Part shown: piece after piece, positions 1 through 64,000 of the stretch
How positions within the stretch are numbered: the first letter of the stretch is position 1
How the letters are laid out: every line of letters starts with the position of its first letter
Origin: Phytoactinopolyspora limicola
Lineage (GTDB): Bacteria > Actinomycetota > Actinomycetes > Jiangellales > Jiangellaceae
Assembly: GCF_011320225.1 (NCBI RefSeq)
Contig: NZ_JAAOEN010000001.1
Location: forward strand, 725,652-789,651
Length of the DNA: 64,000 bases
Reading direction: 5' to 3'
The notes under the pieces: model-generated
The model's database searches: none
What the model was told of the DNA's origin: nothing
Seen by the model: only the letters and a program-made list of their open reading frames with translations
Translations under genes and position numbers: made by a program

Positions 1-1560
1 GTTGACCCCGTCGATCCAGCCGAGGCCGCGGCATTGGACGAGAGGATTAGCTTCTCCGTCGAGACAGCCTCGGGCACAGGGTTCGGGGGTATCTCGCCCT
101 TGTGGCGGATGACCGACGCCGAACACGAAGCCCGAGAGGCGGTCCTGGTCGAGGTGCAGAGCTGTTTGCAGGACTCGCTGGGGGTGACCGGTCAGCTCGT
201 CGTCGACCAGTTCGGTGAGATTTTGCTGCTCGATGGCTCGTTCGAAGTGGCCGCGGGCACGGCCATCGGCTCAACCGACAGCTTCGCGTTTGACGAAACC
301 GGTGTCGAATTGTCCGGGAGCGCCGCCGGCGACGAGTGTTTCGGGGACGCACTCTCCACCCCTAGTCAGGCCGCTCGGGATCTCGCCGAACGGCAAGCCG
401 CCCTCATGAGCTGGTGCCTCGACGACGTCGACGTCCCGCACCGCGTGGTGGAAGGAAGCTGGGGGCTGTCGCAGGTGGTCCCGGCCGCCTCACCGCCGGA
501 GAGCCCACGGCCCGACGACGAGTTCGGCACGTGGATTTCGTGCGACAGCACGGCTTGGGAGAACGCGCTCGAAGGCTACGTAGCTGGCCCGGCCCTGCTC
601 TACACCGGCAGCACCGAACGGTTCGATCCGTTCTTCGGCGATGGCTGGTGGCGCACGATGTTGGCGGGATTGGCGGTGCTCGCCGCCGCCACCGGCGTGA
701 CCGTACTGGCCGGCCGCCGGCTCACCCGGCCCATCCACGCCCTGACCGGGGCCGCGCGTCGTATGGGATCCGGCGACCACGGCGCACGGGTCCGGGTGTC
801 CGGCCGAGGCGAGCTGGCCGAACTGGGGACGGCGTTCAACTCGATGGCCGAGTCCGTCCAGACGAACGAGGAACGACGTAAGGCGATGGTGAGCGACGTC
901 GCTCACGAACTACGCACCCCGTTGTCCAACGTCCGTGGATACCTGGAAGCCGCCGAGGACGGCGTCGTACCACTGGATCCGGCGTTGGTGTCGTCTCTGT
1001 TGGAGGAGTCCCACCTTCTGCAACGCTTGATCGACGACCTTCAGGATCTAGCGCTGGCGGATGCCGGGAAACTGCGGGTTCACCCCGAGGACGTCGACAT
1101 CGAGCAACTCGCCCGTCAGGTGGTTGCTGCCCACGGTAAAGCCGCCGCCGACGCGGAGGTCGACGTCCGGGTGGACGCGGTACCCGTCGTCGCCACCGCC
1201 GACCCCCAACGGTTGCGGCAGGCAATGGGCAATCTCGTGGCCAACGCAGTGCGCTTCACTCCTGCCGGGGGGCACGTCGTGGTCAAAGTCCACCCCGGCG
1301 TCGCCGCGGACGCCGTGGTCATCGAGGTGACCGACGATGGGCCCGGCATTCCGCCCGGACACCTGCCTCGCCTGTTCGACCGCTTCTACCGGGTCGAGCA
1401 GTCGCGTAGCCGCCAGACGGGCGGCAGCGGGCTCGGCCTGGCCATCACTAAACACCTGGTGGAGGCACACGAGGGGACGATCGAGGTGGCTAGCACGGCC
1501 GGGGAGGGCTCCACCTTCACCATCCGCCTCCCCGCCCACACGACGCCCCCCTCCCCATGA
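1..1560 (+). CDS. Sensor histidine kinase, 5' end outside window
   Basis: The reading frame is open from base 1, so the gene starts upstream and the TTG at 34 is not a convincing start. Visible parts in order: an extracytoplasmic sensor region (to about base 640), a transmembrane segment (about 646-720), a HAMP linker (about 715-865), a HisKA dimerisation domain with the phospho-acceptor His in DVAHELRTP (codon 904-906), and a HATPase_c domain with N box NLVANAVRF (about 1230), DDGPGIP (about 1335) and GSGLGLAI (about 1428). This is the architecture of an OmpR-coupled membrane kinase that autophosphorylates and passes phosphate to a response regulator; that partner is presumably just upstream. 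The stop codon lies inside a perfect palindrome. The signal sensed is unknown. Confidence 0.93.
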   Translation, partial: VDPVDPAEAAALDERISFSVETASGTGFGGISPLWRMTDAEHEAREAVLVEVQSCLQDSLGVTGQLVVDQFGEILLLDGSFEVAAGTAIGSTDSFAFDETGVELSGSAAGDECFGDALSTPSQAARDLAERQAALMSWCLDDVDVPHRVVEGSWGLSQVVPAASPPESPRPDDEFGTWISCDSTAWENALEGYVAGPALLYTGSTERFDPFFGDGWWRTMLAGLAVLAAATGVTVLAGRRLTRPIHALTGAARRMGSGDHGARVRVSGRGELAELGTAFNSMAESVQTNEERRKAMVSDVAHELRTPLSNVRGYLEAAEDGVVPLDPALVSSLLEESHLLQRLIDDLQDLALADAGKLRVHPEDVDIEQLARQVVAAHGKAAADAEVDVRVDAVPVVATADPQRLRQAMGNLVANAVRFTPAGGHVVVKVHPGVAADAVVIEVTDDGPGIPPGHLPRLFDRFYRVEQSRSRQTGGSGLGLAITKHLVEAHEGTIEVASTAGEGSTFTIRLPAHTTPPSP

Positions 1561-1616
1561 TCATTGGCTTTTGACTACCGGATCCGGTAGTCAAAAGCCA
1601 ATGATCATGGGGAGGG
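1549..1616. terminator. Perfect 68-bp palindrome at the kinase 3' end
   Basis: Every base from 1549 to 1616 pairs with its mirror around the axis 1582/1583, giving 34-bp arms and no spacer; the centre is CCGGATCCGG. It contains the last three codons and stop of the kinase gene. There is no T-tract after it. It shares CCATGATCAT with the other long palindromes in this window but not their core. By position it could act as an intrinsic terminator or cruciform; function is inferred. Confidence 0.75.
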
Positions 1617-1698
1617 TCCTTGGGGCGCGACGCGAGGTGTCACTGCGCGAGGAAACCGGGTATCATCGCCACGACGCCGTCCGCCTCGGGCGGCGCTC

Positions 1699-1772
1699 GC
1701 GGGTGTAGTTCAATGGTAGAACTTCAGCTTCCCAAGCTGACAGTGCGGGTTCGATTCCCGTCACCCGCTCCA
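1699..1772 (+). tRNA. tRNA-Gly(CCC), CCA encoded
   Basis: The cloverleaf folds cleanly. The acceptor stem is GCGGGTG/CACCCGC, the D stem GTTC/GAAC, the anticodon stem TCAGC/GCTGA with loop TTCCCAA (anticodon CCC, reads GGG), and the T arm GCGGG/CCCGT with loop TTCGATT. The discriminator base is T and CCA is encoded at 1770-1772. A possible -10 element TATCAT lies near 1660. The 3' half and the following 47 bases are duplicated at 3436-3524, which marks this tRNA as an integration site. Confidence 0.96.
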
Positions 1773-1819
1773 CCACATCACCGCAGGTCACGGCGCTTGC
1801 GAAGGTCTCCCGCCGGGCG
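1731..1819 (+). repeat. attL-like copy of 89-bp direct repeat
   Basis: This 89-base block begins in the anticodon of tRNA-Gly and runs 47 bases past its CCA. It matches 3436-3524 at 86 of 89 positions with no gaps. The intact tRNA keeps this copy, as expected when an element integrates at a tRNA 3' end and restores the gene. Confidence 0.85.
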
Positions 1820-2173
1820 TCGTGGGTCATTCTGTTCACCTCCTTGGGCCATTAACCGATCGTCGCTGGGACACCGGCCGCTCCGTCGTCGTCCTCGTCC
1901 TGGCCGGTTTCGGCGAATTGGGCGTTCAAGGCGGACCGCCATGATGACCGAAATGCCGGGCTCGTGGAGGACTAGTGGCACATAGGTCCCCTCGTCGCTC
2001 GATTCTTCGGCCTGCGCTGTGCGCGTCAAGGGCGCTCGCGGGCTCGCGTCACTCCGTGATCGGCAGTCGCCGACCCTTGACCCGCTTCGCTTCGGCCTAT
2101 AGATGGCGGCTATGAGGGGAACGGCGAAGAATGGGCACGGCACGACACCAGTACGTCGCGGTACGCTCTAAGC
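1773..2173. other. Intergenic, no convincing gene
   Basis: The first 47 bases belong to the att repeat. A 121-codon leftward frame (1778-2143) ends in the same PAGDLRKRRDLR tail as the antitoxin at 3483, but only because that tail is encoded by the repeat. The rest of the frame resembles no protein I know. The stretch before 2174 presumably carries the toxin-antitoxin promoter; I see no clear operator. Confidence 0.5.
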
Positions 2174-2404
2174 ATGGCGCTTGACCGAATCGCAATCGAT
2201 CACCGGATCATGGGCGGGGTTCCCTGCATCCGAGGAACGCGCATACCCGTGTCCATGATCGTCGGTCGCCTGGCGGAGGGTTCGTCCCGGAACGAGATCC
2301 TGACTGATTACCCACAACTAGCGGCAGCCGACGTTGACGCCGCGCTCCAGTTCGCGGCCGCTGCTGTCGACCAACGCGAGATGCCGCTGCTGGCCACCGC
2401 GTGA
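2174..2404 (+). CDS. DUF433 family antitoxin
   Basis: This 76-residue protein has the DUF433 pattern: an N-terminal 'DHRIMGGVPCIRGTRIPVSMIVGRLAEG' segment followed by a helical part with 'YPQLAAADVDAALQFA'. DUF433 proteins are small DNA-binding antitoxins, often paired with PIN-like DUF5615 toxins. The stop overlaps the GTG start of the next gene by 4 bases (GTGA, 2401-2404), so the two are translationally coupled. It is expected to neutralise the downstream protein and repress its own promoter. Location inside a relic island fits a stabilisation module left after the element decayed. Confidence 0.88.
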   Translation: MALDRIAIDHRIMGGVPCIRGTRIPVSMIVGRLAEGSSRNEILTDYPQLAAADVDAALQFAAAAVDQREMPLLATA

Positions 2405-2775
2405 AACTCCTGATCGACGAGTGCCTGAGCGCACGTCTATGCGGGCTGCTCGAAGAGATTGGCCACGACGCGGTACACGTTAGCGACCTTGGCCTCCTGG
2501 GCAAGCCCGATACAGATGTCATGGCCGCTGCTAAGGAAGATCAACGCGTGGTGATATCGGCGGATACTGACTTCGGCGAGTTGCTGGCGAAGAGTGGGGC
2601 GGCGCTGCCCAGCGTCGTGTTGCTGCGCCGCCCCGGCAAGACTCCGGAAGAACAAGCCGCCGTTCTCAAGGCCAATCTCCCGGCGGTGGAATCCGACTTG
2701 GAGTCAGGCGCGGTCGTCGTCTTCCTTCAGGACCGCATCAGAGTCCGCAGCCTTCCCATAGGCGGCTCCGCATAG
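2401..2775 (+). CDS. DUF5615 PIN-like toxin
   Basis: This 124-residue protein starts at a GTG that overlaps the antitoxin stop. It has the DUF5615/PIN-like fold signature: acidic 'LLIDECLSARL' near the N terminus, 'HDAVHVSDLGLLGKPDTDVMAAAKEDQRVVISADTDFGELL' in the middle and 'VVLLRR' after it. The conserved Asp/Glu residues (D5, E6, D57 region) would form the metal-binding nuclease site. Family members are thought to be RNase toxins of type II systems. No frameshift is visible, so the pair may still be active. Confidence 0.86.
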   Translation: MKLLIDECLSARLCGLLEEIGHDAVHVSDLGLLGKPDTDVMAAAKEDQRVVISADTDFGELLAKSGAALPSVVLLRRPGKTPEEQAAVLKANLPAVESDLESGAVVVFLQDRIRVRSLPIGGSA

Positions 2776-2808
2776 CCGCCCGCCGGGGTTAGTCCGGCAT
2801 CTCGGGAC

Positions 2809-3000
2809 CTAGTGGGTTGAGTCGGCACCGGCTTTGCCCTGCACGTAAGTTCCCTTCGCGGGCAACGTGACTAGCAGTCCCTGTTCCCTCAGTACATCGG
2901 TGGCACGTCGCACCGTCCCGATGGACACGCCGTAATCGGTGGCGAGATCCCGCTCACCGGGTAGGCGCGAAGCTGGTCTTCGGTCATCATCGGGCGCCAC
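2809..3000 (-). pseudogene. GntR-type winged-helix fragment
   Basis: The 63-residue frame contains a clear GntR DNA-binding core, 'LPGERDLATDYGVSIGTVRRATDVLREQGLLVTLPAKGTYV'. The family's usual N-terminal helix (the part before 'SRLPSERDLA') is missing, as is any effector domain. It could be a minimal regulator starting at the GTG near 3000, but the lost first helix and the broken upstream gene favour a truncated remnant. Similar GntR regulators control transfer genes in actinomycete integrative elements. Confidence 0.6.
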
Positions 3001-3230
3001 CGGCCGGGCCTGTGATGAGCTGGTGCACGCGCTGATGCGAGATCCCGAGGATGGTGATGCCAGCGCGTGGCGGGCTAGGCGTGCGGCTTGGGCGAGCAGC
3101 CTGGCATGAACGTCGACGCGAGGTCCCCGGTGCGACGAACGAGCCAGCGGCTACCGTCGCGGATCGCTGTGCAGGTGTAGACAAGATCACCGTCACCGGA
3201 GATCGTGACGGTGTGTAGGTTGGGTTCCAC
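2987..3230 (-). pseudogene. Frame-broken small HTH/HicB-like gene
   Basis: Reading leftward from a GTG at 3230, one frame gives VEPNLHTVTISGDGDLVYT then CTAIRDGSRWLVRR, and it stops early (TAG) after about 50 residues. Another frame then continues with 'ITILGISHQRVHQLITG', which resembles a helix-turn-helix with a recognition helix. The two halves look like one small antitoxin-type gene split by frameshifts. Assignment is tentative. Confidence 0.4.
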
Positions 3231-3435
3231 GGCTGAACCTCCTAGTCAGGTTCGGTCGAGGCCCCGGCCGGCGGTGCAGTCGCCGCGTCGGGGCCGCCTT
3301 CAGGTCATGCAGAGTTCGTTGACCGGCGTGGGCCATCCATGGGCCATTAAGCCGGGTCAGATGGGGCCACGGGAGTCCGTTCGTGACCCCGGGTTTGCCA
3401 GGTCAGCGAGGCCGTACCGCCGACTGGCTACGATC
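3231..3435. other. Gene-free island remnant
   Basis: No coding frame with recognisable content was found here. In tRNA-integrated elements the integrase gene normally abuts the att site; nothing here resembles one, so it has probably been deleted. Confidence 0.4.
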
Positions 3436-3524
3436 CCCAAGCTGACAGTGCGGGTTCGATTCCCGTCACCCACTCCACCGCATCAACGCAGGTCACGGCG
3501 CTTGCGAAGGTCTCCCGCCGGGCG
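3436..3524 (+). repeat. attR-like copy of 89-bp direct repeat
   Basis: This is the partner of 1731-1819. It carries the tRNA-Gly 3' half (from CCCAAG) and 47 downstream bases with three substitutions, one of which breaks an acceptor-stem pair. The 5' half of the tRNA is absent, so this copy is not a functional tRNA. It overlaps the last 14 codons of the leftward antitoxin gene. Confidence 0.85.
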
Positions 3525-3722
3525 GCCGAGTTCAGACTTCAAGATCTCCTCATGCCGCTCCGACAGGTCACCCCGGCCGGAACGCATGCCACCGAACCAC
3601 GATGGCTCCTTGCGCTTGGACGTCTTCTGACCTGCGAGTTTGGAGGCGTACTGGATCAGCTCGTCGACCTCCTCGTCGCCAAGCTCATCGACCAGCTCAA
3701 GAAGTTGCTCCTTCTTGGTCAC
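3483..3722 (-). CDS. VapB-like antitoxin
   Basis: The protein has about 79 residues if it starts at the GTG at 3720-3722 (VTKKEQLLELVDELGDEEV); the frame is open further upstream but with unlikely content. The N-terminal part resembles the helical DUF2281-type segment, and the tail 'WFGGMRSGRGDLSERHEEILKSELG' matches the toxin-binding end typical of VapB-type antitoxins. No toxin gene follows it; the site where one would sit is the island junction. A perfect inverted repeat directly upstream may be its operator. Confidence 0.65.
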   Translation of the reverse strand: MTKKEQLLELVDELGDEEVDELIQYASKLAGQKTSKRKEPSWFGGMRSGRGDLSERHEEILKSELGRPAGDLRKRRDLR

Positions 3723-3741
3723 ATTGACAGTGTGCGTCAAT
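3723..3741. promoter_or_regulatory. Palindrome ATTGAC-N7-GTCAAT
   Basis: A perfect 6-bp inverted repeat separated by 7 bases ends one base before the GTG of the VapB-like antitoxin gene. This is where a type II antitoxin would bind to repress itself, so it is a candidate operator. Binding is inferred. Confidence 0.5.
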
Positions 3742-3882
3742 CTGCACTTCCTAGTGCCACGGGTTCCGCGCGGGCAGCCGGGCGCGAATCCGCCTACCCG
3801 ACTGCCCACGCCACGCTCAGTCGCGCCGATCTCTCCCTGGGCGGGATGCAACGTGGGAGACCATGTCTGCGTGTCTCGAGAC

Positions 3883-4452
3883 ATGAGCGGACAGGCGGCC
3901 ATCCCGCGGGACAACGTGGCGGGTTCGGTAGACGACGACTTCGAGAGTTGGGTGCGGGCTAGTCACCCGCGTCTCAGGCGACTCGCCTACCTCCTCACAG
4001 GGGATCTCGACCAGGCTGAGGACCTTCTGCAGTCCGCCTATGCCAAGGTGCTACCGCGGTGGAAGAAGGTTTCGACGTACAACTCGCCCGAGGCCTACAT
4101 GCATCGGGTGATGGTGAACCTGCGGACGTCGTGGTGGCGGCGCTCTCGCAACCGGGAGTGGTCGACTGGCGAGATCCCGGAGGCAGCCAGGCGCGCAACC
4201 ATTCCCGACGAGGGAGACGCCGTTGTGCAGTCGCAGGTGTTGCTGGCGGCGTTGCGGGAACTGCCGGAGCGGCAGCGCGCCGCCGTCGTCCTTCGGCACT
4301 GGTGCGACCTGTCCGAGGAGGAGACGGCGGACGTGATGAATTGTTCGGTTGGCACCGTCAAGAGCAATGCATCCCGAGGCCGGGCGCACCTGCGGGCCGC
4401 CTTGACCCAGAGTCCAGACGTCTCCGGCGCACAGAAGGGTGACCCGCGATGA
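3883..4452 (+). CDS. SigE-family ECF sigma factor
   Basis: This 189-residue group 4 sigma factor starts at ATG 3883; a GTG at 3871 is also possible. Region 2 is 'DDFESWVRASHPRLRRLAYLLTGDLDQAEDLLQSAYAKVLPRW' and region 4 is 'ALRELPERQRAAVVLRHWCDLSEEETADVMNCSVGTVKSNASRGRAHLR'. The 'DQAEDLLQSAYAKVLPRW' pattern is characteristic of the actinobacterial SigE-like ECF group. It directs RNA polymerase to a small regulon. The stop overlaps the next start (ATGA, 4449-4452), tying it to a membrane protein that probably controls its activity. Confidence 0.93.
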   Translation: MSGQAAIPRDNVAGSVDDDFESWVRASHPRLRRLAYLLTGDLDQAEDLLQSAYAKVLPRWKKVSTYNSPEAYMHRVMVNLRTSWWRRSRNREWSTGEIPEAARRATIPDEGDAVVQSQVLLAALRELPERQRAAVVLRHWCDLSEEETADVMNCSVGTVKSNASRGRAHLRAALTQSPDVSGAQKGDPR

Positions 4453-5312
4453 ACGACACTGACCCCATCGGCGACGCACTCGACCGCCTCGCGAGGGTTG
4501 CCGACACCAAACCCACAGGTGACCCGATGCCTGGAATCAGGCGCAAGGCTCGCGCCAACCGCCGTAGAGCCAATGCTCTTGTCGTCGCCGGCGTCGCTGC
4601 GGTTGCCGCTGGCATCGGCACGTGGGCCGTCGTCGACTTCTCCGGCGACACCAATGCGCCTGGTTACGCCAACGACGCCCCGACCACGGGACCCACTCCG
4701 GCGCCGAGCACACCGACCCCTCCGCCGACGAGCCCACCGCCAACCGAACCGCCCCTGGTGGAGTTCGATCGTGCCAGCGGAGACGTCGACGGTGACGGTG
4801 TTGAGGACGTGATTCGGGTCATGGTTCCCCCGGCCGATGCCGACCAAGCCCGTGAATCGATCGTGACCAGCGAAGACGTGCGCCTGCGGGTCGATCTGGC
4901 CAGCGGCTCCACGGCAGAGTTCGAGTTCGGTGAGGCACTCGTCCCGGTTATCGTCGGTGCTCCAGACCTGAACGGTAACGGCAATGCCGACATGGTTCTG
5001 AGCTTCCGCGGTGGTGCGGTCGCGTGGGAGAAAGTGTTCATCTGGGTCGATGACACCTTGGTCCAAGCCATTCCCCTCGCCGATTCCGTGGAGCACCTCG
5101 TTGACGACGACGGGCTCTACACGGCCCAGGAAGAAGTCAGTTCTGGGTTGGTCGACGAACGTCTGATCAGCTGGGTCCCCACGGGTGACGCGGACGCCCC
5201 GTACGAGGTACGCGTTTGGACGTGGGAGCTCGTCGGACTAGTTCTCCTCGCAACCGAGGCTGCGGAGCCACAGTGCTTCAGGCCAGGTCAGCAGTTCCCC
5301 GGACCTTGTTGA
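4449..5312 (+). CDS. Membrane partner of the ECF sigma factor, FG-GAP-like
   Basis: This 287-residue protein begins inside the sigma gene stop. Residues 1-40 are a basic cytoplasmic segment, 41-62 one transmembrane helix, and about 75-102 a Pro/Thr linker. The outer domain contains two calcium-loop-like motifs, GDVDGDGVED (111-120) and DLNGNGNADM (173-182), as in FG-GAP/VCBS repeats. Gene order and topology fit an anti-sigma or signal-relay protein, but the short cytoplasmic part lacks an obvious zinc-binding anti-sigma motif. Function is inferred from context. Confidence 0.75.
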   Translation: MNDTDPIGDALDRLARVADTKPTGDPMPGIRRKARANRRRANALVVAGVAAVAAGIGTWAVVDFSGDTNAPGYANDAPTTGPTPAPSTPTPPPTSPPPTEPPLVEFDRASGDVDGDGVEDVIRVMVPPADADQARESIVTSEDVRLRVDLASGSTAEFEFGEALVPVIVGAPDLNGNGNADMVLSFRGGAVAWEKVFIWVDDTLVQAIPLADSVEHLVDDDGLYTAQEEVSSGLVDERLISWVPTGDADAPYEVRVWTWELVGLVLLATEAAEPQCFRPGQQFPGPC

Positions 5313-5321
5313 TCGCTGGGG

Positions 5322-5573
5322 GTGCTCGCATTGGCGTTCGATCATCTAGGGGCCGAAGCCGCCCGGACCGAGGTCTTCCAGGACAATCACGCATCCCAAG
5401 GGGTGTCGCGCAAGCTGGGATACGAACGCGATGGCATCTCCCGCGACGCGCGAGGCTCTGAGGCCCTGGTTTCAGACCGGCTTCGGCTAAGCCGAGCGCG
5501 CTGGGCAAACGTGCCTCATGCTGATGTTGTGGTCGACGGTGTCGATGAATGCAGGCACATGTTCGAGGGCTGA
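5322..5573 (+). pseudogene. C-terminal fragment of a GNAT acetyltransferase
   Basis: The 83 codons match the second half of RimJ/RimL-type GNAT proteins: 'LAFDHLGAEAARTEVFQDNHASQGVSRKLGYERDGI' covers the acetyl-CoA-side helices, followed by the family's C-terminal region. The N-terminal half, including the acetyl-CoA-binding loop, is missing, so the product cannot be a complete enzyme. The ATG at 5322 is only an internal methionine. It is probably a deletion remnant. Confidence 0.7.
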
Positions 5574-5620
5574 CTCCGGTCACGGTTGTTGACCGTGGCA
5601 GGCCCGAGCCCGCCTGGTCT

Positions 5621-6949
5621 TTACGCCAAGCATGCGCTGTGGTGCAGGTGGTCGAAGATGAGCTGATCCACCGGTGCCACCCGGTCCCGGTCCGAGTACG
5701 AAAGCCAGGCGACCTCGGCGATCTCGTTGCTGGGTGCGGGGGTGCCAGCATAATCGGCTGTGTAGCAGGTCATACGGACCCTTACGCCGGCGCGATGGCC
5801 GTGCGCCTGCGCCTCGAAGGTTCCGAAATGGCGCGCCGTGGCGGCGTTGAGAGTCACGCCGAGCTCCTCGTCGATCTCTCGGACAAGGGTCTGAACGTCG
5901 GTCTCGCCGGGTTCCCGTTTCCCACCTGGTAGGTAGTACGTGTCCTTGTCGTGCGATCGGGTGCTCAGTATTCGGCCTGCGGCCAGGTGAATCCACGCGA
6001 TCTTGTCGATGACGTCGGGCTGCACTGGTCGCACCAACTCGTAGGGCGGACGTATGGCGGGCCGTTGTTCCTCGTGTGTGTCGTCGAGCTGTCCGACCAG
6101 GTCGGGAGGCGGATCCCAACGGTGCCGTGTGGTGCCTGCCTGGGCCCGGAAGGGACTGGTGTCAAAGTCCGGCACGTAATCGTCGACGAGCGTCAAGACC
6201 TCATCGGTCAGCTCCCGCACGGCGGATGCCGCCGCCGTAGGTTCAACCTGAAACAGGTTGGCGAGGCGGACGGCGAGATGACGTGGCTGGTGGCGTAGAC
6301 CGGCGATGATCTCGTCGGCCCGCTTGATGTGATCCGGTGTCGGCACATATGTGCGGTTGACGGCGAGGAGGAGGCCCAGGATCTGCCGCGCCGCGTCGGT
6401 GAGGATGCGGTTGAGGTACAGCAGGTCGCCGCGGGCTGCCGCCGCTTCGATGTCCGCCAGCCCAGGTATGGGCAGGTACTCGTGCAGCATCGCCTGGGCC
6501 AGCGCGTCTGGGTAGCTGCGGGCGCGTGCTCGCCATGCCTCGATCTGATCGTGGCCTTTGACGGGCTGGGCGTTCAGAAGTGACGAGAGCCGCACCTGCG
6601 CGAGCGGGGCCGGCTCGGCACGCTCCACCACCTCGTGCAGGTAGCGTTCCATGGTCGCGGTCAGGAAGGTGCTGCTGCTGGCTCGGAAGTGGCCGAACAG
6701 CATCTGCTCCTCCCACTCGTCGGCGTCCTGGTCCAGCGCGGCGAGGGTTGCGCCGCTGCGCTCCACGCTGGCGGCGCGCTCCTCGGGTGTCGGCGGCCGC
6801 GCGTAGTAGACGTCCACCTCGATGTCCGAGAATTGGTCGTCGGTGCCGCGGCCCACCGACCCGGCGATCATCACAACTTCCGCGTTCGGGTCGGCCGAGT
6901 AGGCACGTGCGATGGTCTGCGCAAGGTTGCGTCGCCACTGGCCGTGCAT
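5621..6949 (-). CDS. Nucleotidyltransferase-Nudix hydrolase fusion
   Basis: This 442-residue protein joins two catalytic domains. The N-terminal part has the polymerase-beta-type nucleotidyltransferase motif GSVGRGTDDQFSDIEVD (residues 30-46; GS followed by the D-x-E/D metal ligands), then an all-helical domain. The C-terminal part (from about residue 310) has a complete Nudix box, GGKREPGETDVQTLVREIDEELG, for hydrolysis of nucleoside-diphosphate-linked substrates. There is no frameshift at the junction. It stands alone and is divergent from the ABC gene at 7117. The pairing suggests that one domain edits or recycles the other's nucleotide product, which is inference. The substrate is unknown. 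Confidence 0.82.
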   Translation of the reverse strand: MHGQWRRNLAQTIARAYSADPNAEVVMIAGSVGRGTDDQFSDIEVDVYYARPPTPEERAASVERSGATLAALDQDADEWEEQMLFGHFRASSSTFLTATMERYLHEVVERAEPAPLAQVRLSSLLNAQPVKGHDQIEAWRARARSYPDALAQAMLHEYLPIPGLADIEAAAARGDLLYLNRILTDAARQILGLLLAVNRTYVPTPDHIKRADEIIAGLRHQPRHLAVRLANLFQVEPTAAASAVRELTDEVLTLVDDYVPDFDTSPFRAQAGTTRHRWDPPPDLVGQLDDTHEEQRPAIRPPYELVRPVQPDVIDKIAWIHLAAGRILSTRSHDKDTYYLPGGKREPGETDVQTLVREIDEELGVTLNAATARHFGTFEAQAHGHRAGVRVRMTCYTADYAGTPAPSNEIAEVAWLSYSDRDRVAPVDQLIFDHLHHSACLA

Positions 6950-7116
6950 GTGGGTCCTTCCTACCGGGAACGTGCGTCCTCAGGGGTGAGGTTAGCTATA
7001 CCCCAAGTGTGTATCTACGCTGATCGTCGCGGAGTTCCGCTGTCCGTAGCGTCGAAATGACGGCGCAACCAGGCGCCGCAAGTATGTGGTGCGATCGGCA
7101 CGGAGAGCGGGTTCGT

Positions 7117-7914
7117 ATGGAACGACGGATTGATCAATCGGCATTGCGGCTCGATGAAGTGACCAAGGACTACGGTGTGGGGGAACGAGCGGTCCGGGCG
7201 CTCGACGGGGTCTCGTTCTCCCTCGGCAGCGGCAGCTTCACCGCAATCATGGGCCCGTCGGGCTCGGGGAAGAGCACGTTGCTGAACTGCGCGGCGGGAT
7301 TGGAACACCCGACGTCGGGCACCGTACACGTCGGCGGAACGCCATTGCAGGGGCGCGACGAGGACGAGCTGGCCGTCTTCCGCCGCACCCGGATCGGCTT
7401 CGTGTTCCAGGGGTTCAACCTGCTGCCGTATCTGACCGCCGAGCAGAACGTCGCCTTGCCCGGCCGGCTCGCGCGGCGGCGGGTCAAGGCCGCCCGGAGC
7501 CGCGAGCTGCTCGACAACGTCGGCCTGAAGGACAGGTACGGGCATCTGCCGGCGGAGATGTCCGGCGGCGAGCAGCAGCGGGTGTCGATCGCCCGAGCGC
7601 AGGTCTTGGAGCCGGCGGTCCTATTCGCCGACGAGCCCACCGGCGCGTTGGACAGCCGCAGCGCACGCCAGGTGTTGGGCCTGCTACGCGGGTCGGTCGA
7701 CCGGCAGGGGCAGACCATCGTGATGGTGACCCACGACCCGGTGGCCGCGGCGTACGCGGATGTGGTGATGTTCCTCTTGGACGGCAGAATCGTCGGGCGC
7801 CTGCCGAATCCGACGGCCGATGTCGTCGCCACCCAGATGGCCCACCTGGACGAGCTGGCCCAGGGCGGGCGCACCAGCGTCGCCGCCGGTGCCGGAACGG
7901 AGGCCGGGCGATGA
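7117..7914 (+). CDS. ABC transporter ATPase, MacB/LolD type (module 1)
   Basis: This 265-residue ATPase is given the ATG at 7117, preceded by GGAGAG; an in-frame ATG at 7057 is less likely. It has Walker A GPSGSGKST (46-54), the Q-loop FVFQGFNLLP, signature SGGEQQRVSIARA, Walker B VLFADEPTGALD and the H-loop VTHD. This pattern is typical of ATPases that drive FtsX-like permeases in lipoprotein release or antimicrobial-peptide resistance. The stop overlaps the permease start (ATGA). With the downstream kinase and regulator it forms a sensing-and-response cassette. Confidence 0.95.
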   Translation: MERRIDQSALRLDEVTKDYGVGERAVRALDGVSFSLGSGSFTAIMGPSGSGKSTLLNCAAGLEHPTSGTVHVGGTPLQGRDEDELAVFRRTRIGFVFQGFNLLPYLTAEQNVALPGRLARRRVKAARSRELLDNVGLKDRYGHLPAEMSGGEQQRVSIARAQVLEPAVLFADEPTGALDSRSARQVLGLLRGSVDRQGQTIVMVTHDPVAAAYADVVMFLLDGRIVGRLPNPTADVVATQMAHLDELAQGGRTSVAAGAGTEAGR

Positions 7915-9269
7915 TCCGGCTGGCCTACGCATCCTTGAAGTCTCGGTGGTCGGCGTTCGTGGCGGCGTTCCTGTCGGTCTTCCTCGGTACAACCGTCATC
8001 GGGGCTTTCGCGACACTGGCCGAGACCGCCGGCGGCGACGTGAGCGCCACCGATCGGGAAGCCCTGCTCGTCATGGGCGGCGTGGTCGGCGGGTGGGGCC
8101 TGGCGATCGTGCTGTTCTCCGTCGCCTCCACGTTGAACCTGACCGTCCGGCAGCGCGCCACCGAGATCGCGTTGCTCCGCACGGTCGGCGCCACGCCACG
8201 CCAGGCGCGCCGGATGCTCGTCGCCGAGACGGCAGGTGTCTCCGCCGTGGCCGCGGCGTTGGCCGCCGTACCCGCGTGGCTGGCCGGCGCGGGTCTCTTC
8301 GCGGTGATCGAGAGGGCTGACATCGTCGCGCCCACCGTCGAGCATCAGGCCGGAGTCGCGTCGATCGGCGGCGCCTCGGTCGCCATGGTGATCGTCTCGG
8401 CGCTGGCCGCGGGGCTCGCGTCACGACGGGCGACGAAGGCCGCGGCGCGGACCGCGTTGACGGAGAGCACAACCGACCGTGATCGGATGAGCCGGCGGCG
8501 CATCGTGGCCGGCGTCGTGTTCCTCCTGGTCGGACTCAACTACTCGGTGCTGACCGTGACCGTGATGGCCGACAGCGACGACCCGTACGCGGCTATGGCC
8601 ACGGCTGGTCCGGCGGCGATCGCCTGGGCCATCGGACTGGCGATCCTCGCGCCGGCCTTGCTGCGGGTGGCGGCGGTGCTGGTCGGGGTATTCCTCCGGC
8701 ATGCCGGAGCCGCCGGTTACCTGGCGGCCCACAACGCCACCAGGCGGGCACACCGCCTCGCCGGCGTGTTGATGCCAGTGATCATCTTCGTGGGCGTCGG
8801 GACCGGCACCACGTACCTGATGGCCATCGAGAACGAGGTCACGGCTGGGGTCGCGACATCGGCAGATGACGATCTCATCGCGATGCTCAACTACGTGGTG
8901 GTCGGCATGATCTCGTTGTTCGCGGCCATCATGGTAGTGAACACGACGGTCGCTGTCATCAGCGCGCGGCGCAGGGAGTTCGGCCAGCAGCGTCTCACCG
9001 GCGCCACCAGTAGGCAGGTCACCGCCACCACCCTGTTCGAGGGCGGCCTGGTCGCGTTGACCGGAATCATCCTCGGCGGCGTGGCGTCGCTCGGTACCAT
9101 CGTGCCGTACAGCCAGGTCAAGCTCGACCGCCTGCTGCCTGACCTTGGTATCGGCTATTTCCTCGGTGTGGTCGCGCTCACGTTGCTGCTTACCCTCGGC
9201 AGCGGCTATGTGGCCACTCGCCGCAGCCTGGACATGCCGCCACTACAAGCGGCGGCCAGCCCGGCATGA
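7911..9269 (+). CDS. FtsX-like ABC permease (module 1)
   Basis: This 452-residue membrane protein has an N-terminal helix (LKSRWSAFVAAFLSVFLGTTVIGAF) and two FtsX blocks, the first around 'STLNLTVRQRATEIALLRTVGATPRQARRMLVAET' and the second around 'ISARRREFGQQRLTGATSRQVTATTLFEGG'. The cytoplasmic coupling motifs 'EIALLRTVGATPRQ' and 'EFGQQRLTGATSRQV' are diagnostic. It is co-translated with the ATPase. There is no large periplasmic MacB-type domain, so mechanical or signalling roles, or peptide detoxification, are plausible. Confidence 0.92.
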   Translation: MIRLAYASLKSRWSAFVAAFLSVFLGTTVIGAFATLAETAGGDVSATDREALLVMGGVVGGWGLAIVLFSVASTLNLTVRQRATEIALLRTVGATPRQARRMLVAETAGVSAVAAALAAVPAWLAGAGLFAVIERADIVAPTVEHQAGVASIGGASVAMVIVSALAAGLASRRATKAAARTALTESTTDRDRMSRRRIVAGVVFLLVGLNYSVLTVTVMADSDDPYAAMATAGPAAIAWAIGLAILAPALLRVAAVLVGVFLRHAGAAGYLAAHNATRRAHRLAGVLMPVIIFVGVGTGTTYLMAIENEVTAGVATSADDDLIAMLNYVVVGMISLFAAIMVVNTTVAVISARRREFGQQRLTGATSRQVTATTLFEGGLVALTGIILGGVASLGTIVPYSQVKLDRLLPDLGIGYFLGVVALTLLLTLGSGYVATRRSLDMPPLQAAASPA

Positions 9270-9344
9270 CACCGAAGTGTTTGACTGGCTGGTAGGGCCA
9301 GGGCTTTGAGAGACTGGCCGGTGGGATCGACAAAGGGTGAGACG

Positions 9345-10580
9345 GTGGATCGGTTGCCTGTGTGGCCGGTGGGCCGCGCGGGTCTGGAAGCCCGGTTGCG
9401 GCTGACCGCATACTTGGGTGTTCACGTACTCCTCTTCGTCCCGGCCCTGGTTCTGCTGGCGGTCACGCTGGTCGGATGGGCCACGGCTCCGGCGCTGATC
9501 GGAGCGGTGCTGCTGTTCGCCGCCGTGCCGCTCACCCAGCGGGTGGCCAACGTGCACCGCGTGTTGGGCGGCCGGATTCTCGGCGCGGAGATCGCCGCCG
9601 TCTACCGCTCACACTCTGGCCGCGGACCGCTCGGCGCCGCCTGGGTCTGGCTGCGGGACCGAACCCGCTGGCGCGACGTCGGTTTCCTCGCCTTCTCGAT
9701 CACCGGCGGGGTGTTCATCTCGACGCTGGCCGTGCTGCCGCTGCCCGCAGCGGTGAGTTATGCCGTCCTCGCGGTGGTGATCAACGGCGTCTGGTGGGCG
9801 CTCATCCCGGTGGTGCTCACCGTGTGGTGGGTGTGCACACCCCTGCTGGCCCAGGCCCGGGCATCCGCCGACCGCGCTCTGCTATCCCCGTCCCGAACCG
9901 AGGAGCTCGAACGACGGGTCGCGGATGTGACGGCCTCCCGGGCGGAGACCCTCGACCACTCGGCCGCGGATCTGCGCCGGATCGAGCGAGATCTGCACGA
10001 CGGCGCGCAGGCGCGGATGGTCTCCCTCGGCATCCAGATCGGTCTGGCCAAAGAGCTCATGAGCAGCGATCCCGAGGCGGCGAAGAAACTGCTGGAGGAA
10101 GCCGGCGACGTCAACAGGTCCGCCATCGACGACCTACAGTCCCTGGTGCGCGGAATCCACCCACCTGTACTGGCCGACCGGGGCCTGGCCGGAGCGGTCG
10201 AGGCGCTGGCCTTGCAGCTGTCGCTGCCGGTCACCGTCAGTGTTGACCTTACCGGCCAGCCTCCGGCGCCGGTCGAGTCAGCGGCGTACTTCGCCGTCGC
10301 GGAGTGCCTGGCCAACGCGGTCAAACACAGCGGTGCACACCGTGCCTGGGTGACCCTGGCGCATCAGGACGGAGTACTCGGCATCACCGTCGGCGACGAC
10401 GGCCGCGGCGGCGCGACCATGAACGGCGGTAGCGGCCTGGCCGGTGTGGCCCGCCGGCTCGCGGCGTTCGACGGCACTATCATCATCGCGAGCCCGTCCG
10501 GGGGGCCCACGATCGTGTCGATGGAGGTGCCGTGCGCGTTGTCATCACCGAAGACCACGCCCTCCTCCGAGACGGCCTGA
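9345..10580 (+). CDS. Sensor histidine kinase, NarL-coupled (module 1)
   Basis: The start is uncertain among TTG 9306, GTG 9321 and GTG 9345; the last has an AAGGGTGAG ribosome-binding site. About four transmembrane segments (to roughly residue 165) precede a HisKA_3 dimerisation domain with phospho-acceptor His in 'LRRIERDLHDGAQARMVSLGIQIG', and a HATPase_c domain with 'FAVAECLANAVKHSGA' and 'VGDDGRGGA'. It phosphorylates the NarL-type regulator encoded next, whose GTG start lies inside this gene. It probably senses envelope damage, as in LiaS or BceS systems, and controls the ABC genes in front. Confidence 0.93.
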   Translation: MDRLPVWPVGRAGLEARLRLTAYLGVHVLLFVPALVLLAVTLVGWATAPALIGAVLLFAAVPLTQRVANVHRVLGGRILGAEIAAVYRSHSGRGPLGAAWVWLRDRTRWRDVGFLAFSITGGVFISTLAVLPLPAAVSYAVLAVVINGVWWALIPVVLTVWWVCTPLLAQARASADRALLSPSRTEELERRVADVTASRAETLDHSAADLRRIERDLHDGAQARMVSLGIQIGLAKELMSSDPEAAKKLLEEAGDVNRSAIDDLQSLVRGIHPPVLADRGLAGAVEALALQLSLPVTVSVDLTGQPPAPVESAAYFAVAECLANAVKHSGAHRAWVTLAHQDGVLGITVGDDGRGGATMNGGSGLAGVARRLAAFDGTIIIASPSGGPTIVSMEVPCALSSPKTTPSSETA

Positions 10581-11182
10581 CCCGGCTGCTCACCGCACAC
10601 GACATCGACGTGGTCGCTGCCGTCGACAACACGTACTCGCTAGAGAAGGTGCTGCAGGAAGAGCAGGTCGACGTTGCGGTGGTGGACGTGCGCCTGCCGC
10701 CGACCTTCACCAATGAAGGGCTCGTGGCCGCCATCGGGATCCGCGAACAGCGGCCCGGGCTGGCAGTGCTGGTCTTGAGCCAGTACGTCGAGCCGCTCTA
10801 TGCACGAGAGTTACTCGCGTCCGGGAAAGGCTCAGTCGGCTACCTGCTGAAGAATCGGGTGACCAACGTCGGTGCATTCGTCGATGCGGTCCGTCAGGTC
10901 GCAGCCGGCGGCACCGTTCTCGATCCCGAGGTGGTCGCGACGATGCTTGCCCGTGCCGACAGGGACGATCCGATGGCGCGGCTCACCCAGCGTGAACGTG
11001 AGGTGCTCGCATTGATGGCCGAGGGGCGGTCGAACGCCGCGATCGCGGCTCAGCTGTATATAAGCGAGGCCGCCGTCGGTAAACACACCAACAGAATCTT
11101 CGCCAAACTCGGCCTACCCGTCGCCATCGACGACAACCGTCGCGTGCTGGCCGTGCTCGCCTACCTGCACGAACACACATGA
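10532..11182 (+). CDS. NarL/LuxR-type response regulator (module 1)
   Basis: This 216-residue regulator starts with GTG at 10532, overlapping the kinase by 49 bases. The receiver domain has acidic pair ED (residues 7-8), phospho-acceptor Asp in 'VAVVDVRLP' and the switch Lys in 'GYLLKNRV'. The C-terminal LuxR helix-turn-helix is 'LTQREREVLALMAEGRSNAAIAAQLYISEAAVGKHTNRIFAKLGL'. It is the cognate regulator of the adjacent kinase and probably activates the ABC genes upstream. A strong hairpin follows the gene. Confidence 0.95.
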   Translation: MRVVITEDHALLRDGLTRLLTAHDIDVVAAVDNTYSLEKVLQEEQVDVAVVDVRLPPTFTNEGLVAAIGIREQRPGLAVLVLSQYVEPLYARELLASGKGSVGYLLKNRVTNVGAFVDAVRQVAAGGTVLDPEVVATMLARADRDDPMARLTQREREVLALMAEGRSNAAIAAQLYISEAAVGKHTNRIFAKLGLPVAIDDNRRVLAVLAYLHEHT

Positions 11183-11216
11183 TCGCGGCGTGCATCGCGG
11201 TGTGCCCGCGAAGAGT

Positions 11217-11252
11217 CCGACATCGTGGTGGCTATCACCACCGCAATGTCGG
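11217..11252. terminator. Bidirectional hairpin between convergent genes
   Basis: An inverted repeat starts with CCGACAT and ends with ATGTCGG; about 14 pairs form with one mismatch and one G-T pair. It lies between the stop of the rightward regulator and the stop of the leftward ECF42 sigma gene, so it can serve both strands. No T-tract is present, which is usual in this kind of genome. Confidence 0.7.
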
Positions 11253-11255
11253 TTC

Positions 11256-12536
11256 CTAGCCGGAACAGACCGCTGGGTGGTCACCCGTGTCGCCGAGGTC
11301 GCGCAGCCGTTGGGTGAGGTAGCGCTGCTCCGGCAGGCTGGTGGTTAGCTGCGCGGCTCGGCGGTACTGTTCGGCCGCGGCTGTTGCGTCGTCGTTCATC
11401 TCCAGCAGATGGGCTCGCACCGCGTACAGCCGGTGGTGTCGTTGCATGGTGGAGTCGGTGAGCAGCGGTTCGAGCATGGCCAGGCCGGACTCTGGACCGT
11501 GCACCATCGCGACGGCGACGGCATGGTTGAGCGTGACCGTTGGTCCTGGCGCCACTCGGCTGAGCATGGCGTAGAGGAGGCTGATCTGTTGCCAGTCGGT
11601 TGCTTCATACGTCCGCGCTTCGGAGTGGACGGCGGCGATCGCCGCTTGGAGCTGATAGCGGCCGACGTGCCCGCGGGGCAGTGTCCGTTCCAGGAGTGCG
11701 ACGCCCTCGGCGATTAGATCGTGCCGCCATCGTGAGCGGTCCTGCTCGGCCAGTGGGATGAGATCGCCGGAGGCGTCGGCGCGGGCTGCTGACCTGGCGT
11801 GGGTGAGCAGCATCAAAGCCAGCGCGCCGGTCACCTCGTCGTGGTCGGGCAGGGCGACGTGGAGTTTCCGAACTAGTCGGATGGCCTCCTCGGCGAGGTC
11901 GACGTCGACGAGGGCCTCACCCGAGGTGCGGGTGTAGCCCTCGCTGAACACCAGGTGGCAGACGTCGAGCACGGCGGCGACACGAGCCGGTAGTTCCTCC
12001 CCCGAGGGCATAGCGAACCGTGCGCCGGCCTCGCGTAACGTCGCGCGAGCGCGGGTGAGGCGCTGGGTCATGGTGCGGGCTGGGACGAGGTAGGCGGCGG
12101 CGATCTGCTCGACGCCGAGCCCGCTGACCGCACGCAGGCTGAGCGCCACCTGCGACGACCTGCTCAGGGCCGGGTGGCAGCAGAGGACGAGTAGCCGCAG
12201 TGTGTCGTCGGCGTCGTCCCGGACGACCTCGTCCGGTCCTGGTGTGACGCTGGCGTCGGCTGGTTGGCGTGCCACCTCCAGGATCTCGCGGCCGATCCGT
12301 GCGGAGTCGGCGCGGACCCGGTCGATCAGGCGGCGCGACGCGACCCGGATCAGCCATGCTCTTGGGTTGTCGGGGATCCCGCGGATCGGCCACTGGGCGG
12401 CAGCCGCGGCGGCGGCCTCCTGGATCGCGTCCTCGCAGTCGCCCAGGTCACCGTGTCTGCGCAGAAGTGCCCCGAGGACGTGTGGCGCTTCTCGCCGCCA
12501 CACGTCCTCGAGGGTGTGTTGCACCATGCGGTCCAC
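11256..12536 (-). CDS. ECF42-type RNA polymerase sigma factor with long C-terminal extension
   Basis: This 426-residue protein has sigma region 2 and 4 in its first ~180 residues ('GDLGDCEDAIQEAAAAAAAQWP', 'RAWLIRVASRRLIDRVRADSAR', 'LSLRAVSGLGVEQIAAAYLVPARTMTQRLTRAR'). About 240 residues of helical, TPR-like sequence follow (DUF6596 and beyond), including 'FSEGYT'. This architecture defines the ECF42 group, in which the extension, not a separate anti-sigma, is thought to control activity. ECF42 genes are typically linked to YCII/DGPF-domain genes, and one lies 9 bases upstream, in the same operon. Confidence 0.93.
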   Translation of the reverse strand: MDRMVQHTLEDVWRREAPHVLGALLRRHGDLGDCEDAIQEAAAAAAAQWPIRGIPDNPRAWLIRVASRRLIDRVRADSARIGREILEVARQPADASVTPGPDEVVRDDADDTLRLLVLCCHPALSRSSQVALSLRAVSGLGVEQIAAAYLVPARTMTQRLTRARATLREAGARFAMPSGEELPARVAAVLDVCHLVFSEGYTRTSGEALVDVDLAEEAIRLVRKLHVALPDHDEVTGALALMLLTHARSAARADASGDLIPLAEQDRSRWRHDLIAEGVALLERTLPRGHVGRYQLQAAIAAVHSEARTYEATDWQQISLLYAMLSRVAPGPTVTLNHAVAVAMVHGPESGLAMLEPLLTDSTMQRHHRLYAVRAHLLEMNDDATAAAEQYRRAAQLTTSLPEQRYLTQRLRDLGDTGDHPAVCSG

Positions 12537-12545
12537 CCGCGATCG

Positions 12546-12938
12546 TTACTGCTCTTCCCCGCCCGGCCACATCATGGGTCGTAGCTCCACCGTCTCCGCC
12601 GGGCCGGCGAAGCGGGCGACTACCTGTTCGGCCCGGGCCTGGTCTTCCACGTCGATGATGAAGAACCCGGCCAGGTGCTCTTTGGTTTCCGAGTACGGGC
12701 CATCGCTCACCAGCGGCGACCCGTCGTGCCACCGGTACAGCCGGGCCGTGGCGGGGTCGCCGAGCGCCTCTCCGCCGACGAATTCACCATTGGCCTGTAT
12801 CTCGGACAGCACCTGCTCGAAGTCGTCGTCCAGGCGTTTGCGCACGTCGTCCGGTAGCGCTTGATACTCGGGCAGGTAGTTGCCTGTGGGGTGTCCCCAC
12901 GGCTGCGGGTTCGAGTGGATCAGGATCACGTATTTCAT
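12546..12938 (-). CDS. YCII/DGPF-domain protein, ECF42 partner
   Basis: This 130-residue protein has the YCII-related fold, with the signature DGPYSETKEHLAGFFII (about residues 82-98), a variant of the 'DGPF-E-KE-LGG' motif. These small proteins resemble muconolactone-isomerase-like folds, and their genes are the usual regulatory target of ECF42 sigma factors. The gene precedes the sigma gene with only 9 bases between, and a GAGGTGAT ribosome-binding site is visible before its ATG. The biochemical role is not established. Confidence 0.92.
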   Translation of the reverse strand: MKYVILIHSNPQPWGHPTGNYLPEYQALPDDVRKRLDDDFEQVLSEIQANGEFVGGEALGDPATARLYRWHDGSPLVSDGPYSETKEHLAGFFIIDVEDQARAEQVVARFAGPAETVELRPMMWPGGEEQ

Positions 12939-13110
12939 CGGAGATCACCTCGTCTCGACGACGGCCTTTCCGTCGCTCGACCGGAACGTCGGTGCCGACG
13001 CGCTGATGTCGACATTACCCATGGCGACGAATTCGGCTGCACGTCGCATGATGCTGTGGTTGTTGACCGCCGCGTGCCACCATAGGCCGCGGTGGGCACG
13101 AGAGGACGTC
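12939..13110. other. Divergent promoter region of YCII operon and hydrolase
   Basis: A short leftward frame (about 12945-13091, ending VETR) has coding-like third positions and could be the tail of a small upstream gene. It has no match I recognise and no clear start, so it is not called. Confidence 0.35.
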
Positions 13111-13959
13111 ATGACCGAGGTATCGAGGGAAACGCCGCCAGCGAGTCCAGCCCCTACCACCGGCTACGTACCGGTGAACGGCCTGGAGCTGTATTACGAG
13201 ATTCACGGCTCGGGGGGTATTCCCCTGCTCCTGCTGCACGGCGGGTTGTTCAATATCGACCTCCAGTTCGGTGCGGTGTTGCCTGGCCTGGCCGAGAATC
13301 GGCAGGTCATCGCCGTGGACTTTCAGGGTCACGGCCGCACGGGCGACATCGACCGGCCGCTGACCAGCGCCTACCTTGCCTCCGATGTCGTCGGTCTGCT
13401 GGGGCATCTCGGAGTTCCGCGGGTCGACGTGTTCGGGTTCAGCGTCGGTGGCGCGGTCGGACTGTACCTTGCCATCAAACACCCGGATCTCGTGCGTAAG
13501 CTGGTCGTTTCCTCCGCGTCGTTCCATCCGGACGGGGGCCGGCCGGAGAACAGGGAGGCCGTCGGCGAGCTGACGGTCGACATGATCGCCGGCACGCCGA
13601 TGCAGGATGACTATCTGGCCAAGTCACCGACGCCGGACAGGCTGCAGGCCTTGTTGGACAAGTTGGGGACGTTCGACGACGGCTTCGGCGGCTGGTCCGA
13701 CGCCGACGTGGCGGGTATCGCCGCGCCGACGTTGATCACCGTAGGTGACTGCGACGCGGTGACACTCGAGCATGCCGTGCGTTTCCTGCGGCTGCGCGGG
13801 GGCGACGTCAACGGTGACTTCGTCGGTGTCCCCACCTCGCAGTTGGCGGTATTCCCTGGTACGACGCACTTCTTCGGCTTGAGCCGGACCGCCTTGGTGC
13901 TCGACGTGGTGACTACATTCCTCGATACACCGGACCCGCCTGACGCCGGCACACCATAG
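13111..13959 (+). CDS. Alpha/beta hydrolase
   Basis: With the ATG at 13111 (after GAGGACGTC) the product has 282 residues. It shows the oxyanion-hole HGG (43-45), nucleophile elbow GFSVGG with Ser111, a likely acid in 'TLITVGDCDAV' and the catalytic His in 'FPGTTHFFGL'. This is the canonical Ser-Asp/Glu-His hydrolase set of the epoxide hydrolase/esterase family. The substrate cannot be told from sequence. It has its own promoter region shared with the divergent YCII gene. Confidence 0.9.
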   Translation: MTEVSRETPPASPAPTTGYVPVNGLELYYEIHGSGGIPLLLLHGGLFNIDLQFGAVLPGLAENRQVIAVDFQGHGRTGDIDRPLTSAYLASDVVGLLGHLGVPRVDVFGFSVGGAVGLYLAIKHPDLVRKLVVSSASFHPDGGRPENREAVGELTVDMIAGTPMQDDYLAKSPTPDRLQALLDKLGTFDDGFGGWSDADVAGIAAPTLITVGDCDAVTLEHAVRFLRLRGGDVNGDFVGVPTSQLAVFPGTTHFFGLSRTALVLDVVTTFLDTPDPPDAGTP

Positions 13960-14094
13960 CCACCATCATCAGGTGCGGGCGGATCATGATCAATCGGACT
14001 CGCTGGGACATTCGTGACCATGATCGCTACGAGTGTGCATGAGGATAGTCACAACTCTATTGCGCTGGCTCGAGCACCCCGCTAGACCTGCTAT
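13960..14094. other. Short intergenic region
   Basis: Two ATGATC-containing stretches (about 13987 and 14019) resemble the outer part of the long palindromes elsewhere, but they do not pair into a good hairpin. No gene is visible. Confidence 0.3.
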
Positions 14095-14901
14095 GTGCCT
14101 GATCTAGACCCGGTGATCCGGGACCATTACACCGCCGCCAACGAGCGCGACCGCCTCACGGCCGGCACCGGGCTCGTGGAGTTCCTGCGAACCCAGGAAC
14201 TGCTCGCCCGAATCCTCCCGCCCCCACCAGCCAGGGTGCTCGACGTGGGTGGCGGGGCCGGCATTCATGCTGGACCGTTGACCGCCCAAGGCTACGAGGT
14301 CCATCTCATCGACCCTGTCCCGCTGCATGTCGAGCAGGCCGGTGACGTGCCCGGATTGGCGAGCGTGACCACCGGTGACGCGCGTTCGCTGGACTGGTCG
14401 GCAGATAGTGTCGACGCGGTTCTCCTGCTGGGCCCGCTATATCACCTGACCGCACGGGCCGACCGGCTGCAAGCGTTGGCCGAAGCCAGGCGGGTCCTGC
14501 GCCCGGCCGGTGTGATGGCCGCCGCGGCCATCAGCCGCTATGCGTCCACCATCGGCGGTTTGCTCCGCGGTCAGCTGCGCGACCCGCGCTTCGAGTCGAT
14601 CGTGGAACGGGACGTCGCCGATGGGCAGCACCGCAACCCGGACGACGTCCCGGAGTGGTTCACCACGGCCTACTTTCACGAGCCTGGTGAGTTGGCCGTG
14701 GAGGCGAGCGGCGCTGGCTTCGTCGATGTCGAGGTGGTCGCGGTAGAGGGCCCTGCGGCGTTGTTGCCTGACCTGCCACTCTGGCTGGAGAAGGACTGCG
14801 AGGTGCTGATGCGAGCGATTCGGCGGGTCGAGAGGGCCCCAGCGTTGCTGGGGGTGAGCCCACATCTGTTGCTGACCGCCCGGTCTCCAGCGGACGGGTG
14901 A
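14095..14901 (+). CDS. SAM-dependent methyltransferase, class I
   Basis: This 268-residue protein begins with GTG. Motif I, VLDVGGGAG (48-56), binds S-adenosylmethionine; an acidic residue follows in 'VHLIDPVPLH', and later motifs are 'GDARSLDWSADSVDAVLLLGPLYHLT' and 'EARRVLRPAGVMAAAAISRYAS'. This is the Methyltransf_11/25 pattern of small-molecule methyltransferases. The acceptor is unknown. It is followed by an unrelated small gene on the same strand. Confidence 0.9.
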   Translation: MPDLDPVIRDHYTAANERDRLTAGTGLVEFLRTQELLARILPPPPARVLDVGGGAGIHAGPLTAQGYEVHLIDPVPLHVEQAGDVPGLASVTTGDARSLDWSADSVDAVLLLGPLYHLTARADRLQALAEARRVLRPAGVMAAAAISRYASTIGGLLRGQLRDPRFESIVERDVADGQHRNPDDVPEWFTTAYFHEPGELAVEASGAGFVDVEVVAVEGPAALLPDLPLWLEKDCEVLMRAIRRVERAPALLGVSPHLLLTARSPADG

Positions 14902-15014
14902 CGCCGGTGGCCCACCCCGGGTGTCAGGCTAACTGGCGCCGGCGGGGCCAACGGTGTGCCGTCGGCCACGGTGCGGGTTCCATCGCGCCGAGGCCCGGGG
15001 GCAGAATGCGGCGT

Positions 15015-15383
15015 ATGAACGACGGCGACCCGTTGGAGCGGCTACGACGACTGTGCCTGGCGCTCCCGGAGACGACGGAACGGCCCAGCCATGGCGAGCC
15101 AACGTGGTTCGTGCGTGACAAGAAGGTCTTCGTCACCTATGCCGACCACCATCACGACGACCGCCTGGGTTTCTGGTGTGCCGCCCCGCCCGGCGTCCAA
15201 GAGGAGCTGGTCGCGGAGGACCCGGAGCGGTTCTTCCGACCGCCCTATGTTGGCCACCGCGGCTGGTTGGGGGTCCGGCTGGACGTCCCGGTCGATTGGG
15301 ACGAGATCGCTGAGATCGTCCGCGACGCCTATCGGCTCGTGGCGCCGAAGACGTTGGTGGCGCAGCTCGACGCGGACAGCTGA
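15015..15383 (+). CDS. MmcQ/YjbR family protein
   Basis: The gene is called from ATG 15015, giving 122 residues; the frame is open 117 bases further upstream but that part is low-complexity and unlike the family. It contains 'LCLALPETTERPSHGEPTWFVRDKKVF', 'GFWCAAPPGVQEELVAEDPERFF' and 'GWLGVRLD', the usual YjbR (CyaY-like) landmarks. Family members are small DNA-binding-fold proteins of unknown role. Confidence 0.88.
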   Translation: MNDGDPLERLRRLCLALPETTERPSHGEPTWFVRDKKVFVTYADHHHDDRLGFWCAAPPGVQEELVAEDPERFFRPPYVGHRGWLGVRLDVPVDWDEIAEIVRDAYRLVAPKTLVAQLDADS

Positions 15384-15405
15384 TCGACGGCACCGGCTCG
15401 ATGGT

Positions 15406-16668
15406 TCATCCGGCAGCCAGGTCGAAGTTCTGCGGCCCTCGCCGTAGGGGTGAGCCCCACGCCGCGACCGCCGTGGCCCCGATGACCACCAGCATCACCA
15501 ATAAGGCCGCGCGGACGGACGCGGCGTCGGCGAGCATCCCCCCGATCAACGCCCCGATGGGCTGGCCCCCCGCCGCCACCAGCCGGGCGGATGCGTTGAC
15601 CCGGCCCTGCATGTGATCAGGTGTTACGCGCTGGCGGATGGTGATGCCGTTGATGGTGACGATGATGTACCCGAGCTGCCAGCAGGCGACGAGGACCAGG
15701 GCCGCGGGCAGCGACGTCGCCACGCAGAGTCCGGCTACCGACGCGGTGGCCAGCCACAGCCCGGCGACCGTCACCCGGCCGGCACCGAAGCGGGCTGAAG
15801 CGGCGGGGAGGGCGAGCGTGGCGATCAGCGCTCCGCAGGCGCCCGCTGAGAACAACAGGCCGATGGCGGGGTCGTCGTCGGCCAAACCGAGCTGGTTGAC
15901 GCCGTAGACGACGAGCAACCCGAAGACCGCTCCGGCGGTGATGCCATTGCCGATGCCCAGCAGCGTGAGCAGACGCACGGTCCGTTGTCTCCAGACGAAC
16001 GCCACGCCGACTCGGATGTCGGTGGCCAACGATCGCATCAGGCCGTCGCCGTCACTACGGTGTGGGCCGGTGGCGGCGGTGAGAGCACGCGGAATCAAGG
16101 CGATGGCCCCGGCCGCCACGAGGTAACTCGTGCCGTCGACGATCAGAGCGTTGGCTCCGCCGATGGACGCCATCAAGCCGGCCGCCATCAACGGAGCGAC
16201 AGCGCCGGCAACGGTCCGGGCACTCCAGAGTGCGCTGTTGGCCGCGGGGAGGCGTTCTCGCCCGGCGACCGACACGAGCACACTGAAATGTGCGGCGTCG
16301 GACCAGACGAACATAGTGGCGCAGACGGCCGCCGCCGCGTAGAGGTGACCGACGGTCAGCTCCCCGGTGTGGGCCACCAGCGGCACGGAGAGCATGGTCA
16401 CCGCACTGGCGATATCACAGAGAATGATCACCGCCCGTCGGTTGACCCGGTCGGCCACCGCGCCGGCCGGCAGGCCGAACAGGATGTACGGTACCACGCT
16501 GATGGCGCTGAACACCGAGGTGTGCAGTGCGGAGCCGGTCATCTGGTAGGCCAGGATCGGCATGACGACGCCGCTGATCGCCGTGCCGGTGGTGGAGACC
16601 GTCTGGCCGATCCACAACAGCCGGAAGGGGCTGTCGCGGCGCAGTGGCTCCGGCGCCGTGGTGGTCAC
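15406..16668 (-). CDS. MFS transporter, 12-TM
   Basis: This 420-residue major facilitator begins at GTG 16668, four bases after the stop of the acetolactate synthase-like gene, so the two are one operon. About 12 hydrophobic segments are visible, with the loop motif 'GLPAGAVADRVNRRAVIILCD' (motif A) between helices 2 and 3. It resembles the MFS_3/enterobactin-exporter group. Context suggests export of a product linked to the upstream enzyme; this is inference. Confidence 0.9.
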   Translation of the reverse strand: MTTTAPEPLRRDSPFRLLWIGQTVSTTGTAISGVVMPILAYQMTGSALHTSVFSAISVVPYILFGLPAGAVADRVNRRAVIILCDIASAVTMLSVPLVAHTGELTVGHLYAAAAVCATMFVWSDAAHFSVLVSVAGRERLPAANSALWSARTVAGAVAPLMAAGLMASIGGANALIVDGTSYLVAAGAIALIPRALTAATGPHRSDGDGLMRSLATDIRVGVAFVWRQRTVRLLTLLGIGNGITAGAVFGLLVVYGVNQLGLADDDPAIGLLFSAGACGALIATLALPAASARFGAGRVTVAGLWLATASVAGLCVATSLPAALVLVACWQLGYIIVTINGITIRQRVTPDHMQGRVNASARLVAAGGQPIGALIGGMLADAASVRAALLVMLVVIGATAVAAWGSPLRRGPQNFDLAAG

Positions 16669-16672
16669 CGTG

Positions 16673-18355
16673 TCACAGGGCGGCGTCGAGTTCGCCGAGC
16701 CGTTCGATCAGGCGGAGGTTCTCCCGGTAGTCGACCGGGCAGTTGATGATGGAGACTCCGTCGTCGTCGAGGGCGGCGCGCAAGGTCGGCAGCAGCTGGT
16801 CGGCCGAGGTTATCTCGTAACCCTTCGCACCGAAGCTCTGGGCGTAGGTGACGACGTCAGGGTTGGTGAACCCGGTGTTGCTGTGTTCTCCGAGCTCCAT
16901 GTCCATCTTCCACTCGATGAGACCGTATCCGTTGTCCTCCCAGATCAGCACGGTCAGCGGGATACCCTCGCGGACGGCTGTCTCGATTTCCTGCGAGTGC
17001 ATCAGCCAGGCGCCGTCGCCGACGACGGCCAGGACCTTCCGGTCCGGCTGGGCCAACGCGACGGCCAACGCCCCTGGCAGCGCGAAACCCATCGTGGACA
17101 AGCCGTTGGAGATCAGGCAGGTGTTCGGGGCGTAGGTGGGGTAGAGCCGGGCCATCCACATCTTCACCGCGCCGGTGTCGACGAGTGTGACGTCCGCACG
17201 GCCGAGGGCGGCCCGGGTGTCGGCGACGACGCGTTGCGGCGCCAGCGGGAACCGGTCGTCGGCTCGACCGTGGTCGAGTTCTTCGGCGAGCAGCGTGCTC
17301 GACCGGGTAGGACCGGTGCTCGGGCAGTGATGGTCGCCGAGAGCGTCGCGTAGCGCATCGAGCGACGCGGAGATGTCGGCGATGATGCCTACGTCCACCG
17401 AGTAGTGGGTGTCTACCTCGGCAGGGAATCGGTGCAGGTGAATGACCTTCTTGTCGCCGTCCGGGTTGATCCGGGCCGGGTCGAACTCCTGCAGCTCGTA
17501 GCCCACCGAGATGATCAGGTCGGCCTCGTCGAAGCCGAAGTTGGCGTAGTCGCGGCCCATGAAGCCGAACGTGCCGACCGAATGGGGGTGGTCGTCGGCG
17601 AACACCCCTTTGCCATGGAAGGTGGTGGCGACCGGCACCCCTACAGCCTCGGCGAACTTGACGAGAGCATCGGCCGCGCCGCCCCGCGCCGCTCCGTGCC
17701 CGGCCAGCACGATCGGATGCTCAGCGGCCTTGATCAGCTGTACGGCGCGTTGCACCTGGTTCGGTGATGGCGCCTCGGGGCGCACCACGTTGCGCCGCAG
17801 TGGGCGTAGACCGGTGTCGGCCGGAGCGTCGTCGACATCCTCCGGGACGGCCAGGTAGACCGCACCGGGCCGCTCGGTCTCGGCGGTCTTGAACGCCTTA
17901 CGGACCATCTCCGGGATGGCCTCCGGCGTGGGTACTCCGGCCGACCACTTGGTGATCGGCTGGAACAGGCTCACCAGGTCGACGAACTGGTGAGATTCCT
18001 TGTAGTTGCGGTCGCGACCCACCTGGGCCGAGATGGCCACCAGAGGTGTGCTGTTCGTCATCGCGTCGGCGACACCGAGCTGGAGGTTGATCGCCCCGGG
18101 GCCGAGCGTCGCCGAGACCACACCGGCGGAGCCGGTGACCCGGCCGTACATCTCCGCCATAAACGATGCGGCCTGTTCGTGGCGGGTAAGCACGTAGCGG
18201 ATGTCAGAGCGTTCCAGCGCCTGAGTGAAGTGGATGTTCTCTTCGCCGGGTAGTCCGAACACGACGGTCACGCCCTCGTTCTCCAGGCAGCGGACCATGA
18301 GTTCGGCGGCCGTTGGCCCACCGTCGGTCTGGTGGCTCGGTGTGGGGTGGGTCAT
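16673..18355 (-). CDS. Acetolactate synthase-like TPP enzyme
   Basis: This 560-residue protein has the full TPP-enzyme layout. The N-terminal PYR domain has the catalytic Glu in 'VVFGLPGEENIHF'; a central domain follows ('VLAGHGAARGGAADALVKFAEAVGVPVATTFHGKGVFADDHP'); the C-terminal PP domain has the Mg/TPP motif starting GDGAWLMHSQEIETA and ending in the Asn of 'IWEDNGYG'. It most resembles catabolic-type acetolactate synthases, condensing two pyruvates to acetolactate. No small regulatory subunit gene is near. It lies between two MFS exporter genes on the same strand. Confidence 0.85.
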   Translation of the reverse strand: MTHPTPSHQTDGGPTAAELMVRCLENEGVTVVFGLPGEENIHFTQALERSDIRYVLTRHEQAASFMAEMYGRVTGSAGVVSATLGPGAINLQLGVADAMTNSTPLVAISAQVGRDRNYKESHQFVDLVSLFQPITKWSAGVPTPEAIPEMVRKAFKTAETERPGAVYLAVPEDVDDAPADTGLRPLRRNVVRPEAPSPNQVQRAVQLIKAAEHPIVLAGHGAARGGAADALVKFAEAVGVPVATTFHGKGVFADDHPHSVGTFGFMGRDYANFGFDEADLIISVGYELQEFDPARINPDGDKKVIHLHRFPAEVDTHYSVDVGIIADISASLDALRDALGDHHCPSTGPTRSSTLLAEELDHGRADDRFPLAPQRVVADTRAALGRADVTLVDTGAVKMWMARLYPTYAPNTCLISNGLSTMGFALPGALAVALAQPDRKVLAVVGDGAWLMHSQEIETAVREGIPLTVLIWEDNGYGLIEWKMDMELGEHSNTGFTNPDVVTYAQSFGAKGYEITSADQLLPTLRAALDDDGVSIINCPVDYRENLRLIERLGELDAAL

Positions 18356-18473
18356 GGCGGGCCCTCCTCGATGTGGCGCGTGGTGGGTGGTGGTGCGGCG
18401 AGGCCGGCACGGGCGGTGTGTCGCCCGTGCCGGCTCGGAAGGCGGCTGCCTACCCCGGGTTGCCCGGTGCCGA

Positions 18474-20162
18474 TCAGGTGGTTGTTCTGACCGCCACGCT
18501 ATCGGGCTGTGCCGCCGCTGCCGGGATCACCTCCACGTCGGCGTCGGCGCCGCCCATGGGTACAGTGCTGATGGCCTGCGGCTGCATCTCTTCCTCCGGC
18601 TGCCCGGGGGTGGGGCTGCCCGGACTGGCCTCCTCGCCGTGTCCTTGGGCGGGGCGGACGTTGCGCAGGAAGACCGCGGCCGTGATGCCGGCCAGCGCGG
18701 CCATGATCGCTCCGACGGTGGCGGTGATGTGTAGGCCCGAGGTGAAGGCGTGTTGTGCCGAGTCGATCAGCGCGGCAGCGCTGGCGGCAGGTAGTTCTTG
18801 TGCCGCGATGGCAGCTCCGGCGATGGTGTCCCTGGCGGCCTCCGCCGCCGCGGCCGGGGTGTCGGCCGGAATGGCGTCGCTCACCTGATTGCGGTAGACG
18901 GCGAGGCCAAGGCTCCCAAGGACGGCCAGCCCGAGCGCGCCGCCGAACTCCTGGCTGGTTTCCGAGACCGCGGAGGCCGCCCCGGCTCGGTCCGGTGGTG
19001 TCGCCCCGATGACGAGGTCGATGCCGAGGGCAGCGGCAGGGGCGAATCCGGCCGCCATGATGGCGGAACCGACGATGATCGGTGCGATGCCCGCGCCCGC
19101 CTCGACCTGGGTGATCACTGCGAGGCCGACGGCGCCGACACCGAACCCGGCGCCGATCAGGTAGGCGGGCCGGACGATGCGCACCAGAGCCGGGGCGAGC
19201 ATCATGCCGAGCATTCCGGCGCCGGTCATCGGCAGCACCCACAGCCCGGCCCGCCACGGCGAGAGCCCGTGGACGAGTTGCAAGTACTGCATGACGAACA
19301 GGTTGAGCCCCATCATCACGAACGTCGCCGTGGTCATGACGGTGAGCGATGCGCTGAAGGCGGGGTTGCGGAACAGCTTGACGTCGATCATGGGGTCGTC
19401 CAAGACCTTCTGACGACGGAAGAAGGCGATGCCGATGGCGACGCCGACGATGATGGCGGCGACGGGCACCACGGCGAAGCCGTGTTTGGCTAGCTCCTTG
19501 ATTCCGTAGATGGCCGGGAGGGCGGTGGCGAGCAGGAGTATGGCGCTAACCAGGTCGAGCCGGCCGGAACTGGCGCTGCGGTACTCCGGCAGGAGGAACG
19601 GTCCGACGACGAGCAGCAGAACCATGACGGGTACCCCGACGAGGAAGACCGAACCCCACCAGTAGTTATCGAGCAGGGCGCCGCCGACCAGCGGGCCGAT
19701 CGAGGCTCCCACCATGAAGCTCATGGCCCAGAGCGAGATCGCGGTGGTGCGCTGGCGGTCGTCGAGGAACATGTTCCGGATCAGCGACAGTGTCGAAGGC
19801 ATCAGGGTCGCACCCGCGATGCCGAGCAGGGCCCGGGTGGCGATCAGCATTTCCGGTGTCGTCGAGTAGGCGGCCAGAACGGATGCGACACCGAAGGCCA
19901 CGGCTCCGATGAACAGGAGCCGTCGGCGGCCGATCCGGTCGCCGAGGCTGCCCATGGTGATGAGGAAGCCGGCGATGAGGAAGCCGTAGATGTCAGTGAT
20001 CCACAGCAGTTGTGTGCTGGTGGGCTGGAGGTCGGCGCTCAAGTGCGGCACCGCGAGGTGCAACACCGTCAGGTCCATGATCACGAGCATGGCGGGTAGG
20101 GCTAGCACGGCCAGCCCGATCCATTCCTTGAGGCCGGCGCGGGGAGGTGCGGCGGTAGTCAC
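18474..20162 (-). CDS. MFS drug exporter, DHA2 (14-TM) type
   Basis: This 562-residue transporter has about 14 hydrophobic segments and DHA2 landmarks: 'DLTVLHLAVPHLSADLQPTSTQLLWITDIYGFLIAGFLITMGSLGDRIGRRRLL' and 'LLGIAGATLMPSTLSLIRNMF' (motif C region). Such proteins pump cationic or amphipathic drugs out using the proton gradient. It leads a leftward cluster with the TPP enzyme and second MFS gene. A 22-bp palindrome upstream suggests control by a TetR- or MarR-type repressor that is not encoded next to it. Confidence 0.93.
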   Translation of the reverse strand: MTTAAPPRAGLKEWIGLAVLALPAMLVIMDLTVLHLAVPHLSADLQPTSTQLLWITDIYGFLIAGFLITMGSLGDRIGRRRLLFIGAVAFGVASVLAAYSTTPEMLIATRALLGIAGATLMPSTLSLIRNMFLDDRQRTTAISLWAMSFMVGASIGPLVGGALLDNYWWGSVFLVGVPVMVLLLVVGPFLLPEYRSASSGRLDLVSAILLLATALPAIYGIKELAKHGFAVVPVAAIIVGVAIGIAFFRRQKVLDDPMIDVKLFRNPAFSASLTVMTTATFVMMGLNLFVMQYLQLVHGLSPWRAGLWVLPMTGAGMLGMMLAPALVRIVRPAYLIGAGFGVGAVGLAVITQVEAGAGIAPIIVGSAIMAAGFAPAAALGIDLVIGATPPDRAGAASAVSETSQEFGGALGLAVLGSLGLAVYRNQVSDAIPADTPAAAAEAARDTIAGAAIAAQELPAASAAALIDSAQHAFTSGLHITATVGAIMAALAGITAAVFLRNVRPAQGHGEEASPGSPTPGQPEEEMQPQAISTVPMGGADADVEVIPAAAAQPDSVAVRTTT

Positions 20163-20231
20163 GTCGGTCGTCCTTTCGAGGTGGTCGGCGGATGGCCGCC
20201 CTTGCCTTCGACGACCCGATAATGACGTTAG

Positions 20232-20253
20232 GACCTGAACTAATGTTTAGGTC
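20232..20253. promoter_or_regulatory. 22-bp operator-like palindrome upstream of DHA2 exporter
   Basis: GACCTGAAC-TAAT-GTTTAGGTC is a palindrome with one mismatched pair, located 70-90 bases before the exporter start in an AT-richer stretch. Size and symmetry fit a TetR-family site. The cognate regulator is not visible nearby. Confidence 0.6.
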
Positions 20254-20369
20254 AACGCGGTGAGATCGAGGTCACAACACCCATACGACGTCACCGGCCG
20301 GCCGTGTCGACACGTCGGCCGAGGGAGGGCGGGGCGTCAGCCCTGGGAACGCGGGCGTCAACCCAGAGA

Positions 20370-21671
20370 ATGACGCATTGGGCCGGCCGGCGAGCGTATC
20401 GTCAGGCTGTGCGACGTCGGGACCGGGTGTACATCTGGCTACGTGACCACCCCTTGGTGGTCGACTCGGCCATAGCCGGCTTCCTGTTCCTGTTCGTCAG
20501 CTTCTTCGGCTGGCCAGTCTTGTTCGACCCGTACAACCTGCCGATGGCCTACGAAACCGTGCTGCCCACCATCACCTTCGGGCTGAACCAGTCTCTGTAC
20601 ACCGTAGGCACCCCGTTGATATCGGCCGGGCTGATCCTGCCGCTGGCGCTGCGCCGAGTGCGGCCGGAATGGACGGGCATACTCGTCTTCAGCACCGCGT
20701 TCGTGCAATGGGTTTTCGCGATACCGATCCAGGCGGCACAGATCGGCGTGCTGGTGGCGCTGCACGCCCTCGCGGCCTACGGGCGGCGCGGGGCCGCCCG
20801 CACCGGCCTGGTGGTGTGCCTCATCGCAGCCCCGCTGGCCGCCGTCCGATACGTCATCACGTTCGAGACGGCCGTCCCGTTGACCATCGGAATGGCGGCG
20901 CTGGTCCTGGCCGCCTGGGCGGTGGGCGACCTCCAGCGGGTCCGGCGCCAGCAACTCGACGCGCTGCGCGACCGGGCCCACCGGCTGGAGGTGGAGCGCG
21001 AGCAGGAAGCCCGGCTGGCCGCCGCCGACGAACGGGCCCGGATCGCTCGCGAGATGCACGACGTCGTCGCCCACTCGTTGTCGGTGGTGATCGCGCAGGC
21101 CGACGGCGGCCGGTATGCGGCGGCGGACGATCCCCAAGCCGCGGTCCGTGCGTGTGACACCATCTCGCAGACCGGTCGTAGCGCGCTGACGGAGATGCGC
21201 CGGCTGCTCGGAGTGCTGCGCACCGGCGACGGGCCCAACCGAGCGCCCACACCAGGCCTGGACGACATCGACGATCTCATCGGCGGCGTCCGCGATAGCG
21301 GCCTCGAGGTTCGCCACACGTCGACGGGTACCCAGCGTCCCGTCTCGACGGGGGTGGCTCTCGCCGTATACAGGATCGTCCAGGAAGCCCTGACCAACGT
21401 GCTCAAACATGCCGGTCCCGACGTCGTCGCCGAGGTCCGGCTGGACTGGACCCCCGGCGGTCTGATGCTGGCGATCGCCGACAACGGGCGCGGTGCGGCC
21501 GCCGACAGCTCGCTGCGCCAGGACGCCGGCGGCCCGGGCCACGGGGTGCCCGGCATGACGGAACGGGCCGCCCTCTACGGGGGACGGTTGCAGGCTGGAC
21601 CGGTTCCGGGTGGCGGATATCTGGTCCGGGCCCACTTTCCCGACCTCACCATGGAGACAATGCAGCGGTGA
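20370..21671 (+). CDS. Sensor histidine kinase, NarL-coupled (module 2)
   Basis: The start is taken as ATG 20370; GTG 20304 and GTG 20409 are alternatives. The N-terminal half has about five to six transmembrane helices. HisKA_3 has the acceptor His in 'RARIAREMHDVVAHSLSVVIAQADG', and HATPase_c has 'IVQEALTNVLKHAG' and 'IADNGRGA', with 'GHGVPGMTERAALYGG' near the end. This is the common Streptomyces-type intramembrane-sensing kinase. Its stop overlaps the regulator start by 4 bases (GTGA). Confidence 0.94.
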   Translation: MTHWAGRRAYRQAVRRRDRVYIWLRDHPLVVDSAIAGFLFLFVSFFGWPVLFDPYNLPMAYETVLPTITFGLNQSLYTVGTPLISAGLILPLALRRVRPEWTGILVFSTAFVQWVFAIPIQAAQIGVLVALHALAAYGRRGAARTGLVVCLIAAPLAAVRYVITFETAVPLTIGMAALVLAAWAVGDLQRVRRQQLDALRDRAHRLEVEREQEARLAAADERARIAREMHDVVAHSLSVVIAQADGGRYAAADDPQAAVRACDTISQTGRSALTEMRRLLGVLRTGDGPNRAPTPGLDDIDDLIGGVRDSGLEVRHTSTGTQRPVSTGVALAVYRIVQEALTNVLKHAGPDVVAEVRLDWTPGGLMLAIADNGRGAAADSSLRQDAGGPGHGVPGMTERAALYGGRLQAGPVPGGGYLVRAHFPDLTMETMQR

Positions 21672-22414
21672 CAACACCTCTCACCGGCCCGGCCGGCACC
21701 GAACCCCACTCCGAGCCCAGCCTCGCTCCGGACGGTCGGGGCGGCGGCCCGATCCGGGTCATCCTGGTCGACGACCAGCAACTCGTCCGCGCCGGGCTGG
21801 CCATGGTCATCAACTCCCAGCCCGACCTGGAGGTCGTGGCGGAGGCCGGCAACGGCTCCGATGCTTTACAACTGATCGGCGTGACCGGTTGCGACGTCGT
21901 GCTCATGGATGTCCGGATGCCCCGGATCGACGGCATCGAGGCCACCCAGCATCTACTGACCGACCCGCGTTACGCCCCGGCACCGAAGGTCGTGGTGCTG
22001 ACCACCTTCGATCTCGACGAGTACGCGCTGGCCGCGATCAAGGCAGGGGCCAGTGGTTTCCTCCTGAAGGACGCACCCCCGGAGGAATTGCTGGCCGCGA
22101 TCCGTACCGTATACCGCGGCGACGCGGTCATAGCACCGAGCACCACCAGGCGGCTGCTCGACCACGTCGCGCCGCTCCTCCGAGAAGAGGAGCCGGACGC
22201 CGGGCCGGATGTCTTGAGCACGTTGACCGAGCGCGAGCGTGAGGTGCTGGTCCAGATGGCGTATGGGCTGTCCAACAGTGAGCTCGCCACCCATTTCGTA
22301 GTGTCTGAGGCGACGGTGAAGACACACGTGGGCCGGATCCTGGCCAAGCTCGGCTCCCGGGATCGGGTCCAGGCCGTGGTCGTCGCCTACCAGACTGGGT
22401 TGGTCAAACCGTAG
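21668..22414 (+). CDS. NarL/LuxR-type response regulator (module 2)
   Basis: This 248-residue protein has a receiver domain (DD in 'ILVDDQQLVRAGL', acceptor Asp in 'DVVLMDVRMP', Lys in 'GFLLKDAPPE') and a LuxR helix-turn-helix ('LTEREREVLVQMAYGLSNSELATHFVVSEATVKTHVGRILAKL'). About 35 disordered N-terminal residues precede the receiver. It pairs with the kinase encoded just before. Likely targets are the VanY-type gene or the ABC genes downstream. Confidence 0.95.
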   Translation: MTTPLTGPAGTEPHSEPSLAPDGRGGGPIRVILVDDQQLVRAGLAMVINSQPDLEVVAEAGNGSDALQLIGVTGCDVVLMDVRMPRIDGIEATQHLLTDPRYAPAPKVVVLTTFDLDEYALAAIKAGASGFLLKDAPPEELLAAIRTVYRGDAVIAPSTTRRLLDHVAPLLREEEPDAGPDVLSTLTEREREVLVQMAYGLSNSELATHFVVSEATVKTHVGRILAKLGSRDRVQAVVVAYQTGLVKP

Positions 22415-22458
22415 CCGGTGCCTCAGGCAGACGTGGGATCGAAGTATCCTCGGCCACC

Positions 22459-23082
22459 TCAATGGCCGGGACTGGCTTGCATCGCCGGACAGGAGCCACC
22501 GGGCGAGGTAGTGGGCTCGAAATGCCAGGGTTCGTTCTCGTACCTGCGGCAGAGCCCGAAACGCCAGCCGTTCTCGTCCAGCCAGGCGGCACCCTCAGGT
22601 GGTCCGACGTCGACGGCGAGGCCCCGAACGTGCATCGACTGGTCCGGGGGCAACACCCACTGCCGGGCGGCGGCCTCGGAGCCGTGGTCCCGTACGGCCT
22701 TGGCGTATAACTCTTCCTGGTGAGCGTAGCTCCGCCAACCAGAGGTGACGGTGAGTTCCACGCCTTCGTTGGCCGCGGCAAAGCTGGCTTCATCGATCCG
22801 AGCCGCCATCTCCGGGGTCAGTCCGCCCGGATCGATCCCGTGGTCGAGGGACGGGTCGACGACGTGCGGGTCTCCGGGATGGGCGTCGGGCCCAGCGTCG
22901 GAGCCGGAGTGGTCGAGTTCAGGGTCCAGCTCAGCTCCGCCCGGCGGGTTCTCCGGTGAATCGCCACCGGTGGAGCCGGCGGTCGGATCGCGTCTGGTGA
23001 CCGCGAAACCCGCGCCGCCGAGCAGTGCGAGCCCGCCGAGGACGACACTGCGGCGGCGGACCCTCTGTTGTGTGCTTGCCAT
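22459..23082 (-). CDS. VanY-type D,D-carboxypeptidase, secreted
   Basis: With the ATG at 23082 the protein has 207 residues. The N terminus (QRVRRRSVVLGGLALLGGAGFAV) looks like a signal peptide with a possible twin-arginine motif. An acidic Pro/Gly linker follows, then a peptidase M15 domain with zinc ligands in SMHVRGLAVDVG (S-x-H-x-x-G-x-A-x-D) and NEPWHFE. Such enzymes trim the terminal D-Ala from peptidoglycan stems. It is convergent with the two-component genes and divergent from the ABC genes of module 2, which supports a cell-envelope theme. Confidence 0.92.
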   Translation of the reverse strand: MASTQQRVRRRSVVLGGLALLGGAGFAVTRRDPTAGSTGGDSPENPPGGAELDPELDHSGSDAGPDAHPGDPHVVDPSLDHGIDPGGLTPEMAARIDEASFAAANEGVELTVTSGWRSYAHQEELYAKAVRDHGSEAAARQWVLPPDQSMHVRGLAVDVGPPEGAAWLDENGWRFGLCRRYENEPWHFEPTTSPGGSCPAMQASPGH

Positions 23083-23237
23083 GCCTTCAGCGTCGGATGT
23101 GGACCACCGTGCCGGCGTCCCCCCGCAGGTTGATCCACCGGCCCGGGTAGTACAGCCGGAGGTGGACGAGAGTCCAGCCGCCATGGTGACGCCACTGCTG
23201 CCGCCTGGTCCCTAACGTCGTTCCTGGGGTTACGACG

Positions 23238-24041
23238 ATGAACCAGGAGGACGTTATGTCAGTGTCGGTCGCTACCGAGAAGAGACGGGCCGGGGTACTG
23301 GCGGCCGGTGGCCACGCGGTGACCGCCTCCGGTCTGGGCAAGGTCTACGGAACCGGCGCTACCGCGGTTCGGGCCCTCTACGAGATCGACATCGCGTTCG
23401 AGGTAGGGCAGTTCAGCGCGATCATGGGCCCGTCGGGGTCGGGCAAGTCCACGTTGATGCACTGTCTGGCCGGGCTGGACACGGCGACGGTGGGTCGAGT
23501 GTGGCTGGGCGACACCGAACTCACCCACCTGGACGACACCGAACTCACCCTGCTGCGTCGAAACCGGGTCGGGTTCATCTTCCAGTCGTTCAACCTGATC
23601 CCGACTCTTACCGCACGCCAGAACATCGAATTGCCGATGGACCTGGCCGGCCGGCGGCCGGACCCGGACCGGTTGGCCGAACTCACGACCACCCTCGGGG
23701 TAGCGGACCGCTTGGACCATCGCCCGGCCGAGATGTCCGGGGGCCAGCAGCAGCGGGTGGCCATCGCCCGGGCGCTCATGGCCGACCCCGACGTGGTGTT
23801 CGCCGACGAACCCACCGGAAATCTCGACTCCCGGACCGGTGCGCAGGTTCTCGACCTCCTGCGGCGCAGCGTCCGCGAGTTCGGGCAGACGGTGGTGATG
23901 GTCACCCACGACCCGGTCGCGGCGTCGTACGCCGATCGGGTGGCGATGTTGAGCGATGGCCGGCTGGCCGGCGACCTGACCGACCCGACACCGGACCGGA
24001 TTCGAGCCGCGCTGGACCGGCTCTGGGAGTGCGGCCAGTGA
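23238..24041 (+). CDS. ABC transporter ATPase, MacB/LolD type (module 2)
   Basis: This 267-residue ATPase starts at ATG 23238 after AGGAGG. It has Walker A GPSGSGKST, Q-loop 'FIFQSFNLIPTLTARQN', signature SGGQQQRVAIARAL, Walker B VVFADEPTGNLD and the H-loop VTHD. It pairs with the large FtsX-type permease 40 bases downstream. The sequence is a second, distinct copy of the module 1 type, not a recent duplicate. Confidence 0.95.
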   Translation: MNQEDVMSVSVATEKRRAGVLAAGGHAVTASGLGKVYGTGATAVRALYEIDIAFEVGQFSAIMGPSGSGKSTLMHCLAGLDTATVGRVWLGDTELTHLDDTELTLLRRNRVGFIFQSFNLIPTLTARQNIELPMDLAGRRPDPDRLAELTTTLGVADRLDHRPAEMSGGQQQRVAIARALMADPDVVFADEPTGNLDSRTGAQVLDLLRRSVREFGQTVVMVTHDPVAASYADRVAMLSDGRLAGDLTDPTPDRIRAALDRLWECGQ

Positions 24042-24081
24042 CCACCCGCCGCGGGATGGCCGGCAAGAATGAGGACGTCTG

Positions 24082-26661
24082 ATGCTTCGTACCAGGTTGA
24101 CCCAGATGCGTGCGCATGCCGGCCGGCTCGTTGCCGCCGCCGTCGCCATCATGATTGCCACGACACTGGTGGCGGCCTTCATGGTGGCGGCCGGGGTCTT
24201 GGAGAAGACGGCGTTTAATGCGGTGTCGGTTTCGCACGCCAACGCGGACGTCATTCTGGAAGAGCCGTACCAAGGGTTCTCCACCGAGATGGTCGAGCAG
24301 ATCCGGCGCCAACCGGAAGCCGCTGGTGCCGACGGCCGGTTCGTCGTCCACACGGTGATTCGTGCTGGTGGGCGCAGCGACTCGCCGACGGTGGCGCCGC
24401 TGCCGGAGACTCCTGAACTACGCATCGAGTTGGACGAAGGGAGATACCCTGAGGCTCGCGGGGAGATCCTGGTGTCCCACGAGATAGCCGAACGCCTCGA
24501 CCTGGATCTCGGGTCGTCGGTGGAACTACTGGATACCAGCGCCGACGTCGGCCTTGCGGGCCGGTCCGGTGGACCCGGCGGGCAACCGGCCGACGGGCTG
24601 ACGGTGACCGGTACGTTCATTCATCCGGGGGCCGCGTTCGACCACAACGTACCTGGCATGTTCGGGCGGGCCGCCGAGGTGGAGCTCTGGTCGGGGCACA
24701 CGACGGTGCGATATGAGCGGGTGATAGCGCTGGCGTCGCCGGGGACGTCGGCCGAGGAATTGCGCACCGCCTTGGAACCACTGGCCGACCAGGTCGGCAC
24801 GGTTGTGTATACCGCCGATGAGTACGCGCGGATCATGACGGCCCGGTTCACCGCCGACAGCTACATCTTGGCCGCCGTGCTAGCGGCCCTGGTGGGAGTA
24901 GCGCTGGTGGTGGCCGGTCTCGTGATCGCGAACACCTTTGCCGTGATCGTCGCCCAACGGACCAGGGAGCTCGCGCTGTTGCGCTGCGTGGGTGCCACCC
25001 GGCGGCAGGTCCGCAACGGTGTTCTGGTGGAAGCCGGCGGGCTTGGTGTGGCGGCGTCGCTGGCGGGTATCGCGGCCGGAATCGGCCTCGCCCAGATCAC
25101 GATCATGGTGCTCCGGGCCGTTCTGGACTTCCCATGGTTCCCTGAGCGCCCTGAGGTATCTGTGCTGGCGCTCCTGATTCCTCTGGTGGTGGGGGTGACG
25201 GTCACCATCCTCGCGGCGCTGGCGCCGGCCCGGGCGGCGACGAGAGTGTCTCCGCTCGCCGCGTTGCGTCCTCCGGAGCCGGGAGGCATCGGCCGCGGCA
25301 CCTCGGTGCGGAGACTCGCGGCAGCTGCCGGCGTGGTTGTTGTGGGTGCGCTGCTGATGGTGGCCGGGATAGGTGCGACGGCGCGAGGGCAGACGGAACT
25401 CGGGTTGGCCATCGGGGTGTTGGGTGGCGCGCTGTCCTTCTCCGGAGTCGTCATCGGGTCCGTCGTGCTCGTCACGGTGATCGTTGCCGCACTTTCGCGG
25501 CCGCTTCGTGTGGCGGGAGTGCCCGGCCGGATGGCCGCCCTGAACGCGCTACGACACCCCCGGCGTACGGCAGCCACCGCGGTTGCACTGCTGATCGGGG
25601 TGACGCTGGTGGCAATGATGTCGGTGGGTGCGGCGTCGGCGCGGGCGACGTTCGCGGGTGAGCTGGATGCTCGTTATCCAGTCGACATCGCTGTTGGGCC
25701 GGTGATCGATGACACCGGCCGGCACCGCCTACCCGACGAGGTGCTGAATGTCACCGAGGGGGTCGCCGGAGTGGGCGACCTGATGCCGCTGCGCTCGTCG
25801 CGGGCGTTGGTGCGGAACGCGGCCCTGGAGGGTGACGCCGCGCTCCAGCCGATCGAGGCGGAGGTCCATGGCGTCGACGTCGGTCGGGCGCGTGACGTGA
25901 TGCACGCCGGCATCGACGACCTCGAGCCGGGCGCGGCCATGGTGTCGCGGCAAATCACCGCGATGACAGGTATCGACGAAGGCGACCTGATCCAGCTTCA
26001 GATGGGCTCGCAGACGATCGAGTTGCGCGCCGTGTTCGCACCAGTGGAACGGCACACCATCCTGGTCACGGCGGCCGACCTGGCCGCGCTGGACCCGGAC
26101 GCGAGTATCGGCATGCTGTGGGTCAAACTCGCCGACGGTTCATCCGCCGAGACTGTCGCCAGAACGCTGCGGGACCAGCTCAGCCTTCTGACCACTGACA
26201 TGGGGATACCGGTGACAACGGCCGGAGCTACCCGGGCGGAGGTTTCTCGGGTGCTGGACACCATGCTGATGGTGGTGGTTGGACTACTCGCGGTGTCGGT
26301 GGTCATCGCCTTGATCGGCATCGGCAACACATTGTCGCTGTCGGTTATCGAACGGCGTCGTGAGTCGGCGACCATGCGGACACTCGGTCTCACCCGGCGT
26401 CAGCTGCGGGTGATGCTCGCGTTCGAAGGGGTTATCGTCGCGGCGGTGGCCGTGTTCCCGGGTATCACCCTGGGGTTGATCTATGGCTGGGCCGGGACGT
26501 TGACGGCGTTCGGCGGCGTGTGGGATGTCGCGTTAGGGGTTCCGTGGCGGTGGTTGGCCGGAATAGCCGGGTTAGCCATCCTGGCCGGGCTCGCTGCCAG
26601 CGTGCTGCCAGGGCGCCGGGCCGCGCGCGACGATCCGATCACCGCCGTCAGCGCCGGATAA
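24082..26661 (+). CDS. Two-block FtsX-type ABC permease (module 2)
   Basis: This 859-residue membrane protein has a first N-terminal helix, a large extracellular domain, and FtsX blocks near residues 270-390 ('VIVAQRTRELALLRCVGATRRQVRNGVLVEAG') and 730-850 ('LSVIERRRESATMRTLGLTRRQLRVMLAFEGV'), with four further helices between and a second extracellular domain (about 500-710). This is the usual ~850-residue actinobacterial form. It starts with ATG overlapping the TGA of a 14-codon frame. The stop TAA is 8 bases from the inverted-repeat element at 26669. Confidence 0.94.
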   Translation: MLRTRLTQMRAHAGRLVAAAVAIMIATTLVAAFMVAAGVLEKTAFNAVSVSHANADVILEEPYQGFSTEMVEQIRRQPEAAGADGRFVVHTVIRAGGRSDSPTVAPLPETPELRIELDEGRYPEARGEILVSHEIAERLDLDLGSSVELLDTSADVGLAGRSGGPGGQPADGLTVTGTFIHPGAAFDHNVPGMFGRAAEVELWSGHTTVRYERVIALASPGTSAEELRTALEPLADQVGTVVYTADEYARIMTARFTADSYILAAVLAALVGVALVVAGLVIANTFAVIVAQRTRELALLRCVGATRRQVRNGVLVEAGGLGVAASLAGIAAGIGLAQITIMVLRAVLDFPWFPERPEVSVLALLIPLVVGVTVTILAALAPARAATRVSPLAALRPPEPGGIGRGTSVRRLAAAAGVVVVGALLMVAGIGATARGQTELGLAIGVLGGALSFSGVVIGSVVLVTVIVAALSRPLRVAGVPGRMAALNALRHPRRTAATAVALLIGVTLVAMMSVGAASARATFAGELDARYPVDIAVGPVIDDTGRHRLPDEVLNVTEGVAGVGDLMPLRSSRALVRNAALEGDAALQPIEAEVHGVDVGRARDVMHAGIDDLEPGAAMVSRQITAMTGIDEGDLIQLQMGSQTIELRAVFAPVERHTILVTAADLAALDPDASIGMLWVKLADGSSAETVARTLRDQLSLLTTDMGIPVTTAGATRAEVSRVLDTMLMVVVGLLAVSVVIALIGIGNTLSLSVIERRRESATMRTLGLTRRQLRVMLAFEGVIVAAVAVFPGITLGLIYGWAGTLTAFGGVWDVALGVPWRWLAGIAGLAILAGLAASVLPGRRAARDDPITAVSAG

Positions 26662-26668
26662 CCCCCGT

Positions 26669-26703
26669 TGTGCACCTGATCTCCGTTTTGACGCCTGATC
26701 GTT
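26669..26703 (+). repeat. Left terminal inverted repeat
   Basis: Perfect reverse complement of 27115-27149 over 35 bases. It contains two half-sites of the internal motif, TGCACCTGATC and CGCCTGATCG. Similarity continues weakly outward through a C-run on the left and a G-run on the right. Confidence 0.9.
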
Positions 26704-27114
26704 TCTACCGGGGCGATCAGATGCGGGTGACGACGTGTTGACGGCGGTCGATGGCGAGTCGGTGCATCTGATCGGGTCTCAGAGTGTGGACGTGTAGCGA
26801 TCAGATGCACGAACGGCCGGTTCAGGGCGTGTAGTGCATCTGATCGTCGAGCAGGTTTGGCGATCCGGGTCCCGCAAAGTGTGATGCGTAGCCGGGTGTG
26901 TCGGGCGCTGGCGGTGGAAACGTCCGGTTGGAACGGCGTGCATCGACGCCGTCGACGCCGATGGGCCTGACGATCAGATGCGCCAACTCCCCAAATCAAG
27001 TCCGTCGTGCATCTGATCGTCGCCCGTCCGCATCGTGGGACGCGATCAGATGCGCCGCACCCCGCGTTGACCAGCAACGTCGTCATCAAACGTGCATCTG
27101 ATCGTCGCCACACT

Positions 27115-27149
27115 AACGATCAGGCGTCAAAACGGAGATCAGGTGCACA
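27115..27149 (-). repeat. Right terminal inverted repeat
   Basis: Perfect reverse complement of 26669-26703. The distance between the two repeats (411 bases) is filled by the four internal inverted pairs. Confidence 0.9.
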
Positions 27150-27292
27150 CAGGGGTGGGCGGCGTGGTCCAGGGCCGGCTCCGGCGGGCGGCGCGCAGAG
27201 GCTGGACAAGAACAGCCGCAACCGATCCTCTAGGTGTTGCGGCGAGCGCGTGTCGGTCGCCCATGAGCGCCGGGCGATACGATAAACATGGC

Positions 27293-27325
27293 GAAGGCCC
27301 CTCGGAGTAAGGGTCCGAGGGGCCT
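27293..27325. terminator. Strong GC hairpin
   Basis: AAGGCCCCTCGGA (27293-27305) and TCCGAGGGGCCTT (27313-27325) pair perfectly with a 7-base loop. This form is typical of intrinsic terminators in high-GC genomes, yet no gene ends directly next to it on either strand. It may terminate an unannotated transcript from the region on either side. Confidence 0.6.
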
Positions 27326-27805
27326 TCAGGTCGATCGCGTTACCTTGAGCCTGATGGCCTCGTCGCCGATCCGACCTTGCCGAGCACGCCCGGCGGGCCG
27401 GATGCGGACCCGGAGGCCCACTCCAGATACTGCCTCCCGATGTGGCAGCTGCGGCGGATCGCATGGTGACCCACACGTCGCGCATCGCGATCTTGGCCTT
27501 CCGGACCGTACAGGACCTCCACGCATCGGGCGTGTCAGCCAGGTGGAGCCTGGCTCGTGACCTGCCGTTCTCCGGTCGACCCACCCGTCCGGTTTGGCCC
27601 GCCGGTCAAGTTTCCCTGGCCGATTGTGAGCCGCCCCGTCGAGGCGATGGAGCATGTCTAGTCTGGTTGTGCCGGCTACGCAAGGGGTTCGGGCCAAGAA
27701 ATTTTGGGTGGCTACATACCCACAGCTTCATCCACAACGTGGCCAGCGGGATCAGGCATCGCCCACAACCCTGTGCACAAAATCTGTGGACGAGATGGTC
27801 GCCGG
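27326..27805. other. Gene-poor region with DnaA-box-like cluster
   Basis: Several overlapping frames exist (for example leftward 27326-27697) but none shows recognisable protein content, so a decayed gene is possible. Between 27716 and 27793 five 9-mers resemble the DnaA box (TTGTCCACA/TTATCCACA): ATACCCACA, TCATCCACA, TCGCCCACA, and the complements of TGTGCACAA and TGTGGACGA, three of them with one mismatch. An AT-rich run (aagaaatttt) precedes them. No dnaA or dnaN gene is nearby. Confidence 0.35.
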
Positions 27806-28447
27806 TCAGTCGTCCTCGTGATCATGCCCATCGTCGTCATGCCCATCGTGGCCGTCATGGTCATGATCGTCGTCGTCGAGCCCATCGTCGTCGTCCACGT
27901 TCGGGTCGTCGCCCAGGTCCGGGTCGTCGTCGGCGTGGAACTCTAGGGTGTCGCCGGCCGTGTTGGTCAGGGTCAGCCGCTCGCCGGCGATATCAACGCT
28001 GACCTCGTCGTGCAGCACTTGGAGCATCGCCATGTCGATGTCGCCGAGCTCGCCCGTGCAGGCCCGCTTGGTGGCGATCACCGGACCAAGGGTCAGCGAA
28101 CCGTCCTCGCTGGACTCGATGTCCCCGCCGAAGCTGTTGCAGCCGGTGTTGCCACCGATCTCGTTCTCGTCGAAGACCACGTAGGCGGCGACGTCGTCCG
28201 AAGTTTCGGTCGATTCGTCGTTGACGGCCACCCGGTCGAGCTGCCAATGCGTGCCGAACAGCGGCGCGTCCGCGTCGGCCTCGGAGCCAGAACCGTTGTC
28301 CGGAACGGCAGTGGTGTCGTCGTTGTTGTCATCGCCGTTGTTTCCACACGCAGCCACTGCGACGACGCCGGCCACGGCAATCAGTACTCGAAGTCGTCTC
28401 ATGAGGGTGGGACGTACTCGCCTGGCGGCTAGTTCCATCGAGATCAT
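27806..28447 (-). CDS. META-domain lipoprotein with His/Asp-rich tail
   Basis: The start at ATG 28447 is chosen for the GGAGG seven bases upstream, giving 213 residues. The signal peptide ends in a lipobox (VAVAAC, Cys34), followed by an Asn/Asp linker and a META (HslJ-like) domain with 'GTHWQLDRVAVND', 'GGNTGCNSFGGDIE' and 'TKRACTGELGDIDMAMLQVL'. The last ~40 residues are almost only Asp, His and Gly (DDDDHDHDGHDGHDDDGHDH), suggesting metal binding outside the membrane. The role of META domains in Actinobacteria is poorly known. Confidence 0.85.
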   Translation of the reverse strand: MISMELAARRVRPTLMRRLRVLIAVAGVVAVAACGNNGDDNNDDTTAVPDNGSGSEADADAPLFGTHWQLDRVAVNDESTETSDDVAAYVVFDENEIGGNTGCNSFGGDIESSEDGSLTLGPVIATKRACTGELGDIDMAMLQVLHDEVSVDIAGERLTLTNTAGDTLEFHADDDPDLGDDPNVDDDDGLDDDDHDHDGHDGHDDDGHDHEDD

Positions 28448-28640
28448 CGTGCTGCCTCCGAGTCGGATCGAACCGTCGGGCCGGGTGCGAGCGAGCACGC
28501 GGGCCGGGTCCGATCATGGCAGACGTGGTCGACCGTCCAGACGGCACCCACCGTGGTCCGCCGGGCCACTCCGCCCGGCGTCCGGGTGGAGAACACCAAT
28601 GTCCATGTGGACCACGAACCGCGAGGGCGGGAGCCTCCCG
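28448..28640. other. Intergenic, no gene seen
   Basis: This stretch separates two leftward genes. It presumably holds the 3' untranslated part of the beta-helix gene and the promoter of the META lipoprotein gene. I see no strong hairpin or operator. Confidence 0.3.
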
Positions 28641-31600
28641 TCAGCGGCGGCCCAGTACCCGGGTGACCGCCGCCCCGATCGACGTGGCCAGCACTGCCCC
28701 CATGAAGACCAGTCCGTAGGCCACCGCGAGGTCGAACCCCCGTGGATCCCACGCTGACATCTGGCCGAGGCGGAACACGGGAATCAGGAGGTCCAACGTG
28801 TAGCCGAAGGAGTTGAACGTGGGGTGCGCCCACACCTCGACCGGGTCGAGATCGCGGGTGGCGAAGAACGCCGTGCCGAACGCCAGCAGGCCGGCGAACC
28901 AGGCCGCTGCCAGCCCTGGCCGGTAGCCGTAGCCCACCATGACGTCCTGGACGTACCCCCACCATTTCATCAGCAGGTGGCCGAAGGAGCGTTGGAGGAG
29001 GTCTCGTCGATGCCGATGCCGCGCCAGTAGAACGGTGCGCGCGGCGGCATCGTCGCCGATCCGCCGGTAGTGCGCGGCGAGTTGCTGGTATGCCTGGTGC
29101 TGGTAGCCGGATGGGTCGCGCCGTAGCCAGGCCAACGCGGTCTCGACGTCGGCGCCCCCGGGGTCGTCGAAGCTGAGCCCGGACAGCAAGACGGTGGTGG
29201 TGTCCGACGGGTCGAGCACCAGGGTGCGGACCTCGGCGTCGCGCAAGTCGACGGCGCATTCGCCGGCCGGGAGGTCAACCATGCCGGCTCGCACCGCCGA
29301 TAGGTCGATGTCCATTGGCCCCGACGCGGTGCCTCCCGGCGGCACCGACACACCGTCGAGAGACAGTTGTCGCGCGATGTCCGCTTGCCGAATGGTGATG
29401 AGGGGCCGCGAGGCTGCGGTGACGGTGAGGCCGTGACATTCGAGATCGCCGGCGATGTGACAGCGGGCCAACACGATGACCCCTTCGACGTGGAGGTCGG
29501 TCAGCCGCAGGACACCGCAGGTGATCTCGGCGGCGATGAGCGCTGAGCCATCGAAGGCGTACATCCGTGCGCCGCGGATGCTGGCGCCGGAGGCGAACGT
29601 CGAGCCGGTGAGCCGGACCGTGCCGTGAAACTCGCCGCCGTCCACCAGGAGGTCGTCGGAGGACGTCTTCAGCGCGCTCAACGCGACGGGACCGTCGGCG
29701 GAATCGACTCCCTCTCCGGTGAACTTGGCGTCGCGGATGATGATCTGGCGGCGGACCCGTGCTTGGTCCAGCCCGGCGGTGCCTTGTACCTCCGCGCGGT
29801 TGAGGGAGATCTTGCCGCCGACGTCGATTCCCGTGCAGTCCAGAGCGTGGTGGCCGGGTGTGCGCAGGACACTCCCGTCCAGGATGAGATCGCCACCGAC
29901 GACGGCGTCTCGGAAGATCGCCCGGCCCGAGGCCCAGAACGAACCCGCGTTCGACGAGTATGGATCGTCGCCGACGACGAGGTCGCCGCTGACCCGGATC
30001 CGGGACGCTATCAGGGCGTTGCCTTCGGGGTTGACCAGGCGGGCACCCGTCATGACGAGGCTGTCCATGATGGCGGCGGTGAGCCGGACGGCCCCTTTGG
30101 ACACGAGGTTTCGGGTGGTCATCCGGCCGTCCACTTGCAGCCCGATCGCATCGAGGACGACGCCGGGTCCTTCGATGTGAGCGTGGCGCAGAAGGACGTC
30201 GCTGCGGACCCGGGTGCGGAACAGGCGGAGCTTTCCCTCGATGTGCGCACCGTCCAGGACGAGGCTTTTGCCGATGTCGGCGTGGGCAAGGTCGACGTCG
30301 CCGATGGCGCGGAAGTCTGGCCGCAGCGTCATCCGGCCACCGATGGTCACTCGGGATCCGCTCAAGGCTCGGCGGCCGGCGCCGTCCAGCACAGCTCCGC
30401 CGAGTTGCAGCGCATTACCCACCTTGGCGCCGTAGATGTTCAGCGTGCCCTGGTTGCGAAGCCCTTCGAAGTTCAGTTCGCGGCGGATGGTGGCCGCCTG
30501 CAAACTAATCGACCAGGAGTCGTGGGGCCAGGCCACTGTGGTGTCGACCAGCCGTAGGTAGGTTGCCTCCATCTCGTCGAACACCACTTGGCCGGCGAAT
30601 CTGGCACGGTCGGCCACCAGATTGGTGATTCTGGCTCCGCTGGCCACGATCGCGCGGCCGTCGGTGTCTCCGACGGTGAGGTCGCGCATGGCGACGGTGT
30701 CGCGGATGACGCTGCGGGGTAGGGAGATACCGCCGAGCACGCGGGTGCCCTGCTCGAGTTCGATCCGGTCGGCCTCGACGTCCCCGGCTTGCAGGGCATA
30801 GCTGTTCGGGCAGGTCAGCACGGCGTCGTTGATGGCGATGGTGCCGGTGATCGTGGCGTGCCGCAGGTCTAACCGGCCGGTGCAGCGTATCCCGTCGGCG
30901 AGGATGCCCGCGGCGGTCAGGCGGGTGGCGCTGACGGCCGCGCCGCCCCGGTTGCGGATGACCGCGTGGTTCATGTCGACCCGTCCGTCGACGGTGGTGT
31001 TTCCGGTGAGGTCGAGTGAGCCGCGGGCGCGAATGCCGGCGAGGCCCAACCGCCCGCCGACGACGAGCCGTTCGGTGTAGACGGCTTGGCCGCGTTCGGC
31101 GAAGATCCGGGCGCGGTCCATGACCAGATCGCCCCAGACGGTGAGGTTGCGCATGTGCACCGGGGGTTCGGCACCGATGATCCGGCTGTCCTCGAGGGAC
31201 ATGGAACGGTTGACTCGGGTGTCGGCGATCACGGCGGCACCCAGGTGGCAGTCGCGGACCGTGAAGGCACCCTCGACGTCGATGGACTCGGTGCGCAGGC
31301 TGGGCATGCGGCATCGGACCAGCTCGATGCCGACCGCCATGAGCTGCGCGAATCCGACGACCTCGTCGATCCAGCACAGGTCGAGGCGGAGCGGGCGGCC
31401 GAGCCGGCCGTAGCGGAAGAGCATGTTCCCGGTGATGCGTACTCCGGTGAGGCGGACCGCGGCGCCGTGTGAGGCAGTCCCGTCGCGCAGAAACTCGGCG
31501 AGTACGTCGGCTCGGACGATGCGGTCGTCCGGCCAGACGTCCGGGCCGGACACGGCTCGGGGGTCGATGTCGAGGCCGAGGACGGCTTCTTCGCCGCGGT

Positions 31601-31652
31601 CGAGTGCGTCACGTAGTGCTCGCTCGGCGGGTCGAAGCTTGTCTCGTGCCAC
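28641..31652 (-). CDS. Giant beta-helix repeat membrane protein
   Basis: The start is set at GTG 31652 because GAGGGGG lies 5 bases upstream, giving 1003 residues. After about 60 residues, roughly 750 residues are degenerate ~20-residue beta-strand repeats of the type 'L-GATI-GTL-L-GA-I', as in bactofilin or pentapeptide-like right-handed helices. A helical segment follows (about 840-890), then two transmembrane helices near the C terminus ('[19 protein letters not shown]', '[21 protein letters not shown]'). Relatives in actinomycetes are often named membrane-associated oxidoreductase, but I see no redox motif. A scaffold or structural role is more plausible. Confidence 0.8.
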
Positions 31653-31796
31653 ATGGCCCCCTCGGTTCGAGCCGGCGGCGCTGGTGTGGTGGGCGCCGTC
31701 GATCACTTGAGGATCTCTGTCTGGACCCCCGACGATCAAGTCCGTGGTGGTTTGGGTGCCGGACTTGCGCAAAGTTACCGACGAGTAGCATCATGG

Positions 31797-31814
31797 TGTT
31801 ACTCGCCAGTAACA
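31797..31814. promoter_or_regulatory. Palindromic operator before fadE
   Basis: TGTTACT-CGCC-AGTAACA is a perfect 18-bp inverted repeat 28 bases before the fadE start. A degenerate second copy, GTTACCGACGAGTAGC, lies at 31774-31789. The form is typical of TetR-family regulators of fatty-acid degradation. The regulator is not encoded nearby. The beta-helix gene diverges from the same region. Confidence 0.7.
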
Positions 31815-31841
31815 AAGCTCGGACGGGCTGACGGAGGGAAC

Positions 31842-33701
31842 ATGGGCCACTACAAGTCCAATCTGCGCGACATCGAGTTCAACCTCTTCGAGGTGCTCGG
31901 CCGGGACGAACTTCTTGAGCAGGGCCAGTACCAGGATTTCGACCTGGATACCGTGCGCAGCATCCTGGCCGAGGTCGACCGGCTCAGCCGAGACGAACTC
32001 GCGGAGTCTTACGCGGACGCCGACCGCAACCCACCGGTGTACGACGCCACCAGCCGCACGGTCACCGTGCCGGAGTCGCTGAAGAAGAGCTACCGTGCCT
32101 TCGTCGACTCCGAGGTATGGCGCTTCGCGCTCCCGGCCGGGCTTGGCGGCACCCCATTGCCGCGCTCGATCTACTGGGCCGCGGCCGAGATGATCACCGG
32201 GTCCAACGCCGCCGTGTGGATGTATGCCTCGGGCCCGGCCTTCGCCAGCGTCGTCTGGAGCAACGGCACCGACGACCAGAAGCGCATCGCCGAGCTCATG
32301 GTCGAGCGCGAATGGGGCGCGACGATGGTGCTCACGGAGCCGGATGCCGGTTCAGACGTCGGCGCCGGCCGGACTCGGGCACACCCGCAGGAGGACGGCA
32401 CCTGGCACATCGAGGGCGTCAAACGTTTCATCACCTCCGGTGAACACGACCTCGCGGAGAACATCATCCATCTCGTGCTGGCCCGGCCCGCAGGAGTGGA
32501 AGGTGTCGGCGGCCCGGGCACCAAGGGCCTGTCATTGTTCATTGTCCCGAAATACCGCTTCGACCCGCAGACCGGCGAGCTGGGCGACCGCAACGGGGTC
32601 TACGCCACCAACGTCGAACACAAGATGGGCCTGAAGGTCTCGTCGACGTGTGAGCTGACCTTCGGCGACGGTGAACCGGCCGTCGGTTATCTGCTCGGCG
32701 AGGTGCACGACGGTATCGCGCAGATGTTCCAGATCATCGAGTATGCCCGCATGATGGTGGGGACGAAGGCCATCGCCACCCTCTCCTCCGGTTATCTCAA
32801 CGCGCTGGAATTCGCCAAGGAACGTGTACAAGGCCCAGATTTGGCCAGCGCCGCGGACAAGACGGCGCCCCGGGTCACCATCACCCACCACCCCGACGTC
32901 CGCCGCTCGCTGATGACCCAGAAGGCCTACGCCGAAGGTATGCGTGCCTTGGTCCTTTACACGGCCACGATGCAGGACGCCGTGCTGGATGCGGAGGCGC
33001 GGGGAGAAACCGACGAGACCGCTGAGCGGGTCAACGACCTCCTGCTGCCGATCGTCAAGGGGTACGGCTCGGAGCGTTCGTGGACCCTGCTCGGCTCGGA
33101 ATCGCTGCAGACGCTGGGAGGGTCCGGATACCTCCAGGACTACCCTCTCGAGCAGTACGTCCGCGACGCCAAGATCGACACCCTGTACGAGGGCACCACG
33201 GCCATTCAGGGGCAAGACTTCTTCTTCCGCAAGATCGTGAAGGACAACGGCCAGGCCATCGGATGGCTGGCCCAGCAGATCCAGGCCCTACTCACCACCG
33301 AGGCCGGCGGTGACGCGCTCAAGGTCGAACGGGAGCTGCTTGCCACCGGTCTCGACGACATGCAGGGAATGCTCGGCACCATGCTCGGCTTCCTGATGTC
33401 GGCGGATCCACGCGGCGACGGCGGCGACCCGCGCAACGTGTACAAGGTCGGCCAGAACACCACCCGACTGCTTCTGGCCGCCGGTGACGTCGTGGTGGCG
33501 TGGCTGTTGCTGCGGCAGGCTGCCGTGGCGCTGGAACGGCTGGGTGGCGACCTCAAACCGGCCGATCGTTCCTTCTACGAAGGCAAGGTGGCCGCGGCGC
33601 GTTTCTTCTGCGGGCAGGTGTTGCCCCGACTGAGCGCGGAGCGCGCCATCCTGGACAGCACCAACAATGCCCTCATGGATCTGCCCGAAGCGGTCTTCTG
33701 A
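31842..33701 (+). CDS. Acyl-CoA dehydrogenase, FadE5-like
   Basis: With the ATG at 31842 (after GGAGGG) the protein has 619 residues, the long form of the family. It shows an N-terminal helical extension, the acyl-CoA dehydrogenase middle domain ('[22 protein letters not shown]', '[17 protein letters not shown]') and the C-terminal helical domain with '[32 protein letters not shown]', which supplies the catalytic Glu region (YEGT). It introduces the alpha-beta double bond in acyl-CoA using FAD during beta-oxidation. The operator just upstream indicates repression by a TetR-type regulator. Confidence 0.94.
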
Positions 33702-33767
33702 GTTCAGCCGGGGCCCCTACGGCTTGGCCCCGGGCCGGCGCGACGAGGTTCGGCTCCCTGGGCGCGG

Positions 33768-34529
33768 CTACGAGACCCCCTGGTGTCTGGTGGCCGCGCT
33801 CAGGGACAGCGAGCGGTAGTGGCTGCGCTGCTCGGCGTCCAGGTGTTCCATGGCGTAGCGCAGGAACACCCGTGGCAGCCGGGCAGCGTTGGCGTCGAGG
33901 AACGCCAGGAGCCGGGCTCGATCCTGGATGCCGGCCGCGCGTACCCAGCCCCCGGCTGCCTTGTGGATCAGATCGTGCTCGTCGTCGATCAGCAACTCGG
34001 CGATGCGGAATGTGTCGTCCACCTCACCCTGGCGGATGAAGTAGGCGGTGCTGACGATGGCGGTGCGGCGTTCCCACATAACCGCGGATCCGGCCAGTTC
34101 GTCGAGGACGTCCCGGGGCCGGTCGGCGAGGAAGCGACCCACCACGAAGGGCGCCCCGAGATCGACCAAGTCCCAGTTGTTGATGCGATCATGGCGGCGT
34201 AGATAGAGGTCGTATAGTTCCTCGCGCCGGGTATCGGTGGTCCGGGCCCGGCGACCCTGTTTGTCCATGATGCTCAGGGCGCCGGCCCGCACCTCGTGGA
34301 GTTGGTGGTCCAGCAACCTTTCCAGCTCCGGCGGCGGCATGTCGATGAACTCTTTCGCCAGGGCGAAGACGAGGCCCATACGTACACCAAGAAAGGTGTC
34401 CCCTTCGGCGTACTCACCGGGGCCTGTCTTGAAGTAGCGCTGGATCTTGCGGAGCTCGTCATCGGATTGGTGCTGTTTCAGCCGCCGGACGAACTCGGTG
34501 GCGGTACGGTTTGGTGCTGCCGGAGCCAT
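33768..34529 (-). CDS. AlkD-like DNA alkylation repair protein
   Basis: This 253-residue all-helical protein has the HEAT-like repeats of the AlkD family: 'TFLGVRMGLVFALAKEF', 'EVRAGALSIMDKQ', 'HDRINNWDLVDLGAPFVVGRFLADRP', 'WERRTAIVSTAYFIRQGEVDDTF', 'IHKAAGGWVRAAGIQDRARLLAFLDANAARLPRVFLRYAMEHL'. The Trp-Asp in 'NNWDLVD' and the RR pair in 'WERRTA' match the active-surface residues. AlkD removes N3- and N7-alkylpurines. It is the last gene of a leftward group with the VOC gene. Confidence 0.88.
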   Translation of the reverse strand: MAPAAPNRTATEFVRRLKQHQSDDELRKIQRYFKTGPGEYAEGDTFLGVRMGLVFALAKEFIDMPPPELERLLDHQLHEVRAGALSIMDKQGRRARTTDTRREELYDLYLRRHDRINNWDLVDLGAPFVVGRFLADRPRDVLDELAGSAVMWERRTAIVSTAYFIRQGEVDDTFRIAELLIDDEHDLIHKAAGGWVRAAGIQDRARLLAFLDANAARLPRVFLRYAMEHLDAEQRSHYRSLSLSAATRHQGVS

Positions 34530-34538
34530 CGAGGCGAC

Positions 34539-34952
34539 CTATGCGCCACGGGCGGAGATTTGCTGAACGGCCCAGCTGTTGCCGTCCGGGTCGTCGAAGA
34601 AGACGAAACCGACGTTGTCCAATGGGTGTCCGCCGGGAGCTGGGTTCTCGCCCAGCACCTGTACCTCGCTGACCTTCACTCCGCGGTTGATCAGTGTGTT
34701 TCGGGCCGCGTGAATGTCGGCGACGACGAGTTGGAGTCCTTTGAACGACCCTGGCGGCATGTCTGGGACGGCGCCTTTGCCGATGACGATCGAGCAGCCG
34801 GATCCTGGGGGTGTGAGCTGCACGATTCGGGTTTTGTCGTCGATGACGGTGTCGTGGTCGACGGTGAACCCGACCTGGTCGGCGTAGAACGCCTTGGCCC
34901 GGTCGATATCGGCGACAGGGACGACGACGACCTCGAGTGTCCACTTCATCAT
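34539..34952 (-). CDS. VOC (glyoxalase/bleomycin-resistance) family protein
   Basis: The 137-residue product starts at ATG 34952 (or the adjacent 34949). It has two beta-alpha-beta-beta-beta modules: 'WTLEVVVVPVADIDRAKAFYADQVGFTVDHD' and 'LQLVVADIHAARNTLINRGVKVSEVQ', ending 'VGFVFFDDPDGNSWAVQQI'. The final Glu usually seen as a metal ligand is not obvious. Activity is unknown. It is co-oriented with the SRPBCC and ArsR genes and may belong to their operon. Confidence 0.88.
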   Translation of the reverse strand: MMKWTLEVVVVPVADIDRAKAFYADQVGFTVDHDTVIDDKTRIVQLTPPGSGCSIVIGKGAVPDMPPGSFKGLQLVVADIHAARNTLINRGVKVSEVQVLGENPAPGGHPLDNVGFVFFDDPDGNSWAVQQISARGA

Positions 34953-34989
34953 GAGTCCTCTCGTTGGTTGTTCTGTCAGGCGCGGCACA

Positions 34990-35475
34990 TTAGTGCCCTG
35001 AATCGGCCAGTACGGCATCGAGTCGGAGGTAAGAGTCGCTGACGCCCCGGGCCATGGGGTACCGGAGGACACGCTCGCGTGCTTCCGGCGACGGATATCG
35101 AATAGTGCTGCTTAGCGTGGTGGTGCCGGTCTGCTCTGTCAGCACATGGGTGACGAGTGCATGGCCGGGGTAGGACTGGTGATCGAAGACCTCGGTGTAT
35201 GAGAGAACGCTGGGCTCGTCGATGTGGCGGTAAACGCCGCTTTGCGCCATGTGCTCTCCGTCCGGGCCGCGGGAGACGAACCGCCAGGCGCCCCCGAGCC
35301 GAAGGTCGACCGTGCACTCGACGAGGTTCCAGCCGCGCGCGCCGAACCAGCGCACGAGCAGTTCTGGTGTCGTGAGTGCGGCGAAGACGAGTTCTCGCCG
35401 AGCACGGAACTGGCGGGTCAGCACGATGTCGGTAGGAGAGGGTGTGCTGACGCTCAACTCGGGATGAGCCGTCAT
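34990..35475 (-). CDS. SRPBCC/AHSA1-domain protein
   Basis: This 161-residue protein is called from ATG 35475, preceded by GGAGGGCCACC. It has the START-like landmarks 'IVLTRQFRARRELVFAALTTPELLVRWFGARGW', 'GGAWRFVSRGPDGEHMAQSGVYRHIDEPSVLSYTEVFD' and a C-terminal helix. It overlaps the ArsR gene by 4 bases (ATGA). The ArsR plus AHSA1 pairing is very common in Actinobacteria, where the ArsR protein represses the pair. Ligand unknown. Confidence 0.9.
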   Translation of the reverse strand: MTAHPELSVSTPSPTDIVLTRQFRARRELVFAALTTPELLVRWFGARGWNLVECTVDLRLGGAWRFVSRGPDGEHMAQSGVYRHIDEPSVLSYTEVFDHQSYPGHALVTHVLTEQTGTTTLSSTIRYPSPEARERVLRYPMARGVSDSYLRLDAVLADSGH

Positions 35476-35828
35476 GGTGGCCCTCCAAAGCTGGGCTTGT
35501 CCCGGCTCGTCAGTTCGTCGAGTAGGGCGTCTAGGCGCTGGTAGCTCTCCTCCCAGTAGGCGCGGTAGTTCTCCAGCCACCGCGTCGCCTCCTGTAGGGG
35601 GCGTGCGTTCAGCCGGCAAGGACGACGCTGTGCGCTGCGGCCGCGAGTGACCAGCCCGGCCCGCTCCAGGACCTTGAGGTGTTTGGACACGGCCGGCTGG
35701 CTCATAGCGAACGGCTGGGCGAGTTCGGTGACGGTCGCTTCGCCCGCGGCCAGTCGGTGCAGGATGGCCCGCCTGGTGGGGTCGGCTAGCGCCGCAAACG
35801 TGGCGTCAAGGACGTCTGTTCCGGTCAC
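35472..35828 (-). CDS. ArsR-family transcriptional repressor
   Basis: This 118-residue winged-helix protein has the pattern 'FAALADPTRRAILHRLAAGEATVTELAQPFAMSQPAVSKHLKVLERAGLVTRG'. It lacks the classic metal-binding ELCVCDL motif, so it is not an arsenic sensor. The first gene of the ArsR-SRPBCC pair, it probably represses itself through the AT-rich palindromic region just upstream. Confidence 0.93.
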   Translation of the reverse strand: MTGTDVLDATFAALADPTRRAILHRLAAGEATVTELAQPFAMSQPAVSKHLKVLERAGLVTRGRSAQRRPCRLNARPLQEATRWLENYRAYWEESYQRLDALLDELTSRDKPSFGGPP

Positions 35829-36123
35829 GTGCGACTCCCGATGGTTATAGCCAGCGTTGATAACTAGATGGTTTTATAACTCTTTAGTTTTTATCGGGTG
35901 GGTTGTGTGTCTGTCAACCCGGCTCGTGGCGACCTCGGGAACCCACGTCGGTCCGCGCACGTTATCGGCCAGAGATCATGAATCTGGGCTGGGACGGATC
36001 AGACGATCCCGTGGAAACCGGATCGAGCCGCCTCGTCCGGGCGATCGCGGCTCGGTCTCGGATGTATGGGTTGTGCGCGCTGTGTGACCAGGGTGTGGGA
36101 ACATCTGACAGCGTGATGCCGGC
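35829..36123. promoter_or_regulatory. AT-rich divergent promoter region
   Basis: The segment 35842-35900 is much richer in A+T than its surroundings and contains GTTATA-N9-TGATAAC (35844-35864) and TTATAAC (35874-35880), which could be ArsR sites overlapping the promoter. The rest, up to the large membrane protein gene, shows no gene. Confidence 0.45.
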
Positions 36124-38550
36124 GTGTTTACGATGTCAGCCGCCGGTGTGGATCGGGGAAGTGAGTCCTGGGCGATGACGCGGATACGGTCCGTCGGCGG
36201 AAGCTGCCGTCCGGCGGCGGAACCCCACCGACGCCGGGTGCGGCGAATAGGGTTGGCGGCGCTGATCGCCATCCTGGGCGTCAGCGTGCCCGGAGGTGTG
36301 GCCGTGGCCGACACCGTCGGGTCGCCTCCGACCGAGAGCCCGACCGAACGACCGACCGGCAGCGCCGGGCCGGCCACCAGCTCCGCGTCTGAGGAAACCC
36401 AACGCCCCAACGTCGTTCTCGCCGGCGTCGCGGGCCTGGCCTGGGAAGACGTCACCCCGGAGGACATGCCCACCCTTCACGAGATGGCCGGGCAGGACGC
36501 CGTCGCCTCGCTGACCGCCCGGACCATCCGTTCTCGCACGTGTGCGGTGGACGGCTGGCTGACCGTGAGCTCCGGACGGCGCTCCACCGATCTCATCGAC
36601 TCCGACGGCGACGGCCGCCCGGATCGCTACTGTCGCCCGGCACCATCACCAGCGTTGGACGACAACGGCGGGGCGACCATCCCAGGGTGGGTCGCTTACG
36701 TGGAGGAGCAGGAGAACCACGCCTATAACCCCACCCTCGGCCTGGTTGGTGAGCGGTTGGCCGAGCGCGGGGTGTGCGCCACGGCCGTCGGCCCAGGGGC
36801 GGCCCTGGCGTTGGCTGACACCTCCGGCCACGTTGGCTCGTACCGGTCCAACCCGGCCGAGGTCGACGCGTCGGTGCTCGCCGAATGCCCTGTGACGGTC
36901 ATCGACCTCGGAGCCATGCCGCCCCCGGCCAGGGCCGGCAGCGATGAGGAAGAGCGCACTACCGCGCTCGAGCACCGACGGCAAGTTGCCACCGGCATCG
37001 ACGATCTCCTCGCGCAGGTGCGGGATGATCTTCCGGACGGCACAACACTGCTGGTGGTCGGGGTCTCGGACAGCGGCCCGACGGCCATTCCGCTGCACAA
37101 CGACCCGTCTCGGATCGGCAGCTCGGCGCTGCGTGTCGCGGCCGCGAGTGGCTTGACGACAGCCGGCGACGAGTTCGGGCCGCGCTGGCTAACGTCGGCC
37201 TCGACGCGCTGGTCCGGCATCGTCCAGTTGACCGACCTCGCCTCGACGCTGCTCGATTACGCCGGCCTGGACGAACCGACGCAGGGCACGGTGGGCCGCC
37301 CTTGGCAGGCGGCTGGTACCCATCCAGCTCAGGCCGGAGAGACCGTAGCGGAGCTGTTAAGCACCAATCAGGCGGCTCAGATCTATCGGACCCAGTCCGG
37401 GCCGTTCTTTCAACTGCTCGGCATCGTGCAGCTGATCGTGTTCGGATTAGCGATGCTGGCGATGTGGCTGCGCCCCGGCACACGTCCGGTGGTGCTGCGA
37501 GCCGTGCATGTCGTCGCAATCGCCATCGCATCGTTCCCGGTGGCCTCCTACTTGGCCAACATCGCCCCCTGGGCTCGGTCGGACCGCCCCGCGCTCTATC
37601 TGTGGTCCATCATCGTGGCCATCTCGGTGGTGCTCACCACGATGGCGATGACGGGGCCGTGGCGGCGCCGGATCTACGGGCCCGCGGGCTTCCTCGGCGG
37701 GGTCACGGCAGTGGTTATGGCCGTCGACGTGTCCACCGGCTCCAACCTGCAGCAGTTGAGCCTGCTGGGCCTGTCGCCGGTTGTCGCTGGCCGGTTCTAT
37801 GGCCTCGGCAATATCCCGTTCGCGATCTTCATCGCGGCTTGCCTGGTAGCGGCGGCGGCGCTCGCGCAATGGATGATCGACCGCGGGGTGTCCCGCCGTT
37901 CGACCGGGATGGTGACCGCGGCCATAGGGCTCGTGGCGACCCTCGTCACCGGCGCCCCCCAAGCGGGGGCCGACGTCGGCGGTATCCTCGCCGCGATCCC
38001 CGGCTTCGCCGTGCTGGTCATCGGGGTGTTTGGCACGCGCCTAACGATCATCAAACTGATCGGTGCAGGGCTGGCGGCGTTGGCTGTGTTCCTGCTGATC
38101 GCCTGGCTGGACTGGTTGCGTCCGGCTGGCGCCCGGACACATTTTGGTGGTTTCTTCGACGACCTCGTCTCCGGAGAGGCGCTGACGGTGATCTGGCGCA
38201 AGATTGGGGCATCTTTCGGCACTCTGAGCCGGTTGCCGTATTACGCCTGGTCGGTGCCGATCGCTTATGCCGCCATCTTGTGGCTGACCTCCCGGTCAGG
38301 GGTGGGGGGCGTACGCGAAGCATTACATCGCTGGCCGACGATGATCTACCTCGTCTGGGCCGGTCTCATGGCAGGAGCGGCCGGCTTCGCGGCCAACGAC
38401 TCCGGCATCATCATTCCCGGACTGTTGTTGACCACGGGGATACCGCTGGTGGTGTCGGCGATCGCCGCGGCCAGTCGTCAGGCCGAAGCCGGCATGCCCG
38501 CCACGGGCGCCTCAGGTCCACAGTTGGCGAGCGCGAACCGCCCGGGTTGA
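36124..38550 (+). CDS. Large membrane protein with alkaline-phosphatase-like outer domain
   Basis: Up to 808 residues; the start may be GTG 36124 or ATG 36175, which would leave a shorter leader before the hydrophobic segment 'LAALIAILGVSVPGGVAVA'. Residues about 100-400 resemble the phosphatase/sulfatase superfamily ('NVVLAGVAGLAWEDVTPEDMPTLHEMA', 'DGTTLLVVGVSDSGP'), but the catalytic Ser/Thr and metal set are not clear. About ten transmembrane helices follow. The layout resembles actinobacterial membrane proteins of unknown role. It is convergent with a glycosyltransferase gene. Confidence 0.8.
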   Translation: MFTMSAAGVDRGSESWAMTRIRSVGGSCRPAAEPHRRRVRRIGLAALIAILGVSVPGGVAVADTVGSPPTESPTERPTGSAGPATSSASEETQRPNVVLAGVAGLAWEDVTPEDMPTLHEMAGQDAVASLTARTIRSRTCAVDGWLTVSSGRRSTDLIDSDGDGRPDRYCRPAPSPALDDNGGATIPGWVAYVEEQENHAYNPTLGLVGERLAERGVCATAVGPGAALALADTSGHVGSYRSNPAEVDASVLAECPVTVIDLGAMPPPARAGSDEEERTTALEHRRQVATGIDDLLAQVRDDLPDGTTLLVVGVSDSGPTAIPLHNDPSRIGSSALRVAAASGLTTAGDEFGPRWLTSASTRWSGIVQLTDLASTLLDYAGLDEPTQGTVGRPWQAAGTHPAQAGETVAELLSTNQAAQIYRTQSGPFFQLLGIVQLIVFGLAMLAMWLRPGTRPVVLRAVHVVAIAIASFPVASYLANIAPWARSDRPALYLWSIIVAISVVLTTMAMTGPWRRRIYGPAGFLGGVTAVVMAVDVSTGSNLQQLSLLGLSPVVAGRFYGLGNIPFAIFIAACLVAAAALAQWMIDRGVSRRSTGMVTAAIGLVATLVTGAPQAGADVGGILAAIPGFAVLVIGVFGTRLTIIKLIGAGLAALAVFLLIAWLDWLRPAGARTHFGGFFDDLVSGEALTVIWRKIGASFGTLSRLPYYAWSVPIAYAAILWLTSRSGVGGVREALHRWPTMIYLVWAGLMAGAAGFAANDSGIIIPGLLLTTGIPLVVSAIAAASRQAEAGMPATGASGPQLASANRPG

Positions 38551-38581
38551 CCGGTTTTGTCGCGGGCCGGCCGGGGCAGGT

Positions 38582-39331
38582 TCAGCCGCGACGTCTCAAC
38601 TGAGCCGGCGGGCTGGGGCGGACCCCGCGCGTCACGAGGGCGCGCAAAACGCCGGAGTACTGCCGCCCTCGGTGGACCTGGGCCTTCCAGTCGGATCCCG
38701 TGACGCGGTGATGGAGGTCGACGTCCACCTCGAGCACCCGGTACCCCTGCCGCAGGAGGTCGATGGTCAGGCCGGTCTCGACACCCCAGCCTGGCGCCAG
38801 TGGCACGGCGGCGTCGAAGGCGGCCCGGGTGAGACACCGTTGACCGGACAGCGGCTGGCGAGGTGTCCAACCGGTGGCTCGTTCGATGCCTTGCCGGGAG
38901 AGGTCGACGACGAACCCTCGGCCACCACCGGCGCTGCTTTGGGCGGGGAGGACCGCGATGGTCATGTCCGCTGTCCCGGTCAGCACTGGATCGACCAGGG
39001 CCGCGGTTTTGGCCGCGCTGTCTTCGAGGTCGGCGTCGACGAACAGCAGGGCTCGTGGCGCCGAGCGGTCCGGCTCTCGCGATTCGATGGCCGTGACCGC
39101 GGCCGCTCCGGTCTCCATAGCTGATGCCTTGCCTCGGTTGCGAGCATGCCGGATCACCGTCGCGCCGGCGTCGGATGCGGCCGCCGCCGTGCGGTCGGTG
39201 GAGCCGTCGTCGACGACGATGACGAGGTCGGCGGCGTCGATCTGGCGCGCCGCGGCGACGGTGGCGCCGATCCGGACGTGTTCGTCCTTGGCGGGAATGA
39301 TGATCGCGACATCGACCGGGGTCTGACTCAT
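38582..39331 (-). CDS. Family 2 glycosyltransferase
   Basis: This 249-residue GT-A protein begins [25 protein letters not shown]. It has the nucleotide-sugar motif '[15 protein letters not shown]', '[14 protein letters not shown]' and the metal-binding D-x-D in '[10 protein letters not shown]', with '[29 protein letters not shown]' toward the end. It resembles DPM/GpgS-type glucosyltransferases. Sugar and acceptor are unknown. The neighbouring membrane protein converges with it, so co-regulation is not implied. Confidence 0.9.
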
Positions 39332-39394
39332 GCCCCTACTCTATTGACGTCGCATCCGAGCTCCATGACGGGCGGTCACGTAGTCTCGTCGTCG

Positions 39395-40615
39395 ATGGAT
39401 ACCACCAGCACAGGCGTTGATTCCGAGGTCGGCCGGCTACGGACCGTACTCCTGCACCGGCCAGGGCCGGAGCTGGCGCGGCTTACGCCGCGCAACAACG
39501 ACGCGCTGCTCTTCGACGGCATCCCTTGGGTCGGGCGAGCCCAGGAGGAGCACGACGTCTTCGCCCAGGTTCTGCGTGATCACGGCGTGGAGGTGCTCTA
39601 TCTCCGTGACCTGCTGGTGCGGACACTTGAGATCGATGCGGCACGTTCGTGGTGCATCGACGCAGTGCTGACCGACCCGCGCCTCGGGGATGCCCTGCGG
39701 GATGCGCTGCGGTCACACCTCGACGGGCTCCATCCGGAGGATCTTGCCTACACGTTGATCGCGGGATTGGCCCATGAGGAATTCGGTGCCGGCCGCGGGC
39801 TCGGTTTCGCGCTCATGAACCGTAATGACTTCGTCATCGACCCGTTACCAAACCTTTTGTTTACCCGTGACTCGAGTGTGTGGGTCGGGAGCCGGGTAGC
39901 GGTCTGTAGTCTCGCAATGCCGGCCCGGCGTCGGGAAACCAGCGTGATGGCCGCGATCTATGATCATCATCCCCGGTTCGCGGGGGTGGAATCGATCTAT
40001 TCGTCGCGGTTGGAAACACTTGAGGGCGGCGACGTCCTGCTTCTTGCGCCGGGTGTGGTGGCCGTCGGCACCGGGGAACGCACCACCCCGGCCGGCGTGG
40101 AGCGCCTGGCGCGCAACGTCGTGGGTCGTGGGCTTGCGCATACGGTGCTGGCGGTACCGGTCGCGCAAGACCGAGCAACCATGCACCTCGACACCGTGTG
40201 CACCATGGTGGACACCGACGCCGTGGTGATGTATCCGAACGTTGCGGACGAGCTGCGGGCTTTTGCCCTGCGGATGGTGGACGGCGAGCTGGTGGTGCGT
40301 GCACCGGCGCCGTTCGTCGAGGTCGCAGCCGAGGCGATGGGGATCGACGAGCTGCGGATCATCGACACCGGACTCGATCCCGTGACGGCCGAACGTGAGC
40401 AGTGGGACGACGGGAACAACACCCTCGCGATTGCTCCGAGACTCGCGGTGGCCTACGAGCGCAACGTCGAGACGAACGTGCGGCTAGAGGCGGCCGGAAT
40501 CGAAGTATTGCGCATCCCGGGCAGCGAATTGGGGACGGGTCGCGGTGGGCCGCGGTGTATGTCCTGCCCGATTGTGCGGGAGTCACTACATAAGGTAGCC
40601 CCCGGTCACGGCTGA
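39395..40615 (+). CDS. arcA: Arginine deiminase
   Basis: From ATG 39395 the enzyme has 406 residues, the usual length. Motifs include '[18 protein letters not shown]', '[14 protein letters not shown]', '[22 protein letters not shown]', '[11 protein letters not shown]' and the catalytic-Cys motif [10 protein letters not shown] (Cys388). It converts arginine to citrulline and ammonia. Here it stands alone: arcB, arcC and arcD are not adjacent, so it is unlikely to form a full ATP-yielding pathway from this locus. Hairpins follow the stop. Confidence 0.96.
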
Positions 40616-40645
40616 GAACGCCGTGACGAAAAAACTTGTCACGGC
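40606..40645 (+). promoter_or_regulatory. Mutually exclusive hairpins at arcA 3' end
   Basis: Three half-repeats lie in tandem: TCACGGC (40606-40612), GCCGTGAC (40620-40627) and GTCACGGC (40638-40645). The middle one can pair either with the first (7-base loop) or with the third (10-base loop containing six A). This is the geometry of an attenuator or a processing switch. A strong terminator follows at 40686. Confidence 0.5.
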
Positions 40646-40685
40646 AAATGACGCATCACGCCCAGAGAATGTAATCTTGAGCAAG

Positions 40686-40730
40686 CCCCGGTCGCACGTG
40701 TTCCCCCGTCATGTGTGACCGGGGTTTCTT
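40686..40730 (+). terminator. Intrinsic terminator
   Basis: CCCCGGTCGCAC (40686-40697) pairs with GTGTGACCGGGG (40713-40724) with one internal mismatch; TTTCTT follows. This is the best conventional terminator in the window. It ends either the arcA transcript or a short RNA starting between 40645 and 40685, where TAATCT could be a -10 element. Confidence 0.8.
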
Positions 40731-40835
40731 CGTATCCGGTGCCATCGCGCCGGAAGTAACTTCGGCCCGAAGCGCCGCGGTGCCAGTGCCGGTGATGGGG
40801 CTCCTTGGCACTGGCACCGCCGTGTTGGTCGGGAC

Positions 40836-41756
40836 TCAGCGGATGGTGATTTGACGGTTGGCCAATCCGGCCCGTGCTCTCCGCTCCGCTCCGGTCAGCG
40901 GTGCGTTGTCGGCCACGGCCTCGGCGATCCGCGCCTGCAAGGCGCCGACCGGTTCCTCCACCTCATCGGCGGTGGTTCCCTCGACGAGATCCCACACCGG
41001 CACGAGTAGGCCGTGGGCGCGGAACGTGCCGAGCAGCCGGGTGTCGGGGCCGAGCGTGTCGGTACCACGGACGTGAAGCCGGGCCAGCCCGTCCAACAGG
41101 GGCTCCTCGTCGTACGGCTGTACCCACCTGACTTGGTCGCGGTCGCCGAGTTTGCACCAGTAGGCCGCCTCGGCAGACTCCAGGCGGGCGGCCGGCACAG
41201 CGGCCTCGTTGGCGTTCTCCAGCATCGAGCGTTGTTGTGCGGTGGGCTCGGAATCCGGGTCTAGCCAGAAGTCGAAGCCGTTGTGCACGGTGACGTCGAA
41301 CGGTGCGTCCGCGGCCAGCAGGTCTTGGAGCCGGGGGGCGTCGGGCGAGCGCACACCCGGCGTGACCGCCTCGCCTGGTGTGGTGTCGAGGGCGGTGTGG
41401 AGGGCATGGCCGAGGTCGGCGCTGGGGTCGCCGGTGGAGCCGACGGTCTGCAGGCCGATCAGGATCTGTCCGTTCTCGCGGACGAGGGCAGGCGTCGCAC
41501 CCGGCAGGATGGTGGCGACGAGGACATCGCGCTCCGAGTGATCGCCCGTCAGCTGGACGGGGACGGTGGCCGCCGAGATGATCTCGCGCAACGCCACCCA
41601 GTCGCACTCGCCGGGCAGGCCACGGAACGGCCGGGTCACGTACTGCCGGTCCACGGTGCGTGCCTTCTTGCCGTGACAGATCTTGTAGCGCTTTCCGGAC
41701 CCACAGGGACAGGGCTCGCGGGGCCCGACGACGGGAATCTCTACGCTGGTGCTCAC
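40836..41756 (-). CDS. SEC-C motif protein (DUF5926-like)
   Basis: Called from GTG 41756, the product has 306 residues. It opens with a SEC-C zinc motif, PCPCGSGKRYKICH (Cys16, Cys18, Cys27, His28), as found at the C terminus of SecA. The remainder is a mixed domain conserved in Actinobacteria ('RPFRGLPGECDWVALREIISAATVPVQL', 'NGFDFWLDPDSEPTAQQRSMLENANEAAVP', 'AHGLLVPVWDL'). The function of these stand-alone proteins is not known; the zinc motif may dock to ribosomes or SecB-like partners. Confidence 0.88.
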   Translation of the reverse strand: MSTSVEIPVVGPREPCPCGSGKRYKICHGKKARTVDRQYVTRPFRGLPGECDWVALREIISAATVPVQLTGDHSERDVLVATILPGATPALVRENGQILIGLQTVGSTGDPSADLGHALHTALDTTPGEAVTPGVRSPDAPRLQDLLAADAPFDVTVHNGFDFWLDPDSEPTAQQRSMLENANEAAVPAARLESAEAAYWCKLGDRDQVRWVQPYDEEPLLDGLARLHVRGTDTLGPDTRLLGTFRAHGLLVPVWDLVEGTTADEVEEPVGALQARIAEAVADNAPLTGAERRARAGLANRQITIR

Positions 41757-41833
41757 CCGTCGAGCGTAGCGGCTGTGTGGGATCGCCCGCAGGTGCGGCA
41801 CCCAGCTGATCCCCGGCGCGGGCCTCGGGTCGG

Positions 41834-42271
41834 CTACGGCCCTACAACGGCTTGGACGGTGACTCGACCGTTGTCGGTCCGGACCGACCAGTGACTGGCC
41901 AACGCCTCGACCATGGCCAGGCCGCGACCCTGCGGTGCGGCTGGCGTGGCGTGTTGAAGCTGTGGTTGGCCGGTTCCGCCGCCGTCGGTGACATCGATGA
42001 GCACATGCCGGTTCACCACGGTCCAGCGCAGCAGTACACCTTCGTGGCTCTCGGTGAGCCGGACCGGCCGCGCGTGCTGGAGGGCGTTGGACACTAGTTC
42101 CGTGACCACCACGAGGACGCTGTCGACCAGGGTGGCCGCCAAGCCGGCCGAATGGAGATCATGAGCGACTGCATGGCGCGCGGTAGGGACACTGCTGATG
42201 GCGTTGGGTAGCTCCAGGGCGCGAGTGTCGCCCGCCGTTGCCGACCGCTGTACGGCCGCGGCTTGTGCCAT
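41834..42271 (-). CDS. RsbW-like anti-sigma/serine kinase ATPase
   Basis: This 145-residue protein is a lone GHKL ATPase domain: N box 'VVVTELVSNALQHARP', G1 'VTDGGG' and G2 'GRGLAMVEALASHW'. It has no dimerisation or sensor domain. Proteins of this type in Actinobacteria bind sigma factors or phosphorylate anti-anti-sigma proteins. No partner gene is adjacent. It diverges from the flavohemoglobin-like gene. Confidence 0.9.
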   Translation of the reverse strand: MAQAAAVQRSATAGDTRALELPNAISSVPTARHAVAHDLHSAGLAATLVDSVLVVVTELVSNALQHARPVRLTESHEGVLLRWTVVNRHVLIDVTDGGGTGQPQLQHATPAAPQGRGLAMVEALASHWSVRTDNGRVTVQAVVGP

Positions 42272-42702
42272 CGTGTCCTCCCTCCGGCGTAACCACGGTA
42301 CGTGACGCCCGACAGCATTGGTGCCCGCAATTCGGGTCAGCCAAACATCGAGGGCTGTCTGTGTCGTCCGCGCGGGCGCATCTTCATGCCTGTCCGTGGA
42401 GATATTCGAGAAGTGTGACTTAAAAGGTGATTAAGGCCACTTTGCGCGAAGTGTCGGAGTTATGTTGTCCGAATGGTGAGATGTCACCGATTGAATTGCG
42501 ACGGCTCGGCGACGCCCCCGACGCGCCTATGCAACGCTCTCGAACTACCCATTCCCCTGGTAATCCAGGCACTTTAGCGGCCCGTGGAGGACGCCGATCG
42601 TCTACCCACGATGCCCTCCTCGCCTACATATGTCCCGCGGGCACTGTTGCATCCTTACGTAACTAGGGGTTGGGACGCTAGGTTTAGCACGGGGCGGAGA
42701 GG
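42272..42702. other. Long divergent intergenic region
   Basis: This 431-base stretch has AT-rich patches (around 42418-42445, 'cttaaaaggtgattaagg', and 42455-42470) but no credible gene. It must hold the promoters of the leftward ATPase gene and the rightward flavohemoglobin-like gene. I see no strong palindrome. Confidence 0.4.
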
Positions 42703-44250
42703 ATGACGATGTGGACTCACTCCCGGGCAGCGAAGCGGCGGGGCACCGCAGGACGCCAGGTGGGCGACACCGCGGAGGAGGGGATGGCCGGAGAGGCCGT
42801 GCCTGATGTCAACCAGCCTGCCGCCGCTCCGGAGCCGCGCACTGAGCCGACAACCAACGGCAACGTCCCCGCGCCAGCGCGCGGTGGTGGCGTCGCCCCG
42901 GGGCATACCGGGCACAACGGCGTCGATCATGTGCGGTGGATGGAATCGAACACCAACGGCGCAAGCCATGAACCGGCGGGATCAGCACTGATGAGTGCCG
43001 ACGTTGCGGGAGCTGGAGCGGCATCGGACGAAGCCGAGCCACCGGCTGACCCGGAGTCAGGAACGTCAGGAGAGGCCCCGGGATCCTCCGTTGTGGTCGC
43101 TCAGGCCGCTCCTCAGCAGGTCCGGACTGGGCCGTTCGGGTTCGATACCGTTGCCCTGCGCGAGACCATCGACATGGCCGATGGCCGCCACGATCAGCTG
43201 GCGCAACGCTTCTACTCCAACCTCTTCGCCAGTCAGCCGGAGCTGCGCGAGCTTTTTCCCGCCGGGATGGAGGCGCAGCGTAGCCGGCTGGTCACAGCGT
43301 TGATCCGGGTCGTGGGCAGCGCCGACAGCCAGGAAGACCTCGAGGCATTCCTCGCGGGGCTCGGCCGTGACCACCGGAAGTTCGGTGTGATCACCGAGCA
43401 CTACGCACCCTTGGGCTCGGCCCTGGTGCTCGCGTTCCGGCAGGAGCTGGGTGAGCAATGGACCAGGCGACACGAGAAGGCGTGGATCCAGGCGTACGAC
43501 ACCATGGCCATGATCATGACGGGGAGCGCTGAACGCGACGCCGTGATGTGGCCGGCCTGGTGGGACGCCGAGGTCGTCTTCCACCGCAGGCTGCTGGACG
43601 ATCTCGCCATCATCCAGGCCCGCCCGCACACCGATTTTCCGTACCGACCGGGTCAGTACTGCTACGTCATGTCACCGCGCCGGCCGAAGATGTGGCGAGC
43701 GCTGTCGTTGGCGTCAGCACCACGTGATGACGGCCTGGTGGAGTTCCACGTCCGTGCGGTTGGTGCGGGATGGGTGAGCAGCGCGCTGGTATGGCGCACC
43801 GAGGCCGGTGATGTCCTGCGCCTCGGGGCACCCCAGGGCTACGACCTCGCCAATCCGCGGTCGGAACGCGACCTGTTGTGCATCGCCGGAGGGGTCGGGA
43901 TCGCCCCCATCCTGGCGGGGCTCCAGGAGTTGGAGCAACGCTTGGATGGCCGCCGTGTGCACGTCTTTTACGCCGGGCGAGATCGCGACAGTCTCTACGC
44001 GCTGCCACACCTGGAATCGATCGGGGTGCGTTATCGGCGGCTGACCGTCGTCCCCGTCGTCTCACCCGAAGGGCCCGAGGATCGTAGCCCGGATCTTATG
44101 GGCAATATCGTGTCGGCGTACGGAGATTGGCGTCAGCACGACGTCTATCTCGCCGGACCTACCCCCATGGTGCAGGCGGCGCTGACTCGGCTGCGCGAGC
44201 AGCAGATCCCGGAGGGGCAGATCGTCTGCGACGACTACGGAACCTGGTGA
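42703..44250 (+). CDS. Flavohemoglobin-like protein with long N-terminal extension
   Basis: This protein has up to 515 residues; ATG 42709, six bases after GGAGAGG, may be the true start. About 145 low-complexity residues precede a globin domain with B10-type Tyr in 'RFYSNLFASQPELRELF' and proximal-His region 'LGRDHRKFGVITEHYAPLG'. An FNR-type reductase follows with 'WRALSLASAP' in place of the usual FAD motif RxYS, NAD-site 'CIAGGVGIAPILAGLQEL' and 'YLAGPTPMVQAAL'. The set suggests NO dioxygenase or related O2/NO chemistry. The extension and the altered FAD motif are unusual. Confidence 0.87.
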   Translation: MTMWTHSRAAKRRGTAGRQVGDTAEEGMAGEAVPDVNQPAAAPEPRTEPTTNGNVPAPARGGGVAPGHTGHNGVDHVRWMESNTNGASHEPAGSALMSADVAGAGAASDEAEPPADPESGTSGEAPGSSVVVAQAAPQQVRTGPFGFDTVALRETIDMADGRHDQLAQRFYSNLFASQPELRELFPAGMEAQRSRLVTALIRVVGSADSQEDLEAFLAGLGRDHRKFGVITEHYAPLGSALVLAFRQELGEQWTRRHEKAWIQAYDTMAMIMTGSAERDAVMWPAWWDAEVVFHRRLLDDLAIIQARPHTDFPYRPGQYCYVMSPRRPKMWRALSLASAPRDDGLVEFHVRAVGAGWVSSALVWRTEAGDVLRLGAPQGYDLANPRSERDLLCIAGGVGIAPILAGLQELEQRLDGRRVHVFYAGRDRDSLYALPHLESIGVRYRRLTVVPVVSPEGPEDRSPDLMGNIVSAYGDWRQHDVYLAGPTPMVQAALTRLREQQIPEGQIVCDDYGTW

Positions 44251-44339
44251 GATAAACCGGTTGTTGCTCCCGTTCATGGGCCCGTGGGTCTGGGCGCCTG
44301 GGCCCCTTGTGCCACCGAAGTAGGGCGGCATAACAACAT

Positions 44340-44377
44340 CTAGGGGAATCTACTAACGGCACTAGAAAGCCCTAGAC
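44340..44377. repeat. CTAG-rich tract, left of AAA ATPase gene
   Basis: Three CTAG tetramers, a rare word in high-GC actinobacterial DNA, occur in 38 bases. CTAGAAAGCCCTAGAC (44362-44377) matches the reverse complement of 45846-45861 at 14 of 16 positions. Confidence 0.55.
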
Positions 44378-44399
44378 GCTGGTAGAACGGTCACCTCCC

Positions 44400-44457
44400 C
44401 CAGTGATCATGAACACTTACCCGTGCCATGACACGGGAAAGTGTTCATGATCACTGG
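44400..44457. terminator. Long palindrome between convergent genes
   Basis: Arms 44400-44425 and 44432-44457 pair with one mismatch around a 6-base loop. The core reads ATCATGAACACTT then CCCGTG and belongs to the same family as 45735 and 50129. It lies beyond the stops of the rightward flavohemoglobin-like gene and the leftward ATPase gene, a natural place for a bidirectional terminator. Confidence 0.75.
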
Positions 44458-44478
44458 ATGAGGCATTGGCGCCGCCTC

Positions 44479-45672
44479 TCAGGTGGCGTGTTTGCGGAGG
44501 TAAATGCCGAAGTGAGGCACGGTGAACGCGATGCTGCCTCGCTCGGCTGAGTAGAGCAGCCCTTTCTTGATCAGCGAGTCCCTGGCCGGTGATAACGACG
44601 ACGGCCTGCGGCCAAGGTGGGTGGCGACGTCGGCGGTGGCGACCGTGCCGTCGGTCAGCTCCGACAGGGATGCCATCGCCTGCAAGTACTCGCGTTCGGC
44701 GGGAGTAGCGCGTTCGTAGCGGGAACCGAAGAACCCGACCGCCAGCTCTGCTTCCGCATCGGGCGCGGCGACCATGACGTCGGCTTCGGTGATCGGTGTT
44801 GCGGGTGCGTGATCCCACGTGACCTTGCCATACGCCTGGACGAAGTACGGGTACCCCTCGGTGGCGGTGTAGAGCGCGTCGAGGGCCTCCGCGTCGTAGG
44901 CCACGCCCTCGTCGGCAGCCGGGGCGGCCAGCGCGAAGTCTGCCGCCTGGCGGTCGAGCCGGTCGATGCGGATGTAGCGGAACAGCCGCTCGGAGTAGGA
45001 CTTGGAGGCGGACAGTACCGCGGGGAGGTGGGGGAGGCCGGCGCCGACGACTACCAGCGGTAGAGCCTGTTGGGACAACTCGTGGCAGGCGGCGCAGAGC
45101 GCGGACACGTCCGCCGGCGGAATGTCCTGCATCTCGTCGATGAAGATCGCGACACCGACCCCGACGTCGCGGGCCACGGCTGCGGCGTCTACCAGCAACT
45201 CGACGAGGTCGACCTCGATGTCGCCCGTGTCGGCGCGGCCCGCGGCGGCCGGCACGTCGATCCCTGGATGCCAGCGATCGCGCAGCTTGGCACCGTCGCC
45301 GGCGGATCGTAGCGCGAACGCCTTGAGCACGCCCAGGAACTGATCGATCTGGTCCGGATCGCGATGGCGGGGGGTGAGTTCACGCACAGCCATGTGTAGC
45401 GCGCTGGCGAGCGGGCGGCGGATGGACTGCTCGGGCCGGGCCTCGATCTTGCCCGTACCCCAGAGTCGCCGGATGGCTTGTGATCGCAGCGCGTTCAGCA
45501 ATACGGTCTTGCCGACACCGCGCAGGCCGGTCAGGACCAGCGAACGTTCTGGGCGTCCTCGGGCGATGCGCTCCAGCACGACATCGAACTGCTCGAGCTC
45601 GCGGTCGCGGCCGGCGAGTTCTGGGGGCCGCTGGCCGGCGCCAGGAGCATAGGGATTCCGTACCGGATCCAT
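44479..45672 (-). CDS. AAA ATPase, ORC1/CDC6-like, with winged-helix C terminus
   Basis: This 397-residue ATPase has Walker A TGLRGVGKT (48-56), Walker B VAIFIDEMQDI (about 173-183), a sensor-1-like 'LPLVVVGAGLPHLP' and an arginine-rich sensor region. The last ~80 residues form a winged-helix domain ('EREYLQAMASLSELTDGTVATADVATHLGRRPSSLSPARDSLIKKGLLY'). It belongs to the archaeal-type ATPases seen singly in many actinobacteria. No partner gene is present. It is bracketed by palindromes and CTAG-rich tracts, suggesting transfer as a unit. Role unknown. Confidence 0.85.
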   Translation of the reverse strand: MDPVRNPYAPGAGQRPPELAGRDRELEQFDVVLERIARGRPERSLVLTGLRGVGKTVLLNALRSQAIRRLWGTGKIEARPEQSIRRPLASALHMAVRELTPRHRDPDQIDQFLGVLKAFALRSAGDGAKLRDRWHPGIDVPAAAGRADTGDIEVDLVELLVDAAAVARDVGVGVAIFIDEMQDIPPADVSALCAACHELSQQALPLVVVGAGLPHLPAVLSASKSYSERLFRYIRIDRLDRQAADFALAAPAADEGVAYDAEALDALYTATEGYPYFVQAYGKVTWDHAPATPITEADVMVAAPDAEAELAVGFFGSRYERATPAEREYLQAMASLSELTDGTVATADVATHLGRRPSSLSPARDSLIKKGLLYSAERGSIAFTVPHFGIYLRKHAT

Positions 45673-45695
45673 GATCGGACTCTATCGGCTCGTCT

Positions 45696-45734
45696 AGCTT
45701 GAGCCGTAGATTTCGGTAGAGGGTTCTAGTGTGT
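45696..45734. repeat. CTAG-containing tract upstream of AAA ATPase gene
   Basis: Two CTAG words lie in this AT-richer stretch between the ATPase start and the palindrome at 45735. It probably contains the ATPase promoter. On the minus strand it shares pieces such as AATCTAC and TAGACG with the left tract. Confidence 0.4.
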
Positions 45735-45810
45735 CCCGCTGCTCCCATGATCATGAACACTTTGCCGTGGCATGACACGGCAAAGTGTTCATGATCATGG
45801 GAGCAGCGGG
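45735..45810. terminator. Long palindrome with perfect 35-bp arms
   Basis: Arms 45735-45769 and 45776-45810 match perfectly; the loop is GCATGA. The core ATGATCATGAACACTTTGCC is identical to that at 50129. It lies after the ABC-2 permease gene and before the ATPase gene, both leftward, so it can terminate the transporter transcript. Confidence 0.78.
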
Positions 45811-45845
45811 GCGGGGACCGGCCCGTCGCCGTCACCTCTCGGCTT

Positions 45846-45885
45846 GTCTAGCCCTTTCTAGGAAAATGACAAGAGAGCGCTAGAA
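45846..45885. repeat. CTAG-rich tract, right of AAA ATPase gene
   Basis: Three CTAG words in 40 bases. GTCTAGCCCTTTCTAG (45846-45861) is the near-exact inverted partner of 44362-44377. Together the two tracts bracket the ATPase gene and its palindromes. Confidence 0.55.
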
Positions 45886-45959
45886 GGGGTGATATGCCGT
45901 TGCCCAGGGTCCACGAGGACGCTGGGCGACGACGAGAAGTGGCACTGGCCAGCAGCCGC

Positions 45960-46811
45960 TCAGCGGCTCAACGCGGAGAACCTGCGGATGGCCAGCGGCA
46001 CGAAGATCACCAGCAGGGCGAGCGGCCATAGCGCGGCTACGCCTACCGCGTTGTCGGTGACCCATGAACTCGCTGCCCAACTAGGGTTCTCGAACAACTC
46101 GCGGACGGCACCGGCGGTCGCCGACATCGGATTCCATTCGGCGATGGTGCCCATCCACGCGGGCATCGTCGTCGGTGAGACGAAGACGCTGGACAGGAAG
46201 GCGACTGGCCAGACCAGGATCTGGACCGCCTGGACCATCTCGGGTTTGCCGACGACGAGCCCGAGGTAGATGCCGACCCACAACATGGCGAAGCGCAGGA
46301 GGAGAAGAAGGCCTACCGCGGCCAGCGCCGCAGCCAGCGGGCCGTGCCATCGCCAACCGATCAACAGTCCGGCGCCGATCATGATCAGTAGTCCGACGAC
46401 GGAGTGGAGCATGTCGATGACACTGCGGCCGACCAGTATGGCCGACGGTGCGATCGGCATCGAGCGAAACCGATCCAGGACACCTCGGTTGACGTCCTGG
46501 GTCACCGCGATCATCGTGTTCTCCAGGCCGAACGCCATGGTCAAGGCCAACATGCCGGGAACCAGGAACTCGATGTAGTCGCCGCCTCCGGCAACGGCCA
46601 TGCCGCCACCCAGGAAGTAGGCGAACATCACCAGCATCATGACCGGGAACAGCAGCGCGACCACCAGTGGCCCAGGGTTGCGGCTCCAATAGAGCAGCCC
46701 GCGACGGGTCATGGTTACCGAATCGGTGACGAGGCGGGTGGTCCGGGAGCGGGCGGTGTGCGGAGCTGGATGAGGGACTGCCGGGCTGGTGAGAACCGTG
46801 GTGTTACTCAT
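45960..46811 (-). CDS. ABC-2 type permease (DrrB-like)
   Basis: From ATG 46811 the protein has 283 residues and six hydrophobic segments. It contains the ABC-2 landmarks '[56 protein letters not shown]' and '[39 protein letters not shown]'. This is the membrane part of a daunorubicin-type exporter. Its start overlaps the ATPase stop by 4 bases. Expression is expected to follow the PadR regulator encoded divergently. Confidence 0.94.
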
Positions 46812-47791
46812 GCGGTGACCTCCCGCTCGTTGTTCTCGTGGTGCTCGGAACCGGTGAGATGCAGGAAGACCTCGTCGAGGGTAGGTCGCCGCAGGGCGAT
46901 GTCTTCCGCCTGTATGCCGGCATCGTTCAGCTCGCGGATGATCTTTGACAATGCGGCCATCCGGTCCTGGACGGGTGCGCTGGCCATCCTCCGGTCGGGA
47001 TCGGTGGTCACTGGACCGGCCGCCGCTCGGGCGACGACGTCGGCGGTGGTATCGAGCTGCCCGGCCTCGTGCACCGTGACGTCCACCCGGTCTCCGCCCA
47101 GCGAGGACTTGAGTTCGTCCACCGTGCCATCGGCGATGATCCGACCATGGTCGACGACCGATACGCGGTCGGCGAGTTGATCCGCTTCTTCTAGGTACTG
47201 CGTGGTGAGTAGGACCGTCGTGCCTCCTCCGATAAGCGATCGAACCGAGTCCCACACGTCGGTTCGGCCGCGCGGGTCGAGCCCGGTCGTGGGTTCGTCG
47301 AGGAAGAGGATTTCTGGTGCCATGATGAGGCTGGCGGCAAGGTCGAGCCGTCGACGCATCCCACCGCTGTACTTCTTGATGGCCTTCGTCCCGGTGTCGG
47401 CGAGCCCGAACTGTTCTAGAAGCTCATTGGCGCGCTGAGCGGCACCGCGTGCCCCCAGGTGGTAAAGGCGGCCGAACAGGTCAAGATTCTGCCGCCCGCT
47501 CAGCTCTTCGTCCACGGCCGCGTGTTGTCCCAGTAGTCCAATCCGGTAACGGACGTCGTCGGCCTGCCGGACCACGTCGAACCCGGCCACTCGGGCCTGA
47601 CCCCGGGTGGGGCGCAGCAACGTGGACAGGATTCTGACCAAAGTTGTCTTGCCTGCGCCGTTGGGGCCGAGGACGGCATGGACGGTGCCGCGGGGGATGG
47701 CGAGATCGACTACGGCCAGTGCCTCCTTCTTTCCGTAGGTTTTGCCGAGTCCTTCGATGGTGATCGCGTCAGCGTCGTCGGAGCTGCGCAC
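46808..47791 (-). CDS. ABC-2 exporter ATPase (DrrA-like)
   Basis: GTG 47791 is chosen as start because GGGAGG lies 5 bases upstream, giving 327 residues; the open frame extends to 47857. It has Walker [10 protein letters not shown], signature [16 protein letters not shown], Walker [13 protein letters not shown] and H-loop [10 protein letters not shown]. The C-terminal ~90 residues resemble the DrrA regulatory extension ('[14 protein letters not shown]'). It energises drug or lipid export by the permease encoded next. Confidence 0.95.
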
Positions 47792-47804
47792 TCGAACCTC
47801 CCAG

Positions 47805-47863
47805 TAGTCAAATTTGACCAGCCGGCCAAACGTACTCCGATCGGTGTAACTAGTCAAATTTGA
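47805..47863. promoter_or_regulatory. Twin PadR operator-like sites
   Basis: TAGTCAAATTTGA occurs twice in direct orientation, at 47805-47817 and 47851-47863; each contains the perfect palindrome TCAAATTTGA. They lie between the divergent padR-type gene and the exporter genes, which fits PadR repression of both. Confidence 0.75.
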
Positions 47864-47924
47864 TTAATATTCCCGCGAGAAGCCCCGCCCGGGCCGATAC
47901 GCTGGACTCCGAAAGGGGTGTTCC

Positions 47925-48608
47925 ATGGAAACTCGGGTGCCGGTCGTCCGGTTGCTGGTGCTGGGCGCGGTACGCCAGCATGGTCGGGCGCACGGTTATC
48001 AGGTCCGCAACGACCTTGAGTTCTGGGGTGCGCAGCAATGGTCTACGGCCAAGCCGGGCTCGATCTATCACGCGCTCAAACAGCTGGCGAAGGAGGGCTT
48101 GCTTGTCGAACACGACACCGCCCCCAGCACGGCTGGTGGACCACCGAGAACGGAGTACGAGCTCACAGCGGCAGGCCATCAGACCTACCTCGACCTGCTC
48201 CGGGCCGCGCTGCGCACATATGACCAGAAGATCGACGTCTTGACCTCCGGCGTCGGATTCATCGTGGATCTGCGGCGAGACGAAGCCATCGCGTTGCTCA
48301 ACGAGCGCATCGCGGCGTTGGAGAGCTGGCGCGACGAGGTGGTCAAAGAGTGGACACCGGATCCGGCGCCAGAGGAATGGACCCACATCGGCGAGATCAT
48401 GCAACTGTGGATCCACAACGCCGAGAGTGGTATCGAATGGACCCGCGGCCTCATCCGGCGTCTTGAGGATGGCCGGTACGTGATGGCTGGTGAGGGCGTC
48501 CGCAGCGTCGAGGTGTTGACCGAGTGGGTGGCCGAACACTCAGCGGTGGGGACGACAGAAGTCCGTGATGCCGGGATGGAGACAGGGCACGGCACAATTG
48601 AACGGTGA
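47925..48608 (+). CDS. PadR-family transcriptional regulator
   Basis: This 227-residue regulator starts METRVPVVRLLVLGAVRQHGRAHGYQVRNDLE. The N-terminal winged helix has the PadR signature 'GSIYHALKQLAKEGLLVEH' and 'RTEYELTAAGHQTYLDLL'; the C-terminal half is the PadR effector and dimer domain. It is divergent from the DrrAB-like exporter, the usual arrangement for a ligand-released repressor. Two identical palindromic sites lie between them. It overlaps the next gene by 4 bases. Confidence 0.95.
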   Translation: METRVPVVRLLVLGAVRQHGRAHGYQVRNDLEFWGAQQWSTAKPGSIYHALKQLAKEGLLVEHDTAPSTAGGPPRTEYELTAAGHQTYLDLLRAALRTYDQKIDVLTSGVGFIVDLRRDEAIALLNERIAALESWRDEVVKEWTPDPAPEEWTHIGEIMQLWIHNAESGIEWTRGLIRRLEDGRYVMAGEGVRSVEVLTEWVAEHSAVGTTEVRDAGMETGHGTIER

Positions 48609-49021
48609 TCTCCGTCGAGTTGGCGCGCCGCCTCCGGGACAGCGGTCTGCGCTGGGATCCCCGGCCGGGTGACCACTTCGTCCTCCCCGATCGGGGTATG
48701 GACGACGAGGTGTTCGTGGTGAGCACCATGGTGGTGGATGTCCACGAATTCCCATCAGGGCGGGTGATCGGATTCAACGGCACCGTCGAGTGGGCGCTCG
48801 ACAGCATCGAGAAGGACGCCGCACTCTGGTTGCCGACGGAAGCTCAGCTGCGGGAACGGCTCGGCGCCACGTTCGTACGTCTCAGCCGCGTCGACGGCCG
48901 GTTCGTCGTCGTTCTCGACGTCGACGGCCGCGAGGTGTCACATACGGCTGAGCGTGCCGAAGAGGCGTACGGGCGAGCGCTGTTACACCTAGTGTCCCCC
49001 GCCGGAGATCCGTGCGTCTGA
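48605..49021 (+). CDS. Conserved actinobacterial protein of unknown function
   Basis: This 138-residue protein starts with GTG inside the PadR stop codon. It begins 'MISVELARRLRDSGLRWDPRPGDHFVLPDRGMDDEVFVVSTMVVDVHEFPSGRVIGFNGTVEWALDSIEKDAALWLP'. I recall close relatives in many actinomycetes labelled 'pilus assembly protein CpaE', but there is no ATPase or receiver motif to support that name. The last nine codons and stop lie in the left arm of a long inverted repeat. Confidence 0.85.
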   Translation: MISVELARRLRDSGLRWDPRPGDHFVLPDRGMDDEVFVVSTMVVDVHEFPSGRVIGFNGTVEWALDSIEKDAALWLPTEAQLRERLGATFVRLSRVDGRFVVVLDVDGREVSHTAERAEEAYGRALLHLVSPAGDPCV

Positions 49022-49150
49022 ATTTGGCGCGCAGGCGGCGCCTCGCTGCGTTGCCGTCGTCGATCGATGCACCACATCGACCTCCTCCGGCGCCTTGCGA
49101 TGCATCCACCTTCACACCAACTTCAGACGCGGATCTCCGGCGGGGGACAC
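48992..49150. repeat. Long inverted repeat spanning a gene 3' end
   Basis: The left arm 48992-49027 pairs with 49117-49150, allowing one 2-base bulge and one mismatch; the spacer is 89 bases. The left arm encodes the end of the preceding gene. It separates that gene from the convergent Fpg/Nei gene and could act as a bidirectional terminator. The spacer is long for that, so a small recombination product is another option. Confidence 0.6.
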
Positions 49151-49234
49151 CAGCTTCAGGTGAGTGAACAGATCGTCCAGCCGGCGGGTTCATGCGGGCG
49201 CGCGGCCTCGCGGTGCCCGCCCCGGTGAACCCAA

Positions 49235-50098
49235 CTATTTGAGCAACCGCGACAGCCGGCGGTCCGCCAACACCTTCCCGCCGGTCTGGCAGGTGGGGCA
49301 GTACTGGAAGCTCGAGTCCGAGAACGACACCTCTCGAACGGTGTCTTGGCACACCGGGCAGGGCTGGCCAGTCCGCCCATGTACCCGCATGGATGACCGC
49401 TTCGAGTCTTTGAGGTCGCGGGCCGCCAGCCCGGCTGCTCGCGTGAGAGCGCTGGTCAACTCGTCGACGATGACCCGATGAAGGTCCGCGACCTCGTCGT
49501 CGGACAGTGTCGATGCCGGATGGAACGGAGAGAGCCGAGCGGCGTGGAGGACCTCGTCGGAATAGGCGTTGCCGATGCCGGCGATCACCGATTGGTTGCG
49601 CAGGACTCCCTTGATCTGTGCTCGCCCGGCCGCCCGCAGAAGTCCGTGCAGGTGCTCGACGGTGAACTCCGGCCCCAACGGATCTATCCCGAGCCGGGCG
49701 ACTCCAGGAACGTCAGAGGCGTCTCGTACGACATAAACCGCCAGCTTCTTACGGGTGCCGGCCTCGGTGAGGTCGAAGCCCGAGCCGTCGACGAGGTGTA
49801 CCCGTAGCGCGAGCGGTCCTTTACCCGGCTTCGGTGGGCGTGGGGACAGCGAGTCGCTCCAGCGCAGCCAGCCGGCGCGAGCAAGATGGATGACGAGGTG
49901 CACGCCGTCGCAGTTGATGTCGAGGAACTTGCCATGCCGGCTGACCCCGGTGACGGTCAGCCCGCCCAGTGCCGTCAGAGGCGGGTCGAACGTCTTGAGG
50001 ACGTTGATGGTGGCGACGTCGATCCGTTTCACGGCCTTGCCGACGGCGTGTTCGCGCAGGAAGGCACCGAGCGCTTCGACCTCCGGTAACTCGGGCAT
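49235..50098 (-). CDS. Fpg/Nei family DNA glycosylase
   Basis: This 287-residue enzyme starts MPELPEVEALG at 50098, giving the catalytic Pro2 and Glu3 after Met removal. It contains 'NVLKTFDPPL', 'SRHGKFLDINCDG', the helix-two-turn-helix 'GVLRNQSVIAGIGNAYSDEVLHAARLSP' and a C-terminal zinc finger (CPVC ... YCPTC). It removes oxidised bases and cleaves at the abasic site. Whether it is Fpg or Nei-like cannot be settled here. It is not in an operon. Confidence 0.93.
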   Translation of the reverse strand: MPELPEVEALGAFLREHAVGKAVKRIDVATINVLKTFDPPLTALGGLTVTGVSRHGKFLDINCDGVHLVIHLARAGWLRWSDSLSPRPPKPGKGPLALRVHLVDGSGFDLTEAGTRKKLAVYVVRDASDVPGVARLGIDPLGPEFTVEHLHGLLRAAGRAQIKGVLRNQSVIAGIGNAYSDEVLHAARLSPFHPASTLSDDEVADLHRVIVDELTSALTRAAGLAARDLKDSKRSSMRVHGRTGQPCPVCQDTVREVSFSDSSFQYCPTCQTGGKVLADRRLSRLLK

Positions 50099-50128
50099 AC
50101 CGCTATCTTGCCGCACCCACCAACCCGA

Positions 50129-50190
50129 GTCCCATGATCATGAACACTTTGCCGTGCCATAGCACGGCAAAGTGTTCATGATCATGGGAC
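50129..50190. terminator. Long palindrome with 29-bp arms at aat 3' end
   Basis: Arms 50129-50157 and 50162-50190 are perfect; the loop is CATA. It has the same core as 45735. The aat stop codon (50182-50184, minus strand) lies inside the right arm, exactly as the kinase stop lies inside the palindrome at 1549. Confidence 0.78.
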
Positions 50191-50889
50191 GGGACGGGTG
50201 CTGAGAGCGGGCGGGAGTTCTAGCCGCAGTGCAGTGCGCAACCGGCTGAGGTACTCCTGCCGCGAAATCTCAACGACACCCAGGCTGGTCAGATGGGGTG
50301 TGCCCCACTGCACGTCAAGCAGCCGTCCACTCGCGCCGTCGGCGCGCAACATCTCCACCAGAGCGACCAACGCCACCTTGGATGCGTCCCGGCCCCACCG
50401 CTGTCGGGCATGGAACATCGACTCGCCTGCGAACAACCCGCCGATAGCCACGCCGTAGAGTCCACCGGCGAGATCACCTTCCGGTGTCCAAGCCTCCACC
50501 GAATGCGCCCAGCCGAGCCGGTGCAGGCGGCGGTACGCGGCCTGCACCTGGCCGGTGATCCAGGCGCCGGGCCGGTCCGGATCCGCACAGGCGGTGATGA
50601 CCTCGTCGAACGCGGTATCGATCCGGATCTCGAACCGCCGGCACGCTTGCCTCAGGGATCGCGGTATCCGAATTCCGCCCAGAGGCAGCACACCACGCGG
50701 GTCAGGCGACCACCAGGCCAGCTCCGACGCCCGGCCGAAGAGGCGGTCGACCGGCATCGGGAACAGGCCGGAGCGATATGCGGCCAGGAGGGTGCCGGGC
50801 TCGAGGTCCGCACCGATGGCGATCAGGTCGTCGTTGCCAGGCTGCGCGATGGGAAGGTCCCATCGGGTCGGTGGCGGATCGACGGGCAC
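50182..50889 (-). CDS. aat: Leucyl/phenylalanyl-tRNA--protein transferase
   Basis: This 235-residue protein has the Aat landmarks 'DDLIAIGADLEPGTLLAAYRSGLFPMP', 'LAWWSPDPRGVLPL', 'AHSVEAWTPEGDLAGGLYGVAIGGLFAGESMFH', 'DASKVALVALVEML' and 'LLDVQWGTPHLTSLG'. It adds Leu or Phe to N-terminal Arg/Lys of proteins, marking them for Clp degradation in the N-degron pathway. It is transcribed alone, and its 3' end forms part of a long palindrome. Confidence 0.96.
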   Translation of the reverse strand: MPVDPPPTRWDLPIAQPGNDDLIAIGADLEPGTLLAAYRSGLFPMPVDRLFGRASELAWWSPDPRGVLPLGGIRIPRSLRQACRRFEIRIDTAFDEVITACADPDRPGAWITGQVQAAYRRLHRLGWAHSVEAWTPEGDLAGGLYGVAIGGLFAGESMFHARQRWGRDASKVALVALVEMLRADGASGRLLDVQWGTPHLTSLGVVEISRQEYLSRLRTALRLELPPALSTRPVP

Positions 50890-51035
50890 TGTGTCCTCCG
50901 CTGTGCTCGTACCGTGCGCTGGCCACCACCCAGAGTATTTCCTCGTCCACCGTAGGTGTTGAGACGGGGAGGGCGGTCCGGCGCTGTGCTGATCGCCCGC
51001 CGTGACGGTGCGGGTTCACGCGTTATGGTGGAGGC

Positions 51036-51728
51036 ATGGGTCTTCGGGCGAGCATGGCCATGTGGGCCGGCAACCAAGCGGCGCGGCGCACCGCACCAGC
51101 CGTGGCGGCCCGTGGTGCGCAGCACTTTGTTGACAAGGCTATCGATGGCTTCACCGGTTTCCCCGGTGCTCGCGAGGTAGCACGCAAGTATCTCGAACGC
51201 CGGCGCGACGTCGACCGAGCTATCCGCGACGTCATCGAGCAGCATGTGCGGCTGGCGGGTGTGCAGGGATTCGTGACCAACGTCGGCGGCGTCGTCACCA
51301 TGCCGGTGGCGATCCCGGCCAACATCGCCGGTGTCGCCGTCCTCCACCTGCGGATGGCGGCAGCCATCGCCCATCTGCGCGGATACGACATCGCCGACCC
51401 CAGGGTGCGCACCGCGGCGCTGATGACGTTGCTCGGCAAAGACGGCGCCGAGCCCATCATCCGAGAGAAACACCTGCCGTCGTCGCCCCACGAGGTAGCG
51501 GTCGGGCGGGCCGACATCGAACCCGCCACGGTAGAACGGGTCGCGGCCCGCGTTGCGCAGGAGCTCGCCGCCCGGATCGGCGGCAAACACGCCACTCTTA
51601 TGCTCGCCAAGCGGGTGCCGCTGCTGGGTGGGGCGGTCAGCGCGGGGGTCGACGCGGTGTCGACATGGTCCGTGGCGCGTTATGCCCGCAGCCAGTTTCC
51701 TACCCACGTCATGGTCGAGCGCGCCTGA
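51036..51728 (+). CDS. EcsC-domain protein
   Basis: This 230-residue protein has the EcsC family core: 'HFVDKAIDGFTGFPGAREVARKYLERRRDVDRAIRDVIEQHVRLAGVQGFVTNVGGVVTMPVAIPANIAGVAVLHLRMAAAIAHLRGYD'. The Gly/Pro-rich hydrophobic stretch 'VVTMPVAIPANIAGVAVLHL' may associate with the membrane. EcsC is named from the Bacillus ecs locus but its activity is unknown. It stands alone here. Confidence 0.87.
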   Translation: MGLRASMAMWAGNQAARRTAPAVAARGAQHFVDKAIDGFTGFPGAREVARKYLERRRDVDRAIRDVIEQHVRLAGVQGFVTNVGGVVTMPVAIPANIAGVAVLHLRMAAAIAHLRGYDIADPRVRTAALMTLLGKDGAEPIIREKHLPSSPHEVAVGRADIEPATVERVAARVAQELAARIGGKHATLMLAKRVPLLGGAVSAGVDAVSTWSVARYARSQFPTHVMVERA

Positions 51729-51821
51729 GGTCAGGTGGCCGTTGCCGGTACGCTCGCGCAGCGCCGCTCGCGGGGTGGTTAATCGGTTGGCGTGGGCGAG
51801 GCGGGTCCCTATCGTGGTTTT

Positions 51822-52865
51822 GTGAACGAGTCTTCGTTGCTGCCGATGGCGGTCCGTGCCGGAGCGCCGAGCGAACTACCTGAGCTTCCCACCGACGCCG
51901 GCCTCACCTGGCGTCCGCTGGCACCCGACGATGTGCCGGCCTGGCACGCGTTGGCGGTCATTGTCGAAGATCACGACGACGCCATCGAGCGATCGTCGGC
52001 GGAAGAATTCGCTGAGTTGTTCAAGGGTGATTGGCGAGACGCCACCCGGGACACCGTCGGCGGCTTCGCCGCGAACGGGGAGCTGCGCGCCTACGCCCGG
52101 GCAGAGTTGAACCCGGTCACCGAGGGCACGCTGACTCCCACCCTCTTCGGCGCCGTCCACCCCGATATCCGCCGACGCGGTATTGGGCGGGCGCTGGCCA
52201 CGTGGGCCATCGCCCGCGCCCGGCAACAACTGGCCGCGACCGACTCCACTTTGCCGGCCCGAATCCGTATCTTCGCCGACGAACACCAGGCGGGCGCACG
52301 TGTGGTGGCTGAGCAGGCCGGGTTCACCGCTGTCCGCTGGTACGTCTGTATGCGTCGTTCGCTGTCGACGGAACTCCCGGACGTCCAGCTGGCACCGGAG
52401 ATCCGCATCGAGCCTTACAGCGCGGAGCGTGACGACGAGGTCCGGATCACGCACAACGAGTCGTTCGCCGTTGACCACTGGGGCTCCAACCCCATCGACG
52501 CCCAGGCCTGGGCGCTGACGGTGATCGAGAGCGCCGGCTTCCGCGCCGACTGGAGCTTCATAGCCGTCGACACCACCACCAACCACGTGGTCGGCTACAC
52601 CATCGCTGGCGCCTATGAACAAGACTGGAAGCCGCAGGGTTTTACCGAAGGTTGGACCGACCTACTGGGTGTGCGGCGTGAGTACCGCGGCCGCGGTATA
52701 GCCGCCGCCCTGCTGCGTGCGTCGATGCGGGCCTATGCCGCTTCGGGTATCGAGTACGCCGGTCTCGACGTCGATACGGAGAACCCCACCGGGGCCTTGG
52801 GGTTGTATACCCGGCTCGGCTACGTGCCGGACCGCGGCAGTGTGTTGTACGCCAAAGACGTGTGA
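51822..52865 (+). CDS. Double-domain GNAT acetyltransferase
   Basis: The start is uncertain between GTG 51822 and ATG 51846; the frame is open to 51792. It has two GNAT domains: one around 'TLFGAVHPDIRRRGIGRALATWAIARA' and one around 'TDLLGVRREYRGRGIAAALLRASMRAYAASGIEYAGLDVDTENPTGALGLYTRLGYV', both with the R/Q-x-x-G-x-G/A acetyl-CoA loop. The arrangement resembles mycothiol synthase (MshD), but similarity is not strong enough to assign that role. Confidence 0.87.
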   Translation: MNESSLLPMAVRAGAPSELPELPTDAGLTWRPLAPDDVPAWHALAVIVEDHDDAIERSSAEEFAELFKGDWRDATRDTVGGFAANGELRAYARAELNPVTEGTLTPTLFGAVHPDIRRRGIGRALATWAIARARQQLAATDSTLPARIRIFADEHQAGARVVAEQAGFTAVRWYVCMRRSLSTELPDVQLAPEIRIEPYSAERDDEVRITHNESFAVDHWGSNPIDAQAWALTVIESAGFRADWSFIAVDTTTNHVVGYTIAGAYEQDWKPQGFTEGWTDLLGVRREYRGRGIAAALLRASMRAYAASGIEYAGLDVDTENPTGALGLYTRLGYVPDRGSVLYAKDV

Positions 52866-52952
52866 CGGGCCGATGTCGGCCTGATTTCCGGGTGGACTGA
52901 CCCCTGCCACGAGTGGTCTGCGTTGACTATTCTGGTGGGTGGGGAGTTGCCG

Positions 52953-53267
52953 ATGAGGACGATCTCGGACCTGATGCGGGCGCTGCGGGTGTGGTGGCCC
53001 GCAGGTCAACCTGAGCCCGGTCCGGACCCCTTCGAGACGCTGGCGGTTCAGTATCGGCTGGCCATCGTCGCCGCCGAGATCCGCACGCTGGAACACGACA
53101 TGCGGGGCTGGGCCCGGGGCCATCACTTGATCGCCGCGACGGCCGCCTACGACCACCTGTTGTGTGACGCCGCCGAGATGTCCGGGCTTGCGGTCCCGGA
53201 CACCGAGGGCCCGGTACGCCGGCTGATCCTGGAAGCCGAGTTGCGGGAACGTGGCTGGTCCTGGTGA
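52953..53267 (+). CDS. Small conserved protein of unknown function
   Basis: From ATG 52953, after GGGGAG, the product has 104 residues: MRTISDLMRALRVWW, a Pro-rich turn, then helices 'FETLAVQYRLAIVAAEIRTLEHDMRGWARGHHLIAATAAYDHLLCDAAEMSG' and the C terminus 'LILEAELRERGWSW'. Codon use is that of real genes. I recognise no domain. It lies before the convergent ogt gene. Confidence 0.7.
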   Translation: MRTISDLMRALRVWWPAGQPEPGPDPFETLAVQYRLAIVAAEIRTLEHDMRGWARGHHLIAATAAYDHLLCDAAEMSGLAVPDTEGPVRRLILEAELRERGWSW

Positions 53268-53319
53268 GTGTGTGTTGCGCCCTCAACATCAGTGACCAGG
53301 GCGTCGCGCTTACTCGTCA

Positions 53320-53817
53320 TCAGCTGACCGGCACGGCCGGTGTCTCCAGCTCCAGCAGCATCCGCTTGCGCTCGATACCGCCGCCGTAGCCGGTCAGCGC
53401 CCCTGACGCGCCGATCACCCGGTGGCACGGGACCACGATGGAGATCGGGTTGCGTCCGTTGGCCAGACCCACTGCCCGGTACGCGGTGGGATGGCCGATC
53501 TGTTCGGCGATCTCGCGGTAGCTTCGGACTTCGCCGTAAGGGATGCTCGTCAGGGCCGCCCACACCCGTTGCTGGAACGGGGTCCCCGTCGGGTTGAGGG
53601 GGAGGTCGAACTCCCTGAGCTGGCCGGCGAAGTAGTGCTCGAGTTGTTCCTCAGCGGCGCCGAACGGCTCGTCGGACCGGATCCAGCCTGGCCCGATGTC
53701 GTGCGGGCCGTGCCGGCGCTCCTCCATGTACAGGCCGGTGAGGCCGGCGTCGTCGGCGGTGAGAAGCAGTGGGCCGACGGGGCTGTCGAGTTCGGTCCAG
53801 AAGGTGCGGGACATCAT
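53320..53817 (-). CDS. ogt: Methylated-DNA--protein-cysteine methyltransferase
   Basis: This 165-residue enzyme has the active-site motif IVVPCHRV with acceptor Cys131, the DNA-binding helix-turn-helix 'TPFQQRVWAALTSIPYGEVRSYREIAEQIGHPTAYRAVGLANGRNP' and the C-terminal 'GYGGGIERKRMLLELE'. It removes methyl groups from O6-methylguanine in a suicide reaction. Its start overlaps the upstream ada-alkA stop (ATGA), so the two form an alkylation-repair operon. Confidence 0.96.
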   Translation of the reverse strand: MMSRTFWTELDSPVGPLLLTADDAGLTGLYMEERRHGPHDIGPGWIRSDEPFGAAEEQLEHYFAGQLREFDLPLNPTGTPFQQRVWAALTSIPYGEVRSYREIAEQIGHPTAYRAVGLANGRNPISIVVPCHRVIGASGALTGYGGGIERKRMLLELETPAVPVS

Positions 53818-55316
53818 CGTTCTCCTGAGTTGTCAGAATCGGGTAGATGGGCCGCGGCGGCCCAAATGTGCATGAGGGCGTAGGAACGCCAGGGGCGCCA
53901 ACGCTCGGCAAGCCGGGCGGCGGCGCGTTCGTCGGCGGGCAGACCGAGGCGGCGCAGGCCATGTTGCACGCCGAGGTCGGAGGGAAGGAAGACGTCAGGG
54001 TCACTGAGCGCCCGCAGGCGCACGTAGCTGGCGGTCCACGGGCCGATGCCAGGGATGGCGAGGAGCTGTTCTTCGGCTTCGGTGCGGTCGACGCCGGGGT
54101 CGAGCCGGACACGGCCGTCGGCCAGTCGGCTGCTCAGCTCGTGCAGGGTGTGCTGGCGGCGGCGGGGCATCGGGAAGGTCGACGGATCGGCGGCGGCCAG
54201 CTCGGACGGGGCGGGGAAGGTGTGCGTGACCTGGCCCACCGGCGCGTCGAGGGGTTTGCCGTAGGCCGTGACCAGCCGCCCGGCGACGGTCCGTGCGGCA
54301 GCTACCGAGACCTGCTGGCCGATGATGGCGCGGGCGGCGAGTTCAGCACCGTCAGCGGCGCCCGGGGTGCGCCGGCCTGGTACCTGCTCGACGAGGGGCC
54401 GTAGGGCGGCGTCGGCCGAGAGGGTCTCGTCGACGGTGCGCGGGTCGGCGTCGAGATCGAAGATCCGCCGGCAGCGTGCGACGGCGGCGGTGAGGTCTCG
54501 GGGATCGGCGAGGTGCAACACCGCGTGCACCCACCGTGGCTGAGGAGTCAGCTCGACGATTCCGGCGCCGTGTGGAAGCACCAGGCTACGCCGGTAGGTG
54601 CGGCCGGATACCTCCTCGACGCCGGGAACGGCACGCATAGCCAGGAAGTCGAGGACACCGTTGGTGTCGGCTGGTTCGCGGAACGCGAGCCGGAGTTCGA
54701 TGGTTCCGGTGGCTCCGCTGCCACCTTCACGGGTTCGGGTCGCGCGCTCACGCCGTCGGGAAGCCCGCTCGCGCAGCTGGGTGGGGGTGAGTGCGTAGAT
54801 CTCGCGTATGGTGTCGTTGAACTGGCGGATACTGGCGAATCCGGCCGCGAAGGCGATCTCGGTGACCGCCAGGTCAGTCGTCTCCAGCAGTGTCCGTGCG
54901 CTGTGTGCCCGTTGTGAGCGGGCCAGCCTCAAAGGCCCGGCGCCGACCTCTTCGGTGAGGGTGCGGTGGAGTTGGCGTTGGCTGTACCCCAGTACGGTGG
55001 CGAGTCCGGCAACGCCATCACGGTCCACGACACCATCGGCGATCATCCGCATGGCGCGTGCAGTGACGTCGGCGCGGACGTTCCACTCCGGAGAGCCTGG
55101 GGTGGTGTCGGGCCGGCAGCGCCGGCAGGCGCGGAACCCGGCCGATTGGGCTTCGGCCGCCGAGCGATAGAAACGTACGTTTGCCCGCTTGGGTGTCATG
55201 GCGGGGCAGCTGGGCCGGCAGTAGATGCCGGTGGAGGTGACCCCAAGGTAGAAGATGCCGTCGAACCTGGCATCACGTCCTTGCACCGCGCGGTAGTAAA
55301 CGTCGTCGTCGAGCAT
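53814..55316 (-). CDS. Ada-AlkA fusion: methyl-sensor regulator plus 3-methyladenine glycosylase
   Basis: This 500-residue protein joins three parts. Residues 1-75 are the Ada methyl-phosphotriester domain with zinc Cys33, Cys37, Cys64 and Cys67, spaced as in E. coli Cys38/42/69/72; Cys33 would be the acceptor. An AraC-type double helix-turn-helix follows ('VLGYSQRQLHRTLTEEVGAGPLRLARSQRA', 'ITEIAFAAGFASIRQFN'-like). The C-terminal half is AlkA, with HhH 'LLAIPGIGPWTASYVRLRAL' and catalytic Asp in 'FLPSDLGVQ'. It is thus sensor, activator and glycosylase in one chain, followed by ogt. Confidence 0.95.
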   Translation of the reverse strand: MLDDDVYYRAVQGRDARFDGIFYLGVTSTGIYCRPSCPAMTPKRANVRFYRSAAEAQSAGFRACRRCRPDTTPGSPEWNVRADVTARAMRMIADGVVDRDGVAGLATVLGYSQRQLHRTLTEEVGAGPLRLARSQRAHSARTLLETTDLAVTEIAFAAGFASIRQFNDTIREIYALTPTQLRERASRRRERATRTREGGSGATGTIELRLAFREPADTNGVLDFLAMRAVPGVEEVSGRTYRRSLVLPHGAGIVELTPQPRWVHAVLHLADPRDLTAAVARCRRIFDLDADPRTVDETLSADAALRPLVEQVPGRRTPGAADGAELAARAIIGQQVSVAAARTVAGRLVTAYGKPLDAPVGQVTHTFPAPSELAAADPSTFPMPRRRQHTLHELSSRLADGRVRLDPGVDRTEAEEQLLAIPGIGPWTASYVRLRALSDPDVFLPSDLGVQHGLRRLGLPADERAAARLAERWRPWRSYALMHIWAAAAHLPDSDNSGER

Positions 55317-55398
55317 GTGTCCAGTGTGCGCGCGGTGAGGCGTCGGATACTAGCGGATATCAGACACGGTCGTGTGGTGGCTCCATCCGGTGGATCGT

Positions 55399-55436
55399 GT
55401 CGGGGATCCGGTCACCAAGGCGACCGGATCCCCGAC
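55399..55436. terminator. Perfect 15-bp hairpin after XRE-MurA gene
   Basis: GTCGGGGATCCGGTC (55399-55413) pairs with GACCGGATCCCCGAC (55422-55436) around an 8-base loop. It lies 30 bases past the stop of the leftward MurA-like gene and before the ada-alkA gene, separating the two transcripts. Confidence 0.75.
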
Positions 55437-55465
55437 TTGATCACGGGGGTCGTGGGGGGACGGCG

Positions 55466-56995
55466 TCAGAGATCGCGGAAGGTCTCGATGGTGGCGCCCA
55501 ACAAGGACAGGCGGGCTGCGAGGTCCTCGTAGCCGCGGTTGATCACGTAGACGTTGCGCAGCACGGACGTGCCCTTCGCCGCCAGCATGGCCAGCAGTAC
55601 CACCACGGCCGGGCGCAGCGCTGGCGGGCAGATGATCTCCGTCCCCGACCAGTGGGTGGGGCCCTCGACCAGTACGCGGTGTGGATCGAGCAGGGTGACG
55701 TTTCCGCCGAGTCTGGTGAGTTCGGTCAGGTAGATGGCTCGATTCTCGTACACCCAGTCGTGGATCAACGTGGAGCCGGACGCACTCGCCGCGATCAGGG
55801 CGAAGAACGGGAGGTTGTCGATGTTCAACCCCGGGAACGGCATCGGATGGATCTTGTCCAATGGTGCTTTGAGCACCGACGGGCGGACGGTGATGTCCAC
55901 GAGCCGGGTCTCGCCGTTGCCGGCCCGGTACTCCGAACTCAGATCGAGATCAAGGCCCATCTCTTCCAGCAGCGCAAGCTCGATCTCGAGAAACTCGACC
56001 GGAGCCCTCGCCACGGTGATCTCAGACGACGTCACGATCGCCGCCGACAGGAGGCTCATCGCCTCGATGGGGTCTTCGGACGGCGCGTAATCGACATCGC
56101 AGTCGATGTCCTCGACGCCGCGGACGGTCAGCGTGGTGGTGCCAATGCCGTCGATCTCGACGCCAAGCCTGGTCAGGAAGTAGCAGAGATCTTGGACCAT
56201 GTAGTTGGAGCTGGCGTTGCGGATGACCGTCTCACCCTTGTTGCGGGCCGCTGCCATGAGCGCGTTCTCGGTGACGGTATCGCCGCGCTCGATTAGGACG
56301 ATGGGTCGGTCCGGCCGGACCGAACGGTCGACGTGGGCGTGGTAGAAGCCGCCGGTGGCTTTGAGTTCGAGCCCGAACCGGCGCAGCGCCGCCATGTGTG
56401 GGTGCACCGTCCGGGTGCCCAGGCTGCATCCACCGGCGTACGGAAGCCGAAACTCGGCTTCGCGGTGCAGTAGTGGCCCGAGGAACATGATGATGCTGCG
56501 AGTACGGCGGGCCGCAGCGACATCCATGCTGTCCAGGTCGAGCCGATCCGGAGGGATGATCTCCAGGTCGCGTCGATCGTCGAGCCACCGGGTCTTGATC
56601 CCGATGCTCTCCATGACTTCGATGATCCGGTTGACCTCTTCGATGCGAGCGATGCCGCGCAGCACCGTGCGGCCTTTGTTGAGGAGGCTGGCGCAGAGCA
56701 GCGCCACGCTGGCGTTCTTGCTGGTTTTGACCTCGATATTGCCGGTGAGCTGGCGCCCACCGGTGACTCTGAGATGGGTGGGCCCGGGCTGGCCGAGCGA
56801 GACCAGCTCGCTGTCCAGCGCCTCGCCGATGCGGGCGATCATCTCAAGGCTGAGGTTCTGGTGTCCACGTTCTATACGGTTGACGGCGCTCTGGCTCGTT
56901 CCGAGTTGCTCCGCCAGCTGGTGCTGGGTCCAGCCCCGATGGAGCCGGGAGTCGCGGATCAACGAGCCGATGCGACCGCGGTAGTCGTCTGCCAC
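55466..56995 (-). CDS. XRE regulator-MurA-like enolpyruvyl transferase fusion
   Basis: This 509-residue protein starts with GTG 56995. Residues about 9-62 are an XRE helix-turn-helix ('IRDSRLHRGWTQHQLAEQLGTSQSAVNRIERGHQNLSLEMI'). Residues 75-509 are an EPSP/MurA fold that keeps the UDP-GlcNAc-site Lys93-Asn94 (SKNA) and the catalytic Cys190 in AGGCSLGTR. MurA makes UDP-GlcNAc-enolpyruvate, the first committed step to peptidoglycan. Fusion to a DNA-binding domain suggests an enzyme that also controls transcription. A palindrome sits just upstream. Confidence 0.9.
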   Translation of the reverse strand: MADDYRGRIGSLIRDSRLHRGWTQHQLAEQLGTSQSAVNRIERGHQNLSLEMIARIGEALDSELVSLGQPGPTHLRVTGGRQLTGNIEVKTSKNASVALLCASLLNKGRTVLRGIARIEEVNRIIEVMESIGIKTRWLDDRRDLEIIPPDRLDLDSMDVAAARRTRSIIMFLGPLLHREAEFRLPYAGGCSLGTRTVHPHMAALRRFGLELKATGGFYHAHVDRSVRPDRPIVLIERGDTVTENALMAAARNKGETVIRNASSNYMVQDLCYFLTRLGVEIDGIGTTTLTVRGVEDIDCDVDYAPSEDPIEAMSLLSAAIVTSSEITVARAPVEFLEIELALLEEMGLDLDLSSEYRAGNGETRLVDITVRPSVLKAPLDKIHPMPFPGLNIDNLPFFALIAASASGSTLIHDWVYENRAIYLTELTRLGGNVTLLDPHRVLVEGPTHWSGTEIICPPALRPAVVVLLAMLAAKGTSVLRNVYVINRGYEDLAARLSLLGATIETFRDL

Positions 56996-57010
56996 GAGCC
57001 GAGACCCTAT

Positions 57011-57022
57011 CTCATATATGAG
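57011..57022. promoter_or_regulatory. Palindrome CTCATATATGAG before XRE-MurA gene
   Basis: This perfect 12-bp palindrome lies 16 bases upstream of the GTG start in an otherwise GC-rich region. Its centre could also be the -10 box. It is the obvious candidate site for autoregulation by the XRE domain of the adjacent gene. Confidence 0.6.
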
Positions 57023-57218
57023 TTACCACTACACATTGATCACTGGCGAGTCGTGGTACGCAGGCTCTGAGTCCACGGCGAAGGCCGTGTTCCGACGGCA
57101 CAGTGGGGAGTTGTGTGCAAGAATCTCCATGCTGATGATCTTGATGAGAGTCGATCTCGGCTGATTTGTCGGCGTGTGGCGCCCGGTTCGGGTGGGATAT
57201 GCGGGTACCGTGTGCCGC

Positions 57219-57803
57219 ATGGCCTCCGTCCGTCACCGCCGTCGCCTGACCGCCGTCCGTGCCCTGGCTGTGCTTACGCCAGTGCTGACCGTCGTGGGCG
57301 CGCTGGTGGCGTTCCTACTCGGCGGAGACTGGCCGCTGCTCGCGGCTTCCATCGGTGTGGCGGCGTCGATCATTTTGGGGACGTTGGCGTTCCGCCTCGA
57401 TCGGCGACTACGCGTCGAGATCGCGACGGTCCGCGCGGACCAGGCGGCGGAGTATGCCGACGAGCACGGGCGTTACGCCGACGAGCACCGCGAGTTCACC
57501 AACCACATGGTAGGACTCCTCGATGTCGCAGGTGAGCGCATCGATTCGATGCGTGGCCAGCTCAACCGGCTGGAGGTGGAGATCGCCTACTCGCGCAGCA
57601 CGCGGCCTGGGGCCTCGACGCCCAGTACCGAGCTCGCCCAGCTAGCCGAGGGTGCGGAGTGGAACGACCTCTGGCCAGACCTGTCTGACGCGCCGACCGT
57701 CGTCGATCTCGTGGCGTGGGACGAGAAGAACCGTACGTTGCTGCCGGAGGCCACGGCCGAATCGACCGCGGCACTCGACGAACCCGAGGAGCGCACTGCT
57801 TAG
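57219..57803 (+). CDS. Small two-helix membrane protein with coiled coil
   Basis: From ATG 57219 the protein has 194 residues. Two adjacent transmembrane helices ('ALAVLTPVLTVVGALVAFLLGG', 'WPLLAASIGVAASIILGTLAF') are followed by a charged helical stretch likely to form a coiled coil ('EIATVRADQAAEYADEHGRYADEHREFTNHMVGLLDVAGERIDSMRGQLNRLEVEIAYSR') and an acidic tail. I recognise no enzymatic domain. The 62-bp tandem repeat begins 48 bases beyond its stop. Confidence 0.75.
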   Translation: MASVRHRRRLTAVRALAVLTPVLTVVGALVAFLLGGDWPLLAASIGVAASIILGTLAFRLDRRLRVEIATVRADQAAEYADEHGRYADEHREFTNHMVGLLDVAGERIDSMRGQLNRLEVEIAYSRSTRPGASTPSTELAQLAEGAEWNDLWPDLSDAPTVVDLVAWDEKNRTLLPEATAESTAALDEPEERTA

Positions 57804-57850
57804 GCAGCCGCTCAGAGCGACGGCTTAGGTCCGGCGCGGAGGTTTCACGC

Positions 57851-57998
57851 GCTGCAGTAAGGCTCCTTGTTGCTGCCCTGGCGACAGCAAGCTTCCTCGT
57901 GGCGACGCCGGTGCTGCAGTAAGCTTCCTTGTTGCTGCCCTGGCAACAGCAAGCTTCCTTATGCCGAGGCCGGTGCTGCAGTAAGCCTCCTTGTGGCC
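57851..57998. repeat. 62-bp tandem repeat, about 2.4 copies
   Basis: Units start at 57851, 57913 and 57975, each opening GCTGCAGTAAG. Copies 1 and 2 differ at a few positions; the third is partial. Each unit contains two CAGTAAGCTTCC/CAGCAAGCTTCC sub-repeats that can form an imperfect hairpin (TTGC-TGCCCTG-GCAA centre). The array fills the gap between two convergent genes and may work as a terminator or vary in copy number. Confidence 0.85.
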
Positions 57999-58038
57999 GC
58001 GGGTACTCGACCACCTCTGCGGGCGGCGGGGCGCGCGG

Positions 58039-59193
58039 TCAGGCGTCGCTGACCGTGACCAGGTCTACCTCGCTCGGTGGGATGGACCGGCTCTCGGCCT
58101 CCACCGATCGGCGCAGCGCCGCGTGGAGCGTGGACGGCGTGAGCACGCCGAGATAGCGATCGTCATGATCGAGCACGGCGATCCATCCTGCGTTCCACTG
58201 CAACATCTCCGCGAAAGCCACCTTGAGGCTGTCGTCGAGGGCCACCCAGGCTTCCATACGCCGCGCCTGATCACCCACCACGCCGTCGGCATCACACATC
58301 TCTCGTCCGATCCAGCCGGCCAGGCCCCCGGACTCGTCTTGCACCACGGCCCACCTGGAGGTGTTCATCGCTGTGGCTGCGGACCGCAACGAATCGCTGA
58401 CCTTGACAAGCGGCGGATATTCAAGATCGGCTCTGGTCACGGGCGTCACCGACAGCCGTTTCAGGCCGCGGTCGAATCCGACGAAGTCGGAGACGAACGG
58501 CGTCGCCGGCGAGCCCAGGACAGCCGCCGGGGTATCGAACTGCTCGAGCCGCCCGCCCTGGGCGAAGACCGCGATGCGGTCGCCGAGCCGGACCGCCTCC
58601 TCGATGTCGTGTGTGACGAACAGAATCGTTTTGCGGACGTCTTCCTGTAGCCGGAGGAACTCATCCTGGAGCTGGGACCGCACCACCGGATCCACCGCGC
58701 TGAACGGCTCGTCCATGAGTAGTACGGGCGGGTCGGCAGCCAGCGCCCGGGCCACCCCCACGCGTTGCCGTTGGCCGCCGGACAGCTCATGTGGATACCT
58801 GCGAGCGTAGGTGTCGGGGTCTAGCCCGACCAGTGCTAGAAGTTCACGAGCCCGTTCCCTGCGACGGGCCTTCGGCCAGCCGCTCAGCTCCGGTACGACG
58901 GCGACGTTCTCGGCGATGGAGCGGTGGGGGAAGAGTCCGACGTTCTGGATGACGTAGCCGATGCCGCGCCGTAGCCGCACGTGGTCGGCGTGGGTGACGT
59001 CGGTGCCGTCGACGAAGATCCGTCCGCCGCTGGGTTCGACGAGCCGGTTGACCATCTTCATGGTGGTGGTCTTCCCGCATCCGGACGGTCCGACGAGGAC
59101 AACGAGTTCGCCGCGCTGCACGTCAAGGGTCAGCTCGTGAACCGCGACGGTGCCGTCGGGGTAGCGTTTAGAGACGCCGTCGAGACGGATCAT
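58039..59193 (-). CDS. Glycine-betaine/choline ABC ATPase with CBS pair (OpuCA-like)
   Basis: From ATG 59193 (MIRLDGVSKRYPDG) the protein has 384 residues; an upstream ATG at 59241 is possible. The ATPase domain has Walker A GPSGCGKTT, 'GYVIQNVGLFPHRSIAENVAVVP', signature LSGGQRQRVGVARAL and Walker B VLLMDEPFSAVD. The C-terminal third has two CBS domains ('LVKVSDSLRSAATAMNTSRWAVVQDE', 'WVALDDSLKVAFAEMLQWNAGWIAVLDHDDRYLGVLTPSTL'), which sense ionic strength or nucleotides in OpuA-type systems. Unusually, it is divergent from its permeases. Confidence 0.94.
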   Translation of the reverse strand: MIRLDGVSKRYPDGTVAVHELTLDVQRGELVVLVGPSGCGKTTTMKMVNRLVEPSGGRIFVDGTDVTHADHVRLRRGIGYVIQNVGLFPHRSIAENVAVVPELSGWPKARRRERARELLALVGLDPDTYARRYPHELSGGQRQRVGVARALAADPPVLLMDEPFSAVDPVVRSQLQDEFLRLQEDVRKTILFVTHDIEEAVRLGDRIAVFAQGGRLEQFDTPAAVLGSPATPFVSDFVGFDRGLKRLSVTPVTRADLEYPPLVKVSDSLRSAATAMNTSRWAVVQDESGGLAGWIGREMCDADGVVGDQARRMEAWVALDDSLKVAFAEMLQWNAGWIAVLDHDDRYLGVLTPSTLHAALRRSVEAESRSIPPSEVDLVTVSDA

Positions 59194-59265
59194 CGGTTGT
59201 TCGGTACCGTCGTCAGCGTGGTGTCGTCCAGGGCCGTTCATACGGTAACCATCCCCGACAACTGC

Positions 59266-59925
59266 ATGGTGCGCAACGACTGGGTCTGTCCCGAGTATGT
59301 CCAGACCCGGTCGGGAGAGATCACTGACGCCTTGCAGCAGCATGTGTGGATCACCGTCGTGGCGGTGGTTGTTGGTCTCGCCCTCTCGTTCGTGCTGGCC
59401 CTGTTGGCCAGGCGATACCGGCGGTTCGCAGCGCTGATCCTCGGTACGTCGACGGTGCTGTACACCGTGCCATCGCTGGCCATGTTCGGGCTGCTGCTGT
59501 CGGTGACCGGTCTCACGGCTACCACGGTGATCGTGGGATTGGTGTTGTATTCGCTGGTCATCCTGGTGCGTGGCATCATGACCGGGCTCGACGGAGTACC
59601 ACCGGACGTCCGGGAAGCCGCTGTCGGGATGGGGTACGGGCCGGTCAGGATGTTGCTCCGCGTTGAGTTGCCGCTGGCGTTGCCTACCATCGTCGCCGCG
59701 CTCCGGGTGGCGACGGTGTCGACCATCGCGATGACCACCCTTGGGGTCATCGTCGGGCATGGCGGCCTCGGTGATCTGATCTTGCGCGGCCTGCGCAGCA
59801 ACTTCCGCCCGGAGGTGTTGACCGCGTCGGTCCTGGTAGTAGTGCTCGCACTGCTGGCCGACTTGATTCTGGTGGCCGCGCTGCGGTTGGCCACTCCTTG
59901 GCGGCGGGGGGTGGCACGAGCGTGA
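59266..59925 (+). CDS. Glycine-betaine-type ABC permease 1
   Basis: From ATG 59266 the protein has 219 residues and about five helices, with the binding-protein-dependent transport signature 'EAAVGMGYGPVRMLLRVELPLALPTIVAALRVATVSTIAMTTLGVIVG'. It has an additional N-terminal segment 'NDWVCPEYVQTRSGEITDALQQH', as in OpuCB/OsmW permeases. Its stop overlaps the second permease start by 4 bases (GTGA). Confidence 0.92.
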   Translation: MVRNDWVCPEYVQTRSGEITDALQQHVWITVVAVVVGLALSFVLALLARRYRRFAALILGTSTVLYTVPSLAMFGLLLSVTGLTATTVIVGLVLYSLVILVRGIMTGLDGVPPDVREAAVGMGYGPVRMLLRVELPLALPTIVAALRVATVSTIAMTTLGVIVGHGGLGDLILRGLRSNFRPEVLTASVLVVVLALLADLILVAALRLATPWRRGVARA

Positions 59926-60620
59926 ACGATTTTCTCGACGCACTGCGGTGGTTGGGTGATTCCGCGCACTGGAGCGGGCCGGACGGCGTACCCACCCGGT
60001 TCGTTGAGCACATGTGGCTGACCAGCATTTCCCTGCTGATCGTCTGTGTGATCGCCATCCCCGTCGGGCTTTGGCTGGGCCATATCGGCCGCGGTGGAAC
60101 GTTGGCGATCAACATCAGCAACGTCGGCCGGGCCGTGCCGACCTTCGCGGTGCTGGTGTTGCTCTTCATGACACCTTTGGGGTTGTCGGACTGGACGGTG
60201 ATCATCGCTCTGGTCGTGTTCGGGCTGCCGCCGGTGCTGACGAATACGTATGTCGGCGTGCGTGAGGTCGACCGCGACGCCGTGGACGCGGCCCGAGGTA
60301 TGGGCATGGACGCGATGCAGGTGATGCGTAAGGTCGAGCTGCCCCTTGCGGTGCCGTTGATCGTCAACGGCGTGCGGCTGGCGGCTGTGCAGATCGTGGC
60401 CACCGCCACAGTGGCCGCCCTGGTGGCCGGCGGCGGCCTGGGCCGGATCATCACCGCAGGTTTCGGCCGGGGCGATCGGCCGCAGATGATCGCCGGAGCC
60501 ATCCTGGTCGCGGCACTCGCCCTGCTGGTGGAGGCGTTGATGGAGTGGTTGCAGCGGCGAGTCGACCCGCTGCGCCGGATTCGTCGTCGCCCATTAACGG
60601 CACGCTCCGCGGCGGTTTGA
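59922..60620 (+). CDS. Glycine-betaine-type ABC permease 2
   Basis: Starting at GTG 59922, this 232-residue protein has five to six helices and the signature 'DAARGMGMDAMQVMRKVELPLAVPLIVNGVRLAAVQIVATATVAALVAGGGLGRII'. It is the OpuCD/OsmY-type partner of permease 1, and the two would form the heterodimeric channel. A substrate-binding lipoprotein gene follows after 204 bases. Confidence 0.92.
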   Translation: MNDFLDALRWLGDSAHWSGPDGVPTRFVEHMWLTSISLLIVCVIAIPVGLWLGHIGRGGTLAINISNVGRAVPTFAVLVLLFMTPLGLSDWTVIIALVVFGLPPVLTNTYVGVREVDRDAVDAARGMGMDAMQVMRKVELPLAVPLIVNGVRLAAVQIVATATVAALVAGGGLGRIITAGFGRGDRPQMIAGAILVAALALLVEALMEWLQRRVDPLRRIRRRPLTARSAAV

Positions 60621-60824
60621 GCCTGACCTGCTGGTCGTCGTTGTGGTAGGCGAGAGCGGAAATCCCGCAAGAGCCGGCCGGAAACGGGATGACCCTGTCG
60701 GTGCCGAGTAGTTGACTGTACGTGTGCGGGCGCTGTGCCGCAGTGGCCGCCGGACACGCGTGACGGTTGAGGTCGTCACGGGACACAGAAGGCGAACACT
60801 AGACGAGAGGTTGGTACAACCACC

Positions 60825-61823
60825 ATGAAACTGCGACGCACTACCACCGTGCTTGCCGCTGGCGCGATGGCCGCGTTGTTGCTCACCGCCTGTGGCGGTG
60901 ACGATGGCGACACCGACGAGACGCCGGGGGCAGACCCAACTGCCGCGCCCGGTGATGACGACACCGGGGACACCGGCGGCTCGCCAGGTTCCTTAACCGT
61001 TGGCGGAGCCACCTTCACCGAGATGGCCATCATGCAGGAGATCTACCGGGCGCTGCTGGAGGACGCGGGCTACGACGTCAACATTCAGCAGGCGGACAAC
61101 CGGGAGATCTACGCCGAGGCGCTGATCGGCGGCGAGATCGACATCGTCCCCGAGTATGCCGCCACCTTCGCCGAGTACCTCAATGTGCAGGAGAACGGTG
61201 CGCAGGCCGCCGAAGACGAGCCGATCGCCACCACCGATGCGGCCGAGACGGTGGAGGCGATGCGTCCGCTGGCCGAGTCCCGCGGCTTGGCGGTCCTCGA
61301 GGCCGCCGAGGCCGCCAGCCAGAACGGCTTCGCGGTGTCGGCCGAGTTCGCGTCCGAGCACGGGGTGCAGAGTCTGTCCGACCTCGCCGACGTGGGCCAG
61401 CCACTATCCTTCGCTACCACCGAGGAATGCCCCGACCGGCCGTTCTGCCAGCCGGGACTGGAAAATGTCTACGGGTTGGAGTTCAGTGAGCTGCTGCCCC
61501 TTGGCTTCGGCAGTCCGCAGACCAAACAGGCGGTCGCCGATGGCACGGCCGAGCTTGGCCTCGTCGGAACCACCGACGGCACTCTCGAAGGTCTAGGTCT
61601 CGTGCTGCTCGATGACGATCAGAACCTCCAGTTGGCGGACAACCTCGTACCGGTGGTGAACGAGGCAACGGCGGCCGACCAGACCGTCGTCGACACCCTC
61701 AATCAGCTTGCCGGGGTGCTCACGACGGAAGATCTGGCCCTGCTCAATGCCCGAGTGGATGCTGAGCGGCTGCTGGCCGAAGACGTCGCGAGGGACTACC
61801 TCGAGGAGAAGGGTCTACTCTGA
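60825..61823 (+). CDS. Glycine-betaine-type substrate-binding lipoprotein (OpuCC/ProX-like)
   Basis: This 332-residue lipoprotein has a lipobox LLTAC with Cys23, an Asp/Gly/Thr linker (24-55) and an OpuAC domain ('LTVGGATFTEMAIMQEIYRALLEDAGYDVNIQQADNREIYAEALIGGEIDIVPEYAATFAEYL', 'NLVPVVNEATAADQTVVDTLNQLAGVLTTEDLALLNARV'). It presents quaternary amines to the permeases encoded upstream, supporting osmoprotection. Its TGA overlaps the candidate CTG start of the next gene. Confidence 0.94.
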   Translation: MKLRRTTTVLAAGAMAALLLTACGGDDGDTDETPGADPTAAPGDDDTGDTGGSPGSLTVGGATFTEMAIMQEIYRALLEDAGYDVNIQQADNREIYAEALIGGEIDIVPEYAATFAEYLNVQENGAQAAEDEPIATTDAAETVEAMRPLAESRGLAVLEAAEAASQNGFAVSAEFASEHGVQSLSDLADVGQPLSFATTEECPDRPFCQPGLENVYGLEFSELLPLGFGSPQTKQAVADGTAELGLVGTTDGTLEGLGLVLLDDDQNLQLADNLVPVVNEATAADQTVVDTLNQLAGVLTTEDLALLNARVDAERLLAEDVARDYLEEKGLL

Positions 61824-62470
61824 ACCCCCTCGACGTACTCGACTGGCGGCGCCAGGTAGCGGCGCTGTATGCCGAGGTCCGGGCTGCCGCAGAGCCGGCT
61901 GTGGGGCATGACACGTGGCGACGCCGGCGGGACGAGCTGTTCCGCCGGCACCCCGCCTCCCCGGTCCCCGCGGAACAGCGGGCCTCCTTCGGTGGCCTCC
62001 ATTACGAGCCATACCGCCCGGACATGAGATTCGAGGCTCCGGTCGACACCGATGTGGAACCACAACGGTTCGAGGTGCCCACTGGTACTGATGGCTTGGT
62101 TCCGTTCTCCCTGGTCGGGCGGGTTCACCTGCCGGTGGGCCGGTTGGACGTGTGGTGGCTGGAGTCCTATGGCGGAGGTGTGTTCGTCCCGATCAAAGAC
62201 GCCTCAGCGGGCTCCTCCACGTATGGCGGTGGCCGATACCTCCTCGACACCGTGAAGGGTGCTGATCTGGGTGGCCATCCGGACGATGGGCTGGTTATCG
62301 ATCTCAACTTCGCGTACAACCCGTCGTGTGCCTATGACGCCGCGTGGGCGTGTCCACTGGCGCCGCCAGGCAACACCGTGCAGGTCGCCATCGGTGCGGG
62401 CGAGCTCGCGCCAGGCTGGTCATCCTCCGGGGTAACCAATCTGGCAGCGGGGAACGCCGGCCCGGGTTGA
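61820..62470 (+). CDS. DUF1684 protein with possible CTG start
   Basis: The DUF1684 homology begins at 'LDWRRQVAALYAEVRAAAEPAVGHDTWRRRRDELFRRHPASPV', upstream of the first ATG/GTG (GTG 61901). The only plausible codon for the full domain is CTG 61820, six bases after AAGGG and overlapping the binding-protein stop. The rest shows the family's 'GYGGGVFVPIKDASAGSSTYGGGRYLLD' and 'DLNFAYNPSCAYDAAWACPLAPPGN' regions. Function unknown; relatives have been suggested to act on nucleotides or to be membrane-associated. The length would be 216 residues. Confidence 0.8.
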   Translation: MNPLDVLDWRRQVAALYAEVRAAAEPAVGHDTWRRRRDELFRRHPASPVPAEQRASFGGLHYEPYRPDMRFEAPVDTDVEPQRFEVPTGTDGLVPFSLVGRVHLPVGRLDVWWLESYGGGVFVPIKDASAGSSTYGGGRYLLDTVKGADLGGHPDDGLVIDLNFAYNPSCAYDAAWACPLAPPGNTVQVAIGAGELAPGWSSSGVTNLAAGNAGPG

Positions 62471-62505
62471 GCAATCGGCGGCGCGGACGCGGTAGCCTCG
62501 CGCTC

Positions 62506-62994
62506 GTGGAGCAGCTGTTCGTGCCACCGGGAGAGAGTTGGCAGCCGGTGTCACGCAAACTCGTCACCGTCCGGTTCATCGTGCTGGCCAGCACACTGGT
62601 GCTCGTCGTGCCCGCCCTCGCCATCGGCTTGTGGTTCGTCATGGGTGGCTGGGCGCTGGTTATCGCGTTGGGTGTCCTTGTGACGTCGGTGGCGTGGGCC
62701 GGTTGGCTCATCCCGCGTATCTGGCGATCATGGGGGTACTCGGAGCGGCAGGACGATCTTCTCGTCACCCACGGGGTGATGTTTCGCAAGCTGACCGTGG
62801 TCCCCTATGGGCGGATGCAGTTCGTCGACGTCAACTCCGGGCCGTTGGATCGCAAGTTCGGACTGGCCACCGTCCAACTGCACACAGCCTCGCCGGCCAC
62901 GGACGCTCGGATACCCGGACTCCCCGCGGACGAGGCGGCCCGGCTGCGGGACCGGCTCTCGGCGCTGGGGGAGGCCAAGGCGGCAGGTCTGTGA
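62506..62994 (+). CDS. Bacterial PH-domain membrane protein (YdbS-like)
   Basis: From GTG 62506 the protein has 162 residues. Two transmembrane helices ('LVTVRFIVLASTLVLVVPALAIGLWFVMGG', 'ALVIALGVLVTSVAWAGWLIP') precede a bPH2 domain ('VTHGVMFRKLTVVPYGRMQFVDVNSGPLDRKFGLATVQLHTASPATDARIPGLP'). Its stop overlaps the start of the next bPH gene (GTGA). YdbS/YdbT pairs protect Bacillus from antimicrobial peptides. Confidence 0.9.
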   Translation: MEQLFVPPGESWQPVSRKLVTVRFIVLASTLVLVVPALAIGLWFVMGGWALVIALGVLVTSVAWAGWLIPRIWRSWGYSERQDDLLVTHGVMFRKLTVVPYGRMQFVDVNSGPLDRKFGLATVQLHTASPATDARIPGLPADEAARLRDRLSALGEAKAAGL

Positions 62995-64000
62995 GTCAGA
63001 CGGTGAACGACGAGACGGCGGAGCGGCGAACCTCCACACCCGAGCATTTCAAGCGGTTACATCCGCTGACGCCGCTGCTTCGCGGCTGGGCGTATCTGGC
63101 CGGTGTGATCGTCATCATGGGCCAGAACGCGCTGCGTGATCCTGGTCCGGTCGGGCTGTACCTGGGGTTGGGGCTAGGCTTCGCGGTTCTAGCCACCATC
63201 GCCGGTGCGGTGTCGTGGTGGTTCACCCGGTATGGGTTCGATGGTGACGCCCTCCGGATCGACTCCGGGGTGTTGATGCGCCGCTCTCGTCGGGTCCGCA
63301 TGGACCGGCTGCAGGCGGTGGACGTCAATCGTCCGCTCGTCGGGCGGCTGCTCGGCGTGTCGGAGCTTCGGATGGAAGTGGCCGGCGGTGGGAAGTCCGA
63401 GGCGCCGCTGCGATACCTGTCCGGTGACGACGCCGTGCGATTGCGCGCCGAGTTGCTGGCTCGGGCAGCCGGCATCGACGCGGACACGCCGGAGGCGCCC
63501 GAGCGAGTTGTCCATCAGGTCAACCTTGACCGGCTGGCGTGGTCCACGGTGCTGTCCGGCGGGTTCGTCTTCGGGGTGCTACTCCTGCTGCTCGTGGCGG
63601 GGGCGATGGTGGTGGTGCCCGGTCCCGCCCGCATCGGCATCCTGACCTCCATGTTGCCGGGGCTCCTGGCGGCCGGCTACGTGGTGTGGACTCAGCTGGG
63701 CCGCAACTTCGGTTTCGTCCTGGCGGAGTCACCCGACGGTTTCCGCATCCGCAAGGGACTACTCGACACCCAGCATCAAACGGTGCCACCCGGCCGGGTG
63801 CAGGGGGTGCTGATCCGCGAGCCGCTGCTTTGGCGGCTCCGCGGCTGGGCTGAGGTGCACGTCGATGTCGCCGGCTACGCGAGCAACACCTCGAGTGATG
63901 CCACCAACCGGACGTCCACGCTACTTCCGGTGGCGCCGCGTGAGGATGCCATGACCATCACCCGCCAGGTGGTCCAGGCCGACCCCGTGGCGGTGGTGCT
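62991..64000 (+). CDS. Bacterial PH-domain membrane protein (YdbT-like), 3' end outside window
   Basis: The GTG at 62991 overlaps the previous stop, and the frame stays open to the window end (at least 336 residues). The N-terminal part has two helices and a first bPH2 domain ('GFDGDALRIDSGVLMRRSRRVRMDRLQAVDVNRPLVGRLLGVSELRMEVAGG'). A second membrane pair ('LSGGFVFGVLLLLLVAGAMVVVPG') follows, then a second bPH2 domain ('GFRIRKGLLDTQHQTVPPGRVQGVLIREPLLWRLRGWAEVHVDVAG'). YdbT usually has about 490 residues. It forms a pair with the gene before it. Confidence 0.9.
   Translation, partial: MSQTVNDETAERRTSTPEHFKRLHPLTPLLRGWAYLAGVIVIMGQNALRDPGPVGLYLGLGLGFAVLATIAGAVSWWFTRYGFDGDALRIDSGVLMRRSRRVRMDRLQAVDVNRPLVGRLLGVSELRMEVAGGGKSEAPLRYLSGDDAVRLRAELLARAAGIDADTPEAPERVVHQVNLDRLAWSTVLSGGFVFGVLLLLLVAGAMVVVPGPARIGILTSMLPGLLAAGYVVWTQLGRNFGFVLAESPDGFRIRKGLLDTQHQTVPPGRVQGVLIREPLLWRLRGWAEVHVDVAGYASNTSSDATNRTSTLLPVAPREDAMTITRQVVQADPVAVV

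Follow-up and report, generated by a model that had tools for sequence, protein, structure and literature searches.

What kind of sequence encodes no protein, lies directly behind the stop codon of a permease gene, and carries perfect inverted ends around a symmetric array of one short motif? The question is raised by 481 gene-free bases at positions 26669-27149 of the window, i.e. the whole 64,000-nucleotide stretch of DNA analysed here, which belongs to a 6.59-Mb Phytoactinopolyspora genome (G000) of the Jiangellaceae, a family of soil bacteria. The borders first proposed for this element were verified, and its position is between the permease stop codon and a terminator-like hairpin at 27293-27327 (Table 1). 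Each arm contains five to six copies of a 9-12 bp motif, consensus (G)CRYCTGATCG, at fixed spacing (> 19 > 23 < ~50 > ~34 < ~38 >), with the right arm mirroring the left. The perfect 35-bp inverted ends described in an earlier note on this DNA are present as claimed, as are four inverted motif pairs with spans of 61, 49, 49 and 62 bases (26714-26774, 26798-26846, 26971-27019 and 27043-27104). The symmetric layout drawn from these pairs was exact as far as it went, but it overlooked that both ends carry a further outer motif (26690-26701 and 27117-27128), placed 19 bp inward of the first. The sequence TGCATCTGATCG or a form with one mismatch is found eight times inside the element and once in the rest of the 64-kb window; 100 shuffles gave a mean of 0.45 and a maximum of 3. 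No Rfam family matches the element.

Table 1. Coordinates of the element, its neighbours and the candidate partner gene. Positions refer to the window unless a locus or contig is given.
Feature	Position	Strand	Remarks
Upstream FtsX-type ABC permease gene	24106..26661	+	ORF start 24082; stop codon adjoins element
C-rich outer end CCCCCGTTG	26662..26670	+	TAA stop of the permease gene immediately before
Left 35-bp terminal inverted repeat	26669..26703	+	holds two motif copies, 19 bp apart
Left arm, motif array > > < > < >	26671..26846	+	motifs at 26671, 26690, 26714, 26763, 26798, 26835
Central spacer	26847..26970	.	length and sequence vary among copies; a gene instead in some copies
Right arm, inverted motif array < > < > < <	26971..27147	-	motifs at 26971, 27008, 27043, 27093, 27117, 27136
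Right 35-bp terminal inverted repeat	27115..27149	-	perfect match to left end
Intrinsic-terminator-like hairpin	27293..27327	.	older than element; also at the element-free G001 locus and the G004 locus
Downstream lipoprotein-like gene	27806..28375	-	convergent; from gene finder
Partner gene, 310 aa	L104:1451-2380 = G000:C7:70450-71379		intact; lies between two arms

According to the earlier note, the element as a single strand could fold into a four-armed multibranch structure. Our folding analysis does not favour this model: the minimum-energy structure is a single long rod or hairpin in which one arm pairs with the other, and none of the shuffles is equally stable (z = -15.6 for the RNA fold, -15.4 for the DNA fold). 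When only local pairing is allowed (span up to 70), the energy is -211 vs -319, a penalty of more than 100 kcal/mol, and the inner hairpins have loops that hardly exceed shuffled ones in stability and form little structure by themselves, if any. The idea that the stems were kept while the spacers diverged is partly right; yet the variable columns, too, agree within a copy. In 38 two-armed copies, this agreement amounts to 63% between the arms of the same copy vs 42% between copies, and the maximum in 10,000 permutations was 51%. Because the loops are homogenised as well, template switching or conversion between the arms probably explains their likeness better than hairpin selection alone.

The element belongs to a dispersed family. 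Its end sequence TGCACCTGATCTCCGTTT occurs 90 + 86 times in G000, i.e. 176 near-identical ends from about 90 elements, and GCATCTGATCG is found exactly 394 times; reversed-sequence controls for the ends and the motif gave 0. At the 60 loci read, most copies are two-armed and about 435-660 bp long (median 519); besides these, there are one-armed copies of about 150-220 bp, and the long copies reach 1.47 kb. Many contigs of G000 begin or end in or beside an element (C1, C2, C6, C11, C14, C16, C19, C21), and therefore the copy number and the neighbours are under-counted in this genome. The copies at L103, L105, L108, L041 and L032 share, in their centres, a near-perfect hairpin of another kind, GCTACCGCCAGATGGCGTTAA...TTAACGCCATCTGGCGGTAGC, and L026 contains another long perfect hairpin, distinct again; these extra central hairpins are possibly other palindromic repeats nested inside.

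A search of the genome and its relatives, as the earlier note had proposed, found the family again in related genera. The spacing grammar (19, 23, 39/50, 33, 39) is common to P. alkaliphila (G004), Jiangella gansuensis (G014) and other Jiangella, and the same arrays are present in Haloactinopolyspora alba. The motif itself varies by genome: it reads GTCACCTGATC in Jiangella, and GTCATCTGATC is among the forms of P. alkaliphila. Across 22 genomes of the family, 303 inverted pairs were counted in G000, 97 in G011, 77 in G004, 58 in G014, 57 in G021, 29 in G013, 12 in G015, 11 in G010 and 9 in G018, and 0-1 in each of the remaining ones. Among 394 Actinomycetes genomes, the strict end pattern has no match outside Jiangellaceae. 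A scan of genome contigs with the exact pattern in the motif variant of G000 gave no match; with a degenerate pattern, the matches listed come from H. alba and P. alkaliphila only. A literature search, mostly of papers readable without subscription, found no description of the repeat or of a repeat/AbiEi partnership.

Comparison of copies and of orthologous sites provides good support for the view that the element is a mobile, non-autonomous palindromic repeat. The copies at L021 and L114 share 97.5% identity over a length of 611 bp, their homology ends at the element borders, and the flanks on either side are unrelated; pairs of arms reach 98.8% identity. L103 and L108 have only one half in common, at 98%, so some copies are mosaic. 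The empty site sought by the earlier note was found: G001 is collinear at the window locus, with 26 bp in place of the 601 bp of the window, and no motif array follows the same permease stop codon in G001, G002, G003 or G004. Since all four congeners lack the element at this locus, it was inserted there. A second copy of G000, behind sdhB, is missing from G001 too, and for this one the direction of change is ambiguous. At the P. alkaliphila orthologue of the window locus (L135), three tandem units of another hairpin-like sequence, GCCGGACGACCACGTCCCACACC..., stand after the permease stop codon. No target-site duplication was seen at the inspected copies, where the C-rich flanks are inverted rather than direct and the empty sites are too diverged for single-base calls.

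The placement of the copies is far from even. According to a codon-usage gene finder, whose individual gene assignments may be wrong, convergent gene pairs host 34 of the 56 classifiable copies; in the window, 11 of 50 gene pairs are convergent (Fisher p 7e-5). A stop codon is faced by 84 of 107 ends (p 2e-9), mostly at a distance of 45 nt or less and often of 10 nt or less. Most of 97 ends in G000 show a C-rich sequence with GTTG, often directly after a stop codon, and in several copies the neighbouring reading frame terminates inside the repeat.

Which protein, then, could move such a repeat? In G000, one intact gene lies between two arms (Table 1); it encodes an AbiEi-type protein, and its H. 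alba orthologue (L102, 58% identity) is likewise enclosed by two arms. Array-flanked orthologues with 55-64% identity are found in 8 of the 22 family genomes (G000, G004, G011, G014, G010, G018, G015 and G013), with one array-linked gene per genome, while the paralogues of the protein (44-52% identity) have no flanking arrays. All eight genomes with the gene contain 9-303 inverted pairs, and 13 of the 14 without it contain 0-1 (Fisher p 3e-5). On a species tree inferred from one locus (sdhAB), which adjoins the partner gene, gene and arrays change jointly in four supported sister pairs (G018/G017, G010/G006, G014/G020 and G000/G001). Beside the gene, the arms carry the form of the motif that is typical of the respective genome, i.e. 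GCATCTGATC in G000, GTCATCTGATC in G004 and GTCACCTGATC in Jiangella. Furthermore, the gene still has its arrays at each of three sites, as it does in Jiangella, where array loci number no more than about 4-5. The Jiangella genome G021, with 57 array pairs and no close partner gene, is the sole genome that possesses arrays without the gene, and in G014 the gene is broken by a frameshift or stop. At two loci of G021 (L211 and L222), the arrays are 97.4% identical, which points either to recent gene loss or to another mobiliser.

The sdhB locus is shared by several of the gene-array linkages, which for this reason trace to one event. The interval between sdhB and pcrA (L166-L183) is variable and contains an array-flanked AbiEi-type gene, an array-free distant AbiEi-like gene, a glyoxalase, other genes, or nothing. 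In G006, G012, G016 and G021, another AbiEi-like gene is present at the sdhB locus, without arrays. In P. alkaliphila, the arms between pcrA and sdhB (L056/L179) enclose a glyoxalase/bleomycin-resistance-like gene (PF19581, PF20066) in the place that the partner gene takes in other genomes. In P. alkaliphila, the partner gene together with its arms does not look like a clean insertion, as the congeners have a different gene there. No relative of the partner protein was found on viral contigs.

From its sequence, the partner appears to be a DNA-binding protein of the AbiEi winged-helix type that ends in a putative C-terminal DUF559/Vsr-like (PD-(D/E)XK) domain, for which a nuclease role is plausible. 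The protein matches the PADLOC AbiEi profile with an E-value of 9e-19. Matches to the Pfam profiles DUF559 and MTES_1575 are weak in the array-linked members, where those to DUF559 stay below the Pfam cut-off and are missing for the L104, L102 and L139 proteins, and stronger in the paralogues, one of which exceeds the cut-off. In the alignment, D239 and E250 are kept throughout; D239, E250 and D252 are conserved in the array-linked members, which read EVDG or EIDG vs EVHG or EIHG in the unlinked paralogues. A structure prediction of the partner made from no alignment has a pLDDT of 32, too low for use, and comparison with solved structures gave no meaningful match. Jiangellaceae have an expanded set of AbiEi-type proteins that match DUF559 weakly (L104, L138 and paralogues): 21 of the 22 genomes gave 2-10 hits each. 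As binding sites, AbiEi proteins use sets of inverted repeats 23 bp in length, and they autoregulate through inverted repeats (PMC7319586), and DUF559 domains are found in Vsr-like PD-(D/E)XK endonucleases (PMC12907096).

We hypothesize, at a rough probability of 0.52, that the element is a REPIN-like non-autonomous mobile repeat whose most likely trans-acting partner is the array-flanked AbiEi-type gene. Gene and arrays are present jointly and the gene is flanked by the same repeat, which therefore suggests a possible partnership of the REPIN/RAYT kind built on a different protein. Linkage and co-occurrence support this partnership, and from them we infer the mobilising role; G021 without the gene and G014 with a broken one call for caution in reading this genomic support. 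More tentatively, the agent that recognises and spreads the palindromic arrays may be no transposase but an AbiEi-type protein equipped with a Vsr-like PD-(D/E)XK domain, to which the arrays would belong. In such a scheme, the AbiEi part would bind the alternating motifs, and the nuclease part would nick or cut the array ends or the hairpin extruded from single-stranded DNA. Repair or replication template switching would then copy the arm or the element to the 3' side of another gene, and template switching would also account for the likeness of the two arms within a copy. New copies would persist where they are least harmful, i.e. just after stop codons and above all between convergent genes.

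The resemblance to REPINs and their RAYT proteins is considerable: the copies are inverted doublets, extragenic, numerous and scattered over the genome, the repeat variant is genome-specific, and one gene is flanked by repeats, mostly at the same locus within Jiangella (PMC3116915). As a mobiliser, a RAYT (Y1) transposase is excluded as far as tested, since PF01797 is absent from G000 and was detected in 5 of 14 genomes as a control; the palindromic units alternate and a single-copy gene is flanked by repeats, as such a system would have it, but there are no GTAG/CGTC-tagged 20-40 bp units, and we give it next to no weight. Unlike a REPIN with its one 20-40 bp hairpin, the unit here is an arm of about 165 nt with five to six copies of a 9-12 bp motif, and the linked protein is AbiEi-type instead of a Y1 (HUH) transposase. 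Enterobacterial BIMEs are likewise mosaic, extragenic arrays of one unit in alternating orientation at gene 3' ends; they differ in the unit itself, the fixed spacing grammar, the 35-bp perfect outer ends and the lack of a RAYT here. MITEs, Correia/NEMIS, ERIC, BOX/RUP and MIRU elements are short non-coding repeats, palindromic and bounded by terminal inverted repeats; some of these elements overlap stop codons. Like MITEs, the present family has terminal inverted repeats, no coding capacity and dispersed copies; unlike this whole group, it has an internal motif array and its own candidate partner gene, and no related transposase or target-site duplication was found for it. An ordinary MITE, moved in trans by a DDE or other transposase, with the AbiEi-DUF559 gene as old, inherited cargo of the sdhB-pcrA locus, is nevertheless the alternative to which we give some, if clearly smaller, credence. 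The glyoxalase gene as other cargo at that locus in P. alkaliphila, the recent copies in G021 and the several linkages at one shared locus would agree with it; the joint gain or loss of gene and arrays four times on the tree, the arrays kept by the gene at three sites and in array-poor Jiangella, the missing target-site duplication, and the fact that no examined copy encloses a transposase would not. A transposase with matching ends, which the earlier note proposed to look for, did not turn up in the long copies that were read: these enclose the AbiEi-type gene or the glyoxalase. G000 has no Y1 protein. The classification as a REP/REPIN- or MITE-like mobile repeat stands in that the family is dispersed, recently copied and absent from the site in four congeners, but falls short with regard to a RAYT mobiliser. 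The further remark that it fits neither class exactly agrees with arms of five to six motifs, with no target-site duplication seen and with a different candidate partner gene.

Two further models assign the arrays a function. Between convergent genes, they could serve the host as a bidirectional terminator, insulator or binding platform that selection retains and that spreads chiefly through recombination. The marked preference for convergent pairs and stop codons, the high stability of the hairpin on both strands, and the C-rich tract right after the stop codon on both strands would suit such a role. We consider it improbable: at the window locus, the native terminator-like hairpin is still present behind the element and the locus works element-free in four congeners, the family is absent from most relatives, and the reading frames that run into the ends at several copies are what insertions would give. 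Slightly less probable again is the model that the arrays are operators or decoys of the AbiEi-type protein, acting in autoregulation, titration, a toxin-antitoxin system or defence, with dispersal as a secondary effect. AbiEi antitoxins, among them AbiEi of S. agalactiae and Rv2827c of M. tuberculosis, bind sets of inverted repeats, and AbiEi proteins autoregulate through inverted repeats (PMC7319586); an array adjoins the partner gene in 8 of 8 genomes. The linked protein matches the AbiEi profiles but, unlike these antitoxins, has a DUF559-like C-terminal region, no toxin gene was seen beside it, and dispersed arrays flank its gene. Against the operator model, in Jiangella the array is located at the 3' end of the gene and not at the promoter, and about 90 copies at unrelated gene ends do not resemble a regulon.

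If the partnership with the AbiEi-type protein is true, it would be a second, independently evolved partnership of the REPIN/RAYT type and would reveal a new role for AbiEi/DUF559 proteins. How short palindromic repeats without a transposase of their own spread is unresolved even for REPINs. The Jiangellaceae repeat would offer a test case in which the candidate partner is of another protein class: its motif is clear, its spacing follows a fixed code, sister genomes have gained or lost both components, and the gene concerned is single and small. In these genomes, AbiEi/DUF559-type proteins are abundant and mostly unexplained, and a link to the repeat would assign a function to one group of them.
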